A stretch of DNA of 64,000 nucleotides from Gimesia sp. (GTDB taxonomy: Bacteria > Planctomycetota > Planctomycetia > Planctomycetales > Planctomycetaceae), in assembly GCF_040219335.1 (NCBI RefSeq), contig NZ_JAVJSQ010000029.1:62001-126000 (forward strand). Reading direction: 5' to 3'. A model generated the notes under the pieces. It worked only from the letters and a program-made list of their open reading frames with translations. It searched no databases and had not been told where the DNA came from. Both the position numbers and the translations under genes were made by a program. Below, piece by piece: positions 1-64,000 of the stretch; position 1 is the first letter of the stretch, and each line of letters begins with the position of its first letter.

Positions 1-495
1 CGAGAAGGTATAGCTCTCGGGAATGACCAGGCCGTAAGGTTGAACCGTCTGATCGATTTTCGAGATATAGCCGCGGACGACCAGGCCGGTCTGTTTTGTC
101 CAGGGGGCTTCCCCTTTCAGCAGCTGGTCGGCTCGCTCCTGTCCCTGTTCGAGCAGCTTCGAGCCCACTCCGATTTCCCGTTCGTGGAAAAACTCCTGGT
201 ATTCCAGGGCACAACGCACGGCCCGATGGTAGATTTCGACATCGGGGATCAGGGAACGAATGCGGGCATCCTTAGTCTGTTTAAGCTGATCGATTGACGA
301 TTTGAGTTTCGCCAGCCCCTCTTCCAGTTGCGCACGCTGTTTCTCTGGTACTTCGACACCCAATGCGGGGATGCGGCGGACCTGGTCGGGCAGATTATCC
401 TTCGGGCCATCCGCGTACAGCAGGCTGGAAGACCAGCAGGCCGCCAGGATGAGTGGGATTGTATTTTTGACAAGATATTTTTGTGGTAATTTCAT
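1..495 (-). CDS. Secreted prolyl-oligopeptidase-like protein, N-terminal part (cut by window edge)
   Basis: The reverse strand reads from ATG at 495 to the window edge with no stop, giving the first 165 residues. It opens with a basic, hydrophobic signal peptide ending near LLYADG, so the product is exported. A helical, charged stretch follows (about residues 40-120), then a segment around [22 protein letters not shown]. From memory this segment resembles the region before the alpha/beta-hydrolase fold in planctomycete prolyl-oligopeptidase-type peptidases. The catalytic Ser-Asp-His would lie outside the window, so the enzymatic assignment is a family-level guess. A shorter frame at 249-473 is a shadow of this gene. 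The divergent gene begins at 766. Confidence 0.55.
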
Positions 496-765
496 AGGAT
501 GAATCTCGCAGGAACCAGGAATGATGTAACTTCTTAAACAGTGGTCACTAAGCTTGGTATCCATATCATGTCTGAATCCGCCTCGTTTGAAAACTCCTGC
601 AGTCCAGATTATCCCTGATCGGGTAAAGAGGCGAAATCGCTCACAATTGGCATGGACCCTCTAAAAACTGTCTGTTAGAACACCGGCCAGAGCCTGCCCC
701 GGCTGTAAGAATTTAGTTTTCCAGGAAGCTGAGTTCACTCAACAAATCTGAAATGGAGTTCAGAA

Positions 766-1449
766 ATGCTCACCCGGATTTTGGTCGTAATGTTGTGTCT
801 GATTGGAATGTCTGATCTGTGCTTAGCCGATGGTTTCGTTCCAGGTCGTAAGTATTTTGTGAAAAATACCTATACGCCGCGTCCTGTAAAAACGAAATCC
901 CTGGAAGAACTGCCTTTCAAAGTCGAGGCAGAGGATTTGACTATCCACGTGACACTTGAGGATCAATGTTTCATCAGGCTCAAAGGCAATGCTCGGCTGC
1001 TCTGTGGTCAGACTCGGTATGCTGCAGATCAGATCGAGGTTTCTTATGGAAGTCCAGATGATCTCTGGATCCAGATGCAGGGGCATGTGGAGATTGAAAT
1101 TGCACAGGAACAGCTGCGAATGACCGCTCAGCAAGCGATCCTGGATAAAGGACGACGCTTTCTCAGGCTGCAGTCCCGTCAGGGAGAAGAAGTAACACTT
1201 TCGACGACCCAGGGGACACAAACTACTCAGATTCGTGCGGGTTACATCGACCTGTTTTATAAAAACCTGGATACCCTGCTGATTCATCCCACAGATCACG
1301 TCACGATGAAAGTGCTGCCAGCAATGCATGCACAGCGGATCGAGGTTACCGGAGGGCAGTCAAATCCGTTTGATTTCTTCAGTGGGATCGAACTGGCTGC
1401 GATCAAATTCTATTCAGAGGAATGGGTAGCCACAGCTCGAAAGCCTTAG
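766..1449 (+). CDS. Secreted OstA/LptA-like protein, tandem copy 1
   Basis: A 227-residue protein with a clear signal peptide (cleavage near LCLADG). The body from about residue 50 to 190 is a run of short beta-strand repeats with phrases such as LKGNARLLCG, GHVEIEIAQEQLRM and AQQAILDKG. This resembles the beta-jellyroll OstA/LptA fold that binds lipid A or LPS in the periplasm, with the typical pattern of G-x-V/A-x-L followed by A/D-x-A/I. The similarity is by pattern only. The protein is a paralogue of the next gene, and the bases just before both start codons are nearly identical (GGAGTTCAGAA). It could equally be a planctomycete-specific envelope protein. Confidence 0.6.
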   Translation: MLTRILVVMLCLIGMSDLCLADGFVPGRKYFVKNTYTPRPVKTKSLEELPFKVEAEDLTIHVTLEDQCFIRLKGNARLLCGQTRYAADQIEVSYGSPDDLWIQMQGHVEIEIAQEQLRMTAQQAILDKGRRFLRLQSRQGEEVTLSTTQGTQTTQIRAGYIDLFYKNLDTLLIHPTDHVTMKVLPAMHAQRIEVTGGQSNPFDFFSGIELAAIKFYSEEWVATARKP

Positions 1450-1517
1450 CACTATCTGGTTTAAGTTCATTCTGTGTATCAGAAAATGTATCCAGCAAGC
1501 TGAAACGGAGTTCAGAA

Positions 1518-2231
1518 ATGGTGTCTCGAATTTTCGCGATTCTGGTATGCCTGGCCGGGCTGCAGGTGATCTGTTCTGCTGAGGATAATCCACGTCAGGA
1601 GAAAGCGGATCATGAAAAAGTGAGCGAGACCGGCGATCAGACACTGGAGTTTTGTCCATTCGTTTTACAGGGAGAGGATCTGAAGGTCCGTCTGCGTAGT
1701 AAGGGGCGACGCAACGTCGCCATTACTGGTAAAGCTCGTCTGGTGTGTGGAAATACGCGTTTCATTGCTCAATCCATTGAAGCTTCCTGGAAAAATTCGG
1801 GTGAGATGTATTTCAATCTGTGGGGAAATGTCGAAATTCAGAACATCTCCGGTCAACTGCGGATGTATGCACCGCAGGCAGCTCTGTTTCATGATCAGGA
1901 TGGCACACATCTGGTCCTGCAAAACCTGCGACAGGGGACTGTCACTCTGCTCAGCACTGCCGATCAGAAAACCACGGAGCTTGTTGCGGTCAAGATCAAC
2001 GTCTGTTCCAGAGACTCAAAAACGTTTCGAGTTGTGCCCACTGATCTGGTGAGTTTTGATGAACGCGATAGACGTCTGACTGATCAAATTCGATTCGAAG
2101 CTTCAGCTCCCAGTGAATACGATATTTTTAATCAAATCTCAAAGATAGAGTTCGAGATTCCGCCTCGCCGGTCAGCGTCCGCTCAAAGCCAGAAGATATC
2201 GAAAACTGAATTCCTGCAACTGCTTAAGTAG
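1518..2231 (+). CDS. Secreted OstA/LptA-like protein, tandem copy 2
   Basis: I place the start at ATG 1518, giving 237 residues. It is preceded by the same GGAGTTCAGAA leader as copy 1 and opens a good signal peptide (MVSRIFAILVCLAGLQVICSA). The open frame extends upstream to 1422, but that part overlaps copy 1 and lacks a signal sequence. The core aligns with copy 1 by eye: GKARLVCGNTRF, GNVEIQNISGQLRMYAPQAAL and LRQGTVTLLSTA match the corresponding phrases of the first gene. Identity is low outside these motifs, so the duplication is old. The likely role is an envelope lipid-binding or scaffold function, inferred only from the OstA-like strand pattern. Confidence 0.6.
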   Translation: MVSRIFAILVCLAGLQVICSAEDNPRQEKADHEKVSETGDQTLEFCPFVLQGEDLKVRLRSKGRRNVAITGKARLVCGNTRFIAQSIEASWKNSGEMYFNLWGNVEIQNISGQLRMYAPQAALFHDQDGTHLVLQNLRQGTVTLLSTADQKTTELVAVKINVCSRDSKTFRVVPTDLVSFDERDRRLTDQIRFEASAPSEYDIFNQISKIEFEIPPRRSASAQSQKISKTEFLQLLK

Positions 2232-2287
2232 GTTTCCCGCGGTTTGAGCACGAATCTGCCTGCGCTCGACAGGGCGAAAAATCCCTC

Positions 2288-2316
2288 TTGACCTGTTTTT
2301 CACAATGCCATAAGCT
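2288..2316 (+). promoter_or_regulatory. Weak sigma70-like promoter candidate
   Basis: TTGACC, then 17 bases, then TAAGCT. The -35 matches the consensus at five of six positions and the -10 at three of six. It would drive the FlgI-like lipoprotein gene with a leader of about 230 bases. Pattern only. Confidence 0.2.
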
Positions 2317-2413
2317 CCCGATCCACATTAATCTCTCTCAAAATCAAATCTCAATTTCTCTTCAGGTTTTCTACTTTGTCGATTCCGGCACTGTCTGATT
2401 CCTCAGGTTCATT

Positions 2414-2429
2414 TCAGTAATTTTACTGA
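2414..2429. repeat. 16-bp palindrome, operator-like
   Basis: TCAGTAA, two bases (TT), TTACTGA: a perfect inverted repeat with 7-base arms. It lies between the weak promoter candidate and the FlgI-like gene. It is too AT-rich and too short to be a strong terminator, and no T-run follows. A dimeric regulator site is possible. Confidence 0.3.
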
Positions 2430-2548
2430 TGCAGGGACAGGTTCTCGCGAACGGTCCGTCTGCCTGTTGATCAACGTCCGTCCGGCTTCGGTTAAGGTGG
2501 GGAACACACATTCTGAAAAGACTGTATTCTCACAAACGGGGTCGTGCT

Positions 2549-4609
2549 GTGAAGAACTTTGTCAATCCGTTCATCGTGCTGATCACACTGGCGTTTTCAT
2601 TCGCCGGATGTCAGGAACTCGATTTGAAGCCACAAAGCTGGCTGAAAAATGTCAACATGCGGTCGCAAAGCCCGGATGAAGATGAGGAGGAAGACTTCTC
2701 CGAGCTGGAAAAATTCGAGACAAAGGTCGAAACGCCCTTTGTGGGAGATTACACACAGATTACCGGGAAGAACCTGATCGCCCTGCAGGGGGTCGGCCTG
2801 GTGACCGGCCTCAAAGGGACCGGTGGTAATCCACCTCCGTCCGTGCACCGCGAAGCACTGCTGCGTGAGATGCGCCGCCGGAATGTCAAAAACCCGAACA
2901 TGATTTTACGCAGCCCGTCTACCGCGCTGGTCATCGTGAAAGCCTATCTGCCTCCGCTGATTCGCAAAGGGGAGAGCTTCGACGTGGAAGTCTACCTGCC
3001 TGGTAACAGTGAAGCGACCAGCCTGGAAGGGGGCTGGTTGATGGAAGCATACCTGGCTGAACAGGCAATGATTCAGGGACGCGGTCTGCTCAAAGGTCAT
3101 ATCCTGGCGAAAGCCAAAGGTCCGATTCTGATTCCGCCGATGGGCGAGGATGTCGAAGTTGCCAACGGAATGCTCCGCCGTGGTCGTATTCTGGCCGGTG
3201 GGATCTCCACCGCGGACGACCGGGATCTGGCACTGTACCTGCGGAACGATTTCAAGAGTATTCGTAACGCGCAGCGTATCGCCAACAAGATCGGCACACG
3301 ATTCCATCATTATGATCAATACGGAATCGAAGAGCCTTTAGCCGAAGCCAAGACTGACAAGAAAGTAGTACTGAAACTCAAGCCACGCTACAAACACAAC
3401 GATTCACGTTATCTGCAGGTCGTGCGGTATATCGCCTTCCGGGAAACCGATGTGGCGCAACGCGTACGCATGCAGAAGCTGAGTGAAGAAATTATGATCC
3501 CCGAGAAAGCGGAACGGGCTTCCATTCAACTGGAGGCCATCGGTAAGAAATCGATTCCGATTCTCAAGATGGCTTTGAAGAGTCCGTTGCTCGAAGTCCG
3601 CTTCCACGCTGCGGTCGCGCTGGCTTACCTGGGAGAAGGAGCGGGTCTGAAGCATCTGGCTGAAGCCGCCCGCGAGGAACCTGCGTTCCGCGTCTATGCC
3701 CTGGCTGCGATGTCGGCGATTGACGAGCCGGAGGCGCACCTCTACCTGCGGGATCTGATGTGCATGACCAGTGCCGAAACCCGTTACGGGGCGTTCCGGG
3801 CACTCTGGACCCTGGATAAAAATGATCCCTTCATTCGTGGTGAAGACATGAATGGTCAGTTTCTGCTGCATGTTCTGCAGACGGAACTGGAGCAGGGAAC
3901 CAGTCACGATCCCAATCAGAAAGAGGGCAGCAATGCCCGTAATGGCGGGCCGATGATTCATATCACGCACCGGAAACATCCGGAAGTAGTCCTGTTTGGT
4001 TCTGAGCAGGAGTTCCGGGTTCCCATGGCAGTGCGTGCCGGGGAAGTGCTGGTGACCGGGGCTGCCGGCAGTGAGGAAGTGATTGTCAGTAAATACGAAG
4101 TCGGCGAACCCGACCAGCGAAAGAAAGTCTCACGGAACATCGCCGTTGTGATACGCACCGCTGTGGAGATGGGAGCCAGCTATCCCGATATCGCCGCCAT
4201 GATCCTGCAGGCACACCGCCAGGGGAACATTGACGCACAGGTTGAAATCGACGCACTGCCGGAAGGGGGCCGGATGTACTTCCGACCCGAACCGGAAGAT
4301 TCACTGATGGCTCTGAAATCGGGCGAAATGAAATCTACAAAGCCAAAACGTCGTAAAGGTTCACGCGTTGGCAACGAAAACATGGTCCCCAATATCTTCC
4401 ACGATGGTGCTCCTCAGTCGAAACGTTCCAAAAAATCGGAATATGAAGAGGAAATGCGGGAACGGGCAGAGGCAGAAGGTGATTCAGACAACAAAGGTGA
4501 AGCCAGTCTGTCTGATACACGGAAGCCGAAAGCCAGTCCCACGGATGAGGAAGGGAAATTCGTGAAGCGGGGTGCCTTCGATAGCTGGTTACGTTACTTC
4601 AAAAAATAA
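2549..4609 (+). CDS. FlgI-like domain and HEAT-repeat lipoprotein
   Basis: A 686-residue protein from GTG 2549 with a lipoprotein signal (FAGC, Cys21). An acidic linker (about 40-60) precedes a region of about 75-300 that resembles the flagellar P-ring protein FlgI: GVGLVTGLKGTGGNPPPS, then LPPLIRKGESFDVEV and SLEGGWLMEAYL. These match FlgI's GLVVGLDGTGD, LP..R.G...DV.VS and SLRGG phrases. Residues about 320-430 are HEAT-like helical repeats (EVRFHAAVALAYLGEG). A C-terminal FlgI-like strand region follows, then a highly charged tail. The true flgI lies at 48841, so this is a paralogous, membrane-anchored derivative with no other flagellar gene nearby. The start is uncertain: an upstream non-ATG start at 2510 would add 13 basic residues and has a better SD. 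Its function is unknown; an envelope ring or scaffold role is an inference. Confidence 0.75.
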   Translation: MKNFVNPFIVLITLAFSFAGCQELDLKPQSWLKNVNMRSQSPDEDEEEDFSELEKFETKVETPFVGDYTQITGKNLIALQGVGLVTGLKGTGGNPPPSVHREALLREMRRRNVKNPNMILRSPSTALVIVKAYLPPLIRKGESFDVEVYLPGNSEATSLEGGWLMEAYLAEQAMIQGRGLLKGHILAKAKGPILIPPMGEDVEVANGMLRRGRILAGGISTADDRDLALYLRNDFKSIRNAQRIANKIGTRFHHYDQYGIEEPLAEAKTDKKVVLKLKPRYKHNDSRYLQVVRYIAFRETDVAQRVRMQKLSEEIMIPEKAERASIQLEAIGKKSIPILKMALKSPLLEVRFHAAVALAYLGEGAGLKHLAEAAREEPAFRVYALAAMSAIDEPEAHLYLRDLMCMTSAETRYGAFRALWTLDKNDPFIRGEDMNGQFLLHVLQTELEQGTSHDPNQKEGSNARNGGPMIHITHRKHPEVVLFGSEQEFRVPMAVRAGEVLVTGAAGSEEVIVSKYEVGEPDQRKKVSRNIAVVIRTAVEMGASYPDIAAMILQAHRQGNIDAQVEIDALPEGGRMYFRPEPEDSLMALKSGEMKSTKPKRRKGSRVGNENMVPNIFHDGAPQSKRSKKSEYEEEMRERAEAEGDSDNKGEASLSDTRKPKASPTDEEGKFVKRGAFDSWLRYFKK

Positions 4610-4707
4610 TCCGGCAAGGACGGTCAGGCACCTTGATTGCGATCATCGTACCTGACTCCCTGCTCATTAAGACGTCTGTTGTTTAATTTCCCGTTTAAGG
4701 TTTAGTG

Positions 4708-7700
4708 ATGCTGAAATCATTGGAACTGTTCGGCTTTAAGAGTTTTGCCGATCGGACCATCTTTGAATTTTCGGAAGGCATTACTTGCGTTGTCGGGCCC
4801 AACGGAAGTGGTAAGAGTAACGTTGTCGACGGAATCAAGTGGGTTTTGGGTGACCAGAGTCCCAAGAGTCTCCGCGGCAAAGATATGACCGATGTGATCT
4901 TCAACGGATCCAAAGGGCGTAAAGCGAACGCCTATGCTGAAGCGACGTTGACGTTCAAGAATACCCAACGGTTTCTGGATATCGACGCCGAAGAGGTTCA
5001 TATCGGACGCCGTCTCTGGAAGAACGGCGATTCGGAATATCTGCTTAACCGGAATCCGGTACGTCTGAAAGACATTCGCGACCTGTTCATGGGGACCGGA
5101 GCCGCCACCTCGGCCTACAGCATTATTGAGCAGGGACGCGTCGATCAGATTCTGCAGGCTAATGCAGCTACCCGGCGCGTCGTCTTTGAAGAGGCAGCGG
5201 GTATCAGCCGGTATAAAGCCCGCAAGGTCGACGCCGAACGGAAACTGGAACGGGTCGGACAGAATATTCTCCGCCTGACGGACATCGTCGATGAAGTGGA
5301 AGCCCAGCTCAACTCAACGCGGAGCCAGGCCTCTAAGGCGGCAAAATATCGTGAGGCATCAACCGAGCTGCGAAAACTCTGGATGGGGATGGCCGCCGAT
5401 GACTGGCGACATCTGACCGCCCAACTCTCAACCTTGCATAACCAGATCGGTCAGTACCAGAAACGGATCGATGAACTGAACGCGGGTTACCAGGAATACG
5501 AAGATAAGCTGGGCGCCATCGACGCTGAAGTATCCGAATTCGAGGATCAGCTTCGAACCGTGGAAAAACAGCTGTCCACTCACCGCGAAGGGATCGCCGG
5601 CAACCAGACTGCCATCGAACATCAGCTCGAGCGGAAAACGGAATTCGAAACCGAAATCACCCGGCTTCGTAAGCAGCGGATTCTGATGGCCAAGCGTACG
5701 ACGGAAATCCAGCGGGATCTGGAAGCGGTCACACAGGAGAAAGAAAATTCCGAAGCCGGTTTTGAACTGCAGCGGGCAAAACTGCAGGAAGCCCAGGAAC
5801 GCATTACCGTGGTCACTGCGGAACTGGATGCGATCAGCGAAGAAATCCAGCAGAAGCGGCAGCAGATGCACGAGTTCAACAAGCAGTCGCTGGCTTTGGA
5901 TAATCGTCTGTTTTCCATGCAGACTCAGCAGGAAACCGTCAGTAACTCGATGACCAAGGCGAATGAAAAACGCCTGCAGCTGGAAGCACGCGTTGAAGAA
6001 GCCGAGTCGGTCGTCGAAGAGTGTACCGCGCGCTTCCGTACCGCCGGGGACAAAGTCGCCGAGTTCGCACAGGCACTCTCGGCCGTCGATGAAAAACAAC
6101 AGGATCTGCTCAGTCAGCAGGATCAGCGCACGCAACAACTCTCCGAATTGCGGGAACGTCGCTCTGCGTACCAGGCTCGCAAAAGCGTACTGGAAGATCT
6201 GGAACGTCGGCAGGAAGGCTTGAGCATCGGCGTGAAGGATATTCTGAACCGTGCCCAGACCTCAAATTATCCCCCCTGGAATACCATCCTGGGGAGCGTG
6301 GCAGATCTGCTGGATGTTGATCTGGAACAGGCGGCTCTTCTCGAAGTCGCTTTGGGCAGTCGGTCACAGCTGTTGGTAATCAGTGAGTTTGATCCCCTCT
6401 ATCAGTTTTTAAAAGAGGGCAAGTATTCCATTTCCGGTCGCGTCGGTTTTATTACGCATCCCTCTGCGAATGCTGCCGAACCGAATGCGGCGAGTGGGTT
6501 CACGCTGTCGGCAGATTCCCTGGTTCCAGAGAGCTTTGCTGTACCGAAGGCAGAGTCGGAAACAACGACGAATTCCCCGGAAGGTGTGCTGGATCTGAGC
6601 AGCGAGCGGGGAGTGATTTATCGTGCCGATCAGCTGGTAAAAGACACTCCCCAGAACCGTCAGCTTGCCGAACTGTTATTGACCGATACCTGGATCGTGG
6701 ATTCCCTGGAGACGGCTGTTCGCCTCTCCCGCGAGGAAGGGAAGCAGTGTCGATTCGTTACTCTGCAGGGCGAACTGGTCGAGGAAAACCTGTCGATCTT
6801 CGTTGGGGCGATCGGTGGTGAATCAGCGATCTTCACTCGCCGTAGTGAACTGCGAAAACTCAAGAATGATCTGATTCGTATCGACCGCACACTGAATGAT
6901 AATGAAGTCGCGCTGGAGAAGCTCGACGAGCTGTTGTCCACGGTTGATGGGGAACGCAGTGCCTGCCAGGAGCAGATGCAGGAAGCGTCCGAAGCACTGG
7001 CCACGGAAAAAGCAGCCAAGGTTTCTGCAGAACAGAAGCAGGAACAGTTGAACGAAGAACTGGCAACGGTTCTCAGTGACCTGCAGGATCTGGAAGCACA
7101 TTCCGCGAAACTGACTGCGGAAGCCGAAGCGGTGCTGGTCGAGAAGCAGGAGCTGGAAGCAGAACTGGATCGCCTGAACGCACTGATTCAGGAAGGCGAA
7201 CAGCAGCTGCTCGATAAGCAATGTGAAGTCCAGGAACTGAAAGAACAGCAGAATGCGCGCAAGCTGGAACTGGCGACGCATGAGGAACGTCTGGCCGGTC
7301 TGGAACAGCGTTTCAGTCGTCTCAACAGTGAATCGGAACAGCGTCACCAGCAGCAGGAAGAATCGAATCGGCGGTACGAATCTTCTCTGGAGAAGAATTC
7401 CCAGATCAATCTGCACATTCTGAATACACGTGCCCTGCTGGATGAACAGTTGCTGGTTCAGGAGAACTTCCTGGAGCAGGCACGCAACCTGACTCTGTTG
7501 CGGGATGAGAAACGCCAGTACAAGAAACAGTTGAGTTCCGAAGAGGCAGCGATTCGCAAGGAGCGTCGTGAGCTGAGCGACAAGAAGCACGAAGAGGAAT
7601 TCAAGACGCGCGACATCGAGCATGAAATCAAGACGCTGGCCGAGCGAATTGAGGAAGAGTACCAGCTCACTTTGGAAGAAATCGTCTCCTCGGGTGAATC

Positions 7701-8652
7701 GATTCTCAAACAGCACCTGGAAGAGATCGCGGAAGCGGAACGGGAACAGGCTGCTGAGGAAGAAGCCGAAGTCGCTCAGGTAGAGGAAACAGATCCGGAA
7801 GCAGAGAGCGCGATCGAGCAGGATTCACTCAGTGAAGACTTCGAGACAGCGACTCCGGAAGAGCCGGTCGAGATCGAGCTGGTCAACGAAGATGATGCGC
7901 TGACTGAACCGGGTTTCAATGCGGAGCTGTACCTCGAAATTCGTCCCGAGATTGAAGCCCAGGTAAACCGACTGCGGCGGAAAATCAAGATGATGGGCAG
8001 CATCAACTCGGACAGTCTGAAAGACCTGGACGAACTGGAATGCCGCTTTGAGTATATGAAGTCACAGCTGGATGACCTCAATGAAGCCAAATCGTCTCTG
8101 GAAGAAATCATCCGCCGGATCAATGTCGAAAGTAAGCGGCTGTTCTTTGATACGTTCGAAGTGGTGCGGGGGCATTTCCAGGAAATCTTTCGTAAACTGT
8201 TCGGCGGTGGTGAAGCCGATATCATTCTGGAAGATCCGGATGATGTGCTCGAATGTGGAATCGAAATCGTCGCCCGGCCTCCCGGAAAAGAATTGCGTGG
8301 TCTGACGCTGCTCAGCGGTGGCGAAAAGACTCTGACCGCGGTGGCGCTGTTGATGTCGATCTTCCGCAGCCGGCCCAGCCCGTTCTGTATTCTGGACGAG
8401 GTTGATGCCGCGCTGGATGAAGCAAACGTGGAACGTTATGCCGGACTGATCGATGACTTCAAGGAAACGACCCAGTTCATTATGATCACTCATAATAAAC
8501 GATCGATGACTGTTGGTAACGTATTGTATGGCGTTACAATGGAACAGTCCGGGGTTTCCAAGCGGATGTCCGTCCGGTTTGATGACATCAGCGAAGATGG
8601 TCACTTCAAGCAGTCCAGCTCCGGCGGTGACGGGGCCTCCGAAGCCGCTTAA
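4708..8652 (+). CDS. smc: Chromosome segregation protein SMC
   Basis: A 1314-residue condensin ATPase that organises and segregates the chromosome, usually with ScpA and ScpB. Walker A GPNGSGKS is at residues 30-37. Long coiled coils flank a hinge at about 505-690. The ABC signature LLSGGEKTL is near 1200 and Walker B FCILDEVDAALDE near 1230, followed by the D-loop and the H-loop THNKRSM. The start is ATG 4708, with TAAGG seven bases before it; a GTG three bases earlier is less likely. The protein is longer than the usual 1150-1200 residues. The excess includes a very acidic, Glu-rich segment (about 1005-1070) inserted where the second coiled coil returns to the head. The hinge also carries extra Ser/Ala/Asn-rich sequence. 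Confidence 0.97.
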   Translation: MLKSLELFGFKSFADRTIFEFSEGITCVVGPNGSGKSNVVDGIKWVLGDQSPKSLRGKDMTDVIFNGSKGRKANAYAEATLTFKNTQRFLDIDAEEVHIGRRLWKNGDSEYLLNRNPVRLKDIRDLFMGTGAATSAYSIIEQGRVDQILQANAATRRVVFEEAAGISRYKARKVDAERKLERVGQNILRLTDIVDEVEAQLNSTRSQASKAAKYREASTELRKLWMGMAADDWRHLTAQLSTLHNQIGQYQKRIDELNAGYQEYEDKLGAIDAEVSEFEDQLRTVEKQLSTHREGIAGNQTAIEHQLERKTEFETEITRLRKQRILMAKRTTEIQRDLEAVTQEKENSEAGFELQRAKLQEAQERITVVTAELDAISEEIQQKRQQMHEFNKQSLALDNRLFSMQTQQETVSNSMTKANEKRLQLEARVEEAESVVEECTARFRTAGDKVAEFAQALSAVDEKQQDLLSQQDQRTQQLSELRERRSAYQARKSVLEDLERRQEGLSIGVKDILNRAQTSNYPPWNTILGSVADLLDVDLEQAALLEVALGSRSQLLVISEFDPLYQFLKEGKYSISGRVGFITHPSANAAEPNAASGFTLSADSLVPESFAVPKAESETTTNSPEGVLDLSSERGVIYRADQLVKDTPQNRQLAELLLTDTWIVDSLETAVRLSREEGKQCRFVTLQGELVEENLSIFVGAIGGESAIFTRRSELRKLKNDLIRIDRTLNDNEVALEKLDELLSTVDGERSACQEQMQEASEALATEKAAKVSAEQKQEQLNEELATVLSDLQDLEAHSAKLTAEAEAVLVEKQELEAELDRLNALIQEGEQQLLDKQCEVQELKEQQNARKLELATHEERLAGLEQRFSRLNSESEQRHQQQEESNRRYESSLEKNSQINLHILNTRALLDEQLLVQENFLEQARNLTLLRDEKRQYKKQLSSEEAAIRKERRELSDKKHEEEFKTRDIEHEIKTLAERIEEEYQLTLEEIVSSGESILKQHLEEIAEAEREQAAEEEAEVAQVEETDPEAESAIEQDSLSEDFETATPEEPVEIELVNEDDALTEPGFNAELYLEIRPEIEAQVNRLRRKIKMMGSINSDSLKDLDELECRFEYMKSQLDDLNEAKSSLEEIIRRINVESKRLFFDTFEVVRGHFQEIFRKLFGGGEADIILEDPDDVLECGIEIVARPPGKELRGLTLLSGGEKTLTAVALLMSIFRSRPSPFCILDEVDAALDEANVERYAGLIDDFKETTQFIMITHNKRSMTVGNVLYGVTMEQSGVSKRMSVRFDDISEDGHFKQSSSGGDGASEAA

Positions 8653-8720
8653 ACAGTGGCTGCGTATCCGGTTCCAGTTGAGGGGACCGACCCCTTTTCT
8701 TTGACACAGCCGAGGTAGCG

Positions 8721-9200
8721 ATGTCTGAACTGACCCATTTTGATGACGAGGGCGCCAGCCGCATGGTTGATGTGGGAGGCAAGGATGTGACTGCGCGGAT
8801 CGCGGTGGCAGAGTCCTTCGTCACAATGGAGCCTGCCACACAAAGGCTGATTCTGGATCGCCGGGTCTCTAAGGGAGACGTGCTTGAGATCGCCCGGATC
8901 GCTGGCATCATGGCGACGAAAAAGACGGCAGACCTGATTCCCCTGTGTCATCCATTGAGTATCAGCAGCGTGCGCCTGGATTATGAAGTTCAGGACGAAT
9001 CTACCATCCGGATCATCGCCACCGTCAAGATTGATGGTAAAACGGGTGTGGAAATGGAAGCCCTCACAGCCGTCAGCATTGCAGCGCTCACTATTTACGA
9101 TATGTGTAAAGCCGTTGACCGGGGAATGAGTCTGGGACCGACTCGACTGCTGGAAAAGTCGGGTGGCAAAAGCGGACATTTTATCCGCGAAGATGCCTGA
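8721..9200 (+). CDS. moaC: Cyclic pyranopterin monophosphate synthase MoaC
   Basis: A 159-residue enzyme of molybdenum cofactor biosynthesis that turns the MoaA product 3',8-cyclo-7,8-dihydro-GTP into cyclic pyranopterin monophosphate. The family signatures are all present: MVDVGGK at 15-21, [13 protein letters not shown] at 67-79, [11 protein letters not shown] at 109-119 and DMCKAVDR at 127-134, which includes the catalytic Asp and Lys. The length is normal for the family. It starts with ATG after GAGGTAGCG. It sits alone: no other moa or moe genes are in the window, and its neighbours (smc and a prenyl synthase) are unrelated to the pathway. Confidence 0.97.
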
Positions 9201-9455
9201 GTATAGTGCGGTGAGAGGCAGTATCGTTCACGCTGAGCTGGTCTGACCCTGCTGACTTACCCCAGCAGACGGGAAAGTCTGATTTCATCCCCGAAATCCA
9301 ACAGAGGCCCCTGTTTGCATTCCTATCTGCCGGTAGAATGCTTACAATGGTCGCGGAATATGATCGGTGGAAGCGATTCATATGTTCCGTATTTGATAAA
9401 TAACTGACCGCCAGACGAAAACTGGAAATCGATTCGATATTGTGGTGAGGCTGTA

Positions 9456-10448
9456 ATGGGGGAGCATCTTACGACACATGACCTGCTGGCACGTGTCGAA
9501 GAGTTAATTGGCGGTGAGCTGGCACAGGCAGAGCAGGTCTTTTTGAGCGAAGTCAGCTCGAAGCACCCTTACGTGCACGACGTTTTGCAGCATATCACCC
9601 GCTTTCAGGGAAAACGGCTCCGTCCGATCCTGCTGCTGCTCTCCGCTGCAGCGACGGGTGGCATTAAAGAGAGCCACTATGTTTTAGCCTCCGTGGTCGA
9701 GATGATTCATCTGGCGACGCTGGTGCACGACGATGTTCTGGACGACGCCCTGATCCGCAGACATGTCGCAACCGTCAATTCCCGCTGGAATAACGAAACC
9801 AGCGTACTGGTCGGTGATTTCCTCTTCACCCATGCGTTCCATCTGAGTGCCAGCCTGGGCGATGCCCGCGCCTGTCGATTAATTGGTCGGGCAACCAATC
9901 TGGTCTGCGAAGGCGAACTGGCCCAGATCTACGAACGGGGTAACGTGGCCTTGTCGGAAGAACAGTATCTGCAGATCATCAACGGGAAAACCGCGGAACT
10001 CTGTGCCATCAGTACCGAGCTCGGAGCCCTGTATGCGGGAGCCGATGAGACCGTAGTGACTGCCCTGGAAGATTATGGTCGTGCCCTGGGAGTCGCCTTC
10101 CAGATTACCGATGACCTGCTCGATCTGCTCGGAGACGAAGAGCAGATGGGCAAATCACTGGGTTCAGACCTGCAGAAAGAGAAGCTGACACTCCCCCTGA
10201 TCCGCCTGCTGGACCAGAGCAGTCCTGCCGATCAGGCGACGATTCAGGAGATCCTCACACAACCCGACCCGCAGACCAAATCGCGGCTGTCACAGTTCAT
10301 CAAGAACAGCGACGCCATCGAATATGCCGCCAACCGGGCACGGGATTTTGCCCGCCAGGCGCGGGAATCGCTCAAGGTATGTGCCGCTTCACCCACACGA
10401 CAGATTCTTGAGGAACTGACCGAATTTGCCATCCAGAGAACGATCTAA
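9456..10448 (+). CDS. Long-chain polyprenyl diphosphate synthase
   Basis: A 330-residue trans-prenyltransferase that extends allylic diphosphates with isopentenyl diphosphate, probably to make the quinone side chain. GKRLRP is at 52-57, the first Asp-rich motif HDDVLDD at 91-97 and the second DDLLD at 219-223, followed by the conserved KEKLTLPLI. The residues five and four places before the first Asp-rich motif are Ala and Thr, not aromatic. In this family that favours long products (C30 or longer) over geranylgeranyl or farnesyl diphosphate. It could be hepT- or ispB-like; the exact chain length cannot be read from sequence. The ATG is preceded by GTGAGG. Confidence 0.92.
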   Translation: MGEHLTTHDLLARVEELIGGELAQAEQVFLSEVSSKHPYVHDVLQHITRFQGKRLRPILLLLSAAATGGIKESHYVLASVVEMIHLATLVHDDVLDDALIRRHVATVNSRWNNETSVLVGDFLFTHAFHLSASLGDARACRLIGRATNLVCEGELAQIYERGNVALSEEQYLQIINGKTAELCAISTELGALYAGADETVVTALEDYGRALGVAFQITDDLLDLLGDEEQMGKSLGSDLQKEKLTLPLIRLLDQSSPADQATIQEILTQPDPQTKSRLSQFIKNSDAIEYAANRARDFARQARESLKVCAASPTRQILEELTEFAIQRTI

Positions 10449-10532
10449 TATCATTAAAGAATAACCGGTCGAGGGGAGAAGGGCGTCTCTGACTGACTAC
10501 AGTCACTTATCGGATAAAGAGGCCAGAGAGCA

Positions 10533-12299
10533 TTGTTTAACAATCCTATTTTCATTCGGGAAGCACTGACGTCACCCCGACAGATCCGGCATTACCTGAT
10601 TCGTTCCGGCTACGTGGCTGCGGTATTCATTCTGATTTTCACCGCCGGCCAGACAATCCTGGGAACTCAGCAGATTCAGACCACCACCATTGGTGAATTT
10701 GCCCGGTTGGGAAATCTGATCTTTCAGATGATCTCGTTTCTGCAGTTGCTGCTGGTGATGTTTTTTACACTTCTGTTTTCTGCGGGAAGCATTGCGCAGG
10801 AAAAAGACCGCGGCACCCTGATTCTGCTGCTGATGACCGAACTCAAGGACCGGGAGTTGGTCAGCGGGAAAACCCAGTCCAGTCTGCTGATTGTGTATGT
10901 TTTGCTGGCGGCGTCGGTCCCCGTGTGTGTCTTCCTGCATCTGCTGGGAGGCGTCGAACTGGCGCAGATTCTCTGGATGGAACTGATCTGCCTGATCACC
11001 GTTTATGCCACGGGAAGCTGGGCCGCCCTGGTGGCGTTCTGGCGGGAGAAAACATTCCAGACGCTGGCGATCAGCGTCTTGGGGATGGTGGTCTTTCTGG
11101 GAGTTATGGAACTGCTGGTCGGTCTGATCGGACCCACATCAGCACTTCGCCCCTGGATCGCCGGCCTCGATCCTTTCCGAGCACTGTATGAAATTCTGAA
11201 TCCGCTCTCGCTGAATACCGGTCTTTCGCCGATCTCCGTGAGTGCCTGGCCTTCCCTGATCAGTCTGGCGGTACTGGGAATCGCATTGCGGGTGTTTACC
11301 GTTTTCCGGCTGCGTGTCTGGAATCCGTCCCGCTCGGTTTACAAAGCAACCCCCAAAGCAGAGAAAGAAGGGGAAGCCCAGGCCGAACAGCAACCAGTCA
11401 TCGTCAAAGAAAAGTCACGTGCCATCTGGTCGAACCCGGTCATCTGGCGTGAGATCATGACGAAGGCCTACGGTCGCAAGGTGTTTGTGATCAAGCTGGC
11501 TTACTTTCTGCTGGCCGGTTTCCTGCTCTGGTCGGCGACCAGTTCCGAAGCGGCCGCGGCTGGAATGCTGTACCTCGGAGTAATTCCACCTCAGGGGCTC
11601 GCGTTTGCCGGGATTGCCTGGTTGAGCCTGGTATTGGCGAATACTCAGGCGGTGACGTCGATCACCTCGGAAAAGGACAGTAAAACACTTGAGTTGCTGC
11701 TGGTGACCGATATTTCGGCGAAGGAATTCGTGCTCGGCAAGCTGGGCGGTATTTTCTATAACAGCAAAGAACTGATCCTGGTGCCCGTCCTGATTCTGTG
11801 CTACCTGGTGGCACAGGGGGCGTTTTCAGTGGAAGGTTTCCTGTGTGCACTGATCGGATTCCTGGCGTTGATGATCTTCTCGATCGTGCTCGGTCTGCAC
11901 ATGGGATTGACCTATGACAACAGCCGTTCGGCTATCGGCGGCAGTCTGGGAACGATGTTCTTTCTGTTTATCGGGATCGGGATATTCATGATCCTGCTGG
12001 TGCAGGCCCGCTCATCGTTTGCCCTGCAACTGCAGAGCTTCCTGGTGTTTATCGTCGTGGGAAGTGCCGCCCTGCATTCGGCTCTGACACATCGGAACCC
12101 GTCGCGGGCTCTGGCGATTTCCGCCTGGCTGCTTCCCTTCCTGACCTTTTATGCTATTACTTCGTTTTTACTGGGAGGCACACTGGGTGTGCTGGTGACG
12201 ATTCTGTTTGCCTACGGTCTGCCCGTGCTTTCCATGTATATTCCCGCAGTATCTGAGTTCGATGTTGCCCTGGGAAAAACTACTTACGATAAAGGATAG
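10533..12299 (+). CDS. ABC-2-type transporter permease (two-module)
   Basis: A 588-residue polytopic membrane protein with about twelve predicted helices in two halves. Each half opens with a similar cytoplasmic stretch: NNPIFIREALTSPR at the N-terminus and SNPVIWREIMTKAYGR near 300. Each half then has the ABC-2 permease phrase IxxEKDxxTLxLLLxT (AQEKDRGTLILLLMTEL near 90, TSEKDSKTLELLLVTDI near 385). The internal repeat suggests fusion of two permease modules. No ATPase gene is adjacent, so the partner must be encoded elsewhere. The start is TTG with GAGAG just upstream. Substrate unknown; gliding- or Nat-type exporters share this layout. Confidence 0.75.
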   Translation: MFNNPIFIREALTSPRQIRHYLIRSGYVAAVFILIFTAGQTILGTQQIQTTTIGEFARLGNLIFQMISFLQLLLVMFFTLLFSAGSIAQEKDRGTLILLLMTELKDRELVSGKTQSSLLIVYVLLAASVPVCVFLHLLGGVELAQILWMELICLITVYATGSWAALVAFWREKTFQTLAISVLGMVVFLGVMELLVGLIGPTSALRPWIAGLDPFRALYEILNPLSLNTGLSPISVSAWPSLISLAVLGIALRVFTVFRLRVWNPSRSVYKATPKAEKEGEAQAEQQPVIVKEKSRAIWSNPVIWREIMTKAYGRKVFVIKLAYFLLAGFLLWSATSSEAAAAGMLYLGVIPPQGLAFAGIAWLSLVLANTQAVTSITSEKDSKTLELLLVTDISAKEFVLGKLGGIFYNSKELILVPVLILCYLVAQGAFSVEGFLCALIGFLALMIFSIVLGLHMGLTYDNSRSAIGGSLGTMFFLFIGIGIFMILLVQARSSFALQLQSFLVFIVVGSAALHSALTHRNPSRALAISAWLLPFLTFYAITSFLLGGTLGVLVTILFAYGLPVLSMYIPAVSEFDVALGKTTYDKG

Positions 12300-12319
12300 A
12301 GCGGCCGTCCCGTTTCACG

Positions 12320-13618
12320 ATGATCGCATTAATTGATACGATTGCAATCTGGTTTCCCGGAGCTCTGGCTCTGCTGGCTCTGATCTGTGCCTCCGGATTT
12401 TTTTCCGGTAGTGAGACTGCCATCTTCTATCTCTCTCGGGCTGAGCTTCGCCAGTTCAGCAAGGGAAAGTCCAGCGAACAGGTTGTTGCTGCTCTGGCCG
12501 CCGATGCGGATCGCCTGTTGACAGCGGTCCTGTTCTGGAACCTGCTGATCAACCTGTCCTACTTTGCGGTCGCCGGTGTGATTGCCAAGGAATTAGCTGA
12601 CGAGGGACAGCCTGCTGCTGCCGGATTTTTCACGGTGGGCAGCCTGTTGGCGATCATTCTGTTTGGAGAAGTGCTTCCCAAAAGTCTTTCGATTGTATTC
12701 CGCAAGAGGATTGCGATCCTGGTCAGCTGGCCGCTGGCATTTTCGATACGCGTGCTGGATCCGGTGATCCCACTGTTACAGAATATCAGTCGTCTGATGC
12801 GGCGGACTTTCTGGCCGCATATTCAGAAAGAGTCATACCTGCATTCCGAGGACCTGGAACGTGCTGTCGATGCCTCGGGGGCGAGTGAGGAAGTGATTCG
12901 CCACGAGCGGCAGATCCTGCATAATATCCTGGACCTTTCGGAAATCCTCGTTGAAGAGGCGATGCGTCCCCGGGGGACCTATCTCACGTTCAAAATGCCT
13001 CTGCAGCTGGAAGACCTCACACGGATTACTCCCAATACCGATTACATCATCCTCCGCAAACAGGGCGTCGACTCAGAAGAAATCGATCGCATTATTTCCT
13101 TATCCGAGTTGTCTTCGTTTTCTACTTCTTCGCTGAATAAAAAATCGAAGCGGGTAATTCATGTGCCCTGGTGTTCGAACCTGGCAGACGTCTACACCCG
13201 GTTTCAGGCAGAAGAGTGTAACTTCGCCTCGGTCGTCGACGAATACGGAGAGACGATCGGCATTGTCGCTTTTGATGATATCATCGATACCATTTTGTCT
13301 CCGGAACCGAGTCGCGCCAGGCGCATTTTACGCCGCGATCCGGTGCGTGAGGTCGAGTCGGGTGTGTACCATGTCGAGGGCATCACGACCCTGCGTTATC
13401 TCTGTCGCAAGCTGCAGCAGGAATATGAAATTGCCGATGACGGCCTGCTGACCGTAGCCGGCATGTTCCACGAAAAACTGGAACGCATTCCTGAAGTGGG
13501 CGATGTCTGCGACTGGCAAGGATATCAGCTGGAAGTAATCGAAGTCCGTAAGCTGGGGCACCTGGTGGCGGAACTCAAGCCTCAGCCACCTGGTGATTCT
13601 GAAGAGGAAGAAGACTGA
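12320..13618 (+). CDS. CNNM/CorC-family membrane protein (DUF21, CBS pair, HlyC domain)
   Basis: A 432-residue integral membrane protein. Residues about 10-190 form the DUF21/CNNM transmembrane domain, with the typical FFSGSETAIFYLSRAEL near 30 and a conserved GEVLPKSL near 116. A CBS pair covers about 210-345, with the second-CBS phrase FASVVDEYGETIGIVAFDDIID near 300. A C-terminal CorC_HlyC domain follows (DDGLLTVAGMFHEKL near 375). Relatives export Mg2+ or Co2+ or regulate their transport. It begins 20 bases after the permease stop, so the two are probably co-transcribed. An old name for the family is hemolysin-like, but haemolysis is not implied. Confidence 0.85.
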   Translation: MIALIDTIAIWFPGALALLALICASGFFSGSETAIFYLSRAELRQFSKGKSSEQVVAALAADADRLLTAVLFWNLLINLSYFAVAGVIAKELADEGQPAAAGFFTVGSLLAIILFGEVLPKSLSIVFRKRIAILVSWPLAFSIRVLDPVIPLLQNISRLMRRTFWPHIQKESYLHSEDLERAVDASGASEEVIRHERQILHNILDLSEILVEEAMRPRGTYLTFKMPLQLEDLTRITPNTDYIILRKQGVDSEEIDRIISLSELSSFSTSSLNKKSKRVIHVPWCSNLADVYTRFQAEECNFASVVDEYGETIGIVAFDDIIDTILSPEPSRARRILRRDPVREVESGVYHVEGITTLRYLCRKLQQEYEIADDGLLTVAGMFHEKLERIPEVGDVCDWQGYQLEVIEVRKLGHLVAELKPQPPGDSEEEED

Positions 13619-13640
13619 CAGGCCCGGGGGGCCTGTGTTT
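13618..13640. terminator. Bidirectional terminator between convergent genes
   Basis: ACAGGCCC, GGG loop, GGGCCTGT: perfect 8-bp GC-rich arms overlapping the stop codon of the CNNM gene and ending just before the stop of the convergent J-like gene. A T-rich run (GTTTATTT) follows on the plus strand. Confidence 0.55.
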
Positions 13641-14676
13641 ATTTCTTCCACATTCCCGACATCCAGTAGAACGCGATCGCTGGCACGGAGAGGGTGGAGA
13701 GCACCCAAGGCCATGGCCAGGTCTGTGAAAAGACATAGTTTTTCAGTACAAACTGGTCGATCAGAACGGCGGCAATGAATGCCCAGCCACTGAAGATGAT
13801 CGAGAGCTGTTTCCTCTCCTTCAACTGCTCAGGTGCGAGTTGACTTCCACCCTTCGCGGGCTTCTTCTTTTCGGGCTTTTTGGCCGGCTTGGCAGCTTTG
13901 GCTGACTTTTTGGAAGTGGTCTCTTCGACTGCGACTTCTTCTTCCGATTCGCTCTCTTCAGCGGCCGCATAGTACTTTTTGATCCCCTCGTTGATCGAGC
14001 GGGGCATCGCGAGTACCCAGCGAGAGGGAACCTGGTATCGCATCCGCAGGTCATCTTCGAGTTCGTGGGTGGGTTGATCCGCACAGGCAACCAGCAGCAT
14101 ATCATCGTCGATGAAGAGTGGCAGAATGGTATTCCTTTTGGCGACGTGCTGGGGGAGTTCGAGGAGGATTTCGTGATCCGGCTGGGTTTCCTCCAGGTCG
14201 ATGTACGGCATCCCCTGGGAGCGGGCCATGGCCTGAGTGGCGGTGGCCGCGTTAACCAGTCGCATCTGGACGGCGGCATCACGCATGGTCAGTCCGCGCT
14301 GATCAGCAAAACCTTTGAGCTCCGCTGCCTGCTCTTTCGTGATGTGTCCCTGTTCGACCAGGACCTGTTCAACGGACTGTGGACCGGTGAGTTCATCTTC
14401 CTCAAACTCGCGGCCCAGGCTTTCGTCGTACTCGCGTTTCCGTTCCGGGTCAGTCAGGCAGAGCATGGCCTTGGCCAACTCGTTGAGCAGTTCCTGGGAT
14501 TCGTTGGAGTATTTTCCGGCGGCGTATTTTCGAACGTGATTATTCAGCTTCTTATAATGCGCTCGAATTTTCTCTTCGTTGTCTTCGAATTTGACCAGAC
14601 GCAGTAAGTCGTAGTGGTGTGGAGGACGTTCTCCTTCCGGGATTCCCAGCCATTCCTTGTAGACGTCAATTGCCAC
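13639..14676 (-). CDS. Membrane protein with HPD-less J-like domain and MshEN domain
   Basis: A 345-residue protein starting at GTG 14676 with AAGGAG upstream. Residues 1-90 follow the J-domain pattern (HYDLLRL..., then CLTDPERKREYDES), but the HPD triad that activates Hsp70 is missing: the loop reads VRKYAAG. The opening VYKEWLGIPEG is a motif I know from planctomycete proteins. Residues about 100-225 resemble the MshEN/GspE N-terminal domain (VLVEQGHITKEQ, GMPYIDLE, LPLFIDDDMLLVACAD), a fold that binds c-di-GMP in some members; the usual RLG arginine motif is absent here. A Lys/Pro/Ala-rich linker leads to two C-terminal transmembrane helices. It lies directly downstream of a short Hsp70, suggesting a dedicated membrane-bound partner. 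Confidence 0.7.
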   Translation of the reverse strand: MAIDVYKEWLGIPEGERPPHHYDLLRLVKFEDNEEKIRAHYKKLNNHVRKYAAGKYSNESQELLNELAKAMLCLTDPERKREYDESLGREFEEDELTGPQSVEQVLVEQGHITKEQAAELKGFADQRGLTMRDAAVQMRLVNAATATQAMARSQGMPYIDLEETQPDHEILLELPQHVAKRNTILPLFIDDDMLLVACADQPTHELEDDLRMRYQVPSRWVLAMPRSINEGIKKYYAAAEESESEEEVAVEETTSKKSAKAAKPAKKPEKKKPAKGGSQLAPEQLKERKQLSIIFSGWAFIAAVLIDQFVLKNYVFSQTWPWPWVLSTLSVPAIAFYWMSGMWKK

Positions 14677-14782
14677 CTGAGAGAACTCCTTGCTCTGTGT
14701 TGTGAAATCACAAATTGAAAAACATCAGCGACACTTATCAGAAAGAGGGCGGCGGGTCGAAGATGGCCCGCCGCACTGATTT

Positions 14783-16366
<1,584 letters not shown>

Positions 16367-16466
16367 AATGCTACCTTAATTTCGATTATCAAGCGGGTTC
16401 ATCATGGATCAGGACATTGGAGCGGAATCGCAGGAATCAGGTTGCGAAACAGGAAGACGCGCTCCC

Positions 16467-16488
16467 GATTTCATCTGATTCTGAAATC
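16467..16488. repeat. Inverted repeat upstream of the Hsp70 operon
   Basis: GATTTCA, 8 bases, TGAAATC: perfect 7-base arms about 100 bp before the Hsp70 start. Size and placement fit a regulator site; it is not CIRCE. Confidence 0.25.
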
Positions 16489-16644
16489 AAGATTGGTGTA
16501 TCCAGTTAATCTGTATAACGTTTAACTCACCTATTCTGCCACCGTGGTGATGGGGAATCAAGGACTTGATCGTTGGGAAACTAAAATCTGGCAAAGTCTT
16601 AACGAAATGGATTTGATCGTTATGGGCAAAAATTCAGTGCCATG

Positions 16645-16663
16645 GTCAGGAGCGTTTCCTGAC
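16645..16663. repeat. Inverted repeat in the Hsp70/pgm intergenic region
   Basis: GTCAGGA, GCGTT, TCCTGAC: perfect 7-base arms with a 5-base centre, in the middle of the divergent region. Could be an operator; no T-run, so not a convincing terminator. Confidence 0.25.
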
Positions 16664-16978
16664 TGATTCCTACATTCGCGCTGATCGGGATAACTGGAGT
16701 CGCAATCTCGATTGATGAAAAGTCTCGATTTCGATTTCTGAACGTGACTTCCAGAGCATTTCCTGCGCGCGTCCGCAGAATCAGAGAGGGCGTGAGGGTT
16801 GGCTCTGGGAGAAGTTCCCTTTACAATCTAAGCCAGATTCAGAACCCGTTCACACCAACCTGGTTCGTGATAGCGGTCTGGGAACTGCTCCGGTTCTGAA
16901 GCAGAAACAACTGATATATAAGATTTTACGCACATAGAAACCAGCTCCCGCGGTCTCAACAATGAAAACGAGAACAGG

Positions 16979-18826
16979 ATGAACCAGCCGTCTCCTTCCA
17001 TCACTTCCGAGCAGGCACTCGATCTGGCTCAGAACGCTGTCTCGGAAAAACAGCTTTCCGAATCCGCTTTCAAAAATCTCAAACGCTGGGTTACTGAACC
17101 TCAGTATGCCAGCTATCAGCCGGCACTGCTCCAGCTGATTGAAGACAAAGCCTTTGAAGATCTCGATACCTACTTCTGGGAAGTGATCCCGTTTGGAACC
17201 GGCGGACGTCGGGGGCTGATGAGTGAGCTGGGTTCAGCGACGATCAACGAGCGGACGATTGCCGAGTCGGCGCATGGACTCGCCGCGTATTACAAGAAAT
17301 TCTCGGGACAGGAAACAGGTAAGGCCGCGATTGCTCATGACTCGCGTATCAATTCCTCGAAATTCGCCCGCATTGCAGCCAGTGTGCTGGCCGCCCATGG
17401 TCTGACGGTTTACTTCTTCAAGACATCCCGTTCCACGCCGGAACTCTCTTTTGCGGTTCGTCAGCTGGGCTGTGACGTCGGGGCCATGATCACCGCCTCG
17501 CACAATCCCCCCTCGGACAATGGGTTCAAAGCCTACTGGTCCACAGGTGGGCAGGTTCTGCCGCCACACGACCAGGGAATTATCGATGAAGTCTACCAGG
17601 CGACCGAAATTCCTGTTGTCGATTTCGACACCGCGATGGAACAGGGAACAATTCAACTGATCGACGAGGACGTTGCCGGCGAGTATCGCAAGTGTGTCGC
17701 CGAGCACAGTCATTCGAGTGCCCGGGAACTGAAAGGACTTTTCACACCTCTGCACGGTGTAGGCGAAACCTCTGTCTTTCAGGTTCTGCAGCACGTTGGC
17801 TTCAAAGGCATTGAGCGGTTCGAACCGCAATGCGAACAGAACGGCAACTTTCCGAATGTACCTGACCAGCTGCCTAACCCGGAACGGGATGAAGTCTATC
17901 AGCCGGCCATTGAGCAGGCAGCGCAGACCGGAGCCGAGATCATTCTGGCCAGTGATCCGGATGCGGATCGACTGGGAGTCTGCGTCAAAAACGATGCTGG
18001 CCAATTCGTGCATCTGACCGGTAATCAAGTCGGGGCACTGCTCGCCGATTATGTGTTACGCAAACAAAAAGAGAACGGCAGCCTGACCTCCGAGCATTAT
18101 GTTGTGGAGACAATTGTCACCACGCCGCTGATTGCTGCGATCACACGGAGCGCTGGTGCACGGATCATTAACAATCTGCTGGTCGGCTTCAAATACATTG
18201 CCGAGACAATGGATGCGGAAGGGCCGGACAAATTCGTGTTCGGTACGGAAGAATCGCTGGGTTACCTGGCGGGAACGTACTGTCGTGACAAAGACGCCGC
18301 CATTGGTGCCCTCTGGGCCTGTGAACTGGCGGCAGAATTGAAGAGTGAGGGGAAAACCCTGCTCAATCGCCTGGACGAACTCTATGTTGAGCATGGATTT
18401 CATCTGGAAGGTCAGGTGTCCAAGACGTGTAAGGGGTCACAAGGCAACGAGCAGATCAGACAGCTGATGAAGGCGTTTCGCAGCACGCCCCCACAGAAAA
18501 TGGGGCAGCTGACGTTTACTCTGGTCCGGGATTACGCGGATCTCGAAATTCGTTCATTACCCGAAAATACCACTGCTGAGACCTTTTCTAAACCCAAAGG
18601 AAATGTTCTGATGTTTGAAGCGCGGGCCGAAGGCTCGCCGCTGACAGTTCAGCTGGGTGTGCGTCCGTCAGGTACAGAACCGAAGATCAAGTTCTACTAT
18701 TTTGCCCAGGCGGAGGTTTCTGAAGCCGGTCAGCTTGCGGAAACCAAAGCCTCCGCACTGGCAACCATTGAAGAATTCAAGCAGTCACTCATGGACTGGA
18801 TTGATCAGACATTACAAACCAGCTGA
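16979..18826 (+). CDS. Phosphoglucomutase/phosphomannomutase (alpha-D-phosphohexomutase)
   Basis: A 615-residue enzyme that interconverts hexose 1- and 6-phosphates. All four active-site elements are readable: the phosphoserine loop TASHNP at 172-177 (Ser174), the metal loop DPDADR at 326-331, the sugar loop GTEES at 422-426 and the phosphate-binding loop RPSGTEPK near 560. An early FGTGGRRGLM segment (about 72) is typical of the PGM2/PMM2-like branch, whose members are about 550-600 residues, so the length fits. It is likely to act in glycogen, trehalose or exopolysaccharide metabolism. Its product glucose 6-phosphate is the substrate of the next gene, inositol-phosphate synthase, though a separate promoter seems to lie between them. 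Confidence 0.93.
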   Translation: MNQPSPSITSEQALDLAQNAVSEKQLSESAFKNLKRWVTEPQYASYQPALLQLIEDKAFEDLDTYFWEVIPFGTGGRRGLMSELGSATINERTIAESAHGLAAYYKKFSGQETGKAAIAHDSRINSSKFARIAASVLAAHGLTVYFFKTSRSTPELSFAVRQLGCDVGAMITASHNPPSDNGFKAYWSTGGQVLPPHDQGIIDEVYQATEIPVVDFDTAMEQGTIQLIDEDVAGEYRKCVAEHSHSSARELKGLFTPLHGVGETSVFQVLQHVGFKGIERFEPQCEQNGNFPNVPDQLPNPERDEVYQPAIEQAAQTGAEIILASDPDADRLGVCVKNDAGQFVHLTGNQVGALLADYVLRKQKENGSLTSEHYVVETIVTTPLIAAITRSAGARIINNLLVGFKYIAETMDAEGPDKFVFGTEESLGYLAGTYCRDKDAAIGALWACELAAELKSEGKTLLNRLDELYVEHGFHLEGQVSKTCKGSQGNEQIRQLMKAFRSTPPQKMGQLTFTLVRDYADLEIRSLPENTTAETFSKPKGNVLMFEARAEGSPLTVQLGVRPSGTEPKIKFYYFAQAEVSEAGQLAETKASALATIEEFKQSLMDWIDQTLQTS

Positions 18827-18881
18827 ACCGAGTCCAGAGACAGATCAGATAAAAATGTGGGTGAGTCTGGCATTTCCTTGA

Positions 18882-18909
18882 TTGTGAACTGACGACTGCC
18901 ATCTATAAT
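18882..18909 (+). promoter_or_regulatory. Candidate promoter for the inositol-phosphate synthase gene
   Basis: TTGTGA, 16 bases, TATAAT. The -10 is perfect and the -35 matches four of six positions. AT-rich sequence follows. The leader to ATG 19103 would be about 185 bases. Confidence 0.4.
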
Positions 18910-19102
18910 ATTAAGCAAATTTAAGTATATTTTCCGGCAATTTATTGTCATCAACTTCCCTCAGAGATGGTGATCCAGCATCAGTAGTCAGGAGTTCCGG
19001 TTGGCCTCATGTCATGCCGGTCTCTACTGGACTGCCCCCACCCGGCCAGCTAACAACAACGATTACCATTAGACCAACTTTTATCAGATTTCAGGCAATA
19101 TC

Positions 19103-20317
19103 ATGACGCAACAACGTATCGGGATTTGGATTATCGGAGCATGGGGCGGTGTGGCTACCACAGCTGCAGTGGGGCTTTCCGCATTGACGAAAGGCCTGAC
19201 CGGCACCAGCGGTCTTGTTTCAGAAAATCCCTACTTCAAGAAACTGAACCTGCGCGACTGGGATCAGTTCGTCATCGGCGGTCACGAAATCCGCGATACC
19301 TCGTTTGTCGAAGCCGCGAAATACTTCAGTGAAAACTCAGGCGTGTTCCACCCCGCGCTGTTGCAGGCCGTCGAAGAGGACCTCAAGTCCTACGATGAAA
19401 ACGTCAAGCCGGGAACGCTGATCCATGTAGGAGATACGATTCGATCTCTCGCCGGTGATGCCGTTCGTAAGTTCGATACAGAAACTCTGCAGGAAACCCT
19501 GGCCCGTCTGACTGCGGATATCAAAGAGTTCCAGGAAAAGCATGATCTGGGCCACGTCGTTGTGGTCAACCTGGCTTCCACGGAACCGCCGGTCGATGAA
19601 GCAGCGAAATCGCTCAGCCTGGCTGAACTCAAAGACGCCCTCGAAAACGGAGTGACATCTCCGGTTCCCGCCAGTTCGCTGTATGCGATTGCCGCGATGG
19701 AAGCCGGCTGTTCGCATCTCAACTTCACTCCTTCCGCAGCCACCGATCTGCCGGCGATGATCGAACTGGCAGAAGAGAAGCAGGTTCTGCACGGAGGACG
19801 GGACGGTAAGACCGGTGAGACTCTGATGAAGAGTGTACTGGCCCCGATGTTTGCTCATCGCAACCTGAATGTGATGAGCTGGGTCGGACATAACATCTTC
19901 GGAAACCTGGACGGCAAAGTGCTGGACGATCCGGTTAATAAGTCGAACAAGGTACATTCAAAAGACCATCTACTGACCGAAATCCTGGGATACAAGCCGC
20001 AGACACTAGTCTCCATCGAATACATTGAATCGATGGGTGACTGGAAGACCGCCTGGGACCACATTCACTTCCAGGGCTTCCTCGATACCAAGATGGCGCT
20101 GCAGTTTACCTGGCAGGGAACCGATTCGATTCTGGCTGCTCCCCTGATGCTCGACATGGTTCGCTTTACCGAACGGGAATGGCGGCGGGGTGGTCGCAGC
20201 GGTGTGATGTCGTATCTGAGTTCGTTCTTCAAGAGCCCGATGCAGGCAACCACGCCCGAATTTGAACGACAGTACCAGCAGCTGGAAGCCTGGGCCGACG
20301 CCGTTTCCGAGGAATAG
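19103..20317 (+). CDS. Inositol-3-phosphate synthase family protein
   Basis: A 404-residue protein of the myo-inositol-1-phosphate synthase family, which converts glucose 6-phosphate to inositol phosphate using NAD+. The N-terminus reads IGIWIIGAWGGVATTAAVGLSAL, a Rossmann glycine-rich loop of the family. FTPSAATDLPAM and the DGKTGETLMKSVLAPMF segment (about 230-250) are hallmark active-site sequences, and WVGHNIFGNLDGKVLDDP (about 255-272) follows as in other members. It is shorter than the eukaryotic enzymes (about 510) and fits the bacterial/archaeal form. The prenyltransferase gene starts 14 bases after its stop, so the two form an operon, a pairing reminiscent of ebo-type clusters. Confidence 0.88.
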   Translation: MTQQRIGIWIIGAWGGVATTAAVGLSALTKGLTGTSGLVSENPYFKKLNLRDWDQFVIGGHEIRDTSFVEAAKYFSENSGVFHPALLQAVEEDLKSYDENVKPGTLIHVGDTIRSLAGDAVRKFDTETLQETLARLTADIKEFQEKHDLGHVVVVNLASTEPPVDEAAKSLSLAELKDALENGVTSPVPASSLYAIAAMEAGCSHLNFTPSAATDLPAMIELAEEKQVLHGGRDGKTGETLMKSVLAPMFAHRNLNVMSWVGHNIFGNLDGKVLDDPVNKSNKVHSKDHLLTEILGYKPQTLVSIEYIESMGDWKTAWDHIHFQGFLDTKMALQFTWQGTDSILAAPLMLDMVRFTEREWRRGGRSGVMSYLSSFFKSPMQATTPEFERQYQQLEAWADAVSEE

Positions 20318-20331
20318 AAATCAACGTCAGC

Positions 20332-21231
20332 ATGAAAAAGTGTCTCGCGTATTTACAATTAATGCGGTTTCCCACGGTGTTCACAGCGATGTCGGACATC
20401 ATCCTGGGGTTTCTGCTGACGCATAATTCGTTTGAGCCACGGCTGGATTTCGGATTATTACTGGTCGCATCAGCGGGCCTGTACCTCGCGGGTATGGTCT
20501 TCAACGATGTGTTCGACCGGAAAGTGGATGCCGAAGAACGGCCGTCACGGCCGATTCCTTCCGGACGCATATCTACTCGGAACGCTGCGGTGCTGGGTGG
20601 TATGTTGATGCTGGCCGGTGTCGGGGCAGCGCAGACGGTGGGGACGCAGAGCCTGATTGTCGCCGGCCTGCTGGTTGTCGCGATTCTGGGCTATGACGTG
20701 ATTCTGAAGAAGACATTCCTTGGTCCGGTCATGATGGGCAGCTGCCGTTTCCTGAACCTGATGCTGGGGGCCAGTGCGGTGGCACGCGAGATCAATCTGT
20801 GGGTCAAACCACAATTACGCATCGCGGCTGCCATGGGACTCTTCATTATGGGGCTCACCTGGTTTGCCCGTATGGAAGCGAAACAGAGTCATCGCGGCCA
20901 CCTTGTTGGTGGCCTGCTGGTGATTAACGCTGGTCTCGGCGGCCTGGTCTGGATGCTGGCGACCTATCCCTGGCCGCGGGAAATCAATCTGACGATGGTC
21001 CTGGCGGCGGCAGGTGTGGTGATTCTGACCATCAACCGGCGGCTGGTGCAGGCCATTCTGAACCCCGCCCCCCAGAACGTGCAGATCGCCGTCAAGACGA
21101 TGCTCATCTCGTACGTGATGCTGAACGCGATCATGGTCTTTGTGTGGACGACCAACCCTGCCTACGCGATTCTGACGGCGGCGTTGCTGCTGCCCACGAT
21201 CCTGCTCTCCCGCTGGATGGCGGTCACCTGA
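20332..21231 (+). CDS. UbiA-family prenyltransferase, EboC-like
   Basis: A 299-residue membrane prenyltransferase with eight or nine helices. The first Asp-rich motif is NDVFDRKVDAEERPSRPIPSG (about 63-83), the second region is GYDVILKKTFLGPVMMGSCRFLNLMLG (about 122-148). The R-x-x-N-L-x-L-G wording is closer to EboC-type proteins than to UbiA of ubiquinone synthesis, which fits the pairing with inositol-phosphate synthase. The other ebo genes (eboA, B, D, E, F) are not in the window, so only a partial match to that system is claimed. A role attaching a polyprenyl chain to an inositol- or sugar-derived head group for export or envelope lipids is an inference. Confidence 0.82.
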   Translation: MKKCLAYLQLMRFPTVFTAMSDIILGFLLTHNSFEPRLDFGLLLVASAGLYLAGMVFNDVFDRKVDAEERPSRPIPSGRISTRNAAVLGGMLMLAGVGAAQTVGTQSLIVAGLLVVAILGYDVILKKTFLGPVMMGSCRFLNLMLGASAVAREINLWVKPQLRIAAAMGLFIMGLTWFARMEAKQSHRGHLVGGLLVINAGLGGLVWMLATYPWPREINLTMVLAAAGVVILTINRRLVQAILNPAPQNVQIAVKTMLISYVMLNAIMVFVWTTNPAYAILTAALLLPTILLSRWMAVT

Positions 21232-21259
21232 TCGGGGCAGGCAGAGAAGTCCGTTTGAC

Positions 21260-21526
21260 TTATACCGGCTGGAAGCCCATGACCTGGTAGCGGGCCAGTT
21301 CCATTGTGTCGGTCAGCTTGATGGCACTGATCGCTTCATAAGACAGCATGACTTTGCGCGCTCCCTGGGAATCCGGTTTGTCCCGCTCCAAAAGCACCAC
21401 GCCCGTAGAGAGCAGGAAGTTCTGAAAAGGAATCGTTTCCTGGTAATTCGTGACGATGATACCCTGTTTGGGGATCACTTCGGGCCAGTTCTCTAGAATG
21501 GAACGCCATCCTTCTGCACTTTGCAT
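21260..21526 (-). CDS. Small conserved-looking protein, unknown function
   Basis: An 88-residue protein starting MQSAEGWRSILENWPEVIPKQGIIVTNYQETIPF. It has no signal peptide or membrane helix. The sequence looks like a compact alpha/beta domain with a hydrophobic core (GVVLLERD, ARKVMLSYEAISAIKL) and ends GFQPV. The codon pattern suits a real gene. Its reading frame runs against the convergent prenyltransferase with 28 bases between stops. I do not recognise a family; the SYEAISAIKLTD wording suggests an SH3-like or LSm-like small barrel, which is only a guess. Confidence 0.6.
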   Translation of the reverse strand: MQSAEGWRSILENWPEVIPKQGIIVTNYQETIPFQNFLLSTGVVLLERDKPDSQGARKVMLSYEAISAIKLTDTMELARYQVMGFQPV

Positions 21527-21721
21527 GGTAATTGTCTTTCGAAGGAAATAGGGAAAAACTCAAACACCACGCAAGATAGGATTTCCCGATCATTTCAGCA
21601 AGAGGAACATTCGGGGATGAAGCATGGTTTTCTCCGCGGGAGTGGAACGATATGATTCAGAGGCGGGCGCCCGTATCACTGATAATTCCCTGGATCTCCT
21701 TCTAGTAGAAAATAGCGTTCC

Positions 21722-22951
21722 TTGAGTGTGAAACGAGAACCCGTCGCGATTTCCTTTGCGGAATTTGTGGCGATGATGGCTTTGATGCAGTCGCTGGTAG
21801 CACTTTCGATCGATGCGATGCTGCCTGCCCTGACAGAAATCGGTCAGGATCTGGGTGCCCGTGAAGCCAATGACAGCCAGCTGATTGTCTCCTTTCTGTT
21901 TCTGGGACTCGCGTTCGGGCAGGGCGTGTATGGTCCACTCTCAGATACCACCGGCCGAAAACCAGCTGTCTACCTCGGATTCGGTCTGTTTCTGACAGGC
22001 AGTCTGTTTTCACTGTTTGCTACAGATCTGAACGTAATGCTCGGGGGGCGGTTTCTCCAGGGGCTCGGGCTGGCAGCGCCCCGGTGTGTCATCGTGGCGA
22101 TTGTCCGCGATCAGTACGAAGGCCCCGCGATGGCCCGGGTGATGTCGTTCGTGATGACGATCTTCATTTTTGTTCCGGCGATCGCACCCACCCTGGGTCA
22201 GGGGATTTTACTGATCGCACACTGGCGCGCCATCTTTGCTGCGCTCTTGGTCTGCGGACTGCTGACCCTGGCCTGGTTTGCGCTGCGTCTGCCCGAGACG
22301 CTGAGCGTAGAACGGCGGATTCCCTTCTCAGTCGCGCGCATCAAGTCTGCTGTGATTGAAGTCTGCTCACACCGCGTTTCACTCGGTTACACGATATCTT
22401 TGGGGTTGATCTCCAGTGCGTTCCTGGGATATTTAAGTTCCGCCCAGCAGATCTTTCAGAAACAGTACAAACTGGGAACCATGTTTCCGCTGTACTTCGC
22501 CATCCTGGCCCTCTGTATCGGCAGTGCTTCGTTTGTGAACGGGCGACTGGTCATGCGGTTCGGGATGCAGAACCTGTCGCGGTGGTCCAAACAGTTTTCG
22601 ACGGTCATCTCCCTGCTGTTCTTCGTGTACGTTCTGAGTACGGGAGGACAGCCCCCGCTGTGGACGATGATGGGCTACATGATGATCATTCTGTTCTGCT
22701 TTGGGATCATGTATGGCAATCTGAATGCGATGGCAATGGAGCCACTGGGGCATATCGCCGGCATCGGAGCGGCGGTGATGGGCGCACTTTCTACGCTGAT
22801 CTCGGTTCCCTGCGGGATTCTGATTGGTCACAGTTATAACGGCACCGTCATTCCGGTCATCAGTGGATTCATGCTGTCCGGAGTGTTGATTGTGGTTGTG
22901 ATGCACTGGGTGGAATCCGCGCCGACACAACCCACGGAAGAGACTGCCTGA
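21722..22951 (+). CDS. Bcr/CflA-family MFS drug efflux transporter
   Basis: A 409-residue major facilitator with twelve predicted helices. The loop 2-3 motif reads GPLSDTTGRKPAVYLG (about 75), and the region DAMLPALTEIGQDLGA (about 30) with RFLQGLGLAAPRCVIVAIVRDQYEG (about 112) is typical of the Bcr/CflA drug:H+ antiporters. The C-terminal half is less conserved. The apparent start is TTG 21722 (GTG 21728 is an alternative) with no strong SD, so the first residues are uncertain. No regulator gene is adjacent. Export of a small toxic compound is expected from the family; the substrate cannot be told. Confidence 0.82.
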   Translation: MSVKREPVAISFAEFVAMMALMQSLVALSIDAMLPALTEIGQDLGAREANDSQLIVSFLFLGLAFGQGVYGPLSDTTGRKPAVYLGFGLFLTGSLFSLFATDLNVMLGGRFLQGLGLAAPRCVIVAIVRDQYEGPAMARVMSFVMTIFIFVPAIAPTLGQGILLIAHWRAIFAALLVCGLLTLAWFALRLPETLSVERRIPFSVARIKSAVIEVCSHRVSLGYTISLGLISSAFLGYLSSAQQIFQKQYKLGTMFPLYFAILALCIGSASFVNGRLVMRFGMQNLSRWSKQFSTVISLLFFVYVLSTGGQPPLWTMMGYMMIILFCFGIMYGNLNAMAMEPLGHIAGIGAAVMGALSTLISVPCGILIGHSYNGTVIPVISGFMLSGVLIVVVMHWVESAPTQPTEETA

Positions 22952-23051
22952 ACCGGTCCAGACTGCGGCAGAATTAACAAAACGGATCGTTTCTGGTAAG
23001 GTAACGTTTTCTAAAGCCGTTCCCTCAAATATTGCTGCCTCAGGACTTACG

Positions 23052-23960
23052 ATGAGTTATCAGTTCGAACAAGGTGAATCACTGGCAGACGGCGTGCGTC
23101 GGATTGCCGGTCATCAGGTGCATAAGGCAATCCAGGAACTGCAGGATTCAGAATCGGACCGGCACGAGGCCATTCATGAAGTTCGCAAACGGTTCAAGAA
23201 ACTGCGGGGGTTGATTCGAATCGTCCGGTCGGGACTGGGAGACGACTACAGCCGCATCAATGTCTGGTATCGCGATGCAGGACGCAGGCTGTCCCGCGTA
23301 CGCGATGCGGAATCGATGCTGGAATCTCTGGCGAAACTCAAGAAACGCTTCGACGATCCCGCGTACGTAGACCTGTTTGCCGCTTTTGAACGCTGCTTCC
23401 AGGAACGCAAGCAGCAGCTGGTGGAAGAGTGGATTGACCTGGATCAGGAACTGCAGCAGCTGTGTGATGAACTACAGACTGCACACCAGCAGATTGACGA
23501 GTGGAAGATCAAAGGCAAATCGGACAAGATTCTCAAAACCGGATTGCAGCGGAATTACCGTCGCGGTGCTGAGGCTCTGGCGGAACTGTACGTGCAACCT
23601 CACGATGAACTCTTTCACGAGTGCCGCAAACGTAGCAAGTATCTGATGTATCATCTGCGGCTGCTGAAAAAAATCTGGGAGCCGATCATGGCAGCCCAGC
23701 TTGAGGAACTCGATCAGTTAAATGACTACCTCGGCGATGATCACGATCTGGCGGTGATGACCAGTCAGCTGACCAGCGAACCGGAGCGGTTCGGCGCGAC
23801 CAGCGACGTCGATCAACTCATAACGCTGATCGGTCAACAGCGGGAAGAACTACAATCAGCGGGCCTGGCACTGGCCGATCGCATCTATGCGGAACAGCCC
23901 AAAGCATTCGCCCAGCGTCTGCAGGCTTACTGGAAACTGTGGCAGAACCAGTCGTCGTAA
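23052..23960 (+). CDS. CHAD-domain protein
   Basis: A 302-residue helical protein. The CHAD domain (conserved histidine alpha-helical domain) spans almost the whole length: HEAIHEVRKRFKKLRGLIRIVR (about 38-59), WYRDAGRRLSRVRDAESMLESL (about 75-96), HECRKRSKYLMYHLRLL (about 192) and LNDYLGDDHDLAVM (about 222-235). The strongly basic helices with spaced His and Arg bind polyphosphate in characterised members, so a link to polyphosphate granules is likely. No CYTH domain is fused and no ppk or ppx gene is nearby. The ATG is preceded by CAGGA at suitable distance. Confidence 0.88.
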   Translation: MSYQFEQGESLADGVRRIAGHQVHKAIQELQDSESDRHEAIHEVRKRFKKLRGLIRIVRSGLGDDYSRINVWYRDAGRRLSRVRDAESMLESLAKLKKRFDDPAYVDLFAAFERCFQERKQQLVEEWIDLDQELQQLCDELQTAHQQIDEWKIKGKSDKILKTGLQRNYRRGAEALAELYVQPHDELFHECRKRSKYLMYHLRLLKKIWEPIMAAQLEELDQLNDYLGDDHDLAVMTSQLTSEPERFGATSDVDQLITLIGQQREELQSAGLALADRIYAEQPKAFAQRLQAYWKLWQNQSS

Positions 23961-24105
23961 AGAATGTGATCGCAGCAGGTCTGGGAATGCGTTCTTGTAT
24001 TCGTGCTCTGTTCCGGGTACAGTGATTTTTCCGTTCCCATGCAAAACCGCAGCGTATCGCGTTTCGACAGCGGTTGACTTCTGAAGATGAGCCACGGAGA
24101 TCACG

Positions 24106-24801
24106 ATGGACTCAAACGAGCACAGTGAATCACAGACGCCAACCTCCACGCCGGAGACAGACCGGCAGCATCCACCTTATCGCTCTCCGCTGATCGTCAG
24201 AGGACTGGTGTTCGCGTTTCTGATTCTGCTGGTAGTCGGCATCTATTCCGGTCGCCTCTTCAAACCCACAGAGCAGGCACATTCCTTTAAGAGTGAAATG
24301 CAGCCGCTGGGCCTGGCGTATCACGAGTTTCATCAGAAACGGGAACGCTCTCCTTCCAGCCTGGAAGATCTGCAGGACTTCATCGACAACCCTCCGCCTC
24401 CCCCGAAAGCGGATGGGATCGTCCCTCCCGATTCCGTAGTTGTGGTTACGATCCCCGAGAGTCTGAAAAAGATGATTGAAGCGGGGAAGGTCGTCGTCAT
24501 TTGGAATGCCGTGCTGACAGACTCGGGTCAGGAGAACGACAAGTACCTGCTGGCCTACACCGCAGACATCGCTGACAACGGCGGCTTTGCACTCACTGCA
24601 GCAGGCCGTGTATTGGAACTGACGGCAGAGGAATTCAAAGCCTATCCACTGGTGCCGACAGTCACTGACGAAGTGAAACCAGACGACGCTGAGGCCCCTG
24701 AGAAAGATTCGGGAGAATCAACGGAAAAGCAGCAGTCAGATGCAGAACAACCCCCGTCAGAACCATCGCCGCAGGAATCGACTCCCGCCAACAAGGGTTA
24801 A
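24106..24801 (+). CDS. Single-pass membrane protein with acidic proline-rich tail
   Basis: A 231-residue protein with one membrane helix near residues 31-48 (LIVRGLVFAFLILLVVGIYSG) after a polar cytoplasmic start. The outer part begins with a helix (SEMQPLGLAYHEFHQKRERSPSSLEDLQDF, about 62-91). Its wording recalls the 'LG.A.H.FH...G..P.S..DL' phrase of planctomycete pseudopilin-like (DUF1559-type) proteins, here without an N-terminal cleavage motif. A compact beta domain follows, then a disordered Glu/Pro/Ser-rich tail from about 180. The function is unknown. Its stop overlaps the stop of the convergent acetyltransferase gene by four bases. Confidence 0.65.
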   Translation: MDSNEHSESQTPTSTPETDRQHPPYRSPLIVRGLVFAFLILLVVGIYSGRLFKPTEQAHSFKSEMQPLGLAYHEFHQKRERSPSSLEDLQDFIDNPPPPPKADGIVPPDSVVVVTIPESLKKMIEAGKVVVIWNAVLTDSGQENDKYLLAYTADIADNGGFALTAAGRVLELTAEEFKAYPLVPTVTDEVKPDDAEAPEKDSGESTEKQQSDAEQPPSEPSPQESTPANKG

Positions 24802-25322
24802 GTAATTCCGTCTTCCGGACATTCGGGGATTCGCAGCAGGGAAATCAGCAGCCCCCGTTTCTGTCCGTTTACTTCAGCGATTTCGGGCAGGTGCCCGCAG
24901 ACTTCGAAACCGAACTTTTCATTCAGATGTTTCGTGCCTTCGTTGTGATCGAAGTGCATGCCGACCAGGGTTGTGATGCCCAGGGAAGGGCAGGCATCGA
25001 TCATTTTCTGGAGCAGAAATGTGCCCAGTCCCTGTTTCTGGTGGGAGTTCGCCAGGTAGAGACTGACTTCGGCCGTCTTGTCATACGCCGGTCGTCCTGC
25101 GTAAAACGAAGTCACGTAGATGCAACCGGCGATCTGTCCCGCTTCGTCTTCAACCACCCAGATGGGCCGCTTGTCTGGTGAGAACTGGGCAAACCATGTT
25201 CGGCGGCTTTCAGCGGTAATCGGCTTGGTATCCGCTGTCGCGGTGCCGGCGGGAATCGACTGGTTGTAGATGTCGACAATTGCAGGCAGGTCATTAAGAG
25301 TGGCATCGCGGGTCGTGAACAT
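24798..25322 (-). CDS. GNAT acetyltransferase, phosphinothricin-type
   Basis: A 174-residue GNAT-fold N-acetyltransferase. The start TTRDATLNDLPAIVDIYNQSI and the acetyl-CoA loop HQKQGLGTFLLQKMID (about 103-118, Q-x-x-G-x-G/A form) match the phosphinothricin/methionine sulfoximine acetyltransferase branch, as do the phrases EVSLYLAN before the loop and HFDHNEGTKHLNEKFGFEVCGHL after it. It probably acetylates a small amine or amino-acid analogue; resistance to a glutamate analogue is possible but not shown. A separate promoter is expected between it and the upstream channel gene on the same strand. Confidence 0.82.
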   Translation of the reverse strand: MFTTRDATLNDLPAIVDIYNQSIPAGTATADTKPITAESRRTWFAQFSPDKRPIWVVEDEAGQIAGCIYVTSFYAGRPAYDKTAEVSLYLANSHQKQGLGTFLLQKMIDACPSLGITTLVGMHFDHNEGTKHLNEKFGFEVCGHLPEIAEVNGQKRGLLISLLRIPECPEDGIT

Positions 25323-25406
25323 GGGACTTTATCTACTTGAGTTTTGAGGATGCGATCAGCGTCACAATCACGCCGATTGTTAGACATGTTTTAGCATGTC
25401 AGACAT

Positions 25407-26501
25407 TCATAGTACAAATGAGATCACGATGACCGCTACCAGAATGAGCGGGTACAGGATCCGCGACCAGAAATCGAGTTGCGCCACCAGACGTTTATTC
25501 TGAATACTTTCGCCCTTGAGCAGGTAGGTGTTTGTCACCGTCTGGATCAATCCTGAAAACACCGTGAGGGTCGACAGCATAATGAAACGGTCGATGCGCG
25601 TGATATAGGAAATCCGCGGCAGCAGAACCGTGATCGCAAACAGGTAAGCGACCAGAGTCAGGAACGCGGACGTGGAGATCCCGATGTTGGTTCCTGACTG
25701 TTCCGGATTCAGCCAGCGGGGCAGCCAGGACATGATCACGATCAGACATAACGGCAGAATGACCTTTAAGATGTAGTATTCGGGCTGTCGGGCAACCTGG
25801 ATTTTCATTTCGTAGCCAGCGACGCCGATGGGTCCCTGGTCTGGATAGTACGGTGCCGATTTTGCTTCGAAGGAGAGAATATCAAAGTCGGGTAAGGAAA
25901 AGTGCGGAGCCAGGTTGGAAGTTCTCCCCAGTTCGCCAACCCAGGGTGTCATGCTGACCTGATTCTCAGAAAAGCCCGGGGCCACCAGTTGGATCGAGAG
26001 TTCCTGTCGGTCAAACGGAAAGTCGTGCAGGTTCAGTGGCTGTGAAAAATGCCCCCAGACTTTCTGCCGATAAATGACGGTCCCGTCCGGCAGGATTTCC
26101 GCCGTTTCGGGATACGACTTCCAGGCATTCTGCTGTCCAATGATGGTCAGGCGCGGATTCCAGAGATCGGCCAGATCGACGTGCAGCGGTCCGGGGCCTG
26201 CATGTTGGAGCAGGGGGCTGTTCCAGCGGGCTTCATAATACACGCTGGCGGCGAAGCTCTGATCGGCGGAGTTGATTTCATCAATATCAATCACATAAAT
26301 CAGGGCCTGCACCTCAGTCGCTTCACCCGGACTGGCGGGACGCTTCAGTTCCGGCTTGGCCTCTTCAACCAGGGTTGACTTCAGAGGACTTTTTGCTGCA
26401 CTGGGATCAGTGGGACCAGGGGCAACTTCCTGAGCAAAAGCAGGGACTGGCAACAGCAGCCCGAGGCAGACCAGAAAGCGAGGCAGAAACGCGTTTGCCA
26501 A
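25407..26501 (-). CDS. Pentameric ligand-gated ion channel homologue (Cys-loop receptor family)
   Basis: A 364-residue protein with a signal peptide (cleaved near AFAQ), an extracellular beta domain (about 60-238) and four membrane helices (about 242-260, 270-292, 303-325 and 344-363). Family landmarks are readable: the LWNPRLTI strand (113-120), [14 protein letters not shown] (139-152), the Cys-loop equivalent [16 protein letters not shown] (157-172) with the conserved FPFD but no flanking cysteines, [12 protein letters not shown] entering helix 1, and the helix 2-3 phrase [12 protein letters not shown]. As in GLIC and ELIC, the disulfide is absent. An insert of about 35 Pro/Lys/Glu-rich residues precedes the ligand domain. 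The ligand, and whether it conducts ions or protons, are unknown. Confidence 0.88.
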
Positions 26502-26777
26502 TCAAGTGTTCCTTATCGAGAAGTGGGATCAGACTGGCCGGGAAATCCAGGGCGAGGTCTGTCTCTTTGATTATACCCACGGCCTGAGGGTTGATCCCTC
26601 TGAATCTTTCCACAGTTCATCAATCAGTGGAAATGCATACTTTGGTCTCTCTCGACCAAAAAAAGCAATATTACTCTGTGTACCGGTTTCGGAAATTGAC
26701 AGAAAAGTTTATGACAGGAACTGTCTGCTGTCGCGGAGCAGGGGGAAGTGGGAGAGGAAATCGAGGAAAGCGGTGAG

Positions 26778-27239
26778 ATGATTGAGGATTTGCGAGAGCT
26801 GAAGTTCGAACGACTGGAGGACGCGGTTGCGGAAGTGGAGTCGCTGTTACGGACCGGCTACACCCAGCGGGGCAAGTGGAATCTGGCCCAGATCTGTCGG
26901 CACTTGTCTCTGGTGCAGGATCCCGCACTCGACGGATACCCAAAGTGGATGCTGATCTACGCCCCTCTCTGGCCGGTGATGCGTCGGCTGTTCCTGCCGC
27001 GTCTGCTCAAGGGAGATTCTCCCCAGGGAATTCCGACAACTCCGATCTTCGTCCCGGCAGCGGACCTGGCAGACGCAGTGGAAGCGGAACACTTTGCCGA
27101 GAGCGTGGCCCGCTTCAAATCCCATGAGGGACGCTACCACTGGCATCCCGGCTTCGGCCGCCTGGATCGCGAAACGCTGGAAACCGTTTACACAACCCAC
27201 GCCGCCCATCACCTGCGGTTTCTGGAGCCGGTGAGGTAG
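26778..27239 (+). CDS. DUF1569 (DinB-like) protein
   Basis: A 153-residue protein from ATG 26778, chosen because GAGGA lies about ten bases upstream. A GTG at 26748 would add ten residues but has its purine run touching the start. The helical sequence with GKWNLAQICRHLSLVQD (about 39-55) and the closing TTHAAHHLRFL is typical of DUF1569, a branch of the DinB/YfiT four-helix metal-binding superfamily: His in CRHL and the HAAHH group would bind the metal. The family has no settled function; thiol-dependent transferase activity is known for some relatives. Confidence 0.75.
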   Translation: MIEDLRELKFERLEDAVAEVESLLRTGYTQRGKWNLAQICRHLSLVQDPALDGYPKWMLIYAPLWPVMRRLFLPRLLKGDSPQGIPTTPIFVPAADLADAVEAEHFAESVARFKSHEGRYHWHPGFGRLDRETLETVYTTHAAHHLRFLEPVR

Positions 27240-27244
27240 ATCTG

Positions 27245-28564
27245 TCAATGATGATTGTTTCCTGAAAACAGGCCCAGTTCTAATGCTACTTTGAACTGTT
27301 CTCGATATTGGCCGATCGATTTATTTTCGTAGGCAGTAATTATATTCTGCAGGGGGTCATCGGAAGTCTGAGAGAGCCGTTCGTATTCTATCATCAGTCG
27401 TTCTTCGATAAATTCAATTCCCCTTGAGGCTTCGGGGAGTACCAGCACCTGTTCAGGATTTAATCCCAGTAAGTTTTGAAAATAGGGTAACGGACATTCC
27501 AGCAGTCCCCAGTCTTCATATAAGGGGGAAAGTAAAAAAGAATCGAGAAGTTCCTGATACGTGGTAGCAAGATAAGCTGTCACCGACCCATTTTTATTCT
27601 GAAATACTCCCGGATAATCCTGTAGGTTATATTCTCTTTCTTTCTCCAAATTTTTGAGTTCAATCAACCAGGGCTTCAGCAGGTTGACAACTTCCAGGTC
27701 TGTCGCGGATTCGTCCCCCAAGGGAACGTTCATAAACTGTTCATTCTTGAAACGCAGCCGGGAATCGGAAGTGATCTCCGGTAAAAATGAAATTCCAGAG
27801 TAGTGTTTCCCCTCAGCAAAATGAAATTGTTCCCGTGTTGATGTTCCCTGTTCCAGCGCTGCTTTCATTTCTTTCAATAACCCGGTGGGGCCAAAGAGAA
27901 ATGGATAGAAACCGGGAAACCTGATTTTCAGCAGGGGAAGAGCGGCGGGCCATCTTTTGATGCGATTGACGATGGATTTATTAACAAAATCTGAAACGCC
28001 GTTATCATAAATCTCTGAATACAACTCATCTAATTGATAGGCAAAGCCGAGGTAACCTGGTAAATCAGAAAACGCATTCAGAGCGGCTGTAATCTGATCC
28101 AGGGCAAGCTTGTTACCAGACAGCGTTTCTCCTGATTCAGGAATGTCTATGACCAGTTCGAGGATCGAGGGATAAAAATCAATCGACTGGTATTTCAGCT
28201 CTGACTTTCTGCCATGGATAGTGATAGCAATAGAGTGGTCGTGTCGTCGCTTCGTTTCTGTTGGCTTTTGTACCACCCAGAGGGGATTCAGAGGCGAAAC
28301 AGACAGACATCCAGTCATTGACTTCAACCAGTGTGGTGATTTCGAAGCGGCTTTCATTTTCAGATACACAAAATTCGCCTGAAACTCCCTGGTCATCTCT
28401 TTGATTTTCTCGACATCGCAGGAACGTGTCGTTTGGATCTGGGACCGCCAGATTTCCATCTTGCAGGTATATTTCGAACCCGCAAACAGCGCAAACGGGA
28501 GGTCGAGAGCCTCCAGTATCTGTTCGTCTTCCTGGGGAAGAATCAGGGAAAAATAGAGCTTCAT
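27245..28564 (-). CDS. Unrecognised protein, accessory islet
   Basis: A 439-residue protein I cannot assign. It has no signal peptide or membrane helix and begins MKLYFSLILPQEDEQILEAL. It appears to be a mixed alpha/beta cytoplasmic protein with many aromatic residues. A few phrases (DFYPSILELVIDIPE, FYPFLFGPTGLLKEM, YQELLDSFLLSPLYEDWG) look conserved in character but match nothing I recall. The coding sequence is visibly more AT-rich than its neighbours, with frequent AAA, AAT, TTT and ATT codons, as is the next gene upstream on the same strand. The two are separated by 37 bp and probably co-transcribed. An immunity-, defence- or contact-system protein of recent arrival is possible, with no direct evidence. 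Confidence 0.6.
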   Translation of the reverse strand: MKLYFSLILPQEDEQILEALDLPFALFAGSKYTCKMEIWRSQIQTTRSCDVEKIKEMTREFQANFVYLKMKAASKSPHWLKSMTGCLSVSPLNPLWVVQKPTETKRRHDHSIAITIHGRKSELKYQSIDFYPSILELVIDIPESGETLSGNKLALDQITAALNAFSDLPGYLGFAYQLDELYSEIYDNGVSDFVNKSIVNRIKRWPAALPLLKIRFPGFYPFLFGPTGLLKEMKAALEQGTSTREQFHFAEGKHYSGISFLPEITSDSRLRFKNEQFMNVPLGDESATDLEVVNLLKPWLIELKNLEKEREYNLQDYPGVFQNKNGSVTAYLATTYQELLDSFLLSPLYEDWGLLECPLPYFQNLLGLNPEQVLVLPEASRGIEFIEERLMIEYERLSQTSDDPLQNIITAYENKSIGQYREQFKVALELGLFSGNNHH

Positions 28565-28601
28565 TCTATACCTGTTCCACTATGCCAGGTTGAACTGACT
28601 T

Positions 28602-29228
28602 TTAATCATTTGTGATCTTTCGATAGTTCATGACCACGGCTCCATTTCTAGTGATCGCGTAGTCAACACCGATCAGGTACAATTCAAAATAGTGATTAAA
28701 GTTGAGGTCTGTATTCAGGAGATCCGCAGTCAGTACCCACTGCAGGTGCAGATTACTTGCCAGACCATAAAATGCATTGCTCAATGCTCTGATTTTACCG
28801 TCGCTGTTCGCAAGTTGTCCTACAAAAAAGTCGCTCAGACTATGAATGAATTGATGGTTTAAATCACTGTCAACAGCGACCTCGAAATGTGTTTCATTTT
28901 TAACTTCTTCTGCTATTCCTCGATCGATTGCATCCAAGACAGGTTGTGAATTGATGAGTTGTCGCATCTCCTTGAGGTCGCTGTGTACAAGATCAATAAT
29001 GTCTGACTCTGTTTTATCTTCTGCACGAGCATCCATCCGAATCATTTTTTCAAGTATGTGTTCCGAATTGGAAACGTGGCTGAAAATAAGGGCCAGGTCC
29101 TGCTTATCTTTTTCCGTCAGCGGAGCCAGATAGAGCTCCATGAACATGGTGGCGAAATGGTTTGGATCAACCGTATGCTCATCCTCACAGAAGAGAAGCC
29201 AATCTTGTAATTCCTGGGGTTCGATCAT
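28602..29228 (-). CDS. Unrecognised protein, accessory islet (first gene of pair)
   Basis: A 208-residue acidic, mostly helical protein starting MIEPQELQDWLLFCEDEHTVDP. The middle part is charged and helical (SNSEHILEKMIRMDARAEDKTESDIIDLVHSDLKE). The C-terminal third turns into beta-rich sequence ending GVDYAITRNGAVVMNYRKITND. No family is recognised, and there is no signal peptide or membrane helix. Like the following gene it is AT-richer than its surroundings and looks like part of the same two-gene insert. It could be a regulator or partner of the larger protein. Confidence 0.6.
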   Translation of the reverse strand: MIEPQELQDWLLFCEDEHTVDPNHFATMFMELYLAPLTEKDKQDLALIFSHVSNSEHILEKMIRMDARAEDKTESDIIDLVHSDLKEMRQLINSQPVLDAIDRGIAEEVKNETHFEVAVDSDLNHQFIHSLSDFFVGQLANSDGKIRALSNAFYGLASNLHLQWVLTADLLNTDLNFNHYFELYLIGVDYAITRNGAVVMNYRKITND

Positions 29229-29303
29229 CGATAGCTACAATAAAAGAAAAGTAAATAGCTTCACTAGAATACGAACTGCTTAAACGAGGAGAATCCGGGT
29301 ACC

Positions 29304-30056
29304 CTACCCCTTAACCTGTCCCAGCATTTTGCGGGCGGCGTGGCCCAGCATGACGGTGTCGACGCCGACGGTGATCAGGGTGAAGCCTTTGTCGATGTAG
29401 GGTTTGACAGCGTCCACGGTGACGCCGAAGATGCCCAGGGGCATATTGTTTTTCTGACAGACTTCGGTGACATGGTCGATGGCGCCGGTCACTTCGGGAT
29501 GATCGATCTCTCCGATGCGTTTCATACTGGCAGAGAGATCGTAGGGGCCGATCAAAACTGCGTCGACGCCGGGGACGGCGACGATCTGTTCGATCGCGTT
29601 GACCGCATCGATGTGCTCGGCCTGAACGACGACAGTGGTCTCCTCATTTGCTTTGGCCAGGTAGTCATCGAAGGTAAAGCCGTAGCCGTGGGCGCGACCC
29701 AGGCCGACCCCCCGGGTTCCTTCAGGAGAGTAGCGGGACCAGGAGACGATCTGTTCGGCCTGTTCCACGGAATTGACTTGCGGGGCGATGATACCGGCGG
29801 CTCCCAGGTCGAGGGCTTTCTTGATGGGGACCTCTTCGGGTGCGGGCAGCCGAATCAGGCTGGGGATCTTGTGGCTCACCCGTCCCACGATGGCCTGCAG
29901 ATCGGAGGGGTCAAAGGTGCTGTGTTCGGCATCAAGGAACAGCCAGTCATAGCCGACGTCCGCCAGGATCTCGGCGGCTTCCGGGCAGGAAAAGGTAACC
30001 ATGGGGGCAATCAGCAGTTTCCCCTGTTTGAGTTGCGAGCGGAATGTGTCAGACAT
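29304..30056 (-). CDS. HpcH/HpaI-family aldolase
   Basis: A 250-residue class II pyruvate aldolase that cleaves 2-keto-3-deoxy acids to pyruvate and an aldehyde. Landmarks are LFLDAEHSTFD (about 37-47), RLPAPEEVPIKKALDLGAAGIIAPQVNSVEQAEQIV (about 68-103) with the metal region, the glycine-rich RGVGLGRAHGYG (about 116-127) and VDAVLIGPYDLSASM (about 165-179). The wording suits the HpaI/RhmA/GarL group acting on 4-hydroxy-2-oxo-heptanedioate, 2-keto-3-deoxy-L-rhamnonate or related acids. The exact substrate cannot be decided here. It appears monocistronic and is divergent from the SGNH hydrolase gene. Confidence 0.88.
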   Translation of the reverse strand: MSDTFRSQLKQGKLLIAPMVTFSCPEAAEILADVGYDWLFLDAEHSTFDPSDLQAIVGRVSHKIPSLIRLPAPEEVPIKKALDLGAAGIIAPQVNSVEQAEQIVSWSRYSPEGTRGVGLGRAHGYGFTFDDYLAKANEETTVVVQAEHIDAVNAIEQIVAVPGVDAVLIGPYDLSASMKRIGEIDHPEVTGAIDHVTEVCQKNNMPLGIFGVTVDAVKPYIDKGFTLITVGVDTVMLGHAARKMLGQVKG

Positions 30057-30203
30057 GGGAGGTCCCTGGTATCTAAATGTGAATGATAAAACAGCCTGAA
30101 CGCGACTCGGGCGGTTGAAGCGAGATTGTTTCCGGCTCGCGCCTGCGGTATCCTGAAGACGAGGTCCAAATCCGTTCGTTTTCAGTTACCGGGAAGAATA
30201 TCG

Positions 30204-31061
30204 ATGTTGAAATCAATCCGTAGTCTGCGTTCCACACTGTTGATTCTGTGTTGTTTGAGTTTCATCGTAGCCTCGCTGCAGGCGAATGACAAGAAAACCG
30301 AACCGACCAACGCCGACGAAGCTGCTGCTAAAAAAGCGAAGCAGGAAGCGGAGATCAACAAAAAGTTCGCGGCCTGGAAAGCGACACTGCCCGCGAAACA
30401 GCAGGCGTGGGAAACCGTGCTCGAGGAAAACCTGGGCGGTTTTTATCTCCCGATCTATAAAAAACAGAAAGTCGCCGGTCAGAAGACCGCCTGGGATTAT
30501 GTCGCCGATGATCCCAAACTGCCCCGCGTGCTGTTGATTGGAGATTCGGTTTCGCGGGGATACACGCAGGCGGCCCGGAACGCCTTAAAAGGGAAAGTGA
30601 ACGTGCATCGGGCTCCAGCGAACTGCGGACCGACGGCGACCGGCTTGAAGAAACTCGATGTCTGGCTGGGAGACGGCAACTGGGACCTGATCCATTTCAA
30701 CTTTGGCATTCACGACCGTCGGACCAATGTCGACGACTACGAGAAACGCCTGGAAGAGATTGTGAAACGACTGAAGCAGACCGGGGCGAAGGTGGTCTGG
30801 GCCAGCAGTACGCCGATCCCGGCTGACTGGAAAGAGGGACCGGAAATGAAGGCGAAGCTGGAAGAAAAGAACGCGATCGCTGCGAAGGTGATGGAGCGGA
30901 ACGGTGTGGAGATCGACGATCTGTTTACCTTCATCACGCCACATCTGGCGGAAGTGCAGAATCCGAAAGACGTCCACTTCAACGGCAAAGGCTATGACCT
31001 GCTGGGCAAGCAGGTGGCGAAGTATATTGAGGGGGCACTGCAGGAAGAGAATCAGAAGTAG
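30204..31061 (+). CDS. Secreted SGNH/GDSL-type hydrolase
   Basis: A 285-residue protein from ATG 30204, chosen because GGGAAGA lies six bases upstream and the start opens a good signal peptide (LRSTLLILCCLSFIVASLQA). The open frame continues 26 codons further up without a signal. A charged Lys/Ala/Glu-rich helix (about 30-60) leads into the SGNH fold: block I LLIGDSVSRGYTQ, block III FNFGIHDRR (Gly-Ile-His-Asp in place of the usual G-x-N-D) and block V DVHFNGKGYDLL with the catalytic Asp and His. Such enzymes deacetylate or cleave esters on sugars, and planctomycete members are often carbohydrate-linked. The substrate is unknown. It converges with the kinase gene. Confidence 0.83.
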   Translation: MLKSIRSLRSTLLILCCLSFIVASLQANDKKTEPTNADEAAAKKAKQEAEINKKFAAWKATLPAKQQAWETVLEENLGGFYLPIYKKQKVAGQKTAWDYVADDPKLPRVLLIGDSVSRGYTQAARNALKGKVNVHRAPANCGPTATGLKKLDVWLGDGNWDLIHFNFGIHDRRTNVDDYEKRLEEIVKRLKQTGAKVVWASSTPIPADWKEGPEMKAKLEEKNAIAAKVMERNGVEIDDLFTFITPHLAEVQNPKDVHFNGKGYDLLGKQVAKYIEGALQEENQK

Positions 31062-31076
31062 CTTTCCTTACAGTAT

Positions 31077-32786
31077 TTAAGACAGCAGCCAGTAGCCGAT
31101 GCCGGCGATGAGGCAGATGCCGGCCAGGACGGAGGCGGCGATCAGCATCGGCTTCTTCTTGTTTTTCTGGACGTACTGATTCGGCGAGGCGACGCGGAAG
31201 TGATAGCTGGCGGCCAGTGACAGAGTGTTGCCGGGAAAGAGGATCTGTTCCTGAATCCGTCGGCCGTCGACTTCGGTGCCGTTTTTGCTTTTGAGATCGG
31301 TGACGATCCAGCCGGTGTTCTCGTAGTGGAATTCGCAGTGATTGCCTGAAATGCCGGGGCGATCGATTTGAATGTCGCAGGTGGGATTCCGGCCGAGGGT
31401 CACCCGCTGTTTGAAAATCGGGAACCTGCGTTTATCGTCGAGGTCGATCAGTTCAATCGGTTGAAAGTCTTTGACCAGAGCGTCCGAGGCTTCCTGGGCC
31501 ATGTGGTCTGTTGATTCGGTGGGAACGCCACGACGGAGGATGCCACTCTTGGAAATGTCCGATTCGCCGCGGGTCAGGCGTTCGATGCCGTCTGATTTCT
31601 GTTGCTGCTTAGCCTGTTCGGCAACATGACTGGCGGTTGCAATGCGTGAAGAGAGCTGCGGTTTAACAATACTCGACTGAGCGATCGCACTGCGGGCCTT
31701 GGCATGCTGAACCCGCTGCGAGACAACTTTATTGAAGCGGAATTCGACCGGCTGGCGTTCGGCGAACGGTTCCAGGGCTGCGGCGACTTCTGCCATCGAC
31801 TGATAACGTTCCTCGGGATCCTTAGCCATCATCTTTTCGACAATCGCGACGACTTCAGCAGGGATCGCCGGTGCGATTTCGGCGATCGACCGGGGAGCCT
31901 GTTCGCGGTGGGCCTGAATTTTCTGGGCAGCGGTCCCTTTGGGGAAGGGGAGTTTACCGGTCAGGAGGAAATACATCGTCCCCCCCAGTCCGTAAACATC
32001 GGCCCGGGCATCCACGGTTGTGCCTTCGCGGGACTGCTCGGGGGCAATGTATTCCGGGGTCCCTACACAGCCGTGACCGAAGATCATTGAAAGCGAGAAT
32101 TCCGCATCCGGATTGTCTTTAAGCAGGGCCAGACCAAAGTCGAGGACTTTGACATAACCCTGGGAATCGATGATCAGGTTTTCCGGTTTGAGGTCGCGGT
32201 GGATAATGCCCGCCTGGTGGGCTTCTTCCAATCCCCGGGCAGCCTGGGCGATGACATCGCAGACCTGGGGAGAGGGGAGCGACTTCTGTTTGAGCAGCAC
32301 CAGTTCCAGCAGGCTGATGCCTTTGATGAATTCCATCGCGATGTAACAGACGGCCCCTGATCCTTCATAGGAGATCGTGCGGACAATGTGGGGGTGATCG
32401 AGACGCGATCCGGCTGAGGCTTCCAGTTTGAGCCGGGTCAGCATTCCCGCGTCGTTGCGGCATTTGTCATTGAGTACTTTGAGGGCGACCGGTTCCTTCG
32501 TCTCCAGATGCTCCGCGAGATACAGGCTGCCCATGCCCCCGAAGCCGAGCACTTCCAGCACCTTGTATTTGTCGATGAAGAAACCACGTTTACGGCCGGC
32601 CAGCAGGCGTTCGCCCTGGTAGCGGGTCAAGACTTTCCCGGTTACCAGACGTTGAGCGGCCTCTTTGGGCTTTTCGGCGGATTCCAGGTCGAATTCTTCA
32701 ATGACGGCGCGAACTTTGTCTTCCGAGAGCAGATGGCTCTCCTGCAGTAATTCCAGAAATGACGGTACGTCTTGTGGTTTCGACAT
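31077..32786 (-). CDS. Membrane-anchored Ser/Thr protein kinase with FHA domain
   Basis: A 569-residue Hanks-type kinase. Residues 1-70 form a planctomycete-type N-terminal module (LVTGKVLTRYQGERLLAGRKRGFFIDKY). The kinase domain follows: GFGGMGSLYLAEH (81-93), catalytic Lys103 in ALKVL, Glu122, the catalytic loop HRDLKPEN (196-203), DFG at 216-218 and PEYIAPEQSREG near 240. A basic linker (about 350-440) leads to an FHA domain (about 455-535: VTLGRNPTCDIQIDRPGISGNHCEF and DLKSKNGTEVDG), which binds phosphothreonine. One C-terminal membrane helix (about 546-566) ends the protein, leaving almost nothing outside the cell. The kinase is complete and should be active. Placing the FHA before a C-terminal anchor is less common than the extracellular-sensor layout. 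Confidence 0.92.
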   Translation of the reverse strand: MSKPQDVPSFLELLQESHLLSEDKVRAVIEEFDLESAEKPKEAAQRLVTGKVLTRYQGERLLAGRKRGFFIDKYKVLEVLGFGGMGSLYLAEHLETKEPVALKVLNDKCRNDAGMLTRLKLEASAGSRLDHPHIVRTISYEGSGAVCYIAMEFIKGISLLELVLLKQKSLPSPQVCDVIAQAARGLEEAHQAGIIHRDLKPENLIIDSQGYVKVLDFGLALLKDNPDAEFSLSMIFGHGCVGTPEYIAPEQSREGTTVDARADVYGLGGTMYFLLTGKLPFPKGTAAQKIQAHREQAPRSIAEIAPAIPAEVVAIVEKMMAKDPEERYQSMAEVAAALEPFAERQPVEFRFNKVVSQRVQHAKARSAIAQSSIVKPQLSSRIATASHVAEQAKQQQKSDGIERLTRGESDISKSGILRRGVPTESTDHMAQEASDALVKDFQPIELIDLDDKRRFPIFKQRVTLGRNPTCDIQIDRPGISGNHCEFHYENTGWIVTDLKSKNGTEVDGRRIQEQILFPGNTLSLAASYHFRVASPNQYVQKNKKKPMLIAASVLAGICLIAGIGYWLLS

Positions 32787-33114
32787 AAATCACAGTTGCG
32801 CGATGGGAAATGAGAAATGTTCCTAATTATATACAGATGCAACGCACTTTGGTAGCGGATTCCTGTGAGGCACACAAATTCCTGAAACTTCGCGCAGACC
32901 GAAATCCTGATCTGGTAACTGCTTCGGACAGACAGAGTCGAAGTCGATGAATCAACGTGTATGGATGTGTGTCTGTTGCGGGAGGTGCGCGACAGGCGAT
33001 TGGCATGACGGACGGGGAGACGCCCCGTGGAATCGCACAGGCGGGAAAAGAGAAGCAGCTCACAACCGGAGTGGGGGTTGTGAGCTGCTTTTCCGGAATG
33101 ACTCTGGTTGGATA
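32787..33114. other. Intergenic region between the kinase and phosphoesterase genes
   Basis: This 328-bp gap between two minus-strand genes contains the terminator at 33053-33093 and presumably the kinase promoter. I see no further gene, RNA or repeat in it. Confidence 0.4.
33053..33093 (-). terminator. Strong intrinsic terminator downstream of the phosphoesterase gene
   Basis: AAGCAGCTCACAACC and its exact reverse complement form a perfect 15-bp stem with an 8-base loop. On the minus strand it is followed by CTCTTTTC, and it lies 22 bp past the phosphoesterase stop. The plus strand also ends in TTTT, so it may work both ways. Confidence 0.8.
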
Positions 33115-34170
33115 TCAGTCTGCGGATTTGGTCATCTGGTAGTCCAGCGTGAACTGATGCTGGTCCCGTTCAGGGATCAGCTTCGTTTTTTCACAGGAGG
33201 CCCCTTTGACGGGATTCCAGGTGCGGACCTCGATTTGGTTTTGAGCTGGCAGGAACCGCATCAGCCGGAAGCCTTCGGCTCCATAGTCGGAGAGCAGTTC
33301 ATGCACCGTATTCCCATGTTGGCCTTTGACGCTCTGGCGCATCGCCTGGGTACGGCTCTGGTCACCACAGCAGATCAGAAACAGGTTCTTGTGTTTGCTG
33401 AAACATTTTTCCCACATCTGCTGTGAAGTGTTCCCATTGGCACCGTGGCACTTTTTCCAGACCATGCGACCTTTGGGCGCGTCGAAGTAGTCGCCTGGCT
33501 GTTTGGGATGCTCGAGTGGGCCCAGATCCATGTGGGTGGTGACAATCGCTCTGCGGTCGGCATGTCTGGTGAGTACTTCATTGGCCCAGTTGAGAACCGG
33601 ATCGGGTGCGTTACATTCCAGATGCACGATAATGAAATCCATACCTTCTGCAGAGAAGAGCTGATAACTGTTCGCGTTGTTGCCCGAGATTTCCGGTTGG
33701 TTCGGTTCGCCGGGATAGCAGCCGCCATACCAGTCGAATTCCGCGAAGCGGGAACGGGGAAAATATTTCTGGAATAATGCCGAGTTGCCGGTTTTTCCCG
33801 TCATGTCGTGATTGCCGACACTGATTCCGTAAGGGACTTTGCCGTGCAGCTTGTCCACGCAGTTCTGTGCGACGGCCCATTGTTCGTCGTTATTGATGTC
33901 GACGATGTCGCCGACATGAGAGACGAACACAATCCGCTGTCGGTCCAGCTCATCGACGATGCAGTCCGTGATCGCTTCGAAGACGGGGTTCGTCGTGGGA
34001 TCTTTGGCCTGCTTTTTACTGTGCGTGCCACGTCCCTTGTAGTGCTGGGTATCCGGGATCACAGCAATACTGAAGGAGCCCTGTGGCGCCGGAGGAAGTT
34101 CTTCCCCGTGAACGGGCAGGACAGAGGCAGCGAGTAACAACATGGGAACGCAGATCGTCTGGAGCTTCAT
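33115..34170 (-). CDS. Secreted calcineurin-like metallophosphoesterase
   Basis: A 351-residue exported protein (signal peptide to about VHGEE). The dinuclear-metal motifs are in order: IPDTQHY (about 38-44, Asp and His), HVGDIVD (about 84-90), GNHDM (about 119-123), a His in IIVHLE and THMDLG (about 215). DTQ followed by HVGD and GNHD is typical of the branch of secreted phosphoesterases often found beside sulfatases or cell-surface enzymes in planctomycetes. Likely to cleave phosphate mono- or diesters outside the cytoplasm; the substrate is unknown. It is monocistronic, with its own terminator. Confidence 0.87.
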   Translation of the reverse strand: MKLQTICVPMLLLAASVLPVHGEELPPAPQGSFSIAVIPDTQHYKGRGTHSKKQAKDPTTNPVFEAITDCIVDELDRQRIVFVSHVGDIVDINNDEQWAVAQNCVDKLHGKVPYGISVGNHDMTGKTGNSALFQKYFPRSRFAEFDWYGGCYPGEPNQPEISGNNANSYQLFSAEGMDFIIVHLECNAPDPVLNWANEVLTRHADRRAIVTTHMDLGPLEHPKQPGDYFDAPKGRMVWKKCHGANGNTSQQMWEKCFSKHKNLFLICCGDQSRTQAMRQSVKGQHGNTVHELLSDYGAEGFRLMRFLPAQNQIEVRTWNPVKGASCEKTKLIPERDQHQFTLDYQMTKSAD

Positions 34171-34457
34171 GGTGGTTCTACTATTGGGCGAATGAAAATG
34201 GGAGGACTCAAACTATAATATCAGATTGGTCTCCCGGTTGCAGGGAAACTGCTTCGACAGGGGACCATATTTTTGAACCGGGAATCAGGCTGACAAATAG
34301 AATTCTCACTTTTGGAAGAGACACGGTTCTGAAATTGGATGCAGATCGGATTACAGATGGCAGCACTGCAGGCTGTGTATCGGGGCTTGTTCTGGTATGA
34401 TAAATCACAGTATGTTGATGTGTGTTTCCGGTCCATTACCGATGAGGCGAGGCTGTC

Positions 34458-35513
34458 ATGAGTGGGATTGTTGGTCATACGATGTACGCCATCCTGGGAG
34501 GGAAGGCGGCGGTTCAGAAGCAGCTGCCGATGGCCTCTCTGATCCATCGGCACTTTTCAAGTTACCTGGCCGGTGCCTATATGGGGTGTGACATTCAGAT
34601 CATGCCGGAAGCGATCTGTGTGGATACGGGGGAAGAGGTCGGCTTCGGGACGGCTCCCCTGGAACGCAGTCCGTTGACCGGCGGTGAGGTTAAGCCGTGG
34701 ACCTTGAAGTTTCAGGGCAATGAATATCGTCCGCGGGAAATCCATCAGCTGTTCTATGGTCGCGCACATGTGGTTTTCGGCTGGGGGCCTGCTGAGCGGA
34801 AGTTTACGGTGCCCTGGGATCATCTCCCTGATTATGCGGCCCGTGTGTTTCAGGATGCGCGGGATCTCTATCCTCCGGGGGATCGCCAGCTGGCGTACCT
34901 GTTTGGCTGGCTGGCGCACATCGTGGGAGACAGCCTGATCAAATCTGTGCAGCCGGGGATTACGTTGAATCTGCTTGACGGAAAGTATACGCCGGCAAAT
35001 CGACCGATTCAGGATCTGGTAACGTTACACGAAGTTGGTCGCAAGGAACTGAAACTGGACTGGGCGAGCCTGTTAGCTGATCTGGCTGAGACTCCAGTCG
35101 AACCGGTTCAGCTGCACTACATGCGCGTCTCGCAGCCACGTGGTCTGCTGGGCACGGACTTTCCGGATGCGTGGGCACCACAGCACGAAGCTCTCTTGCT
35201 GCGCGTACTGGCGGAGAATCGTCGCTATCAGCAGATTCGAAATCCACGGTTGATGAAGCAGTATGCTTTGAAGCAGCAGGGAACGCGCTGGGTATGTGAC
35301 GAAGAACTGAGCCGTCGAACGGGAGGACTCTCTTATTCGGAAATGGTCGCGCTGGCTGAGGAGGCGAATCTGCGTCATGCATTGTGGGAGATGGGAGAAG
35401 CGGTCGCGAATTTATTTGCCCAGGTCGTTGAACGCGTGCCTTATCTACAGAACCTGTCCGACACAAGCGTACCCGGGTGGGAAGAGCTTACAGTCCGCTG
35501 GAAAGCGACTTAA
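34458..35513 (+). CDS. Zinc-dependent phospholipase C/S1-P1-like protein
   Basis: A 351-residue protein without a signal peptide. The opening GIVGHTMYAILGGKAA, then HRHFSSYLAGAYMGCDIQIMP (about 31-51) and later LAYLFGWLAHIVGDSLIKSV (about 144-163) place His and Asp residues on helices as in the zinc-dependent phospholipase C/S1-P1 nuclease fold (His-x3-Asp in HIVGD). The similarity is in pattern and length, and the helix-rich remainder is not informative. A phospholipase or nuclease activity is possible, but the zinc ligands should be confirmed. GAGGCGAGG lies upstream of the ATG. It converges with the TRASH-domain lipoprotein gene 32 bases away. Confidence 0.5.
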   Translation: MSGIVGHTMYAILGGKAAVQKQLPMASLIHRHFSSYLAGAYMGCDIQIMPEAICVDTGEEVGFGTAPLERSPLTGGEVKPWTLKFQGNEYRPREIHQLFYGRAHVVFGWGPAERKFTVPWDHLPDYAARVFQDARDLYPPGDRQLAYLFGWLAHIVGDSLIKSVQPGITLNLLDGKYTPANRPIQDLVTLHEVGRKELKLDWASLLADLAETPVEPVQLHYMRVSQPRGLLGTDFPDAWAPQHEALLLRVLAENRRYQQIRNPRLMKQYALKQQGTRWVCDEELSRRTGGLSYSEMVALAEEANLRHALWEMGEAVANLFAQVVERVPYLQNLSDTSVPGWEELTVRWKAT

Positions 35514-35545
35514 AGGAACTTGGGACCGGCGCCGTTGCAAGTAGT

Positions 35546-36514
35546 TTATTGTGTGTCGGTTTTCTTCTTATTGGCTTCGTACTTGGCAATCCATTTTTCC
35601 GGATTGGCTTCAAAGGCTTTTCGACAGCCGCTGCAGCAGACAAAGTAGGACTTACCCTGATATGAGACCTGCGAGGTCCCCAGACCTCCCGAGATGATAC
35701 AGGTTTTAGAACCGTAGTCCGAATCGCTTTTCGCAAACGAGGTTCCTTTGCGACGGGTGTTAATGGTATCTACTCGTGCGTAGCTGTCGCCACGAAGATC
35801 GTAAAGTTCGAACATGTAGCGATCGTTGTTCTGCTGATTGAAGATGATCTGGGCGTGTTTCTTTTCATCCGCCGGTTCGACCAGTGCCAGGCTGAGCTTA
35901 TAGGTGGAGTGCAGGACGTTGGGATCGTCGTCGCCGGGGATCTTGGTCAGGGGGACGGAGAATTCGCCTTCGTAAACTTTTTTCTGTCCGTCTTTGTCGG
36001 TAACAGTCAGCCGGTATTTCTGTTTATCGGCCAGGTAAGTGAGCCGTGCGTTTTCGTAATAACGACTTTTATCGGCCTGCATGACGAGCGCGGGTTGAGC
36101 CGGATTGCTCTGCAGGTCCCAGACCCAGTCGAGTGTTTCCACAGAACTGAATCCATCGAATTTTTTGAAAGTTGTGCCTCCCCATTCGCCGAGCATGATC
36201 TGCAGGGGCTTGAGTGCTTCGAGTACGTTGTCGAATTTCTGTTCTTCTGGAGCACCATCGGCAGAGGAGCCGCTGGCGGACTGGTTACCACCGAGTGTCA
36301 CAGGCTGGAACCGCCGGACCGGTTTTTGGGTTTTGGGTTCCGAAGGGGCAGCTTCCATTTCCAGAGAGCCGGCTTCACCCATGTCGACACCGCCGCCCAG
36401 ATCGACGCTGACCTGTTCCGGCGCGTTTTGTGGCTGGTCAGAGGAACCGCAGCCGACGCTGAAGATCAGAGTGAGGGTCATCAGACAGCCGGTGCAGAGG
36501 GGACGCGAAGACAT
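35546..36514 (-). CDS. Lipoprotein with C-terminal TRASH/YHS-type metal-binding domain
   Basis: A 322-residue lipoprotein (FSVGC, Cys22). A low-complexity Pro/Glu/Ser linker (about 25-90) is followed by a beta-rich domain (about 95-250) beginning LKPLQIMLGEWGGTTFKKF, which resembles a lipocalin-like or DUF1579-like fold. The C-terminal domain (about 265-315) has TCIISGG... and KSYFVCCSGCRKAFEANPEKWIAKY. This is the TRASH/YHS pattern of cysteines and aromatic residues that binds transition metals such as copper or mercury. A role in sensing or buffering metal in the periplasm is inferred. No metal-efflux genes lie beside it. Confidence 0.75.
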   Translation of the reverse strand: MSSRPLCTGCLMTLTLIFSVGCGSSDQPQNAPEQVSVDLGGGVDMGEAGSLEMEAAPSEPKTQKPVRRFQPVTLGGNQSASGSSADGAPEEQKFDNVLEALKPLQIMLGEWGGTTFKKFDGFSSVETLDWVWDLQSNPAQPALVMQADKSRYYENARLTYLADKQKYRLTVTDKDGQKKVYEGEFSVPLTKIPGDDDPNVLHSTYKLSLALVEPADEKKHAQIIFNQQNNDRYMFELYDLRGDSYARVDTINTRRKGTSFAKSDSDYGSKTCIISGGLGTSQVSYQGKSYFVCCSGCRKAFEANPEKWIAKYEANKKKTDTQ

Positions 36515-36761
36515 AAAACAGAACTCCCGAACTTGAAAGCAGAATGTGGATTAACGTGCGTCAAGTTTCACTGGTGAAACCGAAGCGTTTTATCTGTGAG
36601 ACTAGTATAACAGTCTGTTCACGATTCTGTCACTCTGAATTCAGTTCTGATTTTTTTTGTCATTCGGGCAGAGGTCCTTTGTGTCTGGTCAGAATCGAGA
36701 GTACAATCGTTCGCTCAAACGCTCATTTAATAAAGAAACGTTTAAAAGTGAGGGCCGTGCA

Positions 36762-37136
36762 ATGACCGCACCAGTGAACGACACAGAGTCCATGGAAGTC
36801 GACCCTGTCTTTTTAAACTCCAGGCGTGAGGCCTGGATTATCCTGGGATTATGGGTTGTCGCGTTGCTGTGGGCCGTGCCTTACTGTTACCTGAACGGGT
36901 TTCAGTCGGGTCTGGATCCTGAAGCGGTTGAGACGACAATGGGAATACCCAGCTGGGTGTTCTGGGGGATTGCATTTCCCTGGGTCTTAGCTGACCTGTT
37001 TACAATCTGGTTCTGCCTGTTTTATATGAAAGAAGACGACCTCGGAGTAGCTCACGAAGGTGAAGATCTCGCAGAAGAAATAGCAGAGATGCACGCAGCA
37101 CAAGATGATGCAACTACCGGGGGGGATGAGTCTTGA
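36762..37136 (+). CDS. Small membrane subunit of a Na+/solute symporter
   Basis: A 124-residue protein from ATG 36762 (GTGAGGG upstream; the open frame begins earlier at 36657 without an SD). Two membrane helices: EAWIILGLWVVALLWAVPYCYL (about 23-44) and SWVFWGIAFPWVLADLFTIWFCLFYM (about 63-88), then an acidic cytoplasmic tail. The layout and the position directly before an SSS transporter match the YhdT/DUF997-type small partner of PanF- and MctP-like symporters. The stop overlaps the start of the next gene (TTGA), so the two are translationally coupled and should be made in equal amounts. Confidence 0.78.
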   Translation: MTAPVNDTESMEVDPVFLNSRREAWIILGLWVVALLWAVPYCYLNGFQSGLDPEAVETTMGIPSWVFWGIAFPWVLADLFTIWFCLFYMKEDDLGVAHEGEDLAEEIAEMHAAQDDATTGGDES

Positions 37137-39130
37137 AAGTCTTACTAGCTACCAGTCAGAGTCTACCATTACTGTTTGCAGCAGATGAAACCGGCCCCGA
37201 TGCGGCGCTGATTTCCTTTATGATCTATACGCTGGCGGTCTTCGTACTCGCGGCCCTTTCTAATCAGCTGCTCAAAAGCAAGAGCTTTCTCAGTGAGTAC
37301 TTCCTGGGAAGTCGTGGCCTGGGGGTCTGGGCCTTCGCTTTGACCTTTGCTGCCACCAGCAGTTCGGGCGGCAGTTTTACCGGGTTTCCTTCCAAGATTT
37401 ACTCGCACGGCTGGATCCTCGCCTTGTGGATCGGCAGTTACATGGTCGTCCCGATCTGTACGATGGGTTTGATCGGGAAACGATTAAACCAGATCGCACG
37501 GCGCTCCGGTTCGATTACGGTTCCTGACGTGATTCGCGACCGCTTTCACAGTCCCATTCTGGGTTTGATGGCCGTCTCGCTGATCGTGTTCTTCATGTCG
37601 TTTAACCTGGTGGCCCAGTTCAAAGCGGGCAGTCTGATTCTGCAGACACTGCTCGATGGCGTCGCTGTCTTTGAGAGCACCGCCGATGGTCTGGCCCAGG
37701 CTGTCTCGGGTATTCCTTTTCTCTCTGATGGAGTGAGTCCGGAATACCTGCTCTGCCTGTTGGTGTTTGGTATCGCCGTGATTGTTTATACAACGTATGG
37801 TGGTTTCCATGCGGTGGTCTGGACCGACGTGATGCAGGGGATTGTGATGGTGATCGGTGTGATCATCATGCTCCCCCTGGCAATTTCACAGGCAGGCGGA
37901 CTGGAGAACACCACTAAGCTGATGGCGAAAATGACGCCTCCCCGCTATTCCGCTGCGGACAAAGGGGGGATCACGCTAACCCTGGATCAGCCTGCTGAGG
38001 CAGACATGCGAATTGAGGTTGGCACCTGGATTACAGACAAGCCGATTGAAAGCTCGAAAGTCCCTCTGTTGTTCCGGGTGACCGCTGCCTCAGAAATTCC
38101 GGCTGGGAAAACCACGGTGGATGAGGTGAAAGTCATTCAGCTGACAACGCTGGAAGACATCGACCGCATTTTGAAACGGAAAGAACAGGAGAATTTCCTC
38201 AGCGGAGTGAGTGTCTCCAACATCGATCTGGTGCAGTATGCCTACGGAGAGGAAGCAAGCCAGCAGGGGTCTTACGTTGTCGGTCCGGGGCCGAGTCCTG
38301 CCAGTAATAATGGGTTTCTGCCTTTAAGCCTGGCGATCTCGTTCTTCTTCATGTGGGCGATTTCCGGAACGGGGCAGCCTGCGAATATGGTGCGTCTGAT
38401 GGCGTTCCGCGATACGAAAACGCTGCAGCGTTCGATTTGTACCGTGGCCATCTACTATACCCTGATTTACTTCCCACTGGTGGTGATCTTCTGTTGTGCC
38501 CGGGTTATTTTGCCGGGGATGGAAGGCGAATCCGACCGCATCATGCCGGCGATGGCCGTCTATCTGACGGAGAACATCGGCATGGGCTGGCTGGCTGGTC
38601 TGCTGGTGGCGGCACCGTTTGCCGCTGTGATGTCGACCGTAGACAGCTTCTTGTTGCTGATTTCCTCCGCCTGGGTTCGCGACGTGTATCAGCGGAATAT
38701 CAATCCCGAAGCCAGCGAGAAGACGATTAAAATGCTGAGTTACCTGGCGACCTTTGTCGTTGGTACCGCAGCGATGATTGTGGCGATCAATCCACCTCAG
38801 TTCCTGCAGGACATTATTGTGTATGTAGGGAGTGGACTGGCGGCAAGTTTCCTGGCACCAATCGTCTATGCTCTGTACTGGCGACGTGTAAATGCCGCTG
38901 GTGCAATGGGGGCGATGGTGGGCGGTTTCGGACTGCATCTGGCGATGTACGTGACCGGATACTTCGAGAACGGCAGCTTTTTCAAACCATATCAGTTGTT
39001 CGATTTCGATCCGATCATTGTCGGTCTGTTTGGTTCCTTCATCTGTGGATTCATTGTCACGAAGCTGACTGCACCTCCGCCACAGGAACTGGTGCATAAG
39101 TTTTTCTATCAAGAGAAAGCCGGTTCCTGA
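37133..39130 (+). CDS. Sodium/solute symporter (SSS family) with large inserted loop
   Basis: A 665-residue transporter starting at TTG 37133 inside the stop of the small subunit. About thirteen helices; SSS hallmarks include FLGSRGLGVWAFALTFAATSSSGGSFTGFPSKIY (about 57-90), GGFHAVVWTDVMQGIVM (about 222-238) and GTGQPANMVRLMAF (about 417-430). Relatives take up pantothenate, proline or short-chain acids. Between about residues 258 and 395 there is an insert of roughly 135 polar residues (ITLTLDQPAEADMRIEV..., EDIDRILKRKEQENFLSG...), probably a folded beta domain on one membrane face. Standard PanF- or PutP-type members (about 480-500) lack it. The downstream amidohydrolase and D-threonine-aldolase-like genes suggest the substrate is an amino-acid derivative or lactone. 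Confidence 0.88.
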   Translation: MKVLLATSQSLPLLFAADETGPDAALISFMIYTLAVFVLAALSNQLLKSKSFLSEYFLGSRGLGVWAFALTFAATSSSGGSFTGFPSKIYSHGWILALWIGSYMVVPICTMGLIGKRLNQIARRSGSITVPDVIRDRFHSPILGLMAVSLIVFFMSFNLVAQFKAGSLILQTLLDGVAVFESTADGLAQAVSGIPFLSDGVSPEYLLCLLVFGIAVIVYTTYGGFHAVVWTDVMQGIVMVIGVIIMLPLAISQAGGLENTTKLMAKMTPPRYSAADKGGITLTLDQPAEADMRIEVGTWITDKPIESSKVPLLFRVTAASEIPAGKTTVDEVKVIQLTTLEDIDRILKRKEQENFLSGVSVSNIDLVQYAYGEEASQQGSYVVGPGPSPASNNGFLPLSLAISFFFMWAISGTGQPANMVRLMAFRDTKTLQRSICTVAIYYTLIYFPLVVIFCCARVILPGMEGESDRIMPAMAVYLTENIGMGWLAGLLVAAPFAAVMSTVDSFLLLISSAWVRDVYQRNINPEASEKTIKMLSYLATFVVGTAAMIVAINPPQFLQDIIVYVGSGLAASFLAPIVYALYWRRVNAAGAMGAMVGGFGLHLAMYVTGYFENGSFFKPYQLFDFDPIIVGLFGSFICGFIVTKLTAPPPQELVHKFFYQEKAGS

Positions 39131-39175
39131 GCCGACTTTGTCCAACGGGTTTCTGACTCTTTTGAGGATCATGCT

Positions 39176-40015
39176 ATGGAATATATCGACGCACATTCGC
39201 ATGTCTGGACTCCTGACGTCAAAAAATACCCCCTGGCGCCCGGGTATAAGGTCGCGGATATGCAGCCTCCCAGTTTCACCGCGGAAGAGCTGCAGGTAGA
39301 AATGATGCCGGTCGGTGTGAACCGGGTCGTGCTGATTCAGATGTCCTTCTACGGTTTTGACAACAGCTACATGCTGGACTGCATGGCCAAGTATCCGGGA
39401 ATGTTTTCCGGTGTGGCTGTGATCGACCAGAAGGGGGACAACCCGACGCCGAAGATGCTGGACCTCAAGAAAAAGGGAGTACGTGGCTTCCGGATTGCAC
39501 CGAAGACGAAGAAGGTAGGCGAGTGGCTGGACGGTGCGTGCATGGAAGAGATGTGGACGACCGGTGCAAAAGAAGGTATGGCCATGTGCTGCCTGATGAA
39601 TCCCAACGGGCTGCCAGCACTGGATAAAATGTGTCAAAAGCATCGCGACACGACCGTGGTGATCGACCATCTGGCACGGATTGGTGTGACCGGCAAGATC
39701 GAGCCTGAAGAAGTCGACGCGTTGTGTAAGATGGCCAAGCATCCTAACGTTTATGTCAAAGTTTCTGCCTTTTACGCCCTGGGCAAGAAGCAGATGCCCT
39801 ACCATGATCTGGCGCCACTCATTAAAAAGGTGTATCAGGCCTTTGGTGCTAAACGCCTGATGTGGGCTACCGACTGCCCCTACCAGGTGCAGGGACCCCA
39901 TACTTACAAGGCGTCGATCGATCTGATCAAGAATGGACTGCCGTTCCTGTCGGATGACGACAAATCATGGATTCTGGAGAAGACAGCTGAACATGTCTTT
40001 TTCCAGGGCATTTAA
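39176..40015 (+). CDS. Amidohydrolase-2 family TIM-barrel hydrolase
   Basis: A 279-residue metal-dependent hydrolase. The first metal site is DAHSHVW (His7, His9). VVIDHLARIGVTGK (about 161) carries the later His, and WATDCPYQV (about 239) supplies the catalytic Asp. The overall layout suits the amidohydrolase-2 family, whose members open lactones (fuconolactonase, muconolactone-type hydrolase) or decarboxylate aromatic acids. The start is well supported (GAGGATCATGCT). It follows the symporter by 45 bp and precedes a D-threonine-aldolase-like gene by 24 bp, so uptake, ring opening and cleavage of one compound is a reasonable reading of the operon. Confidence 0.85.
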   Translation: MEYIDAHSHVWTPDVKKYPLAPGYKVADMQPPSFTAEELQVEMMPVGVNRVVLIQMSFYGFDNSYMLDCMAKYPGMFSGVAVIDQKGDNPTPKMLDLKKKGVRGFRIAPKTKKVGEWLDGACMEEMWTTGAKEGMAMCCLMNPNGLPALDKMCQKHRDTTVVIDHLARIGVTGKIEPEEVDALCKMAKHPNVYVKVSAFYALGKKQMPYHDLAPLIKKVYQAFGAKRLMWATDCPYQVQGPHTYKASIDLIKNGLPFLSDDDKSWILEKTAEHVFFQGI

Positions 40016-40039
40016 CAGAAACGTGAATCAGGTTTGCTC

Positions 40040-41155
40040 ATGGATGCATGCTATCAGATAGAGGATACCAGTCAGATTATCTCTCCCGGGATGATCATTT
40101 TCAAAGATCTCGTGGAAGAGAATTTAAAGCAGATGATTGCACTGGTGGGGAACCCCGACCGGCTGCGGCCGCATTGCAAGACCCATAAGATGCGGGAAGT
40201 CATTGAGTTGGAACTCTCGCTGGGCATCAAGAAGCACAAGGCGGCGACCTTTGCTGAAGCGGAGATGCTGGCCGAGACTGGCGTTAAAGATATCTGCCTG
40301 GCTTACAATCTGGTAGGCCCCAATATCGCGCGGGCCATTGAGTTCCGCACACGCTGGCCCGATGTGTCGTTACAGGTAACCGCCGATCATCCTACCCCCA
40401 TCGAACAGCTGGGAACCGCGATGACCGAAGCAGGTCTCGAAATCGAAGTTCTGCTCGATCTGAATACCGGGCAGAACCGGACCGGGATTGTACCCGGAGA
40501 CGCAGCGGTAGAACTTTACCAGCTGATTGCGAATACCCCCGGTCTGATTCCCGCAGGTCTGCACGTTTATGACGGTCAGAATCATCAGGTGGATTTCCAT
40601 GAGCGAGAAGTCGCCGTCAAGGAGGTCTGGCATCATGTTTCCAGGCTGCGTGATCAACTCCTGCTTGAGGGATTGAAGGTCCCCCGGATTGTCGCGGGCG
40701 CGACCGGTTCTTTTCCGATCTTCGCCAGTATTGATGATCCCGCGATTGAAGTCTGTCCCGGAACCTGTGTCTTTCACGACGTCGGGTACGGCGAACTCTT
40801 TCCCGATCTGAAATTCAAACCGGCGGCGATGGTTCTGACACGTGTGATCAGTCGGCCTGGTCCCGACCGGGTTACGTTTGACCTGGGTTATAAAGCGATT
40901 GCTTCGGACCCTGCGATGGAAGGCCGCTGTCGGTTCCCCGATCTGCCCGATGCCAAACCGGTACTGCAGAATGAAGAGCACCTGGTTGTGTTGAGTGAGC
41001 GGGCAGGGGAGTTTCAGCCGGGCGACGAGCTGCTGGCCATTCCCCGCCATGTCTGTCCGACCTCGGCTCTGCACAAATCGGTAACGGTTGTCAGCGGCGG
41101 TAAAGTGATCGGTCAGTGGAATGTGGCTGCCCGGGATCGCTTCATCACCGTCTGA
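40040..41155 (+). CDS. D-threonine aldolase/D-serine dehydratase-like PLP enzyme
   Basis: A 371-residue fold-type III PLP enzyme from ATG 40040 (CAGG seven bases upstream; TTG two codons earlier is possible). The PLP lysine lies in RPHCKTHK (Lys47). DLNTGQNRTGI (about 151-161) and GATGSFPI (about 225) contribute to the cofactor site. The C-terminal IPRHVCPTSAL (about 333) supplies the metal ligands (His and Cys) used by D-threonine aldolases and D-serine dehydratases. These enzymes cleave D-beta-hydroxy amino acids to glycine plus aldehyde, or deaminate D-serine. As the last gene of the symporter operon, it probably acts on the imported compound. Confidence 0.88.
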   Translation: MDACYQIEDTSQIISPGMIIFKDLVEENLKQMIALVGNPDRLRPHCKTHKMREVIELELSLGIKKHKAATFAEAEMLAETGVKDICLAYNLVGPNIARAIEFRTRWPDVSLQVTADHPTPIEQLGTAMTEAGLEIEVLLDLNTGQNRTGIVPGDAAVELYQLIANTPGLIPAGLHVYDGQNHQVDFHEREVAVKEVWHHVSRLRDQLLLEGLKVPRIVAGATGSFPIFASIDDPAIEVCPGTCVFHDVGYGELFPDLKFKPAAMVLTRVISRPGPDRVTFDLGYKAIASDPAMEGRCRFPDLPDAKPVLQNEEHLVVLSERAGEFQPGDELLAIPRHVCPTSALHKSVTVVSGGKVIGQWNVAARDRFITV

Positions 41156-41242
41156 GTTGCACTGAGCTCATACTTCCATGCAAACGAATCTAAACCCCTG
41201 GAGGCGATCCCGAACTGCCTCTGACTGTCAACGAGTCGAATC

Positions 41243-42127
41243 ATGTCTGAACTGCGCCAACAAACGGGAATTCCGGAACTGGATGAAATGCTGTCGGGGG
41301 GATTACTGCCTGGAAAGCTGACAGTGGTTCTGGGGGCGACCGGCATTGGAAAAACGCAACTGGGACTGCAGTATGCCCAGGCAGGACTCGCCCAGGAAGG
41401 GGAGACCGGGATTCTGTTCGATATGGCGACCCGCGGCGATTCACAGAGTCATGAGGATTATGCAGAGCGTCTGTTTCAATGGAAACTGCGGGAACAACTC
41501 GTCGATGAGGTTTTTGACCTGGAACAGATCTGGGAGCGGGAACAGGCACGCAAGGATTATCAGCATCTCTTCCGCCAGAGTGGCCGCCGGGTGACCCGCC
41601 GGGATATGGAACTGGACGAGTGGAAGGAATGGAAGCTGGAATTTGTCAAAAAGCTGGATGCAGCAATCGCGTATTTCTATGCCAATTTTGTGCATGGTGT
41701 CCGGCGTACAGTGATTGACGGGATCGAACCGACCGAACGTCCCAGTGATTCCTTTCAGTTCCATGCCTTCGAATACGTCTACCATCAGATCCTGCGCAAA
41801 GAATACGACTGGGTGGCTCGCGATCTGTTTCGGGCACAGTTTCGCAGTCAGCAGGAGCAGATTGAAGCACATCGTTACGATTGCCAGCAGATCGGCTGTC
41901 TGTTGCTGTTAACCACGCATGAGGTAATGCTGGACGATCTGATTCAGCGTCCCATCGAAAGTGGTGACGTCCTGTCCAATGCCAATACGATCATCCTGAT
42001 GGGTAAGATCCGGGAAGGCAACCGGATGAGCCGGGCATTACACATCGCGAAACATCGTGGCAGTGCCGTCGATGAATCCCTGATCCCTTATGAAATCAGG
42101 GAAACAGGCCTGGAGCTGCTGTGCTGA
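41243..42127 (+). CDS. KaiC/RadA-like RecA-fold ATPase
   Basis: A 294-residue ATPase. It opens as in KaiC-type proteins, [33 protein letters not shown], with Walker A GATGIGKT at 31-38. The middle (about 75-150) is a charged helical insert ([28 protein letters not shown]) between Walker A and Walker B, unlike the compact KaiC domain. Walker B is [10 protein letters not shown] (about 156). [13 protein letters not shown] (about 220) and [28 protein letters not shown] (about 246-273) are close to the KaiC end of the fold. Many planctomycetes carry single-domain KaiC-like ATPases of unknown role in signalling. It could interact with the HDOD protein that follows. Confidence 0.75.
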
Positions 42128-42369
42128 AGCCAGGCGGCCAGAAATTCGGATCTTGAGGAGGGATTTCTCTGGACTGCAGGTTCTGGCCATTCGCATTATA
42201 AAAGTGCTGACCGTTACGACTGGAAGAGTCCCGGCCGAGAATCCAAAAATCGGTTCGTATGCTCCAGTTTCTGCCGTTCCCTGCTGCTCTCAAAGATAGA
42301 TTTTCGACGAGGTTCCCCTCAAGGGGCAGAACATATATAGAGAGCCTGAGAACAGAGAGAAGGACGGTC

Positions 42370-43233
42370 ATGTTAGTTGATAATTGTTTAGACCCGGGCG
42401 ATCTTGCAGACGCCTTTGTTCAACGTCTGGATCGATTACATTCCGCACCCAAGGTCGCACAGCAGGTGCTGCAACTGACCCGCGATCCTGAGAGCCGGAT
42501 CGATGATATTGTAAACTGTATCGAACACGATCCGGGGCTGGCTGCCAAAATTCTGCAGGTAGTCAATTCAGCCAAGTACGGTGTATCACGCCGGATTACG
42601 AGCATCAAACATGCTGTATCCTATCTGGGCAAAGATGCCATTCGGATGCTGACAGTCAGCTTTTCCATGGTGGAATCACTGACCAAACGGAGTAAGGGGC
42701 GAATCTTCGCCGATTACTGGCAGCGTGCATTGACGATTGCCTCGATTTCGTCTCATCTGGCAGACCATCATAAATGTCTTAAGAAAGATGAAACCTACAC
42801 AGCCGGCCTGCTGGCGGATGTGGGGATTCTCGTGTTTTCCCAGGTTGAGCGGGAACAGTACAGCCTGATCTATGAAAGCTATCCGCACGGCGAAGCGCTG
42901 GTCAAAGGCGAACGTCAGTTCTTCGGATTTGACCATGCTCTGCTGGGCGCACGCCTGATGGATTTCTGGGATCTCCCACATGAAATGGTGGTGGCGATTG
43001 AACATCACCATGATACTGGTCAGCACGGTTGTCCATTGGGAATGGCGCTCCGGACGGGTAGTCTCTTGGCTGGCTCCTTATGGAACCGGAATTCAGAGGA
43101 GTTCGCCGAAGCGGAAGATCTGCTGATCTCTTTCTTTGACTTCGAAGAACCACAAATCGAACAGATGATCGAAGAATGCCGGGCAGATATTGCTGAAAGT
43201 GCCGAGTTCTTCGGTGTGAATCTCGAAGGCTGA
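42370..43233 (+). CDS. HDOD-domain signalling protein
   Basis: A 287-residue protein from ATG 42370 (AGAAGGA upstream; the open frame begins at 42259 with a doubtful extension). The HDOD domain covers about 12-210: RLDRLHSAPKVAQQVLQLTRDPESRIDDIVNCIEHDPGLAAKILQVVNSAKYGVSRRITSIKHAVSYLGKDAI is the classic start, and HALLGARLMDFWDLPHEMVVAIEHHH (about 192-217) the later helices. HDOD proteins are inactive relatives of HD-GYP phosphodiesterases that bind partners in two-component, motility and c-di-GMP pathways. It lies 1.2 kb before csrA and the flagellar genes, but a strong terminator stands between, so a functional link is only possible. Confidence 0.88.
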   Translation: MLVDNCLDPGDLADAFVQRLDRLHSAPKVAQQVLQLTRDPESRIDDIVNCIEHDPGLAAKILQVVNSAKYGVSRRITSIKHAVSYLGKDAIRMLTVSFSMVESLTKRSKGRIFADYWQRALTIASISSHLADHHKCLKKDETYTAGLLADVGILVFSQVEREQYSLIYESYPHGEALVKGERQFFGFDHALLGARLMDFWDLPHEMVVAIEHHHDTGQHGCPLGMALRTGSLLAGSLWNRNSEEFAEAEDLLISFFDFEEPQIEQMIEECRADIAESAEFFGVNLEG

Positions 43234-43282
43234 ACGCATTGTATACAGTGTGCCTTCAGTTCTGAATCGATATTGAAATAAT

Positions 43283-43318
43283 AAAGCCCCGCACGCTGGA
43301 AAGCGTGCGGGGCTTTTT
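43283..43318. terminator. Strong bidirectional terminator
   Basis: AAAGCCCCGCACGCT, GGAA loop, exact reverse complement, then TTTTT: a perfect 15-bp GC-rich stem between the HDOD gene and a convergent gene. The minus-strand copy also ends in a T-run (TTTATTATT). Confidence 0.9.
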
Positions 43319-43350
43319 ATATCGCTGATCATATCAGGATTGATAGAAGA

Positions 43351-44010
43351 CTATTTACGTCTGCCTTTGGGATTGTTCTCTGCCTGGTATGTTTCCTGGA
43401 TCACCTGCAGCAACTCTGTCTGCGTATAGATCATGTCTGTCGGCTGGTTGAAGCCTTTGCCGGTTTTGGTCTGGGATAGGTATTTTCCCAGGTTCTTACC
43501 CCCTTTGGTGGTGGTCATGTATTCAATCATCGTGTAACCGCCGGGGGAGTCGATGAACTCTTTGATTCGTCGTTTACCATACGGCATCTTGAGCAGATGA
43601 TCGAGGCGATCGTAGCCGCCCGGCATCTTCGCGATTTTACGCATGAATTTGACGCCTTTGGGAGTACTCAGCTGTGAAGCAAGAAAATCGCCGTTGGTAT
43701 GCATCCGACTCAGAATCGCTTTTTCTGCTCTGACCTTCCAGCCAGCCTGCTGCAGTTCCCGAAACAGAGGTTTGACGTCATTGCTGGTCAGCAGATCACC
43801 GGATTCATAGCCTTTGCGATTTGTGAAATACTCCCGGGCTATGCTCATGACTTCTGAGAGCTCAGGAAGTTTTTGGGGAGGCATGGCGTCGTCAGGAATC
43901 ACTTCGGGCAGTGCCGTGCCCTTTGGGGGGTCTGCAGCCTGGAGTGTGGGTGGAATGCACAGGCCTGCTAAAATAAGTGCGGTCAGGTAAGACCTTGGAA
44001 CGAGTGGCAT
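43351..44010 (-). CDS. Secreted protein of unknown function
   Basis: A 219-residue exported protein (signal peptide to about LQAADP). The mature part has a proline-rich start and then a helical domain (LSEVMSIAREYFTNRKGYESGDLLTSNDVKPLF, about 50-82). It continues with Gly- and Lys-rich repeats such as MPGGYDRLDHLLKMPYGKRRIKEFIDSPGGYTMIEYM (about 128-165), where the P-G-G-Y phrase occurs twice. I cannot assign a family. It is divergent from csrA and shares with it a 411-bp upstream region that contains a long inverted repeat. Confidence 0.65.
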   Translation of the reverse strand: MPLVPRSYLTALILAGLCIPPTLQAADPPKGTALPEVIPDDAMPPQKLPELSEVMSIAREYFTNRKGYESGDLLTSNDVKPLFRELQQAGWKVRAEKAILSRMHTNGDFLASQLSTPKGVKFMRKIAKMPGGYDRLDHLLKMPYGKRRIKEFIDSPGGYTMIEYMTTTKGGKNLGKYLSQTKTGKGFNQPTDMIYTQTELLQVIQETYQAENNPKGRRK

Positions 44011-44146
44011 GGGACTTTCCCCCTGGACAGGTGACTTAATAGTAGGATTGAGCTTCGGATTGCGTTACCAGCATATATCGACCATTGGCCTGAATGGCTC
44101 GCAGTCAGGTTTGTGTTTCGATCTACTGCAAGTTTACCACACTGCT

Positions 44147-44189
44147 GCAAAATGCTTCACTTTTGTGCCAAATTAGTGAAGCATTTTGC
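44147..44189. repeat. Long perfect inverted repeat upstream of csrA
   Basis: GCAAAATGCTTCACT, 13 bases, AGTGAAGCATTTTGC: perfect 15-base arms between divergent genes (secreted unknown on minus, csrA on plus), where no transcript should end. It is AT-rich with no T-run, so an operator for a large dimeric regulator fits better than a terminator. Confidence 0.55.
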
Positions 44190-44228
44190 GTGAATCTCAG
44201 TTCGTGTTAAACAGGATAGAATAGGGCG

Positions 44229-44254
44229 TGTGTGACGTGGCGACGCATCACACA
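44229..44254. repeat. Second inverted repeat upstream of csrA
   Basis: TGTGTGA and TCACACA with a 12-base centre that can pair further (CGT/ACG). It lies about 75 bp before the csrA -10 box. A TGTGA...TCACA spacing of this kind is typical of CRP/FNR-family sites, but the centre (12 bp between 7-base arms) is longer than the CRP consensus. Confidence 0.35.
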
Positions 44255-44327
44255 GTAAACTTTAAGGGTTATGATAAATTTTTTAAAAATTTGGATTATT
44301 CCGCAAACTGGAACCCTGTTTGCTGCG

Positions 44328-44333
44328 TATAAT
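44328..44333 (+). promoter_or_regulatory. Candidate csrA promoter (-10 box)
   Basis: A perfect TATAAT with an AT-rich stretch upstream (44272-44300) that could act as an UP element. No good -35 is visible at 16-18 bases (AAACTG at best). Transcription from about 44340 would give a leader of about 80 bases with three GGA motifs (near 44346, 44395 and the SD at about 44412). Confidence 0.45.
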
Positions 44334-44421
44334 CCCCAGAGATGGATGTAACTCTTTCACTCTACTGAGTAGGGCTTGGTTAGATTTATCAAAGGAATGA
44401 ACTCAAGAAAGGAGTCCACTG

Positions 44422-44622
44422 ATGTTAGTGCTCACGAGACGCAAGGATGAAGAGATTTTGATTAATGACAATATCTCGATCAAAGTGCTGTCAGTAAAGG
44501 GGAATCGAGTACGTCTGGGGGTGGAAGCACCTGACGACGTTCAGGTGAATCGCGCTGAAATTCGCAAGCTGGTCACCCAGTTTGAAGTCGAATGTGAGCC
44601 CCTGCAGAGCTGTGGTTTTTGA
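44422..44622 (+). CDS. csrA: Carbon storage regulator CsrA
   Basis: A 66-residue RNA-binding regulator that binds GGA motifs in mRNA leaders and alters translation, often of flagellar and carbon-storage genes. [47 protein letters not shown] follows the family from end to end: the MLVLTRR start, the VRLGVEAP strand and the VxRxEI helix start that contact RNA. The length is normal. It has a strong AAAGGAG SD. It stands at the head of the flagellar cluster, the position at which CsrA commonly works with FliW on flagellar mRNA; fliW is not in the window. Two GGA motifs in its own leader, including the SD, suggest autoregulation. Confidence 0.97.
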
Positions 44623-45059
44623 TTGATCGCACTGATCGCTGATTGATCAGACACTGGTTGCTGAATAGCCACAGTGGTTGTTAATTGATCTGGCAGTGAA
44701 TTTGGGACCTTCCAGGTCAGTTTGCGACGGACCGATGCTATTATTTTTCTCTCGTGGGAACAGCTTATTGCAGTTGTTTTCCATGTTCTCTATTTGCCTT
44801 GGTTTGTCAGCAACCAACTGATCATCATTACTGATCCGGCTCTGATAGCCAGACATTTAATACGACATGCCCACACATCTCTAAGCAGCAATTGCTTGCA
44901 GATGTGAAAATAGGAAAAATAAACTCTTTTTTCCGATTATATTAAAGATACCTGTTAGCGAGTTCCGATAGATAGACGGGGGGAAGTGTCTATCGAAACT
45001 CGTTGACATCGCCATTATCTGTTTGATTCAGATGGTGGCGGTTCATAACAGGTATCTAA
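44623..45059 (+). other. csrA-flgF intergenic region
   Basis: A 437-bp gap. The first 90 bases after csrA hold TGATTGATC-type short direct repeats (44620-44665) of unknown meaning. A weak promoter candidate (TTGCAG at 44896, 18 bases, TAAACT at 44920) precedes the structured element at 44946-45057. No credible gene is seen in either strand; open frames here have no SD or coding character. Confidence 0.4.
44946..45057 (+). promoter_or_regulatory. Structured 5' leader of flgF: predicted three-way junction enclosing the ribosome-binding site
   Basis: Three nested inverted repeats form a compact predicted RNA. P1: 44946-44957 pairs exactly with 45046-45057 (AGATACCTGTTA with TAACAGGTATCT, 12 bp). 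P2: 44959-44972 pairs with 44989-45002 (13 pairs, one C-A mismatch), with the loop containing six G and GGA. P3: 45010-45021 pairs with 45029-45040 (12 pairs, two of them G-U). The joining strands are 1, 7 and 5 bases. The flgF SD (AGG, 45050-45052) sits inside the 3' strand of P1 and ATG follows at 45060, so a folded P1 would block translation. The layout is riboswitch-like, or the P2 loop may be a CsrA site. It does not match a riboswitch class I recognise. A TAAA...CCGATA pattern here also recalls a FliA promoter, with spacing two bases too long. Confidence 0.6.
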
Positions 45060-45833
45060 ATGATTTATGGCATGTACCTCTCAGCACAAGGCGCTGATGC
45101 AAATTCAGTGCGAATGGATGTGCTGGCTAACAATATGGCGAATGCGAACACGACTTCATTCAAGCGTGATATACCCATTTTTCGCATGAACCCGCCTGCC
45201 GACGAGAAACAGGCTCCCCTGGCGCCTCTTCCCGGAGATCTGCAAAACCACAGCGGTGGTATCACTCTGGAAGGGATGACGACCAATTTCGAAAACGGGG
45301 CCATGATCTCGACCGAAAGCGATTTTGACCTGGCCTTAAAAGGGCAGGGTTTCTTTCAGGTTGGCAATTCTCAAAACTCCTATCTGACTCGCAACGGGTC
45401 CCTTTCTCTGGACAGTAAGCGCCGCGTTGTGACTGCCGATCAGGGGTTGCCTCTGCTGAATACCAACGGTCAGGAAATTACACTGCCCGTCGATGCCGTT
45501 CGCATGGAAATTTCTCCCGATGGTCTGGTGACTCCCTTTGACGCTCAAGGCCAGGCGCTGGGAACCCGGGGACAGATTGCGATCGTGATGCCATCGTCGC
45601 TCAACGAACTCGTCAAAATGGGGAATAGCCTCTACACCACTGAAGGCCGTGTTTCCGAGGCCAAAGGGCCGGTCACGATCGAACAGGGTTTTCTGGAAGC
45701 GTCCGGCACCAACTCCATTGAGGAGATGATGGAACTGGTGACCTCTACCCGGATGTTCGAGTCTAATATCAACATGATTAAACTGCAGGATGACTCACTG
45801 GGCCGTCTGATACAAAGTATGCCCCGCAGATAG
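45060..45833 (+). CDS. flgF: Flagellar basal-body rod protein FlgF
   Basis: A 257-residue rod/hook-family protein of the proximal rod. The N-terminal helix signature is SAQGADANSVRMDVLANNMANANTTSFKRDIPIF (about 6-39), with the family's ANNxANxxTxxFK phrase. The conserved FxVGN...YLTRNGSLSLDSKRRVVTADQGLPLL is near 110-140. The C-terminal helix ends SIEEMMELVTSTRMFESNINMIKLQDDSLGRLIQSM as in FlgF/FlgG. It is the shorter of two related genes and precedes flgG, which favours FlgF. The SD lies within the structured leader. The protein is exported by the flagellar type III system and has no signal peptide. Confidence 0.85.
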   Translation: MIYGMYLSAQGADANSVRMDVLANNMANANTTSFKRDIPIFRMNPPADEKQAPLAPLPGDLQNHSGGITLEGMTTNFENGAMISTESDFDLALKGQGFFQVGNSQNSYLTRNGSLSLDSKRRVVTADQGLPLLNTNGQEITLPVDAVRMEISPDGLVTPFDAQGQALGTRGQIAIVMPSSLNELVKMGNSLYTTEGRVSEAKGPVTIEQGFLEASGTNSIEEMMELVTSTRMFESNINMIKLQDDSLGRLIQSMPRR

Positions 45834-45861
45834 AAATCAAACAATCAAAGACAGTTTTAGC

Positions 45862-45879
45862 TCTGTAATCCGTTACAGA
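45862..45879 (+). repeat. Small hairpin between flgF and flgG
   Basis: TCTGTAA, TCCG loop, TTACAGA: 7-bp stem closed by a UCCG-type tetraloop, 26 bases before the flgG start. No T-run follows, so an mRNA processing or stability element is more likely than a terminator. Confidence 0.35.
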
Positions 45880-45904
45880 ACTTGAGGAAGTAAGGAGACA
45901 ACCG

Positions 45905-46705
45905 ATGGCAGTCAGAGCCCTGTATTCCAGTGCGACGGGAATGGCAGCGAACAGCTTCAATCTCGATACCATTGCCAACAATCTGGCCAACGCGGGTACC
46001 ACTGCTTACAAGCAGAACCGCGCGAATTTTGAAGACATCTTCTACGAGCATTTCAAGCTGCCCGGTGTGCAGGACAACCAGGGAAACATCACTCCCACTG
46101 GCACCGACCTTGGTATTGGTGTTCGCGTTCAGAGCACCGAAGGTGATTTCAGTCAGGGATCAATCGTACCTTCGAATGGAACTTATGACCTGGCCATCGT
46201 CGGAGACGGCTTCTTCCAGGTGAACGACGGCACCCAGGATCTCTACACGCGGGCAGGCAATTTTACACTCAATGCAAACGGTAACCTGGTCATGGCCTCA
46301 GCGGACAAGGGTTATCTCCTGCAGCCCAACATTTCGATTCCCCAGGATGCGATCAATGTGACGATATCCGGAGACGGTGTCGTGAGTTACCAGCAGCAGG
46401 GATCCACACAGATTCAGATCGCCGGCAACATTCAGATTGCCCGCTTCATCAATAACCAGGGTCTGCTGCGTCAGGGAGACAACCTGTATACCGAAACAAC
46501 AGGCTCTGGTAACGCACAGATCGGTAACCCGGGGACAGAAGGACGTGGCCAGTTGCGTCAAGGGTTTCTGGAACAGTCGAATGTGGAACCCGTACGGGAA
46601 CTGGTCGAACTGATTAAAACACAGCGCAACTTTGAGTTGAACAGTCAGGTGGTACAGGCAGCTGATCAGACACTGCAGACCGTCACGAATCTGCGTCGTT
46701 TCTAA
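45905..46705 (+). CDS. flgG: Flagellar distal-rod protein FlgG
   Basis: A 266-residue distal-rod protein joining the proximal rod to the hook. It starts RALYSSATGMAANSFNLDTIANNLANAGTTAYKQNRANFEDIFYEHF, an almost textbook FlgG N-terminus. GDGFFQVNDGTQDLYTRAGNFTLNANGNLV (about 100-130) and the C-terminal QGFLEQSNVEPVRELVELIKTQRNFELNSQVVQAADQTLQTVTNLRRF confirm it. The length is normal. AAGGAG lies just before the ATG. It lies directly after flgF and before flgA, the usual order. Confidence 0.97.
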   Translation: MAVRALYSSATGMAANSFNLDTIANNLANAGTTAYKQNRANFEDIFYEHFKLPGVQDNQGNITPTGTDLGIGVRVQSTEGDFSQGSIVPSNGTYDLAIVGDGFFQVNDGTQDLYTRAGNFTLNANGNLVMASADKGYLLQPNISIPQDAINVTISGDGVVSYQQQGSTQIQIAGNIQIARFINNQGLLRQGDNLYTETTGSGNAQIGNPGTEGRGQLRQGFLEQSNVEPVRELVELIKTQRNFELNSQVVQAADQTLQTVTNLRRF

Positions 46706-46748
46706 GCTGACTCTCTGACCGACTAACCATAGAAATTTGAAAACTGTA

Positions 46749-47888
46749 ATGAATCGTATCTGGGCCAAGTCCGTTTTAAGTCTGTTGCTGACAGCCTGCT
46801 GTCTGAGCCACACGTGTGACGTGCGGGCTGAGATTCTGCGGCTGAAGTCGACCGCGGTCGTGAATTCGTCCGTGGTACGTCTGGGCGATGTGGCTGACGT
46901 GCTGAACGCAGATGAAGCAGAGGCCGCCCGTATGCAGGCGATGATTCTGCAGCCTGCACCGGCGCAGGGGCGCACCCAGGTCATCACGATTTCACAAATC
47001 CGCAGTCGCCTGCAGGCACTGGGCGTCGACTTGAGTCAGCTTGAGTTAACAGGACGCAGCCAGATTCGTGTCAGTTCTGAAAGCCCGCGGGAAGAGCCCC
47101 AGGTTAAGAAGGTCGCGACACAGCAGGAGTTGCAGCAGACTGAAGAAAAAGTCCAGCAGGCGCTCCAGAACTGGATCAGCCGGACTGCGCCCCAGGCCAG
47201 CCATTTCAGGGTCTCGGTTCGATTGCAGCCGGCAGACGTGCCTGTGGTACGTGAAACCCGGGCCGATGGCTTTTACTTTTCACAACTGGACTTGAATCGT
47301 CAGACCGAGCAACCTGTTCTGCTGCAGTTGAAAGATGCTCAGGGAATGGTCCGGCAGGTGCGTGTTATTTGTCAGGTCCAACGAGTGCCGGAAATTCTGG
47401 CAGCCAAATATACATTAAATCGGGGTACGGTGGTTCGCGCCGACGACCTGGTCTGGATGCGACCCGAAAAAGATCAGAAAGGGATCAGCGATCCGCGGCA
47501 GGTAATTGGCCGCGAACTGACCCGCACTGTCTATCAGACGCAGCCGATGCGAACCGAAGACCTGATCGAAGTACCCCTGGTACGTGATGGTGCGATCGTA
47601 ACCGTGTATGCCCGACGAGGCGGCATTTCTGTCCGCCGCGAAATGCGGGCACGCGGTGATGGTTCCATGGGAGATCAGATCACACTGATCGCTCTGGAAG
47701 GCCGCGATCGTTTGACGGCGACGGTGACCGGTTACAACCAGACCGAAGTGAACTACCGTCCGTCCAGCCAGATGCCACAGTCGACGGGAATCCAGTTCAT
47801 CTCCGGTACGACCGAGTCAGCTGGTCCCTCGCGAGGCGGTCAGGTGCAGACCGTATACGAAATTCAAAGAGGGGGGAGGTCTAAATGA
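46749..47888 (+). CDS. flgA: Flagellar P-ring assembly chaperone FlgA
   Basis: A 379-residue periplasmic chaperone that assists P-ring assembly by FlgI. The start is taken at ATG 46749, giving a signal peptide (LSLLLTACCLSHTCDVRAE). TTG 46737 would add four residues; neither has a strong SD. An N-terminal region VVRLGDVADVL is near 42. The C-terminal SAF/ChapFlgA domain begins KYTLNRGTVVRADDLVWMRPE (about 220-240), with VIGRELTRTVYQTQPMRTEDL and GDQITLIALEGRDRLTATVTG in the usual order. It is longer than the E. coli protein (219). The extra middle part (about 100-210, Gln/Glu-rich) is unusual but also seen in other phyla. It overlaps flgH by four bases (ATGA). Confidence 0.87.
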   Translation: MNRIWAKSVLSLLLTACCLSHTCDVRAEILRLKSTAVVNSSVVRLGDVADVLNADEAEAARMQAMILQPAPAQGRTQVITISQIRSRLQALGVDLSQLELTGRSQIRVSSESPREEPQVKKVATQQELQQTEEKVQQALQNWISRTAPQASHFRVSVRLQPADVPVVRETRADGFYFSQLDLNRQTEQPVLLQLKDAQGMVRQVRVICQVQRVPEILAAKYTLNRGTVVRADDLVWMRPEKDQKGISDPRQVIGRELTRTVYQTQPMRTEDLIEVPLVRDGAIVTVYARRGGISVRREMRARGDGSMGDQITLIALEGRDRLTATVTGYNQTEVNYRPSSQMPQSTGIQFISGTTESAGPSRGGQVQTVYEIQRGGRSK

Positions 47889-48802
47889 AGTCACTCAGAG
47901 GAAACAGTGTGCGAACCTGCCAGCGAAGAAAAAAGCTGGCAGTATTACGGGAGGCGATTTCCCTGGGATGTATCGTATTGTTTTGTTCGAGCGTCGTGCG
48001 GGCACAGGGTCCAGCTGTGCAGAACACCGCGCAGGCCAATCAGAGCACTGCAATACGATCCACCCAGGGTACTTCCGAACTGAGTAACATCGAAGCTTTA
48101 CGACAGAAGGCAGACAAACCCGTCACGCCGCCGGAACGTCTGGCTGCCCGTATGAATCAGTTTGAATACTCATCCGAGGCGATGGAAGTGACCGAGTCCC
48201 TGGCGAATACATTCGGGCAAGGAGACCTGTATACACCTTCGCCCAAGCCACCATTGTTGCGTGATTATTCGCTGATCTACGTACCTGCGCCTGAGCCGAT
48301 TGTTGTTAAGGTGCACGACATCATCACGATTATGGTAGATGAAAAATCAAGCGTGACCATCGATTCCCGTTTTAACCGGAACCGTACCGAAACACTGAAA
48401 GCAGAACTCAAAGAGTTCATGCGGATTGATAACGCCGGAAACCTGGCACCCGCTGCCTTGAACAGTCCCAAGATTGACACGCAGTTGCAGGGACGCCTGC
48501 AGAGTACTGGTCAGGTGGCGGACCGCGAAGGGATTCAGTACCGCATCGCCGCGACCGTGGTTGATATTCGCCCGAATGGTAATCTGATTCTGGAAGCCCG
48601 CAAAAGCATTCGCAGTAATCGGGATGTCTGGGAATACCGGCTGACGGGAGAGATTCGCAGTAAAGATGTCAATCGCGACAATACGGCATTGAGTGAAAAC
48701 ATTGCCAACCTGGATATCGTCAAACACCAGCGCGGGAAAGTTTACCAGAGTACGAAGCGTCCCTGGGGCGTGGTGTTGTACGACTGGTTCTTCCCGTTTT
48801 AA
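47885..48802 (+). CDS. flgH: Flagellar L-ring protein FlgH
   Basis: A 305-residue outer-membrane ring protein. Starts at ATG inside the stop of flgA, so translation is coupled. The signature region DYSLIYVPAPEPIVVKVHDIITIMVDEKSSVTIDSRFNRNRTETLKAEL (about 128-176) matches the FlgH phrase with the conserved DIITIxVxE. The C-terminal GRLQSTGQVADREGIQYRIAATVVDIRPNGNLILEARKSIR and TALSENIANLDI follow the family. The N-terminus is long (about 50 residues before the export signal ends at VVRAQG) and has no clear lipobox, although FlgH is normally a lipoprotein. Either the start is later or the ring is not lipid-anchored here. Presence of an L-ring implies an outer membrane. Confidence 0.93.
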   Translation: MKSLRGNSVRTCQRRKKLAVLREAISLGCIVLFCSSVVRAQGPAVQNTAQANQSTAIRSTQGTSELSNIEALRQKADKPVTPPERLAARMNQFEYSSEAMEVTESLANTFGQGDLYTPSPKPPLLRDYSLIYVPAPEPIVVKVHDIITIMVDEKSSVTIDSRFNRNRTETLKAELKEFMRIDNAGNLAPAALNSPKIDTQLQGRLQSTGQVADREGIQYRIAATVVDIRPNGNLILEARKSIRSNRDVWEYRLTGEIRSKDVNRDNTALSENIANLDIVKHQRGKVYQSTKRPWGVVLYDWFFPF

Positions 48803-48840
48803 TTTTGAGTCTTATTGTTAAACGAATACGGAAATTCATC

Positions 48841-49926
48841 ATGTCTGCCCGGTTCTCCCAATCTGTTATCGTCTGTCTGCTGTTCCTCGGAATGCTGACC
48901 TGTTCGCAACAGGAACTGCAGGCACGTACGCGCGTGGAGAATATCTGCAGCGTGTATGGCATGCGGGAGATTAAGCTCACAGGCATGGGACTGGTGGTTG
49001 GGCTCGACGGGACGGGTGATGGTGCTAAGAATCTGCCGACGATCCGCAGCCTGGCAGCGGCACTCAAGCACTTGAACAATCCGGTGGTCGATCTCAAGGA
49101 TCTGGCAGCCGCGAATAACGTGGCACTGGTCATGATCGAAGCCACGATTCCCGCCAGTGGCATTCGCAAAGGGCAGAAGCTGGACTGTTTCGTCAGTTCC
49201 ATGCTGGGAGCCAAAAGTCTGCGGGGCGGTCGTCTGCTGGTCGCACCAGTGGCGACACCGGAAATCGGTAACGAAGTGTTCGCCGGTCTCTGTTCCGGAG
49301 CTGTGATCCTGGAAGATGAACTTTCTCTGGCAACCGGGAAGATTATCAACGGCCTGGTGATGGAGCGGGACTTCGAACTGTCATTTATTGATCGTCGGAC
49401 CCGTTCGATTACGTTGCTTGTCGATAAGCGTCATGCCGGTTTCCACACTGCCAGTGAAGTCGCCCGTGTCATTAACGCCGAATTCAGTTTTGAAGCAGGG
49501 AACCGTCAACTGGCGATTGCCCAGGGACCGGGCCGGGTGTTTATCCGGATTCCCCGTCAATATATCGAATCACCGGTCGAGTTTATTGCTGCTGTGATGG
49601 AGGTCGGCATTGATCGTCCGCACCAGCAGGCCCGGGTGGTGGTCAATCCTAAATCACAAACCGTTGTCGTCACCGGCGAAGTCGAAATCAGTCCGGTGGT
49701 GATCTCACATAAGAATCTGACCGTAGGCATTGGTAATCCAGCCGAGGGGGGGCTGCCGGGAGGCTTTGTGCCGGTTAATGGACAGCCAGGTCAGCAGAAT
49801 ACGCAACGTCTGCAGGAGCTGGTCGAGGCGTTGAATCAGTTACGCGTGCCTACCGAAGATGTGATCAGCATTATCCGCGAGTTGCATCGTTCCGGAAAAC
49901 TGCACGCGGAATATGACGAGCACTAA
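48841..49926 (+). CDS. flgI: Flagellar P-ring protein FlgI
   Basis: A 361-residue periplasmic ring protein surrounding the rod in the peptidoglycan layer. ATG 48841 opens a signal peptide (SVIVCLLFLGMLTC) and is preferred over TTG 48805. The defining phrases are GMGLVVGLDGTGDGAKNLP (about 45-63), IPASGIRKGQKLDCFVSSMLGAKSLRGGRLLVAPV (about 104-138) and the conserved C-terminal VVVTGEVEISPVVISHKNLTV. The length is normal. Compare the FlgI-like/HEAT lipoprotein at 2549, which retains these phrases in altered form. It follows flgH by 38 bases and precedes flgJ. Confidence 0.97.
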   Translation: MSARFSQSVIVCLLFLGMLTCSQQELQARTRVENICSVYGMREIKLTGMGLVVGLDGTGDGAKNLPTIRSLAAALKHLNNPVVDLKDLAAANNVALVMIEATIPASGIRKGQKLDCFVSSMLGAKSLRGGRLLVAPVATPEIGNEVFAGLCSGAVILEDELSLATGKIINGLVMERDFELSFIDRRTRSITLLVDKRHAGFHTASEVARVINAEFSFEAGNRQLAIAQGPGRVFIRIPRQYIESPVEFIAAVMEVGIDRPHQQARVVVNPKSQTVVVTGEVEISPVVISHKNLTVGIGNPAEGGLPGGFVPVNGQPGQQNTQRLQELVEALNQLRVPTEDVISIIRELHRSGKLHAEYDEH

Positions 49927-49970
49927 GAGTCCTGTCGTTTACTCAATCATTTTCACAAGGATCACCAGCC

Positions 49971-50345
49971 ATGGCCCCCCTGTCTGGAATTCAAAACAAC
50001 ATTCAACAGAGTACCCTGCTGACACCTGTCAGCCAGGCACCGTCGGAATTACAGCAGCCCGGTCAGAGTTCTCCGGAGCTGAAGGAAGCGTTCCAGAAGT
50101 TCGTCGCGGGTACGTTCTATCAGCAGATGTTCAAAGCGCTGCGTTCTGCCCAGGGAAAGCCGGCTTATTTTCACGGTGGCCAGGCGGAAGAGATGTTTCA
50201 GTCTCAACTGGACCAGCAGATTTCTGAAGACCTGGCTTCACAGGAAGGAAATGCGTTTTCCGACACGTTGTTCTCGTCATTTTCACGCCAGTTGAATGCG
50301 CAGTCGATGAAATCGATCAATGCGGCATCCGGCGTAACACTATAA
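49971..50345 (+). CDS. flgJ: Flagellar rod-binding protein FlgJ, N-terminal domain only
   Basis: A 124-residue protein with the rod-binding domain of FlgJ: LKEAFQKFVAGTFYQQMFKALRSAQGKPAYFHGGQAEEMFQSQLDQQISEDLA (about 35-88), matching the family phrase F..G...Q.M...L......GG.AE.M....L...I....A. The muramidase domain that E. coli FlgJ carries is absent, as in many bacteria, so peptidoglycan cleavage must be done by another enzyme. The ATG is preceded by AAGGATCACC. It probably caps the growing rod in the periplasm. Confidence 0.9.
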   Translation: MAPLSGIQNNIQQSTLLTPVSQAPSELQQPGQSSPELKEAFQKFVAGTFYQQMFKALRSAQGKPAYFHGGQAEEMFQSQLDQQISEDLASQEGNAFSDTLFSSFSRQLNAQSMKSINAASGVTL

Positions 50346-50483
50346 AAGAACAGTCTTTATACCTGACGAGGGGATTCTGAATAAAACAGACGCGAGAGAT
50401 AGAGCGATTGTGCCGATTATAACGATAGGCGATTTTCACCGTCCGAGGGGCGGATTATGTAATCCGGGAGAAAGGGGGCTCCC

Positions 50484-51011
50484 ATGCATGCAGCACCAAC
50501 TGCGCCGGTACCGGCGCAACATCAACAGCTATTGGGGAAACTGACCGGGATCCTGAATGATCTCGAACCCATTCAAAAGAAACTGCTCGAACTCTATGAG
50601 CAGAAGTCACAGGCACTGAAACAGGTCGATCCGGAACGGATTGAACAGCTGGCCGTGATCGAAGAGCAGCTCACCAATACGCTGCAGTTCATTCTGCTGA
50701 GACGACAGCAACTGTTGCAGACCGCGGAGCAACTCGGTCTGCCCGCCGGTTCCCTGCAGGAACTGCTGCCTGGTCTGGGGCTGGGCATCGAGGTCTCCGA
50801 ACCGATCGCGGAACGAATTGAAGTCGTGCAGCAGCGGTCGCAGAAGCTCAGGCATGAAAGCTGGGTCCAGTGGATTGTGGCCCAACGTTCGTTTCAGCAT
50901 TACTCGCAGATCCTGGAGCTGATTGCGCACGCAGGGAAAAAGACGCCGACGTACTCGGGCGGCCAGAATGAAAATGGTTCAGGGGGGGCGATCTTTGACG
51001 CATCGGCCTGA
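50484..51011 (+). CDS. flgN: FlgN-like chaperone for FlgK and FlgL
   Basis: A 175-residue, fully helical, Gln/Leu-rich coiled-coil protein without signal peptide: LLGKLTGILNDLEPIQKKLLELYEQKSQALKQVDPERIEQL (about 15-55) is the typical FlgN N-terminus. The position directly before flgK and flgL fits the chaperone that keeps the hook-filament junction proteins unfolded for export. FlgN sequences are poorly conserved, so the call rests on helix pattern, size and gene order. An AGAAAGGGGG SD precedes the ATG. The C-terminal Gly/Ser/Asn tail (about 155-175) looks unstructured. Confidence 0.82.
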   Translation: MHAAPTAPVPAQHQQLLGKLTGILNDLEPIQKKLLELYEQKSQALKQVDPERIEQLAVIEEQLTNTLQFILLRRQQLLQTAEQLGLPAGSLQELLPGLGLGIEVSEPIAERIEVVQQRSQKLRHESWVQWIVAQRSFQHYSQILELIAHAGKKTPTYSGGQNENGSGGAIFDASA

Positions 51012-51082
51012 TTGCGGCTGCCCGTCACGGGCGGAGCAGGGCGATGGTTTAAGAACGCATATATCATTACGGACATACTGCC

Positions 51083-52783
51083 ATGGGACTTAATGCAGCA
51101 TTATCAATGGCCAAGCAATCGATGGAGGTATTCAGTACCGGCATCCAGGTTGCGGGTCAGAATATCGCCAATGCGGGCACTCCCGGCTACATCCGTGAGA
51201 ATCTGGTTCTTAATCCGTCCGATCCCTATCGACAGGGGGCGTTGATCACCGGGACGGGAGTGGAGATTTCCGGGATTCAGCAGCAGATCGATCTGTTTCT
51301 GGAAACCCGCATCCATTCAGCAAACACCGAATACTCTTCCATCAACGAGCGCGATACGATTTTCAAACAGCTGGAGAGCGAGCTGCGCGAGCTCTCAGGC
51401 GGAGACCTGTCGACCGGTCTGAATGATTTTCTGGCCAAGTTGAACAACGCGGTGAATCAGCCTGGCTCGATTCCGGACCGGGAGTTTGTGCTCAGTGAGG
51501 CTCAGAAGTTTGCGTCCGAGATCAGTTCGCTGAGACTGCGGATCAACGATCTGCGCGAGACCCAGTCGGTCAACGTGGAAAACCTCGTGAAAGAGGCCAA
51601 CGAGCTGATCGACAAGATCGTGGACCTGAACCCGAAGATTTCGAAGCTCGAAGCATCCGGACTGTTGCAGAGTGATGCGGGCGCTCTGCGAACCGAGCGG
51701 TATAACGCGCTCAATCGACTTTCCGAACTGATCCCGGTGCGGTTTCGCGAACGCGCGGATGGTGCCATCGATGTGTTTACCGGTTCCGATTATCTGGTTC
51801 TGGCCGGCTCCTCTCAAAAGCTGACGGTCCAAACCGATACCGATAAAGGGGTTGTCGTTCAGGAAGTGTTCTTATCCCGGACCAATAGTAACATTTCACG
51901 AACCGGGGGAGAGCTCAAAGGAATTATCGAAGGTCGCGATGACATCCTGGGGGGCTTTGTGGACCAGCTGGATACCTATGCTTCCAACCTGATCTTTGAG
52001 TTCAACAAGATTCATTCTTCCGGAGAAGGGACCGCAGGCTTTGAGCAATTGACCTCCGCGTCTGCGGCACTGGATCCTTCCGCCAATCTGAGTTCAGCGC
52101 TTTCGGGGCTGCCCTTCCAGGCGAATCATGGCAGTTTTCAGATTAAAGTCACGAATAAGACGACGGGGATTACCAATACCACAACGATCAATGTCGACCT
52201 CGACGGAATCGGGGCGGACACCACGTTAAACAGTCTGGCCAGTGCGCTGAACGGCGTGGCGAATCTGAATTCGAGTGTGTCGACCGATGGTCGGCTGAAC
52301 CTCAGTGCCGACTCCGATTATGAGTTCCGCTTCTCGAATGATACCAGTGGGGCCCTGGCGGCCATCGGCATCAATACGCTGTTCACGGGGGCCGATTCCA
52401 GTGATATCGGAATCAACTCCGTCGTGCGAGATAACCAGCAGTTTCTGGCACTGGGGCAGGGGGGCGGCCCTTCAGATGGCAGCAACGCTGTGGCGCTGGC
52501 TGCCTTTTCGCAGCAGCCCATCGAGTCACTTGGGGGCATCACCCTCGACGAGTATTACGATAAAGTGGTATCGAGCATCGCCCAGTCATCCGCTTCTGAG
52601 GGTGCGCTGGCGGAAGGCGCTCAGACATTCCGGGATTCACTCAAGAATCAGCGCGAACAGTTCTCCGGAGTGAGTATCGATGAAGAGACCATCAACGTCA
52701 TGAAGTTCCAGCGTGCGTTTCAGTCTGCCGCCCGACTGGTCAGCACCATCGATGAACTCTTTACCATTCTATTACAAATTTAA
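51083..52783 (+). CDS. flgK: Flagellar hook-associated protein 1, FlgK
   Basis: A 566-residue junction protein. The N-terminal helix GLNAALSMAKQSMEVFSTGIQVAGQNIANAGTPGYIRENLVL (about 2-42) is the classic FlgK start, and the C-terminal FSGVSIDEETINVMKFQRAFQSAARLVSTIDELFTILLQ (about 527-565) the matching helix. Between them are DLSTGLNDFLAKLNNAVNQPGSIPDREFVL (about 112-141) and a variable region (about 345-440) with a flagellin-IN-like element (SFQIKVTNKTTGITNTTTINVDL...). The length is close to the family average (about 550). It has no signal peptide, as expected for a type III export substrate. Confidence 0.96.
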   Translation: MGLNAALSMAKQSMEVFSTGIQVAGQNIANAGTPGYIRENLVLNPSDPYRQGALITGTGVEISGIQQQIDLFLETRIHSANTEYSSINERDTIFKQLESELRELSGGDLSTGLNDFLAKLNNAVNQPGSIPDREFVLSEAQKFASEISSLRLRINDLRETQSVNVENLVKEANELIDKIVDLNPKISKLEASGLLQSDAGALRTERYNALNRLSELIPVRFRERADGAIDVFTGSDYLVLAGSSQKLTVQTDTDKGVVVQEVFLSRTNSNISRTGGELKGIIEGRDDILGGFVDQLDTYASNLIFEFNKIHSSGEGTAGFEQLTSASAALDPSANLSSALSGLPFQANHGSFQIKVTNKTTGITNTTTINVDLDGIGADTTLNSLASALNGVANLNSSVSTDGRLNLSADSDYEFRFSNDTSGALAAIGINTLFTGADSSDIGINSVVRDNQQFLALGQGGGPSDGSNAVALAAFSQQPIESLGGITLDEYYDKVVSSIAQSSASEGALAEGAQTFRDSLKNQREQFSGVSIDEETINVMKFQRAFQSAARLVSTIDELFTILLQI

Positions 52784-52851
52784 ACAGACAATATACCCGT
52801 GGCGGATTGTCAGAATTGCGTCTCGGAAATGAATGACGGATGCCGTGAATT

Positions 52852-55113
52852 ATGAATATCGGTCCTTTATTACCAGGTCGACTGCCTTCGACGATGCTCT
52901 CTGAGCGGTTGAAGACATCGTTGAACAGCAACGCCCGGGAACTGTCGAATCTCCAGCAGCAGGTGGCCACCGGACAGAAGTTTTCCCTGCTCAGTGAATC
53001 TCCTGCAGCGGCGCTGCGGACAGTCATTCTGCAGTCCACACTGGAACGTCAGCTACAGTACCAGACCAACATCAGCACCAACCAGAGTCTGCTCGCCATG
53101 AGTGAGACGGCGATGAACAGTGTGGGCGATGCGCTCAATACCGCCAAGACGCTGGCACTATCGGGAGTCGGATCGACAGTCTCCGACGCCGAACGCGTGG
53201 CACTTGCCGATCAGGTGGCAGCGCTGCGGACACAGGTCATCAACGCGGGCAATACCACGTTTCGCGGTCAATATCTTTTTTCCGGGAGCCTGACCAACGT
53301 CGCCCCCTTCCAGGAACTGGCCGACGGGCAGGTGGTCTATCATGGGGACGGTCACCAGGTTCAGTCCTACATCGATACACAGACTCTGCTCTCCAATAAC
53401 TTCGATGGTATTTCGGCTTTTGCCGCCAGTAGTCCGGAAATCGGGAGCGAAATCGATCCCGCCTTAACGTTACAGACCCGCATCGCCGACCTGCATAGTG
53501 GGCGGGGGGCCAAACTGGGGTCGATCTCAGTGACGCTGGATAACGGGACTCCCGAAACTCAGACGATTGATCTTTCCAGGGTAGAGACCATCCAGGATCT
53601 CAAAACCGTGCTGGAGAATGCGTTTTCCGGTAGTCCGGTCACGCTGACGGTCGACATCGATCCTTCGAGTCAGAACGGACTGCGGTTAACTCCCTCTGCG
53701 GGAACCGTGGCGGTTTCCAATGTTTCCGGTTCGAGTCTGGCGACGCAATTGGGGATTGCCAGTACCGCGGTGGCACAAATCAACGGAGGCGACCTCGATC
53801 CGGGGATCACCCTGCAGACCACGCTGGCTTCTCTGAATGGGGGGGGCGGAATCGGCTCGACTGTCGGAACCGGACTTGTCATCAATCATGGAGGCGAGAC
53901 CCACACTGTCGACCTGTCGACGGCGACCACCATTGAAGATGTCTTCAACCTGATTCGTACGGCTGATCCTAATCTTAATCTGGGAATCAATGAGGCCCAG
54001 AATGGACTGGCGATTTCAAGTCGCATCAGTGGTGCGGACTTCTCAATTGGTGAGAACAACGGCGGATCCAATGCCGCAGGACTGGGGATTGCCACCTTTT
54101 CTGCCAGTACGCCCCTTTCGGAACTGAATTACGGGCGGGGCGTCGATGTTAATTCTTCGAATAAGCTGCAGATCAACCGGCGCGATGGAAGTACCATCAA
54201 TATTGATCTGAGCGGTGCGACGACCGTGCAGGACGTGCTGGATAAGATCAATGACTTTGAGACGTTCGACGGTACCACGCCGCTGGCGGATCTGAATCTG
54301 GGGCAGGGCGTTCCAGTCGGGGCGACCACCCTGGATATTACCCGGCGAGACAGTTCCGTGGCGAATGTGAGTCTGGCCGGCGATGCGACCGTGCAGGATG
54401 TGCTGGACTCGATCAACGCCGTGGATCCAGGAAATCTGGTTGCGAGTATCGACCCGAATACGAATGCGATTCGCATTTCCGATAATTCGGGGACCGGGCC
54501 GTTGAGTATCGCCAGCAATGCGGTTTCCGATGCACTGGGGCTGGCGGTCAGTGAGACCGGGACCGATAACAGTGTGCCTCTGCAGGGAAACTTTATTCCC
54601 ATCAAGCTGCAGGCCACACTGAATAGCACGGGGAACGGCATTACCATCTATGATGCCTCAGGCACCGGACCGTTGGAGATTCCGCCGATTGAACTCGCCT
54701 ATGCATTGGGGATCGATGGTACCGAATCCGGCAGTGACCCGCTGGTGGGGTTGCAGGGGAAAGAACCCAATCCGAAAGAAGCGACGGGAGTGCTAAATCT
54801 GCTGTCCCGCCTGGAAACGGCATTGCGGAACAATGACAATCAGGGAATTGAGCGGATCGGGGTGAAACTGGATGCCGAAATCAATCGCGTGAATGGCGTG
54901 CGATCGGAGATCGGGAACCGGTTGAGTATTCTCGAGGACGCCAGTGGTCGACTGCAGGATCAGGAAGTGCAGATCAGGGAAGCCATTTCCCGGGATTTTG
55001 ATACCGACCTGACGGAAGTGATTGTTGAGATCACCCAGCGCCAGACGGCCTTTCAGGCAAATCTCCAGGTAACCTCGCAGGCCTTGCAGCTGACGCTGCT
55101 CTCCTTCCTTTAA
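52852..55113 (+). CDS. flgL: Flagellar hook-associated protein 3, FlgL, expanded by repeats
   Basis: A 753-residue junction protein, more than twice the usual 300-320. The N-terminal flagellin-like helix runs about 1-170 (SNLQQQVATGQKFSLLSESPAAALRTV, MNSVGDALNTAKTLALSG, FRGQYLFSGS), and the C-terminal helix about 660-753 (RSEIGNRLSILEDASGRLQDQEVQIREAISRDFDTDLTEVIVEI). The insert holds at least four degenerate repeats (about 205, 320, 420 and 475) of the pattern T-x-L-x-x-L-N-x-G-x-G, then V-D-L-S-x-A-T-T-x-x-D-V-x-x-x-I, a flagellin-hook-IN type element. They would form an exposed outer domain at the hook-filament joint. Confidence 0.9.
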   Translation: MNIGPLLPGRLPSTMLSERLKTSLNSNARELSNLQQQVATGQKFSLLSESPAAALRTVILQSTLERQLQYQTNISTNQSLLAMSETAMNSVGDALNTAKTLALSGVGSTVSDAERVALADQVAALRTQVINAGNTTFRGQYLFSGSLTNVAPFQELADGQVVYHGDGHQVQSYIDTQTLLSNNFDGISAFAASSPEIGSEIDPALTLQTRIADLHSGRGAKLGSISVTLDNGTPETQTIDLSRVETIQDLKTVLENAFSGSPVTLTVDIDPSSQNGLRLTPSAGTVAVSNVSGSSLATQLGIASTAVAQINGGDLDPGITLQTTLASLNGGGGIGSTVGTGLVINHGGETHTVDLSTATTIEDVFNLIRTADPNLNLGINEAQNGLAISSRISGADFSIGENNGGSNAAGLGIATFSASTPLSELNYGRGVDVNSSNKLQINRRDGSTINIDLSGATTVQDVLDKINDFETFDGTTPLADLNLGQGVPVGATTLDITRRDSSVANVSLAGDATVQDVLDSINAVDPGNLVASIDPNTNAIRISDNSGTGPLSIASNAVSDALGLAVSETGTDNSVPLQGNFIPIKLQATLNSTGNGITIYDASGTGPLEIPPIELAYALGIDGTESGSDPLVGLQGKEPNPKEATGVLNLLSRLETALRNNDNQGIERIGVKLDAEINRVNGVRSEIGNRLSILEDASGRLQDQEVQIREAISRDFDTDLTEVIVEITQRQTAFQANLQVTSQALQLTLLSFL

Positions 55114-55320
55114 TCAGGACTGACAGGACGCATTTTCGCCACCTGATGCCAGCCCGTACCGGTTTTCTCTCCTTTTTTGCCTTCTGGCCCGGATTTTCCT
55201 CCTCGCTGAAGTTGAAGATCGCCTGCAAAAAGGTTACTGTTACCCGCTCCCTTGAGGTTGGTATGCGCTCTCTTTACCGGCGTAAACCGGCCTGCTACAG
55301 ACTTTTTGAAGTCAATCTGA

Positions 55321-55345
55321 AGACGCCCGGATGTTGGGCGTTTTG
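55321..55345 (+). terminator. Terminator after flgL, overlapping the rplM promoter region
   Basis: ACGCCC, a 7-base loop, GGGCGT, then TTT. With wobble extension the stem reaches about eight pairs. It lies 208 bp past the flgL stop, just before the TATAAT of the ribosomal operon, and so marks the boundary between the flagellar and ribosomal units. Confidence 0.5.
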
Positions 55346-55354
55346 ATATAAGTC

Positions 55355-55360
55355 TATAAT
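55355..55360 (+). promoter_or_regulatory. Candidate rplM promoter (-10 box)
   Basis: A perfect TATAAT within an AT-rich run, 31 bases before the rplM start. The -35 is poor (TTGGGC at 15 bases). The leader would be about 20 bases and includes the GAGGAA SD. Confidence 0.4.
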
Positions 55361-55390
55361 ATAGTATCGTTTACGTTTGAGGAATAACCG

Positions 55391-55879
55391 GTGTCTACTA
55401 CAAAATCTTTTATGGCGAATGCAAAGACTGTCGACCCTCAGTGGCTCGTTGTTGATGCAGATAACATGATTGTGGGACGGCTGGCTACCAAAATTGCTAC
55501 CGTACTGATGGGCAAACACAAGCCAACTTATACTGCCCACGTTGATACCGGTGACTATGTCGTCGTCGTAAACTGTGATAAGGTCAAGTTTACTGGCAAA
55601 GAGCTGGCCCACGATTCGCATCCCTACTTCTCCCGCAAAATGCAGGAAAAGAGCTACGCGAAGTACAGTGGTTATCCCAGCGGTCTGAAAAACGTGACTG
55701 CAGAGCAGAAACTGGAACGCGGACAAGCAACACAGGTTCTGTCAGAAGCCGTTCGTCGCATGCTGCCTAAAAACAAGCTGGGGCGTCAGATGCTGAAAAA
55801 GCTGAAGCTGTATTCCGGCCCGACTCACGATCATCAGGCCCAGCAGCCCCAGGAATGGCCTGAGTACCTGCTCCCGTAA
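55391..55879 (+). CDS. rplM: Ribosomal protein L13 (uL13)
   Basis: A 162-residue large-subunit protein. The start is GTG 55391 with GAGG eight bases upstream; ATG 55412 would drop seven residues. Family phrases in order: WLVVDADNMIVGRLATKIATVLMGKHKPTYTAHVDTGDYVVVVNCDKVKFTGKE (about 18-70), YFSRKMQEKSYAKYSGYPSGL and RRMLPKNKLGRQMLKKLKLYSGPTHDHQAQQP. It is about 15-20 residues longer than the E. coli protein (142) because of a C-terminal tail (QAQQPQEWPEYLLP). It forms an operon with rpsI, as in most bacteria. Confidence 0.97.
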   Translation: MSTTKSFMANAKTVDPQWLVVDADNMIVGRLATKIATVLMGKHKPTYTAHVDTGDYVVVVNCDKVKFTGKELAHDSHPYFSRKMQEKSYAKYSGYPSGLKNVTAEQKLERGQATQVLSEAVRRMLPKNKLGRQMLKKLKLYSGPTHDHQAQQPQEWPEYLLP

Positions 55880-55951
55880 GACACTGAGAGTAAAGACTCG
55901 ATCTTCCCTTTATCCCTTTTCAGTAAAACAAGATAAGAGTAGTTGACCGTT

Positions 55952-56557
55952 ATGGAAAATGAGACTCCAGAATCAGAAGTAACAGAAGAAACCACAGAAC
56001 AGCAGACCCCGGTTGAAGCAGAAACAGCGACATCAGAGGATGCGACTGCCGAATCGATGACAGTCTCGTCTGGTGTTCCTGAGTTGACTCTGGGATCAGG
56101 TCTGGCCACTGAAACGGAAGAGGAAGATGTCGTCAAACCAGAGCCCGTCATCCGTGGCAAACTGGACAAGCATGGTGTCGCCATGGGAACCGGTCGTCGT
56201 AAGACCGCTGTGGCCCGCGTTCGCATCAAAGCCGGTTCCGGTAACCTGACCATCAACGGAGTTGGTTTGAATGACCACCTCAAGGTCGAACGTGACCGCC
56301 AGATGGTGGAAGCCCCCCTCAAAGCGACCGACACCTACGGTAAGGTTGATGTCTGGGTTCGCGTCAGCGGTGGTGGAACGACTGGCCAGACTGGTGCGAT
56401 CGTTCTGGGTATCGCCCGTGCTCTGGAAGCTTACAACAACCAGCTCCACGAAGCTCTGAGTGCAGGACGCTTCCTGACTCGTGACAGCCGTATGGTTGAA
56501 CGTAAGAAATTCGGATTCAAGAAAGCCCGCAAAAGCTTCCAGTTCTCAAAACGCTAA
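55952..56557 (+). CDS. rpsI: Ribosomal protein S9 (uS9) with acidic N-terminal extension
   Basis: A 201-residue small-subunit protein from ATG 55952; TTG 55943 is possible. The conserved S9 domain begins near residue 70 (GVAMGTGRRKTAVARVRIKAGSGNLTINGVGL) and ends with the invariant DSRMVERKKFGFKKARKSFQFSKR, whose C-terminal basic tail reaches the P-site tRNA. S9 normally has about 130 residues. The first 65-70 residues here are a Glu/Thr/Val-rich acidic segment (MENETPESEVTEETTEQQTP...) with no counterpart in typical S9. The extension is in frame and has the same base composition, so it is not an annotation artefact unless translation starts at an internal codon (ATG 56183, in GVAMGTG, is too late). 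Confidence 0.95.
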   Translation: MENETPESEVTEETTEQQTPVEAETATSEDATAESMTVSSGVPELTLGSGLATETEEEDVVKPEPVIRGKLDKHGVAMGTGRRKTAVARVRIKAGSGNLTINGVGLNDHLKVERDRQMVEAPLKATDTYGKVDVWVRVSGGGTTGQTGAIVLGIARALEAYNNQLHEALSAGRFLTRDSRMVERKKFGFKKARKSFQFSKR

Positions 56558-56611
56558 GCGACCTGCGAGCAACCAGGCAACGTTCCACTTACTTGCCTGT
56601 TAGAAGTCATC

Positions 56612-56650
56612 AACACCCTGACTGGCGTTCTCCGGTTAGGGTGTTTTTTT
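56612..56650 (+). terminator. Terminator of the rplM-rpsI operon
   Basis: AACACCCT and AGGGTGTT form an 8-bp stem that can extend inward, followed by an uninterrupted T-run to 56650. It lies 55 bp past the rpsI stop. Confidence 0.85.
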
Positions 56651-56765
56651 ACAGAAAATGGACCGGCCGGAAGGCAGGCAGGCAGGCGCTCTCATCCTGT
56701 CGCGGATCATCATCGTAGCCGGTGCGGGCGTCTGACCAACATCACAATCAAAAGGAGCGTTCAGC

Positions 56766-58112
56766 ATGTATGGGCGGTTATTGCTACCTGAGCTCCGGGT
56801 GATGCTGGATGAAAATGATAACGCAGGCATCAGGGAATTCTGTGAAGCCCTCTATCCGGCTGTGACTGCCGAAATTCTGGCTGAGCTGGACAGCCGGGAG
56901 GTCTGGCGGGTCATCTCCTGTTGCGATCCTCAGAAGCAGGCTGAGATCTTCCAGTTCCTGTCTCTGCCTCAGCAGATTGAAATCGTGGCGGTCATTGATC
57001 GGGGACCACTGTCCAAGCTGATTGAAGAGATGGCGCCGGACGACCGTGTCGACCTGCTCTCGCGGATGGACGAGGAACACGTCGAAGAGCTGCTGCCACT
57101 GATTGCCCAGGCCGAACGCAGCGATATTCGCAAGCTGCTCTCCTATCCGGAAGACAGTGCCGGCGCGATCATGACGACCGAATATGCGTATTTACCTGCG
57201 AATATCACCGTGGCACAGGCCCTGGAGAAACTGAGGCAGCAGGCACCCGACAGTGAAATTATCTCCTACATTTACGTGGTCGATGAAGGCCGCAGACTGC
57301 AGGGGATTGTCTCGCTGCGAGAGCTGATCTTTGCTCGCCCGACGCGGCCCCTCTCGGAATTAATCAACCGGGATGTGATTTCGGTCCGCGTTGATGATGA
57401 CCAGGAATTTGTGGCACAACAGATGGCGAAATTCGACTTCGTGGCGATTCCCGTGGTCGATAACCAGAACCAACTGGTCGGGATTGTGACGCACGACGAC
57501 GCGATCGATATTATGCAGGAAGAGGCGACCGAGGATGCCTACCGTCTGGCTGCGGTCGAGCCACTTGAAGACAGTTATCTGTCAACGTCTCTGGTCACAG
57601 TCATTCGCAAGCGGATCGGCTGGCTGATCTTCCTGCTGGTCCCCTCGTTCCTGGCTGCCAGGGTACTGGAACATTACGAGGCGGTGTCCGACAAGTTCGA
57701 ATGGCTGGTGTTGTTTATTCCCCTGATCCTGGCCAGTGGTGGAAATGCGGGATCGCAGTCTGCCACTCTGATCATTCGGGCGATGGCACTGGAAACGAAT
57801 ATCCAGCGCGAAGAATTAAATGCGCTGTTAATGAAAGAGTTTAAGCTGGGCCTGCTACTGGGAAGCATGCTGTCGCTGATCAGCTTCGGTATCTCGTGGG
57901 CTTTTACCGGTGCGCTGATGCAGGCGACAGTCGTTGGTCTGGCAGTCTTCCTGGTGGTGCTGATGGGAATCTCAGCTGGGGGAATGCTGCCCATGGGCTT
58001 TCGCAAACTGGGTATGGATCCGGCGCTGATGTCGAATCCGTTTATTACCGCCCTGGTGGATATTCTGGGGCTGATTATCTATTTCCAGGTCGCGATGTAC
58101 ATCGTCAGTTGA
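56766..58112 (+). CDS. mgtE: Magnesium transporter MgtE
   Basis: A 448-residue Mg2+ channel. The N-terminal superhelical domain (about 15-130) carries RVDLLSRMDEEHVEELLPLI and LLSYPEDSAGAIMTTEY. Two CBS domains (about 138-255) follow, with the D-x-F-V-A-I-P-V-V-D-N-Q-N-Q-L-V-G-I-V-T phrase in the second. The membrane domain has five helices (about 280-447); the ion-pathway signature PLILASGGNAGSQSATLIIRAMAL (about 318-341) is complete. In this family cytoplasmic Mg2+ bound to the N and CBS domains closes the channel. A strong AAAAGGAG SD precedes the ATG. It is monocistronic, convergent with the MutS-like gene. Confidence 0.96.
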   Translation: MYGRLLLPELRVMLDENDNAGIREFCEALYPAVTAEILAELDSREVWRVISCCDPQKQAEIFQFLSLPQQIEIVAVIDRGPLSKLIEEMAPDDRVDLLSRMDEEHVEELLPLIAQAERSDIRKLLSYPEDSAGAIMTTEYAYLPANITVAQALEKLRQQAPDSEIISYIYVVDEGRRLQGIVSLRELIFARPTRPLSELINRDVISVRVDDDQEFVAQQMAKFDFVAIPVVDNQNQLVGIVTHDDAIDIMQEEATEDAYRLAAVEPLEDSYLSTSLVTVIRKRIGWLIFLLVPSFLAARVLEHYEAVSDKFEWLVLFIPLILASGGNAGSQSATLIIRAMALETNIQREELNALLMKEFKLGLLLGSMLSLISFGISWAFTGALMQATVVGLAVFLVVLMGISAGGMLPMGFRKLGMDPALMSNPFITALVDILGLIIYFQVAMYIVS

Positions 58113-58137
58113 GTGGCTGCGGTCTGCGGTTTGCAGC

Positions 58138-59976
58138 TCAGGATTCGGGGTCGATTTCGACTTCTTTCAGCTGAATGCCCATCATCTTCATCAATTCCAG
58201 GGCATTGCTGTGCTCGACGACACCGGGACGCATGCGGTAGTCGAACGTCATTTTGCCGTCCACCAGCTGATCCTCAAAATGCACGTTGCGGGCCTTATCG
58301 CCGAACAGGTCCGTGATTTCGGTTAAGGCCAGGTCGTGAGTTGTCACAATGCCGATTCCGCCCCGTTCGATGAGCGTTTCAATCACGCTCTGAGCGCCGA
58401 TCCGGCGGTCATGCGAGTTGGTTCCCTGCAGGATTTCGTCGAGCAGGAACAGCACGGGTTCGGGAGCGTCCGCCAGGTGCACTACGGCTGACAGACGGGC
58501 GACCGACTGGTAAAACAGGGAAGCCCCCTGCTGCAGCGAGTCCTGCACCCGCATCGCGGTTCCCGCCTGCATGGGTGAGACGCGAAGTGAGACGGCCCGC
58601 ACCGGCGCTCCAGCCAGGGCGAGCACAAAGTTCGTGCCCACGGTTCGCATCAGCGTACTTTTGCCGGACATGTTCGAACCGCTGATCATCAGCAGGCGGT
58701 CCTGTGAATTCAGTGTGACATCGTTGCGAACGACCTGATGTTCGGGAATCAGGGGGTGTCCCAGGCTGGTTCCTTCGAAACAGGGACCATCTGTCGGTTC
58801 CACGATTTCGGGGAACCGATCTGTGGGGTGTTCATAGGCGTGGCCAGCCAGGGAGCAGAGGGCCTCAAATTCGCCGACCGCGGCCAGCCATTCGGGGCAG
58901 TGTGGTCCCACGCGTTTGAGCCAGCGTTCGATGGCGCTCAGGTAGTGAAACGGGATTCCCAGCAGAATCGTCAACGGGGCGGAGAACTGATTGCGGAAGC
59001 AGTTGTTCAAGCCTTGAATGTATCGTCTGAGCTGGGCGATGCTCTTTGAAGGAGGGACGCCGTCGGTCTGCAGGGCAGCGATAATTGCCTGGAGGTGCGG
59101 CGAGTTAAATTCGCGCTGTTCAATCAAAGACAGAACATCGGAGAGCACCGGCAGTCCGTCGCGGACTTCATCGGTCTGGCTCAGCAGTTCGCGGATCTGC
59201 GGACCCACAAAGAAGAGCAGGCAGACCTGAATGATGATGGCGACCACGATCGGGGCGATTCCGGTCCAGGAGAACAGCCAACTGATGACTGACAGGGCGG
59301 CGAAGATCCCCGTGATCATCGAGGCCCACTGCAGGGGAGCGGGAATGGAGATCAGGGGTTGCCCGACCCAGTCGGCCAGGTGAGTCTGTTCGATTTCACT
59401 ATGGGTTTCCGCTTCGAGCAGTTCTAACGTCTCGCGAAAATCGAGTTCGTTGCGGAGCTCTTCGACGGATTGCTGACGCGCGCGGATGACACTGGTCTCA
59501 GCCGGGCCAAGCAGCCAGCGGGCCAGCGTCTCTTCTCCCAGCTTCGTACGGGCGGCACAGATCAGCTGGAACAGAGAGCCTCGCCCTAACAGGTCCAGGT
59601 CGCCGGCGTACATGTGTTGCGGGTCGTAATATTCCTCTCCCGTGGGCCGGACGTCAATCCACTTGTCGTCCAGGCGATCCAGGGCGGTTCGATAGTAGGC
59701 TTCCGCGAGCCGGGCCCGTTTGAGGCGGCGGATACAGCGGGCGTGCAGAACCACCAGTACAATGAAGGCGACCACGGGCACAAACAGCCACTGCGCGCTC
59801 AGGATTTCGCCCAGCGTTGAGGCCAGCAGGATTCCTACTGCTGCCAGAAAGACAAAGCCCCGCCACGTCGAATAGCGGTCGCTTTCCTTCACAAATGCCT
59901 GTACGTCCGCCGCACGACTGGCGAGCCGTTGTTCGTATTCGGTCCGGGGATTCTGCTGATTCTGGGGGGCTTGCAT
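58138..59976 (-). CDS. Membrane-anchored MutS-family ATPase
   Basis: A 612-residue protein. The N-terminal helix (about 1-35) is followed by two membrane helices (about 39-57 and 62-80), and two more near 215-255. The C-terminal half is a MutS-type ATPase (domain V): Walker A ISGSNMSGKSTLMRTVG (about 437-453), then SLRVSPMQAGTAMRVQDSLQQGASLFYQSVARL (the MutS signature region) and Walker B PVLFLLDEILQGTNSHDRRIG (about 513-533). The helical lever/clamp part (about 130-400) is reduced, and the mismatch-binding domain I and connector of MutS are absent. It resembles MutS-related membrane ATPases of unknown function rather than MutS1 or MutS2; mismatch repair is unlikely. Confidence 0.85.
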   Translation of the reverse strand: MQAPQNQQNPRTEYEQRLASRAADVQAFVKESDRYSTWRGFVFLAAVGILLASTLGEILSAQWLFVPVVAFIVLVVLHARCIRRLKRARLAEAYYRTALDRLDDKWIDVRPTGEEYYDPQHMYAGDLDLLGRGSLFQLICAARTKLGEETLARWLLGPAETSVIRARQQSVEELRNELDFRETLELLEAETHSEIEQTHLADWVGQPLISIPAPLQWASMITGIFAALSVISWLFSWTGIAPIVVAIIIQVCLLFFVGPQIRELLSQTDEVRDGLPVLSDVLSLIEQREFNSPHLQAIIAALQTDGVPPSKSIAQLRRYIQGLNNCFRNQFSAPLTILLGIPFHYLSAIERWLKRVGPHCPEWLAAVGEFEALCSLAGHAYEHPTDRFPEIVEPTDGPCFEGTSLGHPLIPEHQVVRNDVTLNSQDRLLMISGSNMSGKSTLMRTVGTNFVLALAGAPVRAVSLRVSPMQAGTAMRVQDSLQQGASLFYQSVARLSAVVHLADAPEPVLFLLDEILQGTNSHDRRIGAQSVIETLIERGGIGIVTTHDLALTEITDLFGDKARNVHFEDQLVDGKMTFDYRMRPGVVEHSNALELMKMMGIQLKEVEIDPES

Positions 59977-60138
59977 CGAGTTCGTAATCTTCTGAGAACG
60001 CTCTTCTGGTAAAGCTCACTTCTAACGGATTGACGGGTTCTTTGCCAGCGTAAACAACGGTGAATTCTGATTTGCAATGAGTCTTCGTACAGGGTAAAAC
60101 AACCATGCATCTCAGTTATTTTTCAGGAGAAACCGGGC

Positions 60139-61008
60139 ATGGATCAAGTACCTGTTATCGACACGCATCAGCATCTCTGGGATCTGGATCTATTCGAGTT
60201 GTCCTGGCTGCAACTGCCTGGAATGGATGTCCTGCGCCGCAGCTTTCGGATGTCCGACTACCGGGAGGCGACACGAAATTGCCCGGTCTCCAAAACAGTT
60301 TACATGGAAGTAAATGTTCACCCGGATCTGCATCCGAAAGAAGCCCACTACGTACTCGAGTTGTGCGCTCAGTCTGATAATCCAATGTCAGGAGCCGTCA
60401 TCGGAGGGCAGCCGGGCGAAGCCGGTTTTGAATCGTATCTGGAAGAGTTCCTTGGGAATCCGTTCCTGAAGGGCGTGCGGAGCATTTTACACGATCCGGA
60501 TCGGCCTCGGGGCATGTGCCTGACGCCTCAATTCAAACAGAATATCCAGCTGCTTGGTCAGCATGATCTGAGTTTCGATTTGTGTATGCGACCGGCGGAG
60601 TATCTGGATGCGGTGGAACTGGTTGATGCCTGCCCGGAGACGCGGTTCATTGTCGATCATTGCGGCAACATGAGTGTGCAGCCCGATCAGCAGGAGGCCC
60701 GTGCGGAATGGGAATCGGGGCTGAGGCAACTGGCTGAGCGGGAGCAGGTGATGTGTAAGATTTCGGGAATCGTGGCGACCGCGACTCCCGAAACATGGAA
60801 ACCGGCAGACCTCAAACAGAACATCGACTTCTGCCTGGACACGTTTGGCGATGACCGTGTCTTCTTCGGAGGGGACTGGCCCGTCTGTACGCTGACGGCG
60901 ACGTTTGAAACATGGTACGAGGCACTGCAGTGGATTGTGCAGGATCGCTCCGAGGCTTTTCAGCGAAAGCTGTTCCACGACAATGCGGAAGCGTTCTATC
61001 GACTTTAA
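60139..61008 (+). CDS. Amidohydrolase-2 family hydrolase, lactonase-like
   Basis: A 289-residue TIM-barrel metal hydrolase. The site motifs are IDTHQHLW (His10, His12), a conserved KTVYMEVNVHP (about 55-65), RFIVDHCGN (about 170-178) and FFGGDWPVCTL (about 239-249, catalytic Asp). This wording is close to L-fucono- and L-rhamnono-lactonases. It is a distant relative of the amidohydrolase at 39176. Without adjacent sugar-acid genes the substrate stays open. AGGAGAAACCGGGC lies before the ATG. Confidence 0.85.
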   Translation: MDQVPVIDTHQHLWDLDLFELSWLQLPGMDVLRRSFRMSDYREATRNCPVSKTVYMEVNVHPDLHPKEAHYVLELCAQSDNPMSGAVIGGQPGEAGFESYLEEFLGNPFLKGVRSILHDPDRPRGMCLTPQFKQNIQLLGQHDLSFDLCMRPAEYLDAVELVDACPETRFIVDHCGNMSVQPDQQEARAEWESGLRQLAEREQVMCKISGIVATATPETWKPADLKQNIDFCLDTFGDDRVFFGGDWPVCTLTATFETWYEALQWIVQDRSEAFQRKLFHDNAEAFYRL

Positions 61009-61060
61009 GCATGAGGTCGTTTCAATCTAACAGCTGATTCTCATTCAGGGAGGCAGGAAT

Positions 61061-61963
61061 ATGAGGCACTTACTTTTTGCGGTTCTGATCTTGATGGTGC
61101 TGCCACAGGTGGCTTACTCGGAAGGACCGGATGCCGCTGCAGGAGACGCGCTGCTGAAGCTGAATGGGGACTTCATCAAAGCACATGCGGCCGCGAGAAA
61201 ACTGGATCTTGCGTCTGGGGGACCGATCATTCTGCTGAAAGATGGTCAGCTCGTGTTGATCCGTGGCGGGAAGGAAACGACTTCGGAAATTCTGTTTCCC
61301 CGGTACGACACGGTGAAAGTCTTTGCGCATATGCCGGTCGCGATCTACCTCATGCTGGGGCCGGCTGGTGCAGGAGAACTGGATACGGAACGCCTGCAGC
61401 AACTGGCCGAGTATCATGGTCAGATTGACCGGGTCGAGAAGCAACTGGATCACATTGGCCTGGAGGGAGAACAGTTGAAGCGGCAGAAACAGTTGCTGGC
61501 CGGTTCAAAACAGTTCTTGGAACAGGTAATTCAACAGCAACGCTTTAGTACTGAAGAGCTTTATACGTTCACACGCAGTATGCTGCCGATGATTCAGGCG
61601 AATATTGCGGAGGCGGCCGCCAGTCAGCTTGATGCCATGCATCAGCAGGTCATGGCGTGGAAAAAAGAGATGACGTCTGAAGAATGGCAGAAACTCCGGG
61701 TGTCGGTGAAGGGGGCTGTGCTGGCCCGCGAGGGTAATCTGGCGATGCAGTATTTCGAACGCCTGCTGAATCTTGAGGGACCCGGCATGCGGCTGATTTA
61801 CATGGAACGCTATGTGCCTCCCACGCCGATGCAGACCCTGCTGGCGACCCGCTCCGTGGATCGCGGAATCAGCATCGCTTTTTTCGACAATCCCGACCGC
61901 ATGTTCCGCGACGTCCTGGCAGACGCCGCGGCGGCACACATTAAGCAGATGAACTTCGATTAA
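61061..61963 (+). CDS. Secreted helical protein, unknown function
   Basis: A 300-residue exported protein (signal peptide to about VAYSEG). The sequence has a short beta segment with GGPIILLKDGQLVLIRGGKETTSEILFPRYDTVKVFAHMPVAIYLML (about 46-90). A long helical part rich in Gln, Leu and Glu follows (EYHGQIDRVEKQLDHIGLEGEQLKRQKQLL, about 111-140) and continues to the end with EWQKLRVSVKGAVLAREGNLAMQYFERLL. I do not recognise a family. It follows the lactonase-like gene by 52 bp on the same strand, so co-transcription is possible, and GGGAGGCAGG gives a good SD. Confidence 0.7.
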   Translation: MRHLLFAVLILMVLPQVAYSEGPDAAAGDALLKLNGDFIKAHAAARKLDLASGGPIILLKDGQLVLIRGGKETTSEILFPRYDTVKVFAHMPVAIYLMLGPAGAGELDTERLQQLAEYHGQIDRVEKQLDHIGLEGEQLKRQKQLLAGSKQFLEQVIQQQRFSTEELYTFTRSMLPMIQANIAEAAASQLDAMHQQVMAWKKEMTSEEWQKLRVSVKGAVLAREGNLAMQYFERLLNLEGPGMRLIYMERYVPPTPMQTLLATRSVDRGISIAFFDNPDRMFRDVLADAAAAHIKQMNFD

Positions 61964-62011
61964 AGTTTCGTGCGAGTGTTAGTGCCTTCGGTGGGGAAAG
62001 CAGAAAAATGC

Positions 62012-63412
62012 CTACTCCTGTTCGAAGTCTTCCTCCAGTTCGTCGCGCATATCCAGGCTGGGGCCGATGTCTTCCTTGAGATCCTTGGAACGGTAGTAGA
62101 TCTTGATGGGGATCTCATTGAAGGGGAGTTCTTCCCGCAGCACGCCGCTGAGGTAGCGTTTCCAGGACTCGCTGAACAGTTTCGAATCGTTGCACTTCAG
62201 AACGATGGTCGGCGGTTCGGTGGCGACCTGGGTGGCGTAGAAGATTTTCGGACGCCGGTTCTTGGAGTAGGGGGGCTGATTATTTTGAATCGCCGCCCGC
62301 ACGACCTTGTTGAGCCGTCCGGTGGAAACCCGCTTGCGGGACTGCTTGTAGATCGTCTGTGCCAGGTTGACGACCTGCTTGATGTTTTTCGAATCGCGGG
62401 CGGTCACCAGGGCGACCGGGGCGTGTCGCATGGTGCGGAACTGGCTGGTCAGGTATTCGTCCCACTTCTCCGATGTCATTTTGCTTTCGCGGGCCAGGTC
62501 CCATTTATTCACGACGAAAATACAGGGCTTGTGGTTCTCTTCAATTTCCGCGACCAGCTGTTTGTCGACCTTGGAGATGGTCTGCTGGGAATCGAAGAAC
62601 ATCAGTACCACATTGGCGCGGCGGATACTGCGTTTGGCCCGGGTCAGGCCGTAGAATTCGATATCATTCGCCAGACTCTTGCGTTTCCGCACACCCGGCG
62701 TGTCGATAGCCAGGAATGATTTGTCGTCGAACTCAAACCGGATGTCGACACTGTCCCGCGTGGTACCGGCGACTTCGCTGACGATCATGCGTTCTGACTC
62801 GGCCAGGGCGTTGATGAAGGTACTTTTCCCGACATTCCGCCGACCGACGATGGCGATTTTGAGTTCGGGTGGATTGGAGAGATGTTCGCCTTCCGATTCT
62901 TCAAACTCTTCAGCCGGGGGGAGGTTATCCAGAATTGTGTTGATCAGTTCATTCCGGTTGCGGTTCCCTTTGACGCTGGTGAGCACGACGGGCGCTTTGG
63001 TCAGGCCAAAAAACTGGGCCGCTTCGTCATCGGTGCGGGTGGAATCGCATTTGTTGACGCAGAGGATCTTGGGCTTTTCGATTGAACGGAGCCGCTGGGC
63101 GACTTCTTCATCCAGGTGGGCCAGGCCCATGGAACCATCCACGACAAACAGGATCAGGTCTGCTTCGTCGATGCCGACCTGGATCTGGCGTTCAATGTCT
63201 TCCGACAGATCGTCGCTGTCGGTAATGCCGATGCCCCCCGTATCGACGAGTTCGAAGTAGCGTTCTTTTTCATGTACGAGGTACGTGACGCGATCGCGGG
63301 TTACGCCGGCGGTCGGATCGACAATCGCGATCCGGTGTCCGGCGATCCAGTTAAAGATTGAGCTTTTGCCTACATTCGGGCGGCCGACGATGGCAATTTT
63401 GGGTATGGCCAT
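62012..63412 (-). CDS. der: Ribosome assembly GTPase Der (EngA)
   Basis: A 466-residue double GTPase needed for 50S subunit maturation. Two G domains in tandem: the first with GRPNVGKSSIFN (9-20), DTGGIG and NKCD; the second with GRRNVGKSTFINAL (about 190-203), DTPGVRKR and NKWDLA, followed by the C-terminal KH-like domain (RVSTGRLNKVVRAAI...). The G1, G3 and G4 motifs are intact in both. The protein is slightly longer than the E. coli form (490 there, typical 435-490). Starts with ATG at 63412. It is monocistronic and divergent from the hpnC-like gene. Confidence 0.97.
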   Translation of the reverse strand: MAIPKIAIVGRPNVGKSSIFNWIAGHRIAIVDPTAGVTRDRVTYLVHEKERYFELVDTGGIGITDSDDLSEDIERQIQVGIDEADLILFVVDGSMGLAHLDEEVAQRLRSIEKPKILCVNKCDSTRTDDEAAQFFGLTKAPVVLTSVKGNRNRNELINTILDNLPPAEEFEESEGEHLSNPPELKIAIVGRRNVGKSTFINALAESERMIVSEVAGTTRDSVDIRFEFDDKSFLAIDTPGVRKRKSLANDIEFYGLTRAKRSIRRANVVLMFFDSQQTISKVDKQLVAEIEENHKPCIFVVNKWDLARESKMTSEKWDEYLTSQFRTMRHAPVALVTARDSKNIKQVVNLAQTIYKQSRKRVSTGRLNKVVRAAIQNNQPPYSKNRRPKIFYATQVATEPPTIVLKCNDSKLFSESWKRYLSGVLREELPFNEIPIKIYYRSKDLKEDIGPSLDMRDELEEDFEQE

Positions 63413-63726
63413 GATGAATCTATATTATCCAAAGGAATCGTTTTCAGTTTGAATTCGACGGGAGCCGGTTCACTCGCTTGATTTCCCGCTGTCGGGGCTG
63501 TATCCCTGAAAGCTGGCAGGGGGAAACGGTGAAGCGCCTGTCAAATCGGAGCTGATTGCTGCTGACATTCAAGCCGGTGAGGGGACCGGGCGGTCACAAA
63601 CAGAGCTCGGCGAACCACAGCCTGCGGTTCGCATATTATAGCGGCTGAGTCATATTTCTACAGGTTATCCAGTTGACCGGCGATTGTTAATCAACTGGAG
63701 CCCTGCGTTTGGGAACTTCCGGCTAA
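63413..63726. other. Divergent intergenic region between der and hpnC
   Basis: This 314-bp gap has no credible gene. The only structure seen is GCGAACC, 9 bases, GGTTCGC (63610-63632), a perfect 7-bp inverted repeat, followed by an AT-rich TATTATAG that could be part of the hpnC promoter. Confidence 0.4.
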
Positions 63727-64000
63727 ATGACGGTATTTGAGCACGAATTAGCAGCCTGGGGACCGGATTCGGCCTATTTTGAGGGGACGGATGCTCCTGT
63801 TTCCCTGTCGGAGGCACAGGCCTACTGTCGGCGGGTCGCGCTGGGGCATTACGAGAATTTCCCCGTCGTCTCCTGGGTGCTGCCGCGCGAGTTACGTACG
63901 CACTTCTTCAACGTGTATGCCTTCTGCCGCTGGGCCGATGATCTGGGGGATGAAATCGAAGGGGCAGAGCGATCGCTGGCACTGCTCAGCTGGTGGCGGT
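63727..64000 (+). CDS. hpnC: Squalene synthase-family enzyme HpnC, N-terminal part (cut by window edge)
   Basis: The plus frame from ATG 63727 runs off the window after 91 residues. SEAQAYCRRVALGHYENFPVVSWVLPRELRTHFFNVYAFCRWADDLGDE is the first conserved block of the trans-isoprenyl synthases of the squalene/phytoene family, with HYENFPV and the ADDLGDE Asp-rich motif typical of HpnC. HpnC with HpnD and HpnE makes squalene from farnesyl diphosphate for hopanoids or related lipids. The remaining motifs and the neighbouring hpnD and hpnE would lie beyond the edge. Confidence 0.88.
   Translation, partial: MTVFEHELAAWGPDSAYFEGTDAPVSLSEAQAYCRRVALGHYENFPVVSWVLPRELRTHFFNVYAFCRWADDLGDEIEGAERSLALLSWWR

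Follow-up and report, generated by a model that had tools for sequence, protein, structure and literature searches.

Immediately upstream of a flgF-like rod gene of Gimesia sp., within the 64,000 nucleotides of contig analysed here (the window), lies a stretch of DNA that can be drawn as three nested helices reaching almost to the start codon. A first-pass annotation had taken these helices for a structured leader of the flgF message that ends in an expression platform. The question raised by the locus is whether the fold belongs to the message that flgF normally uses or to some other transcript that runs through it. The features on which the answer depends are listed below.

44422–44622, plus strand: csrA (TIGR00202, 74.2 bits against a cut-off of 70.1; PF02599)
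44934–44938, plus strand: CGATT box upstream of the -35-like block
44943–44950, plus strand: TAAAGATA, -35-like block of a putative FliA-type promoter, overlapping the 5' arm of P1
44946–44957, plus strand: P1 5' arm, pairing with 45046–45057 in 12 perfect pairs
44958–44974, plus strand: P2 5' arm (mismatched base 44965)
44964–44971, plus strand: TCCGATAG, -10-like block, in the P2 5' arm
44978–44983, plus strand: GGGGGG in the P2 loop, just before which transcription would start
44987–45003, plus strand: P2 3' arm (mismatched base 44996)
45004–45045, plus strand: P3 hairpin, including its three basal pairs
45046–45057, plus strand: P1 3' arm, containing the Shine-Dalgarno (SD) sequence AGGT at 45050–45053
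45060–45833, plus strand: flgF-like rod gene (best NCBIfam match TIGR02490 flgF, 146.4 bits, under the cut-off of 178.5)

A stable fold is predicted to bury the flgF ribosome-binding site

The 112 bases from 44946 to 45057 have a minimum free energy of -56.9 kcal/mol, compared with a shuffle mean of -27.3 kcal/mol (standard deviation 3.2; z = -9.21), and none of 200 shuffles was as stable. All three inverted repeats lie where the first-pass annotation had placed them, and P1 has the 12 perfect pairs that it had counted. P2 does contain the single mismatch that was described (C-A), but its 13 reported pairs are in fact 16, formed by 44958–44964 with 44997–45003 and 44966–44974 with 44987–44995; P3 is likewise a hairpin, but with 14 pairs (45008–45021 with 45029–45042) rather than 12, standing on a base of three extra pairs (45004–45006 with 45043–45045). 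The SD sequence had been correctly assigned to P1, and the ATG at 45060 follows two bases past the helix. The computation confirms that a foldable stretch lies before flgF, and the predicted fold buries the flgF SD in P1. The product of the gene, which falls short of the flgF model itself, passes the FlgEFG subfamily model (145.1 against a cut-off of 70.25), and the genes that follow are, in order, flgG, flgA, flgH, and flgI.

The claim that the arrangement matches no known riboswitch class agrees with the database searches. Rfam covariance models gave no match at gathering score in the whole 64,000-nt window, a search of 44600–45200 up to an E value of 10 returned nothing meaningful, and a search of ten relatives up to an E value of 1 returned two chance-like matches far under the gathering scores; membership in a riboswitch or other Rfam class was accordingly rejected. 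A repeated element was also rejected, as there is one copy in its own genome by BLAST and one per genus genome by covariance model. We found no description of the element in the literature on planctomycete flagellar sigma28 promoters, planctomycete transcription starts, control of ribosome-site access by long and short transcripts, or flgF leaders, within a search of open-licence papers.

Within the family the element is confined to the genus, and covariation supports P3

The element stands directly before the flgF ATG in 15 of the 17 genus genomes searched, that is, in every genome where flgF was matched over its full length. The two remaining genomes are 76% and 92% complete; the former gave no flgF match, and the latter matched other flagellar genes only weakly. 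When 170 family genomes were searched with a covariance model of the 15 elements, under stricter filters than those used for sets of up to 40 genomes, those 15 and nothing else were recovered. Across the genus the consensus P1 comprises 8 pairs, GATACCTG/CAGGTATC, a core present in all 15 loci with its last pair broken in one, and it extends to about 12 pairs only in the window's clade (L002–L006, 5 of 15). Paired cells make up 99.2% of the alignment for P1, 97.5% for P2, and 91.7% for P3.

Compensatory changes, the check that the first-pass annotation had proposed for all three helices, were found in one of them. In P3, 3 of 8 consensus pairs have changed on both sides. The number of such double changes is not above that of shuffles (352 of 500 reach it), but the covariation score exceeds them (0 of 500 reach it), and sliding the pairing partners along the alignment destroys the pairing. 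From the score, the both-side changes, and the sliding test together, P3 is therefore a supported RNA hairpin; its pairing survives G-U pairs and double changes, which upholds the earlier view that the element can form as RNA. P1 and P2 showed no compensatory double changes in the 15 genus genomes and are, judged from the alignment, conserved but not proven by covariation. Conservation in the genus extends beyond the pairs to GGGGGGA..AACTC, and includes the P2 3' arm with the adjoining unpaired AACTC.

P1 and P2 have 5' arms that resemble a FliA-type promoter

Two promoter-like blocks, in the layout TAAAGATA-n13-TCCGATAG, overlap the 5' strands of P1 and P2. The same layout, TTAATTTA-n13-TCCGATAG, precedes the flagellin gene fliC of the same genome. 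In the genus, TTCCGATA was present before fliC in 14 of 14 flagellin loci read, and the block 13 bases upstream of it was TTAATTTA in 5, CTAATTTA in 6, and TCAGATTR in 3 of these, so that the -35 side, by sequence, is less uniform than the -10 side. Outside the genus, 25 of 34 family loci have a CGRTT-N(3-6)-TNAAG-type pattern through to CGAT before flgF; these loci keep the blocks, while the fold was not found there. A genome-wide promoter pattern gave 9 matches, two of which precede flagellar genes (flgF and fliC), against 3 for a reversed control, and a second pattern, whose spacer limit is one too short for the window's own site, gave 11 against 1. FliA itself is encoded in the genome (TIGR02479, 261.7 bits against a cut-off of 189.6). 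A sigma70-type scan of 44400–45100 found no promoter.

For E. coli sigma28 promoters, PMC2859248 gives the consensus as TAAAGTTT-n11-GCCGATAA and the aer promoter as TAAAGATA-n11-GCCGACAT, the -35 of aer being identical to the block before flgF. The TCCGATAG of flgF is close to the -10 sequence GCCGATAA; thus both a TAAAGTTT-like and a GCCGATAA-like block are found here, but the spacer between the 8-mers is 13 at both flgF and fliC rather than the 11 described for E. coli. Because the layout is common to fliC, the blocks are kept in the family, the likeness to aer is close, and FliA is encoded, we interpret the 5' strands of both helices as a probable FliA-like promoter; because the spacer departs from that of E. 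coli, we call it FliA-like only, a matter of likeness rather than proven membership. The first-pass annotation had held that its leader would fail if transcription began downstream of 44946, and the promoter motif points towards such a start.

The fold may silence only read-through transcripts from csrA

With a start downstream of 44946, the fold would matter for read-through transcripts and not for the gene's own message. We propose a promoter-in-the-stem insulator, in which the fold silences only messages running in from csrA and senses no small molecule, a mechanism that we regard as having an even chance of being correct. The FliA-like promoter DNA would supply the 5' strands of both P1 and P2. 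A message from this promoter, with its 5' end close to the G-run of the P2 loop, would lack both strands, keep only P3, and leave the flgF ribosome-binding site exposed. A read-through message from csrA would instead carry the promoter sequence as RNA, which would pair with its downstream complement to form P1 and hide the SD sequence. As a result, translation of flgF would depend on the activity of its own flagellar promoter. We infer all three elements of this scheme, namely the start site, the read-through from csrA to flgF, and the translational effect.

Folding predictions for the two kinds of message are consistent with this scheme. When a short RNA assumed to start one base before the G-run was compared with a long RNA whose 5' end lies 100 bases upstream of the -35 block at the 15 genus loci, the mean predicted probability that the SD sequence is unpaired was 0.46 for the short and 0.07 for the long RNA, and the predicted cost of opening the region from the SD sequence to the AUG was 3.9 kcal/mol and 8.4 kcal/mol, respectively. 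Two loci depart from the averages: L010 shows the opposite for the unpaired SD sequence (0.21 short, 0.39 long), and L015 has nearly equal opening costs for the two RNAs (5.4 and 5.6 kcal/mol). In 10 of the 15 loci, the helix between the locus's own promoter and its ribosome-binding site outperformed shuffles (p < 0.05).

The csrA gene is a possible source of read-through RNA into flgF, as judged from gene order and terminator scans. Its stop codon lies 320 nt from the -35-like block, and a motif search over 0.4–1.5 kb located a same-strand csrA-like ORF upstream in 15 of 15 genus loci but in none of the 42 other family loci. In the interval from csrA to the promoter, a terminator scan of the window found one weak site (44756–44781; 0.5 expected by chance), and a loose terminator rule gave a weak match at differing places in 8 of the 15 genus loci and none in 7; no convincing conserved terminator is apparent between csrA and the flgF promoter across these loci.

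A run of G precedes flgF in many genera

Within 100 bases upstream of flgF, 52 of 105 loci and 36 of 76 genera among the matches listed have a run of at least 5 G, with 13 of 29 genera in the window's family and 23 of 47 in other families. Controls in the same 105 loci were far lower, with 5 C-runs in the same stretch, 3 G-runs 200–300 bases upstream, and 4 in the first 100 coding bases. In 33 of 37 loci outside the genus, again among the matches listed, the run begins 27–39 bases upstream of the ATG; in the genus it lies 81–87 bases before the ATG, a larger distance because P3 sits between. The run was seen under both FliA-like and sigma54-type promoters across the class (matches listed), often in a small hairpin (GCAGG...CCTGC) about 30 bases before flgF, as in L155, L163, L170, L172, and L173. 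A scan of the genome collection for the G-run hairpin gave matches in many unrelated taxa, among the matches listed. An upstream ORF at the run was dropped as a candidate, as its start codon and frame, by reading, vary between species.

Alternative explanations of the fold

The whole element could instead be an ordinary flgF leader transcribed from a promoter further up, with P1 responding to a ligand, protein, or temperature in the manner of a riboswitch. The strength of the fold (z = -9.2) and the covariation of P3 would suit such a leader, as would the conserved P2 3' arm and unpaired AACTC, both dispensable to a simple read-through hairpin; indeed, the insulator model does not explain the conserved GGGGGGA..AACTC. 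What counts against it, and against the expression platform of the first-pass annotation in particular, is the overlap of both 5' arms with a promoter-like motif common to fliC. Together with the absence of an Rfam match, the limitation to one genus among 170 family genomes, and the lack of a sigma70-type promoter in the scanned region, this leads us to consider a riboswitch-like leader unlikely, though a serious contender. CsrA-controlled leaders have GGA in hairpin loops, with one near the SD sequence, and csrA adjoins the locus; the P2 hairpin with its G-run loop might be the active part, as the target of a C-rich RNA or of a protein, for instance CsrA, with P1 secondary. The frequency of the run before flgF (52 of 105 leaders and 36 of 76 genera in the matches listed, against 3–5 of 105 in controls) and the A that follows it in the genus, which gives all 15 loci a GGA in the P2 loop, favor this possibility. 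However, in most other-family loci of the matches listed C rather than A comes after the run, so that GGA is not its constant part, the window has no GGA at the SD sequence, and a start at the run would leave the gene's own message unable to form P2. We judge binding at P2 to be improbable.

P1 might also reflect chance or neutral complementarity between a promoter block and a ribosome-site sequence that are each conserved for their own reasons, and the lack of double changes in P1 and P2 and the 5 of 15 loci that miss p < 0.05 in the helix test would then be expected. We give this little credence: CAGGTATC, the 3' arm of P1, is invariant in 15 of 15 loci while columns of the leader average 79% identity, and both the helix test in the remaining 10 loci and the stability of the whole fold speak against it. 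That the inverted repeats act as DNA, as an operator or cruciform, fits the P1 arms, which are perfect as DNA, yet about 90 bases separate these arms and the persistence of P3 pairing through G-U pairs and double changes indicates RNA; we consider a role as DNA very improbable.

Possible promoter and ribosome-site complementarity beyond the genus

Whether other rod operons mirror their promoters was examined by pairing each promoter with its own ribosome-site segment and with segments from other genera. The 58 family flgF matches yielded 54 loci, leaving out L045 (contig edge) and L058, L066, and L126 (no promoter match), with the promoter placed by hand for L034, L052, L127, and L128; in the comparison in which L056 stood out, no promoter match was obtained for L052, L058, and L066. 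From the matches listed, 48 class loci were hand-picked, one per genus (47 from other families and L191 from the window's family). A sigma54-type promoter, GGCAC-N5-TTGC, preceded the flgF-like gene in 30 of these 48 (for example L145, L155, and L172); the other 18 were left out, of which L148, L167, L169, and L185 look by eye like variant sites. There is thus an apparent swap of promoter class before flgF, FliA-like in the window's family and sigma54-type in other families. PMC12316311 predicts sigma54 control of motility genes in Planctomycetia, in text that does not name flgF.

For 24 other genera of the family, own pairing averaged -17.4 kcal/mol compared with -15.3 kcal/mol for foreign pairing (p = 0.002; controls: reversed 0.09, one shuffle 0.35, coding 0.17 and 0.48, upstream 0.12). 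For 30 genera of other families (from 47 such loci), with sigma54-type promoters assigned by pattern in the matches listed, the difference gave p = 0.00025 (controls: reversed 0.03, five shuffles 0.03–0.42 with one at 0.03, coding 0.09 and 0.31, upstream 0.04); as the controls in this set lean the same way, part of the signal is common composition. Against dinucleotide shuffles, an ungapped helix reached p < 0.05 in 3 of the 24 family genera (Fisher 0.02) and in 5 of the 30 others (Fisher 0.015; matches listed), and the energy z was -0.63 (p = 0.025) and -0.26 (p = 0.16, not significant), respectively. Single strong cases are L037 and L161, which pass the helix test, and L056 and L172, which stand out by energy only and have interrupted helices. 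These comparisons are suggestive of a complementarity beyond the genus that is modestly enriched and not decisive. A class-wide reading, in which the ribosome-binding sites of rod operons have repeatedly and convergently come to mirror the operons' own promoters, FliA-like or sigma54-type, with no fixed sequence, is one that we hold only tentatively and rather doubt.

Two arrangements were observed in passing. In L170, the GCTAAAT of the sigma54 -12 box is mirrored by an ATTTAGC adjoining the ATG, and a G-run hairpin separates the two; an unrelated sequence here repeats the layout of P1 and P2, although the helix test misses p < 0.05. In one family genus (L038–L040, L046, L055, and L057), near-tandem copies of ACTTTTCCGATT lie upstream of the promoter.

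Discussion

If the proposed insulator is correct, the promoter itself acts as the repressor strand, and a control logic described for phage late genes also guards a bacterial flagellar hierarchy. Were the class-wide reading to hold as well, only messages from flagellar promoters would be translatable across the planctomycete class, a check against premature flagellum building. Strong folds beside start codons can overlap promoters, and reading such a fold as leader RNA first needs a mapped start.

Two kinds of known system resemble the flgF element. Riboswitches that sequester the SD sequence share with it a junction fold that closes over that sequence, but the flgF element differs from them in having no Rfam match, in its restriction to one genus, and in 5' arms that read as a promoter. 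The other parallel is with the leaders of phage T4 gene e and I-TevI, for which PMC3014915 and PMC2988022 describe a helix that buries the SD sequence in a longer RNA started upstream and a late promoter of the gene's own, in the DNA encoding the 5' strand, that yields an RNA without this strand, as we propose here. At flgF, a helix over the SD sequence in the longer RNA is likewise predicted. The flgF element, known here from sequence alone, differs from these leaders in belonging to a chromosomal flagellar gene with a FliA-like promoter, and in having a three-way fold that includes an extra, covarying hairpin.
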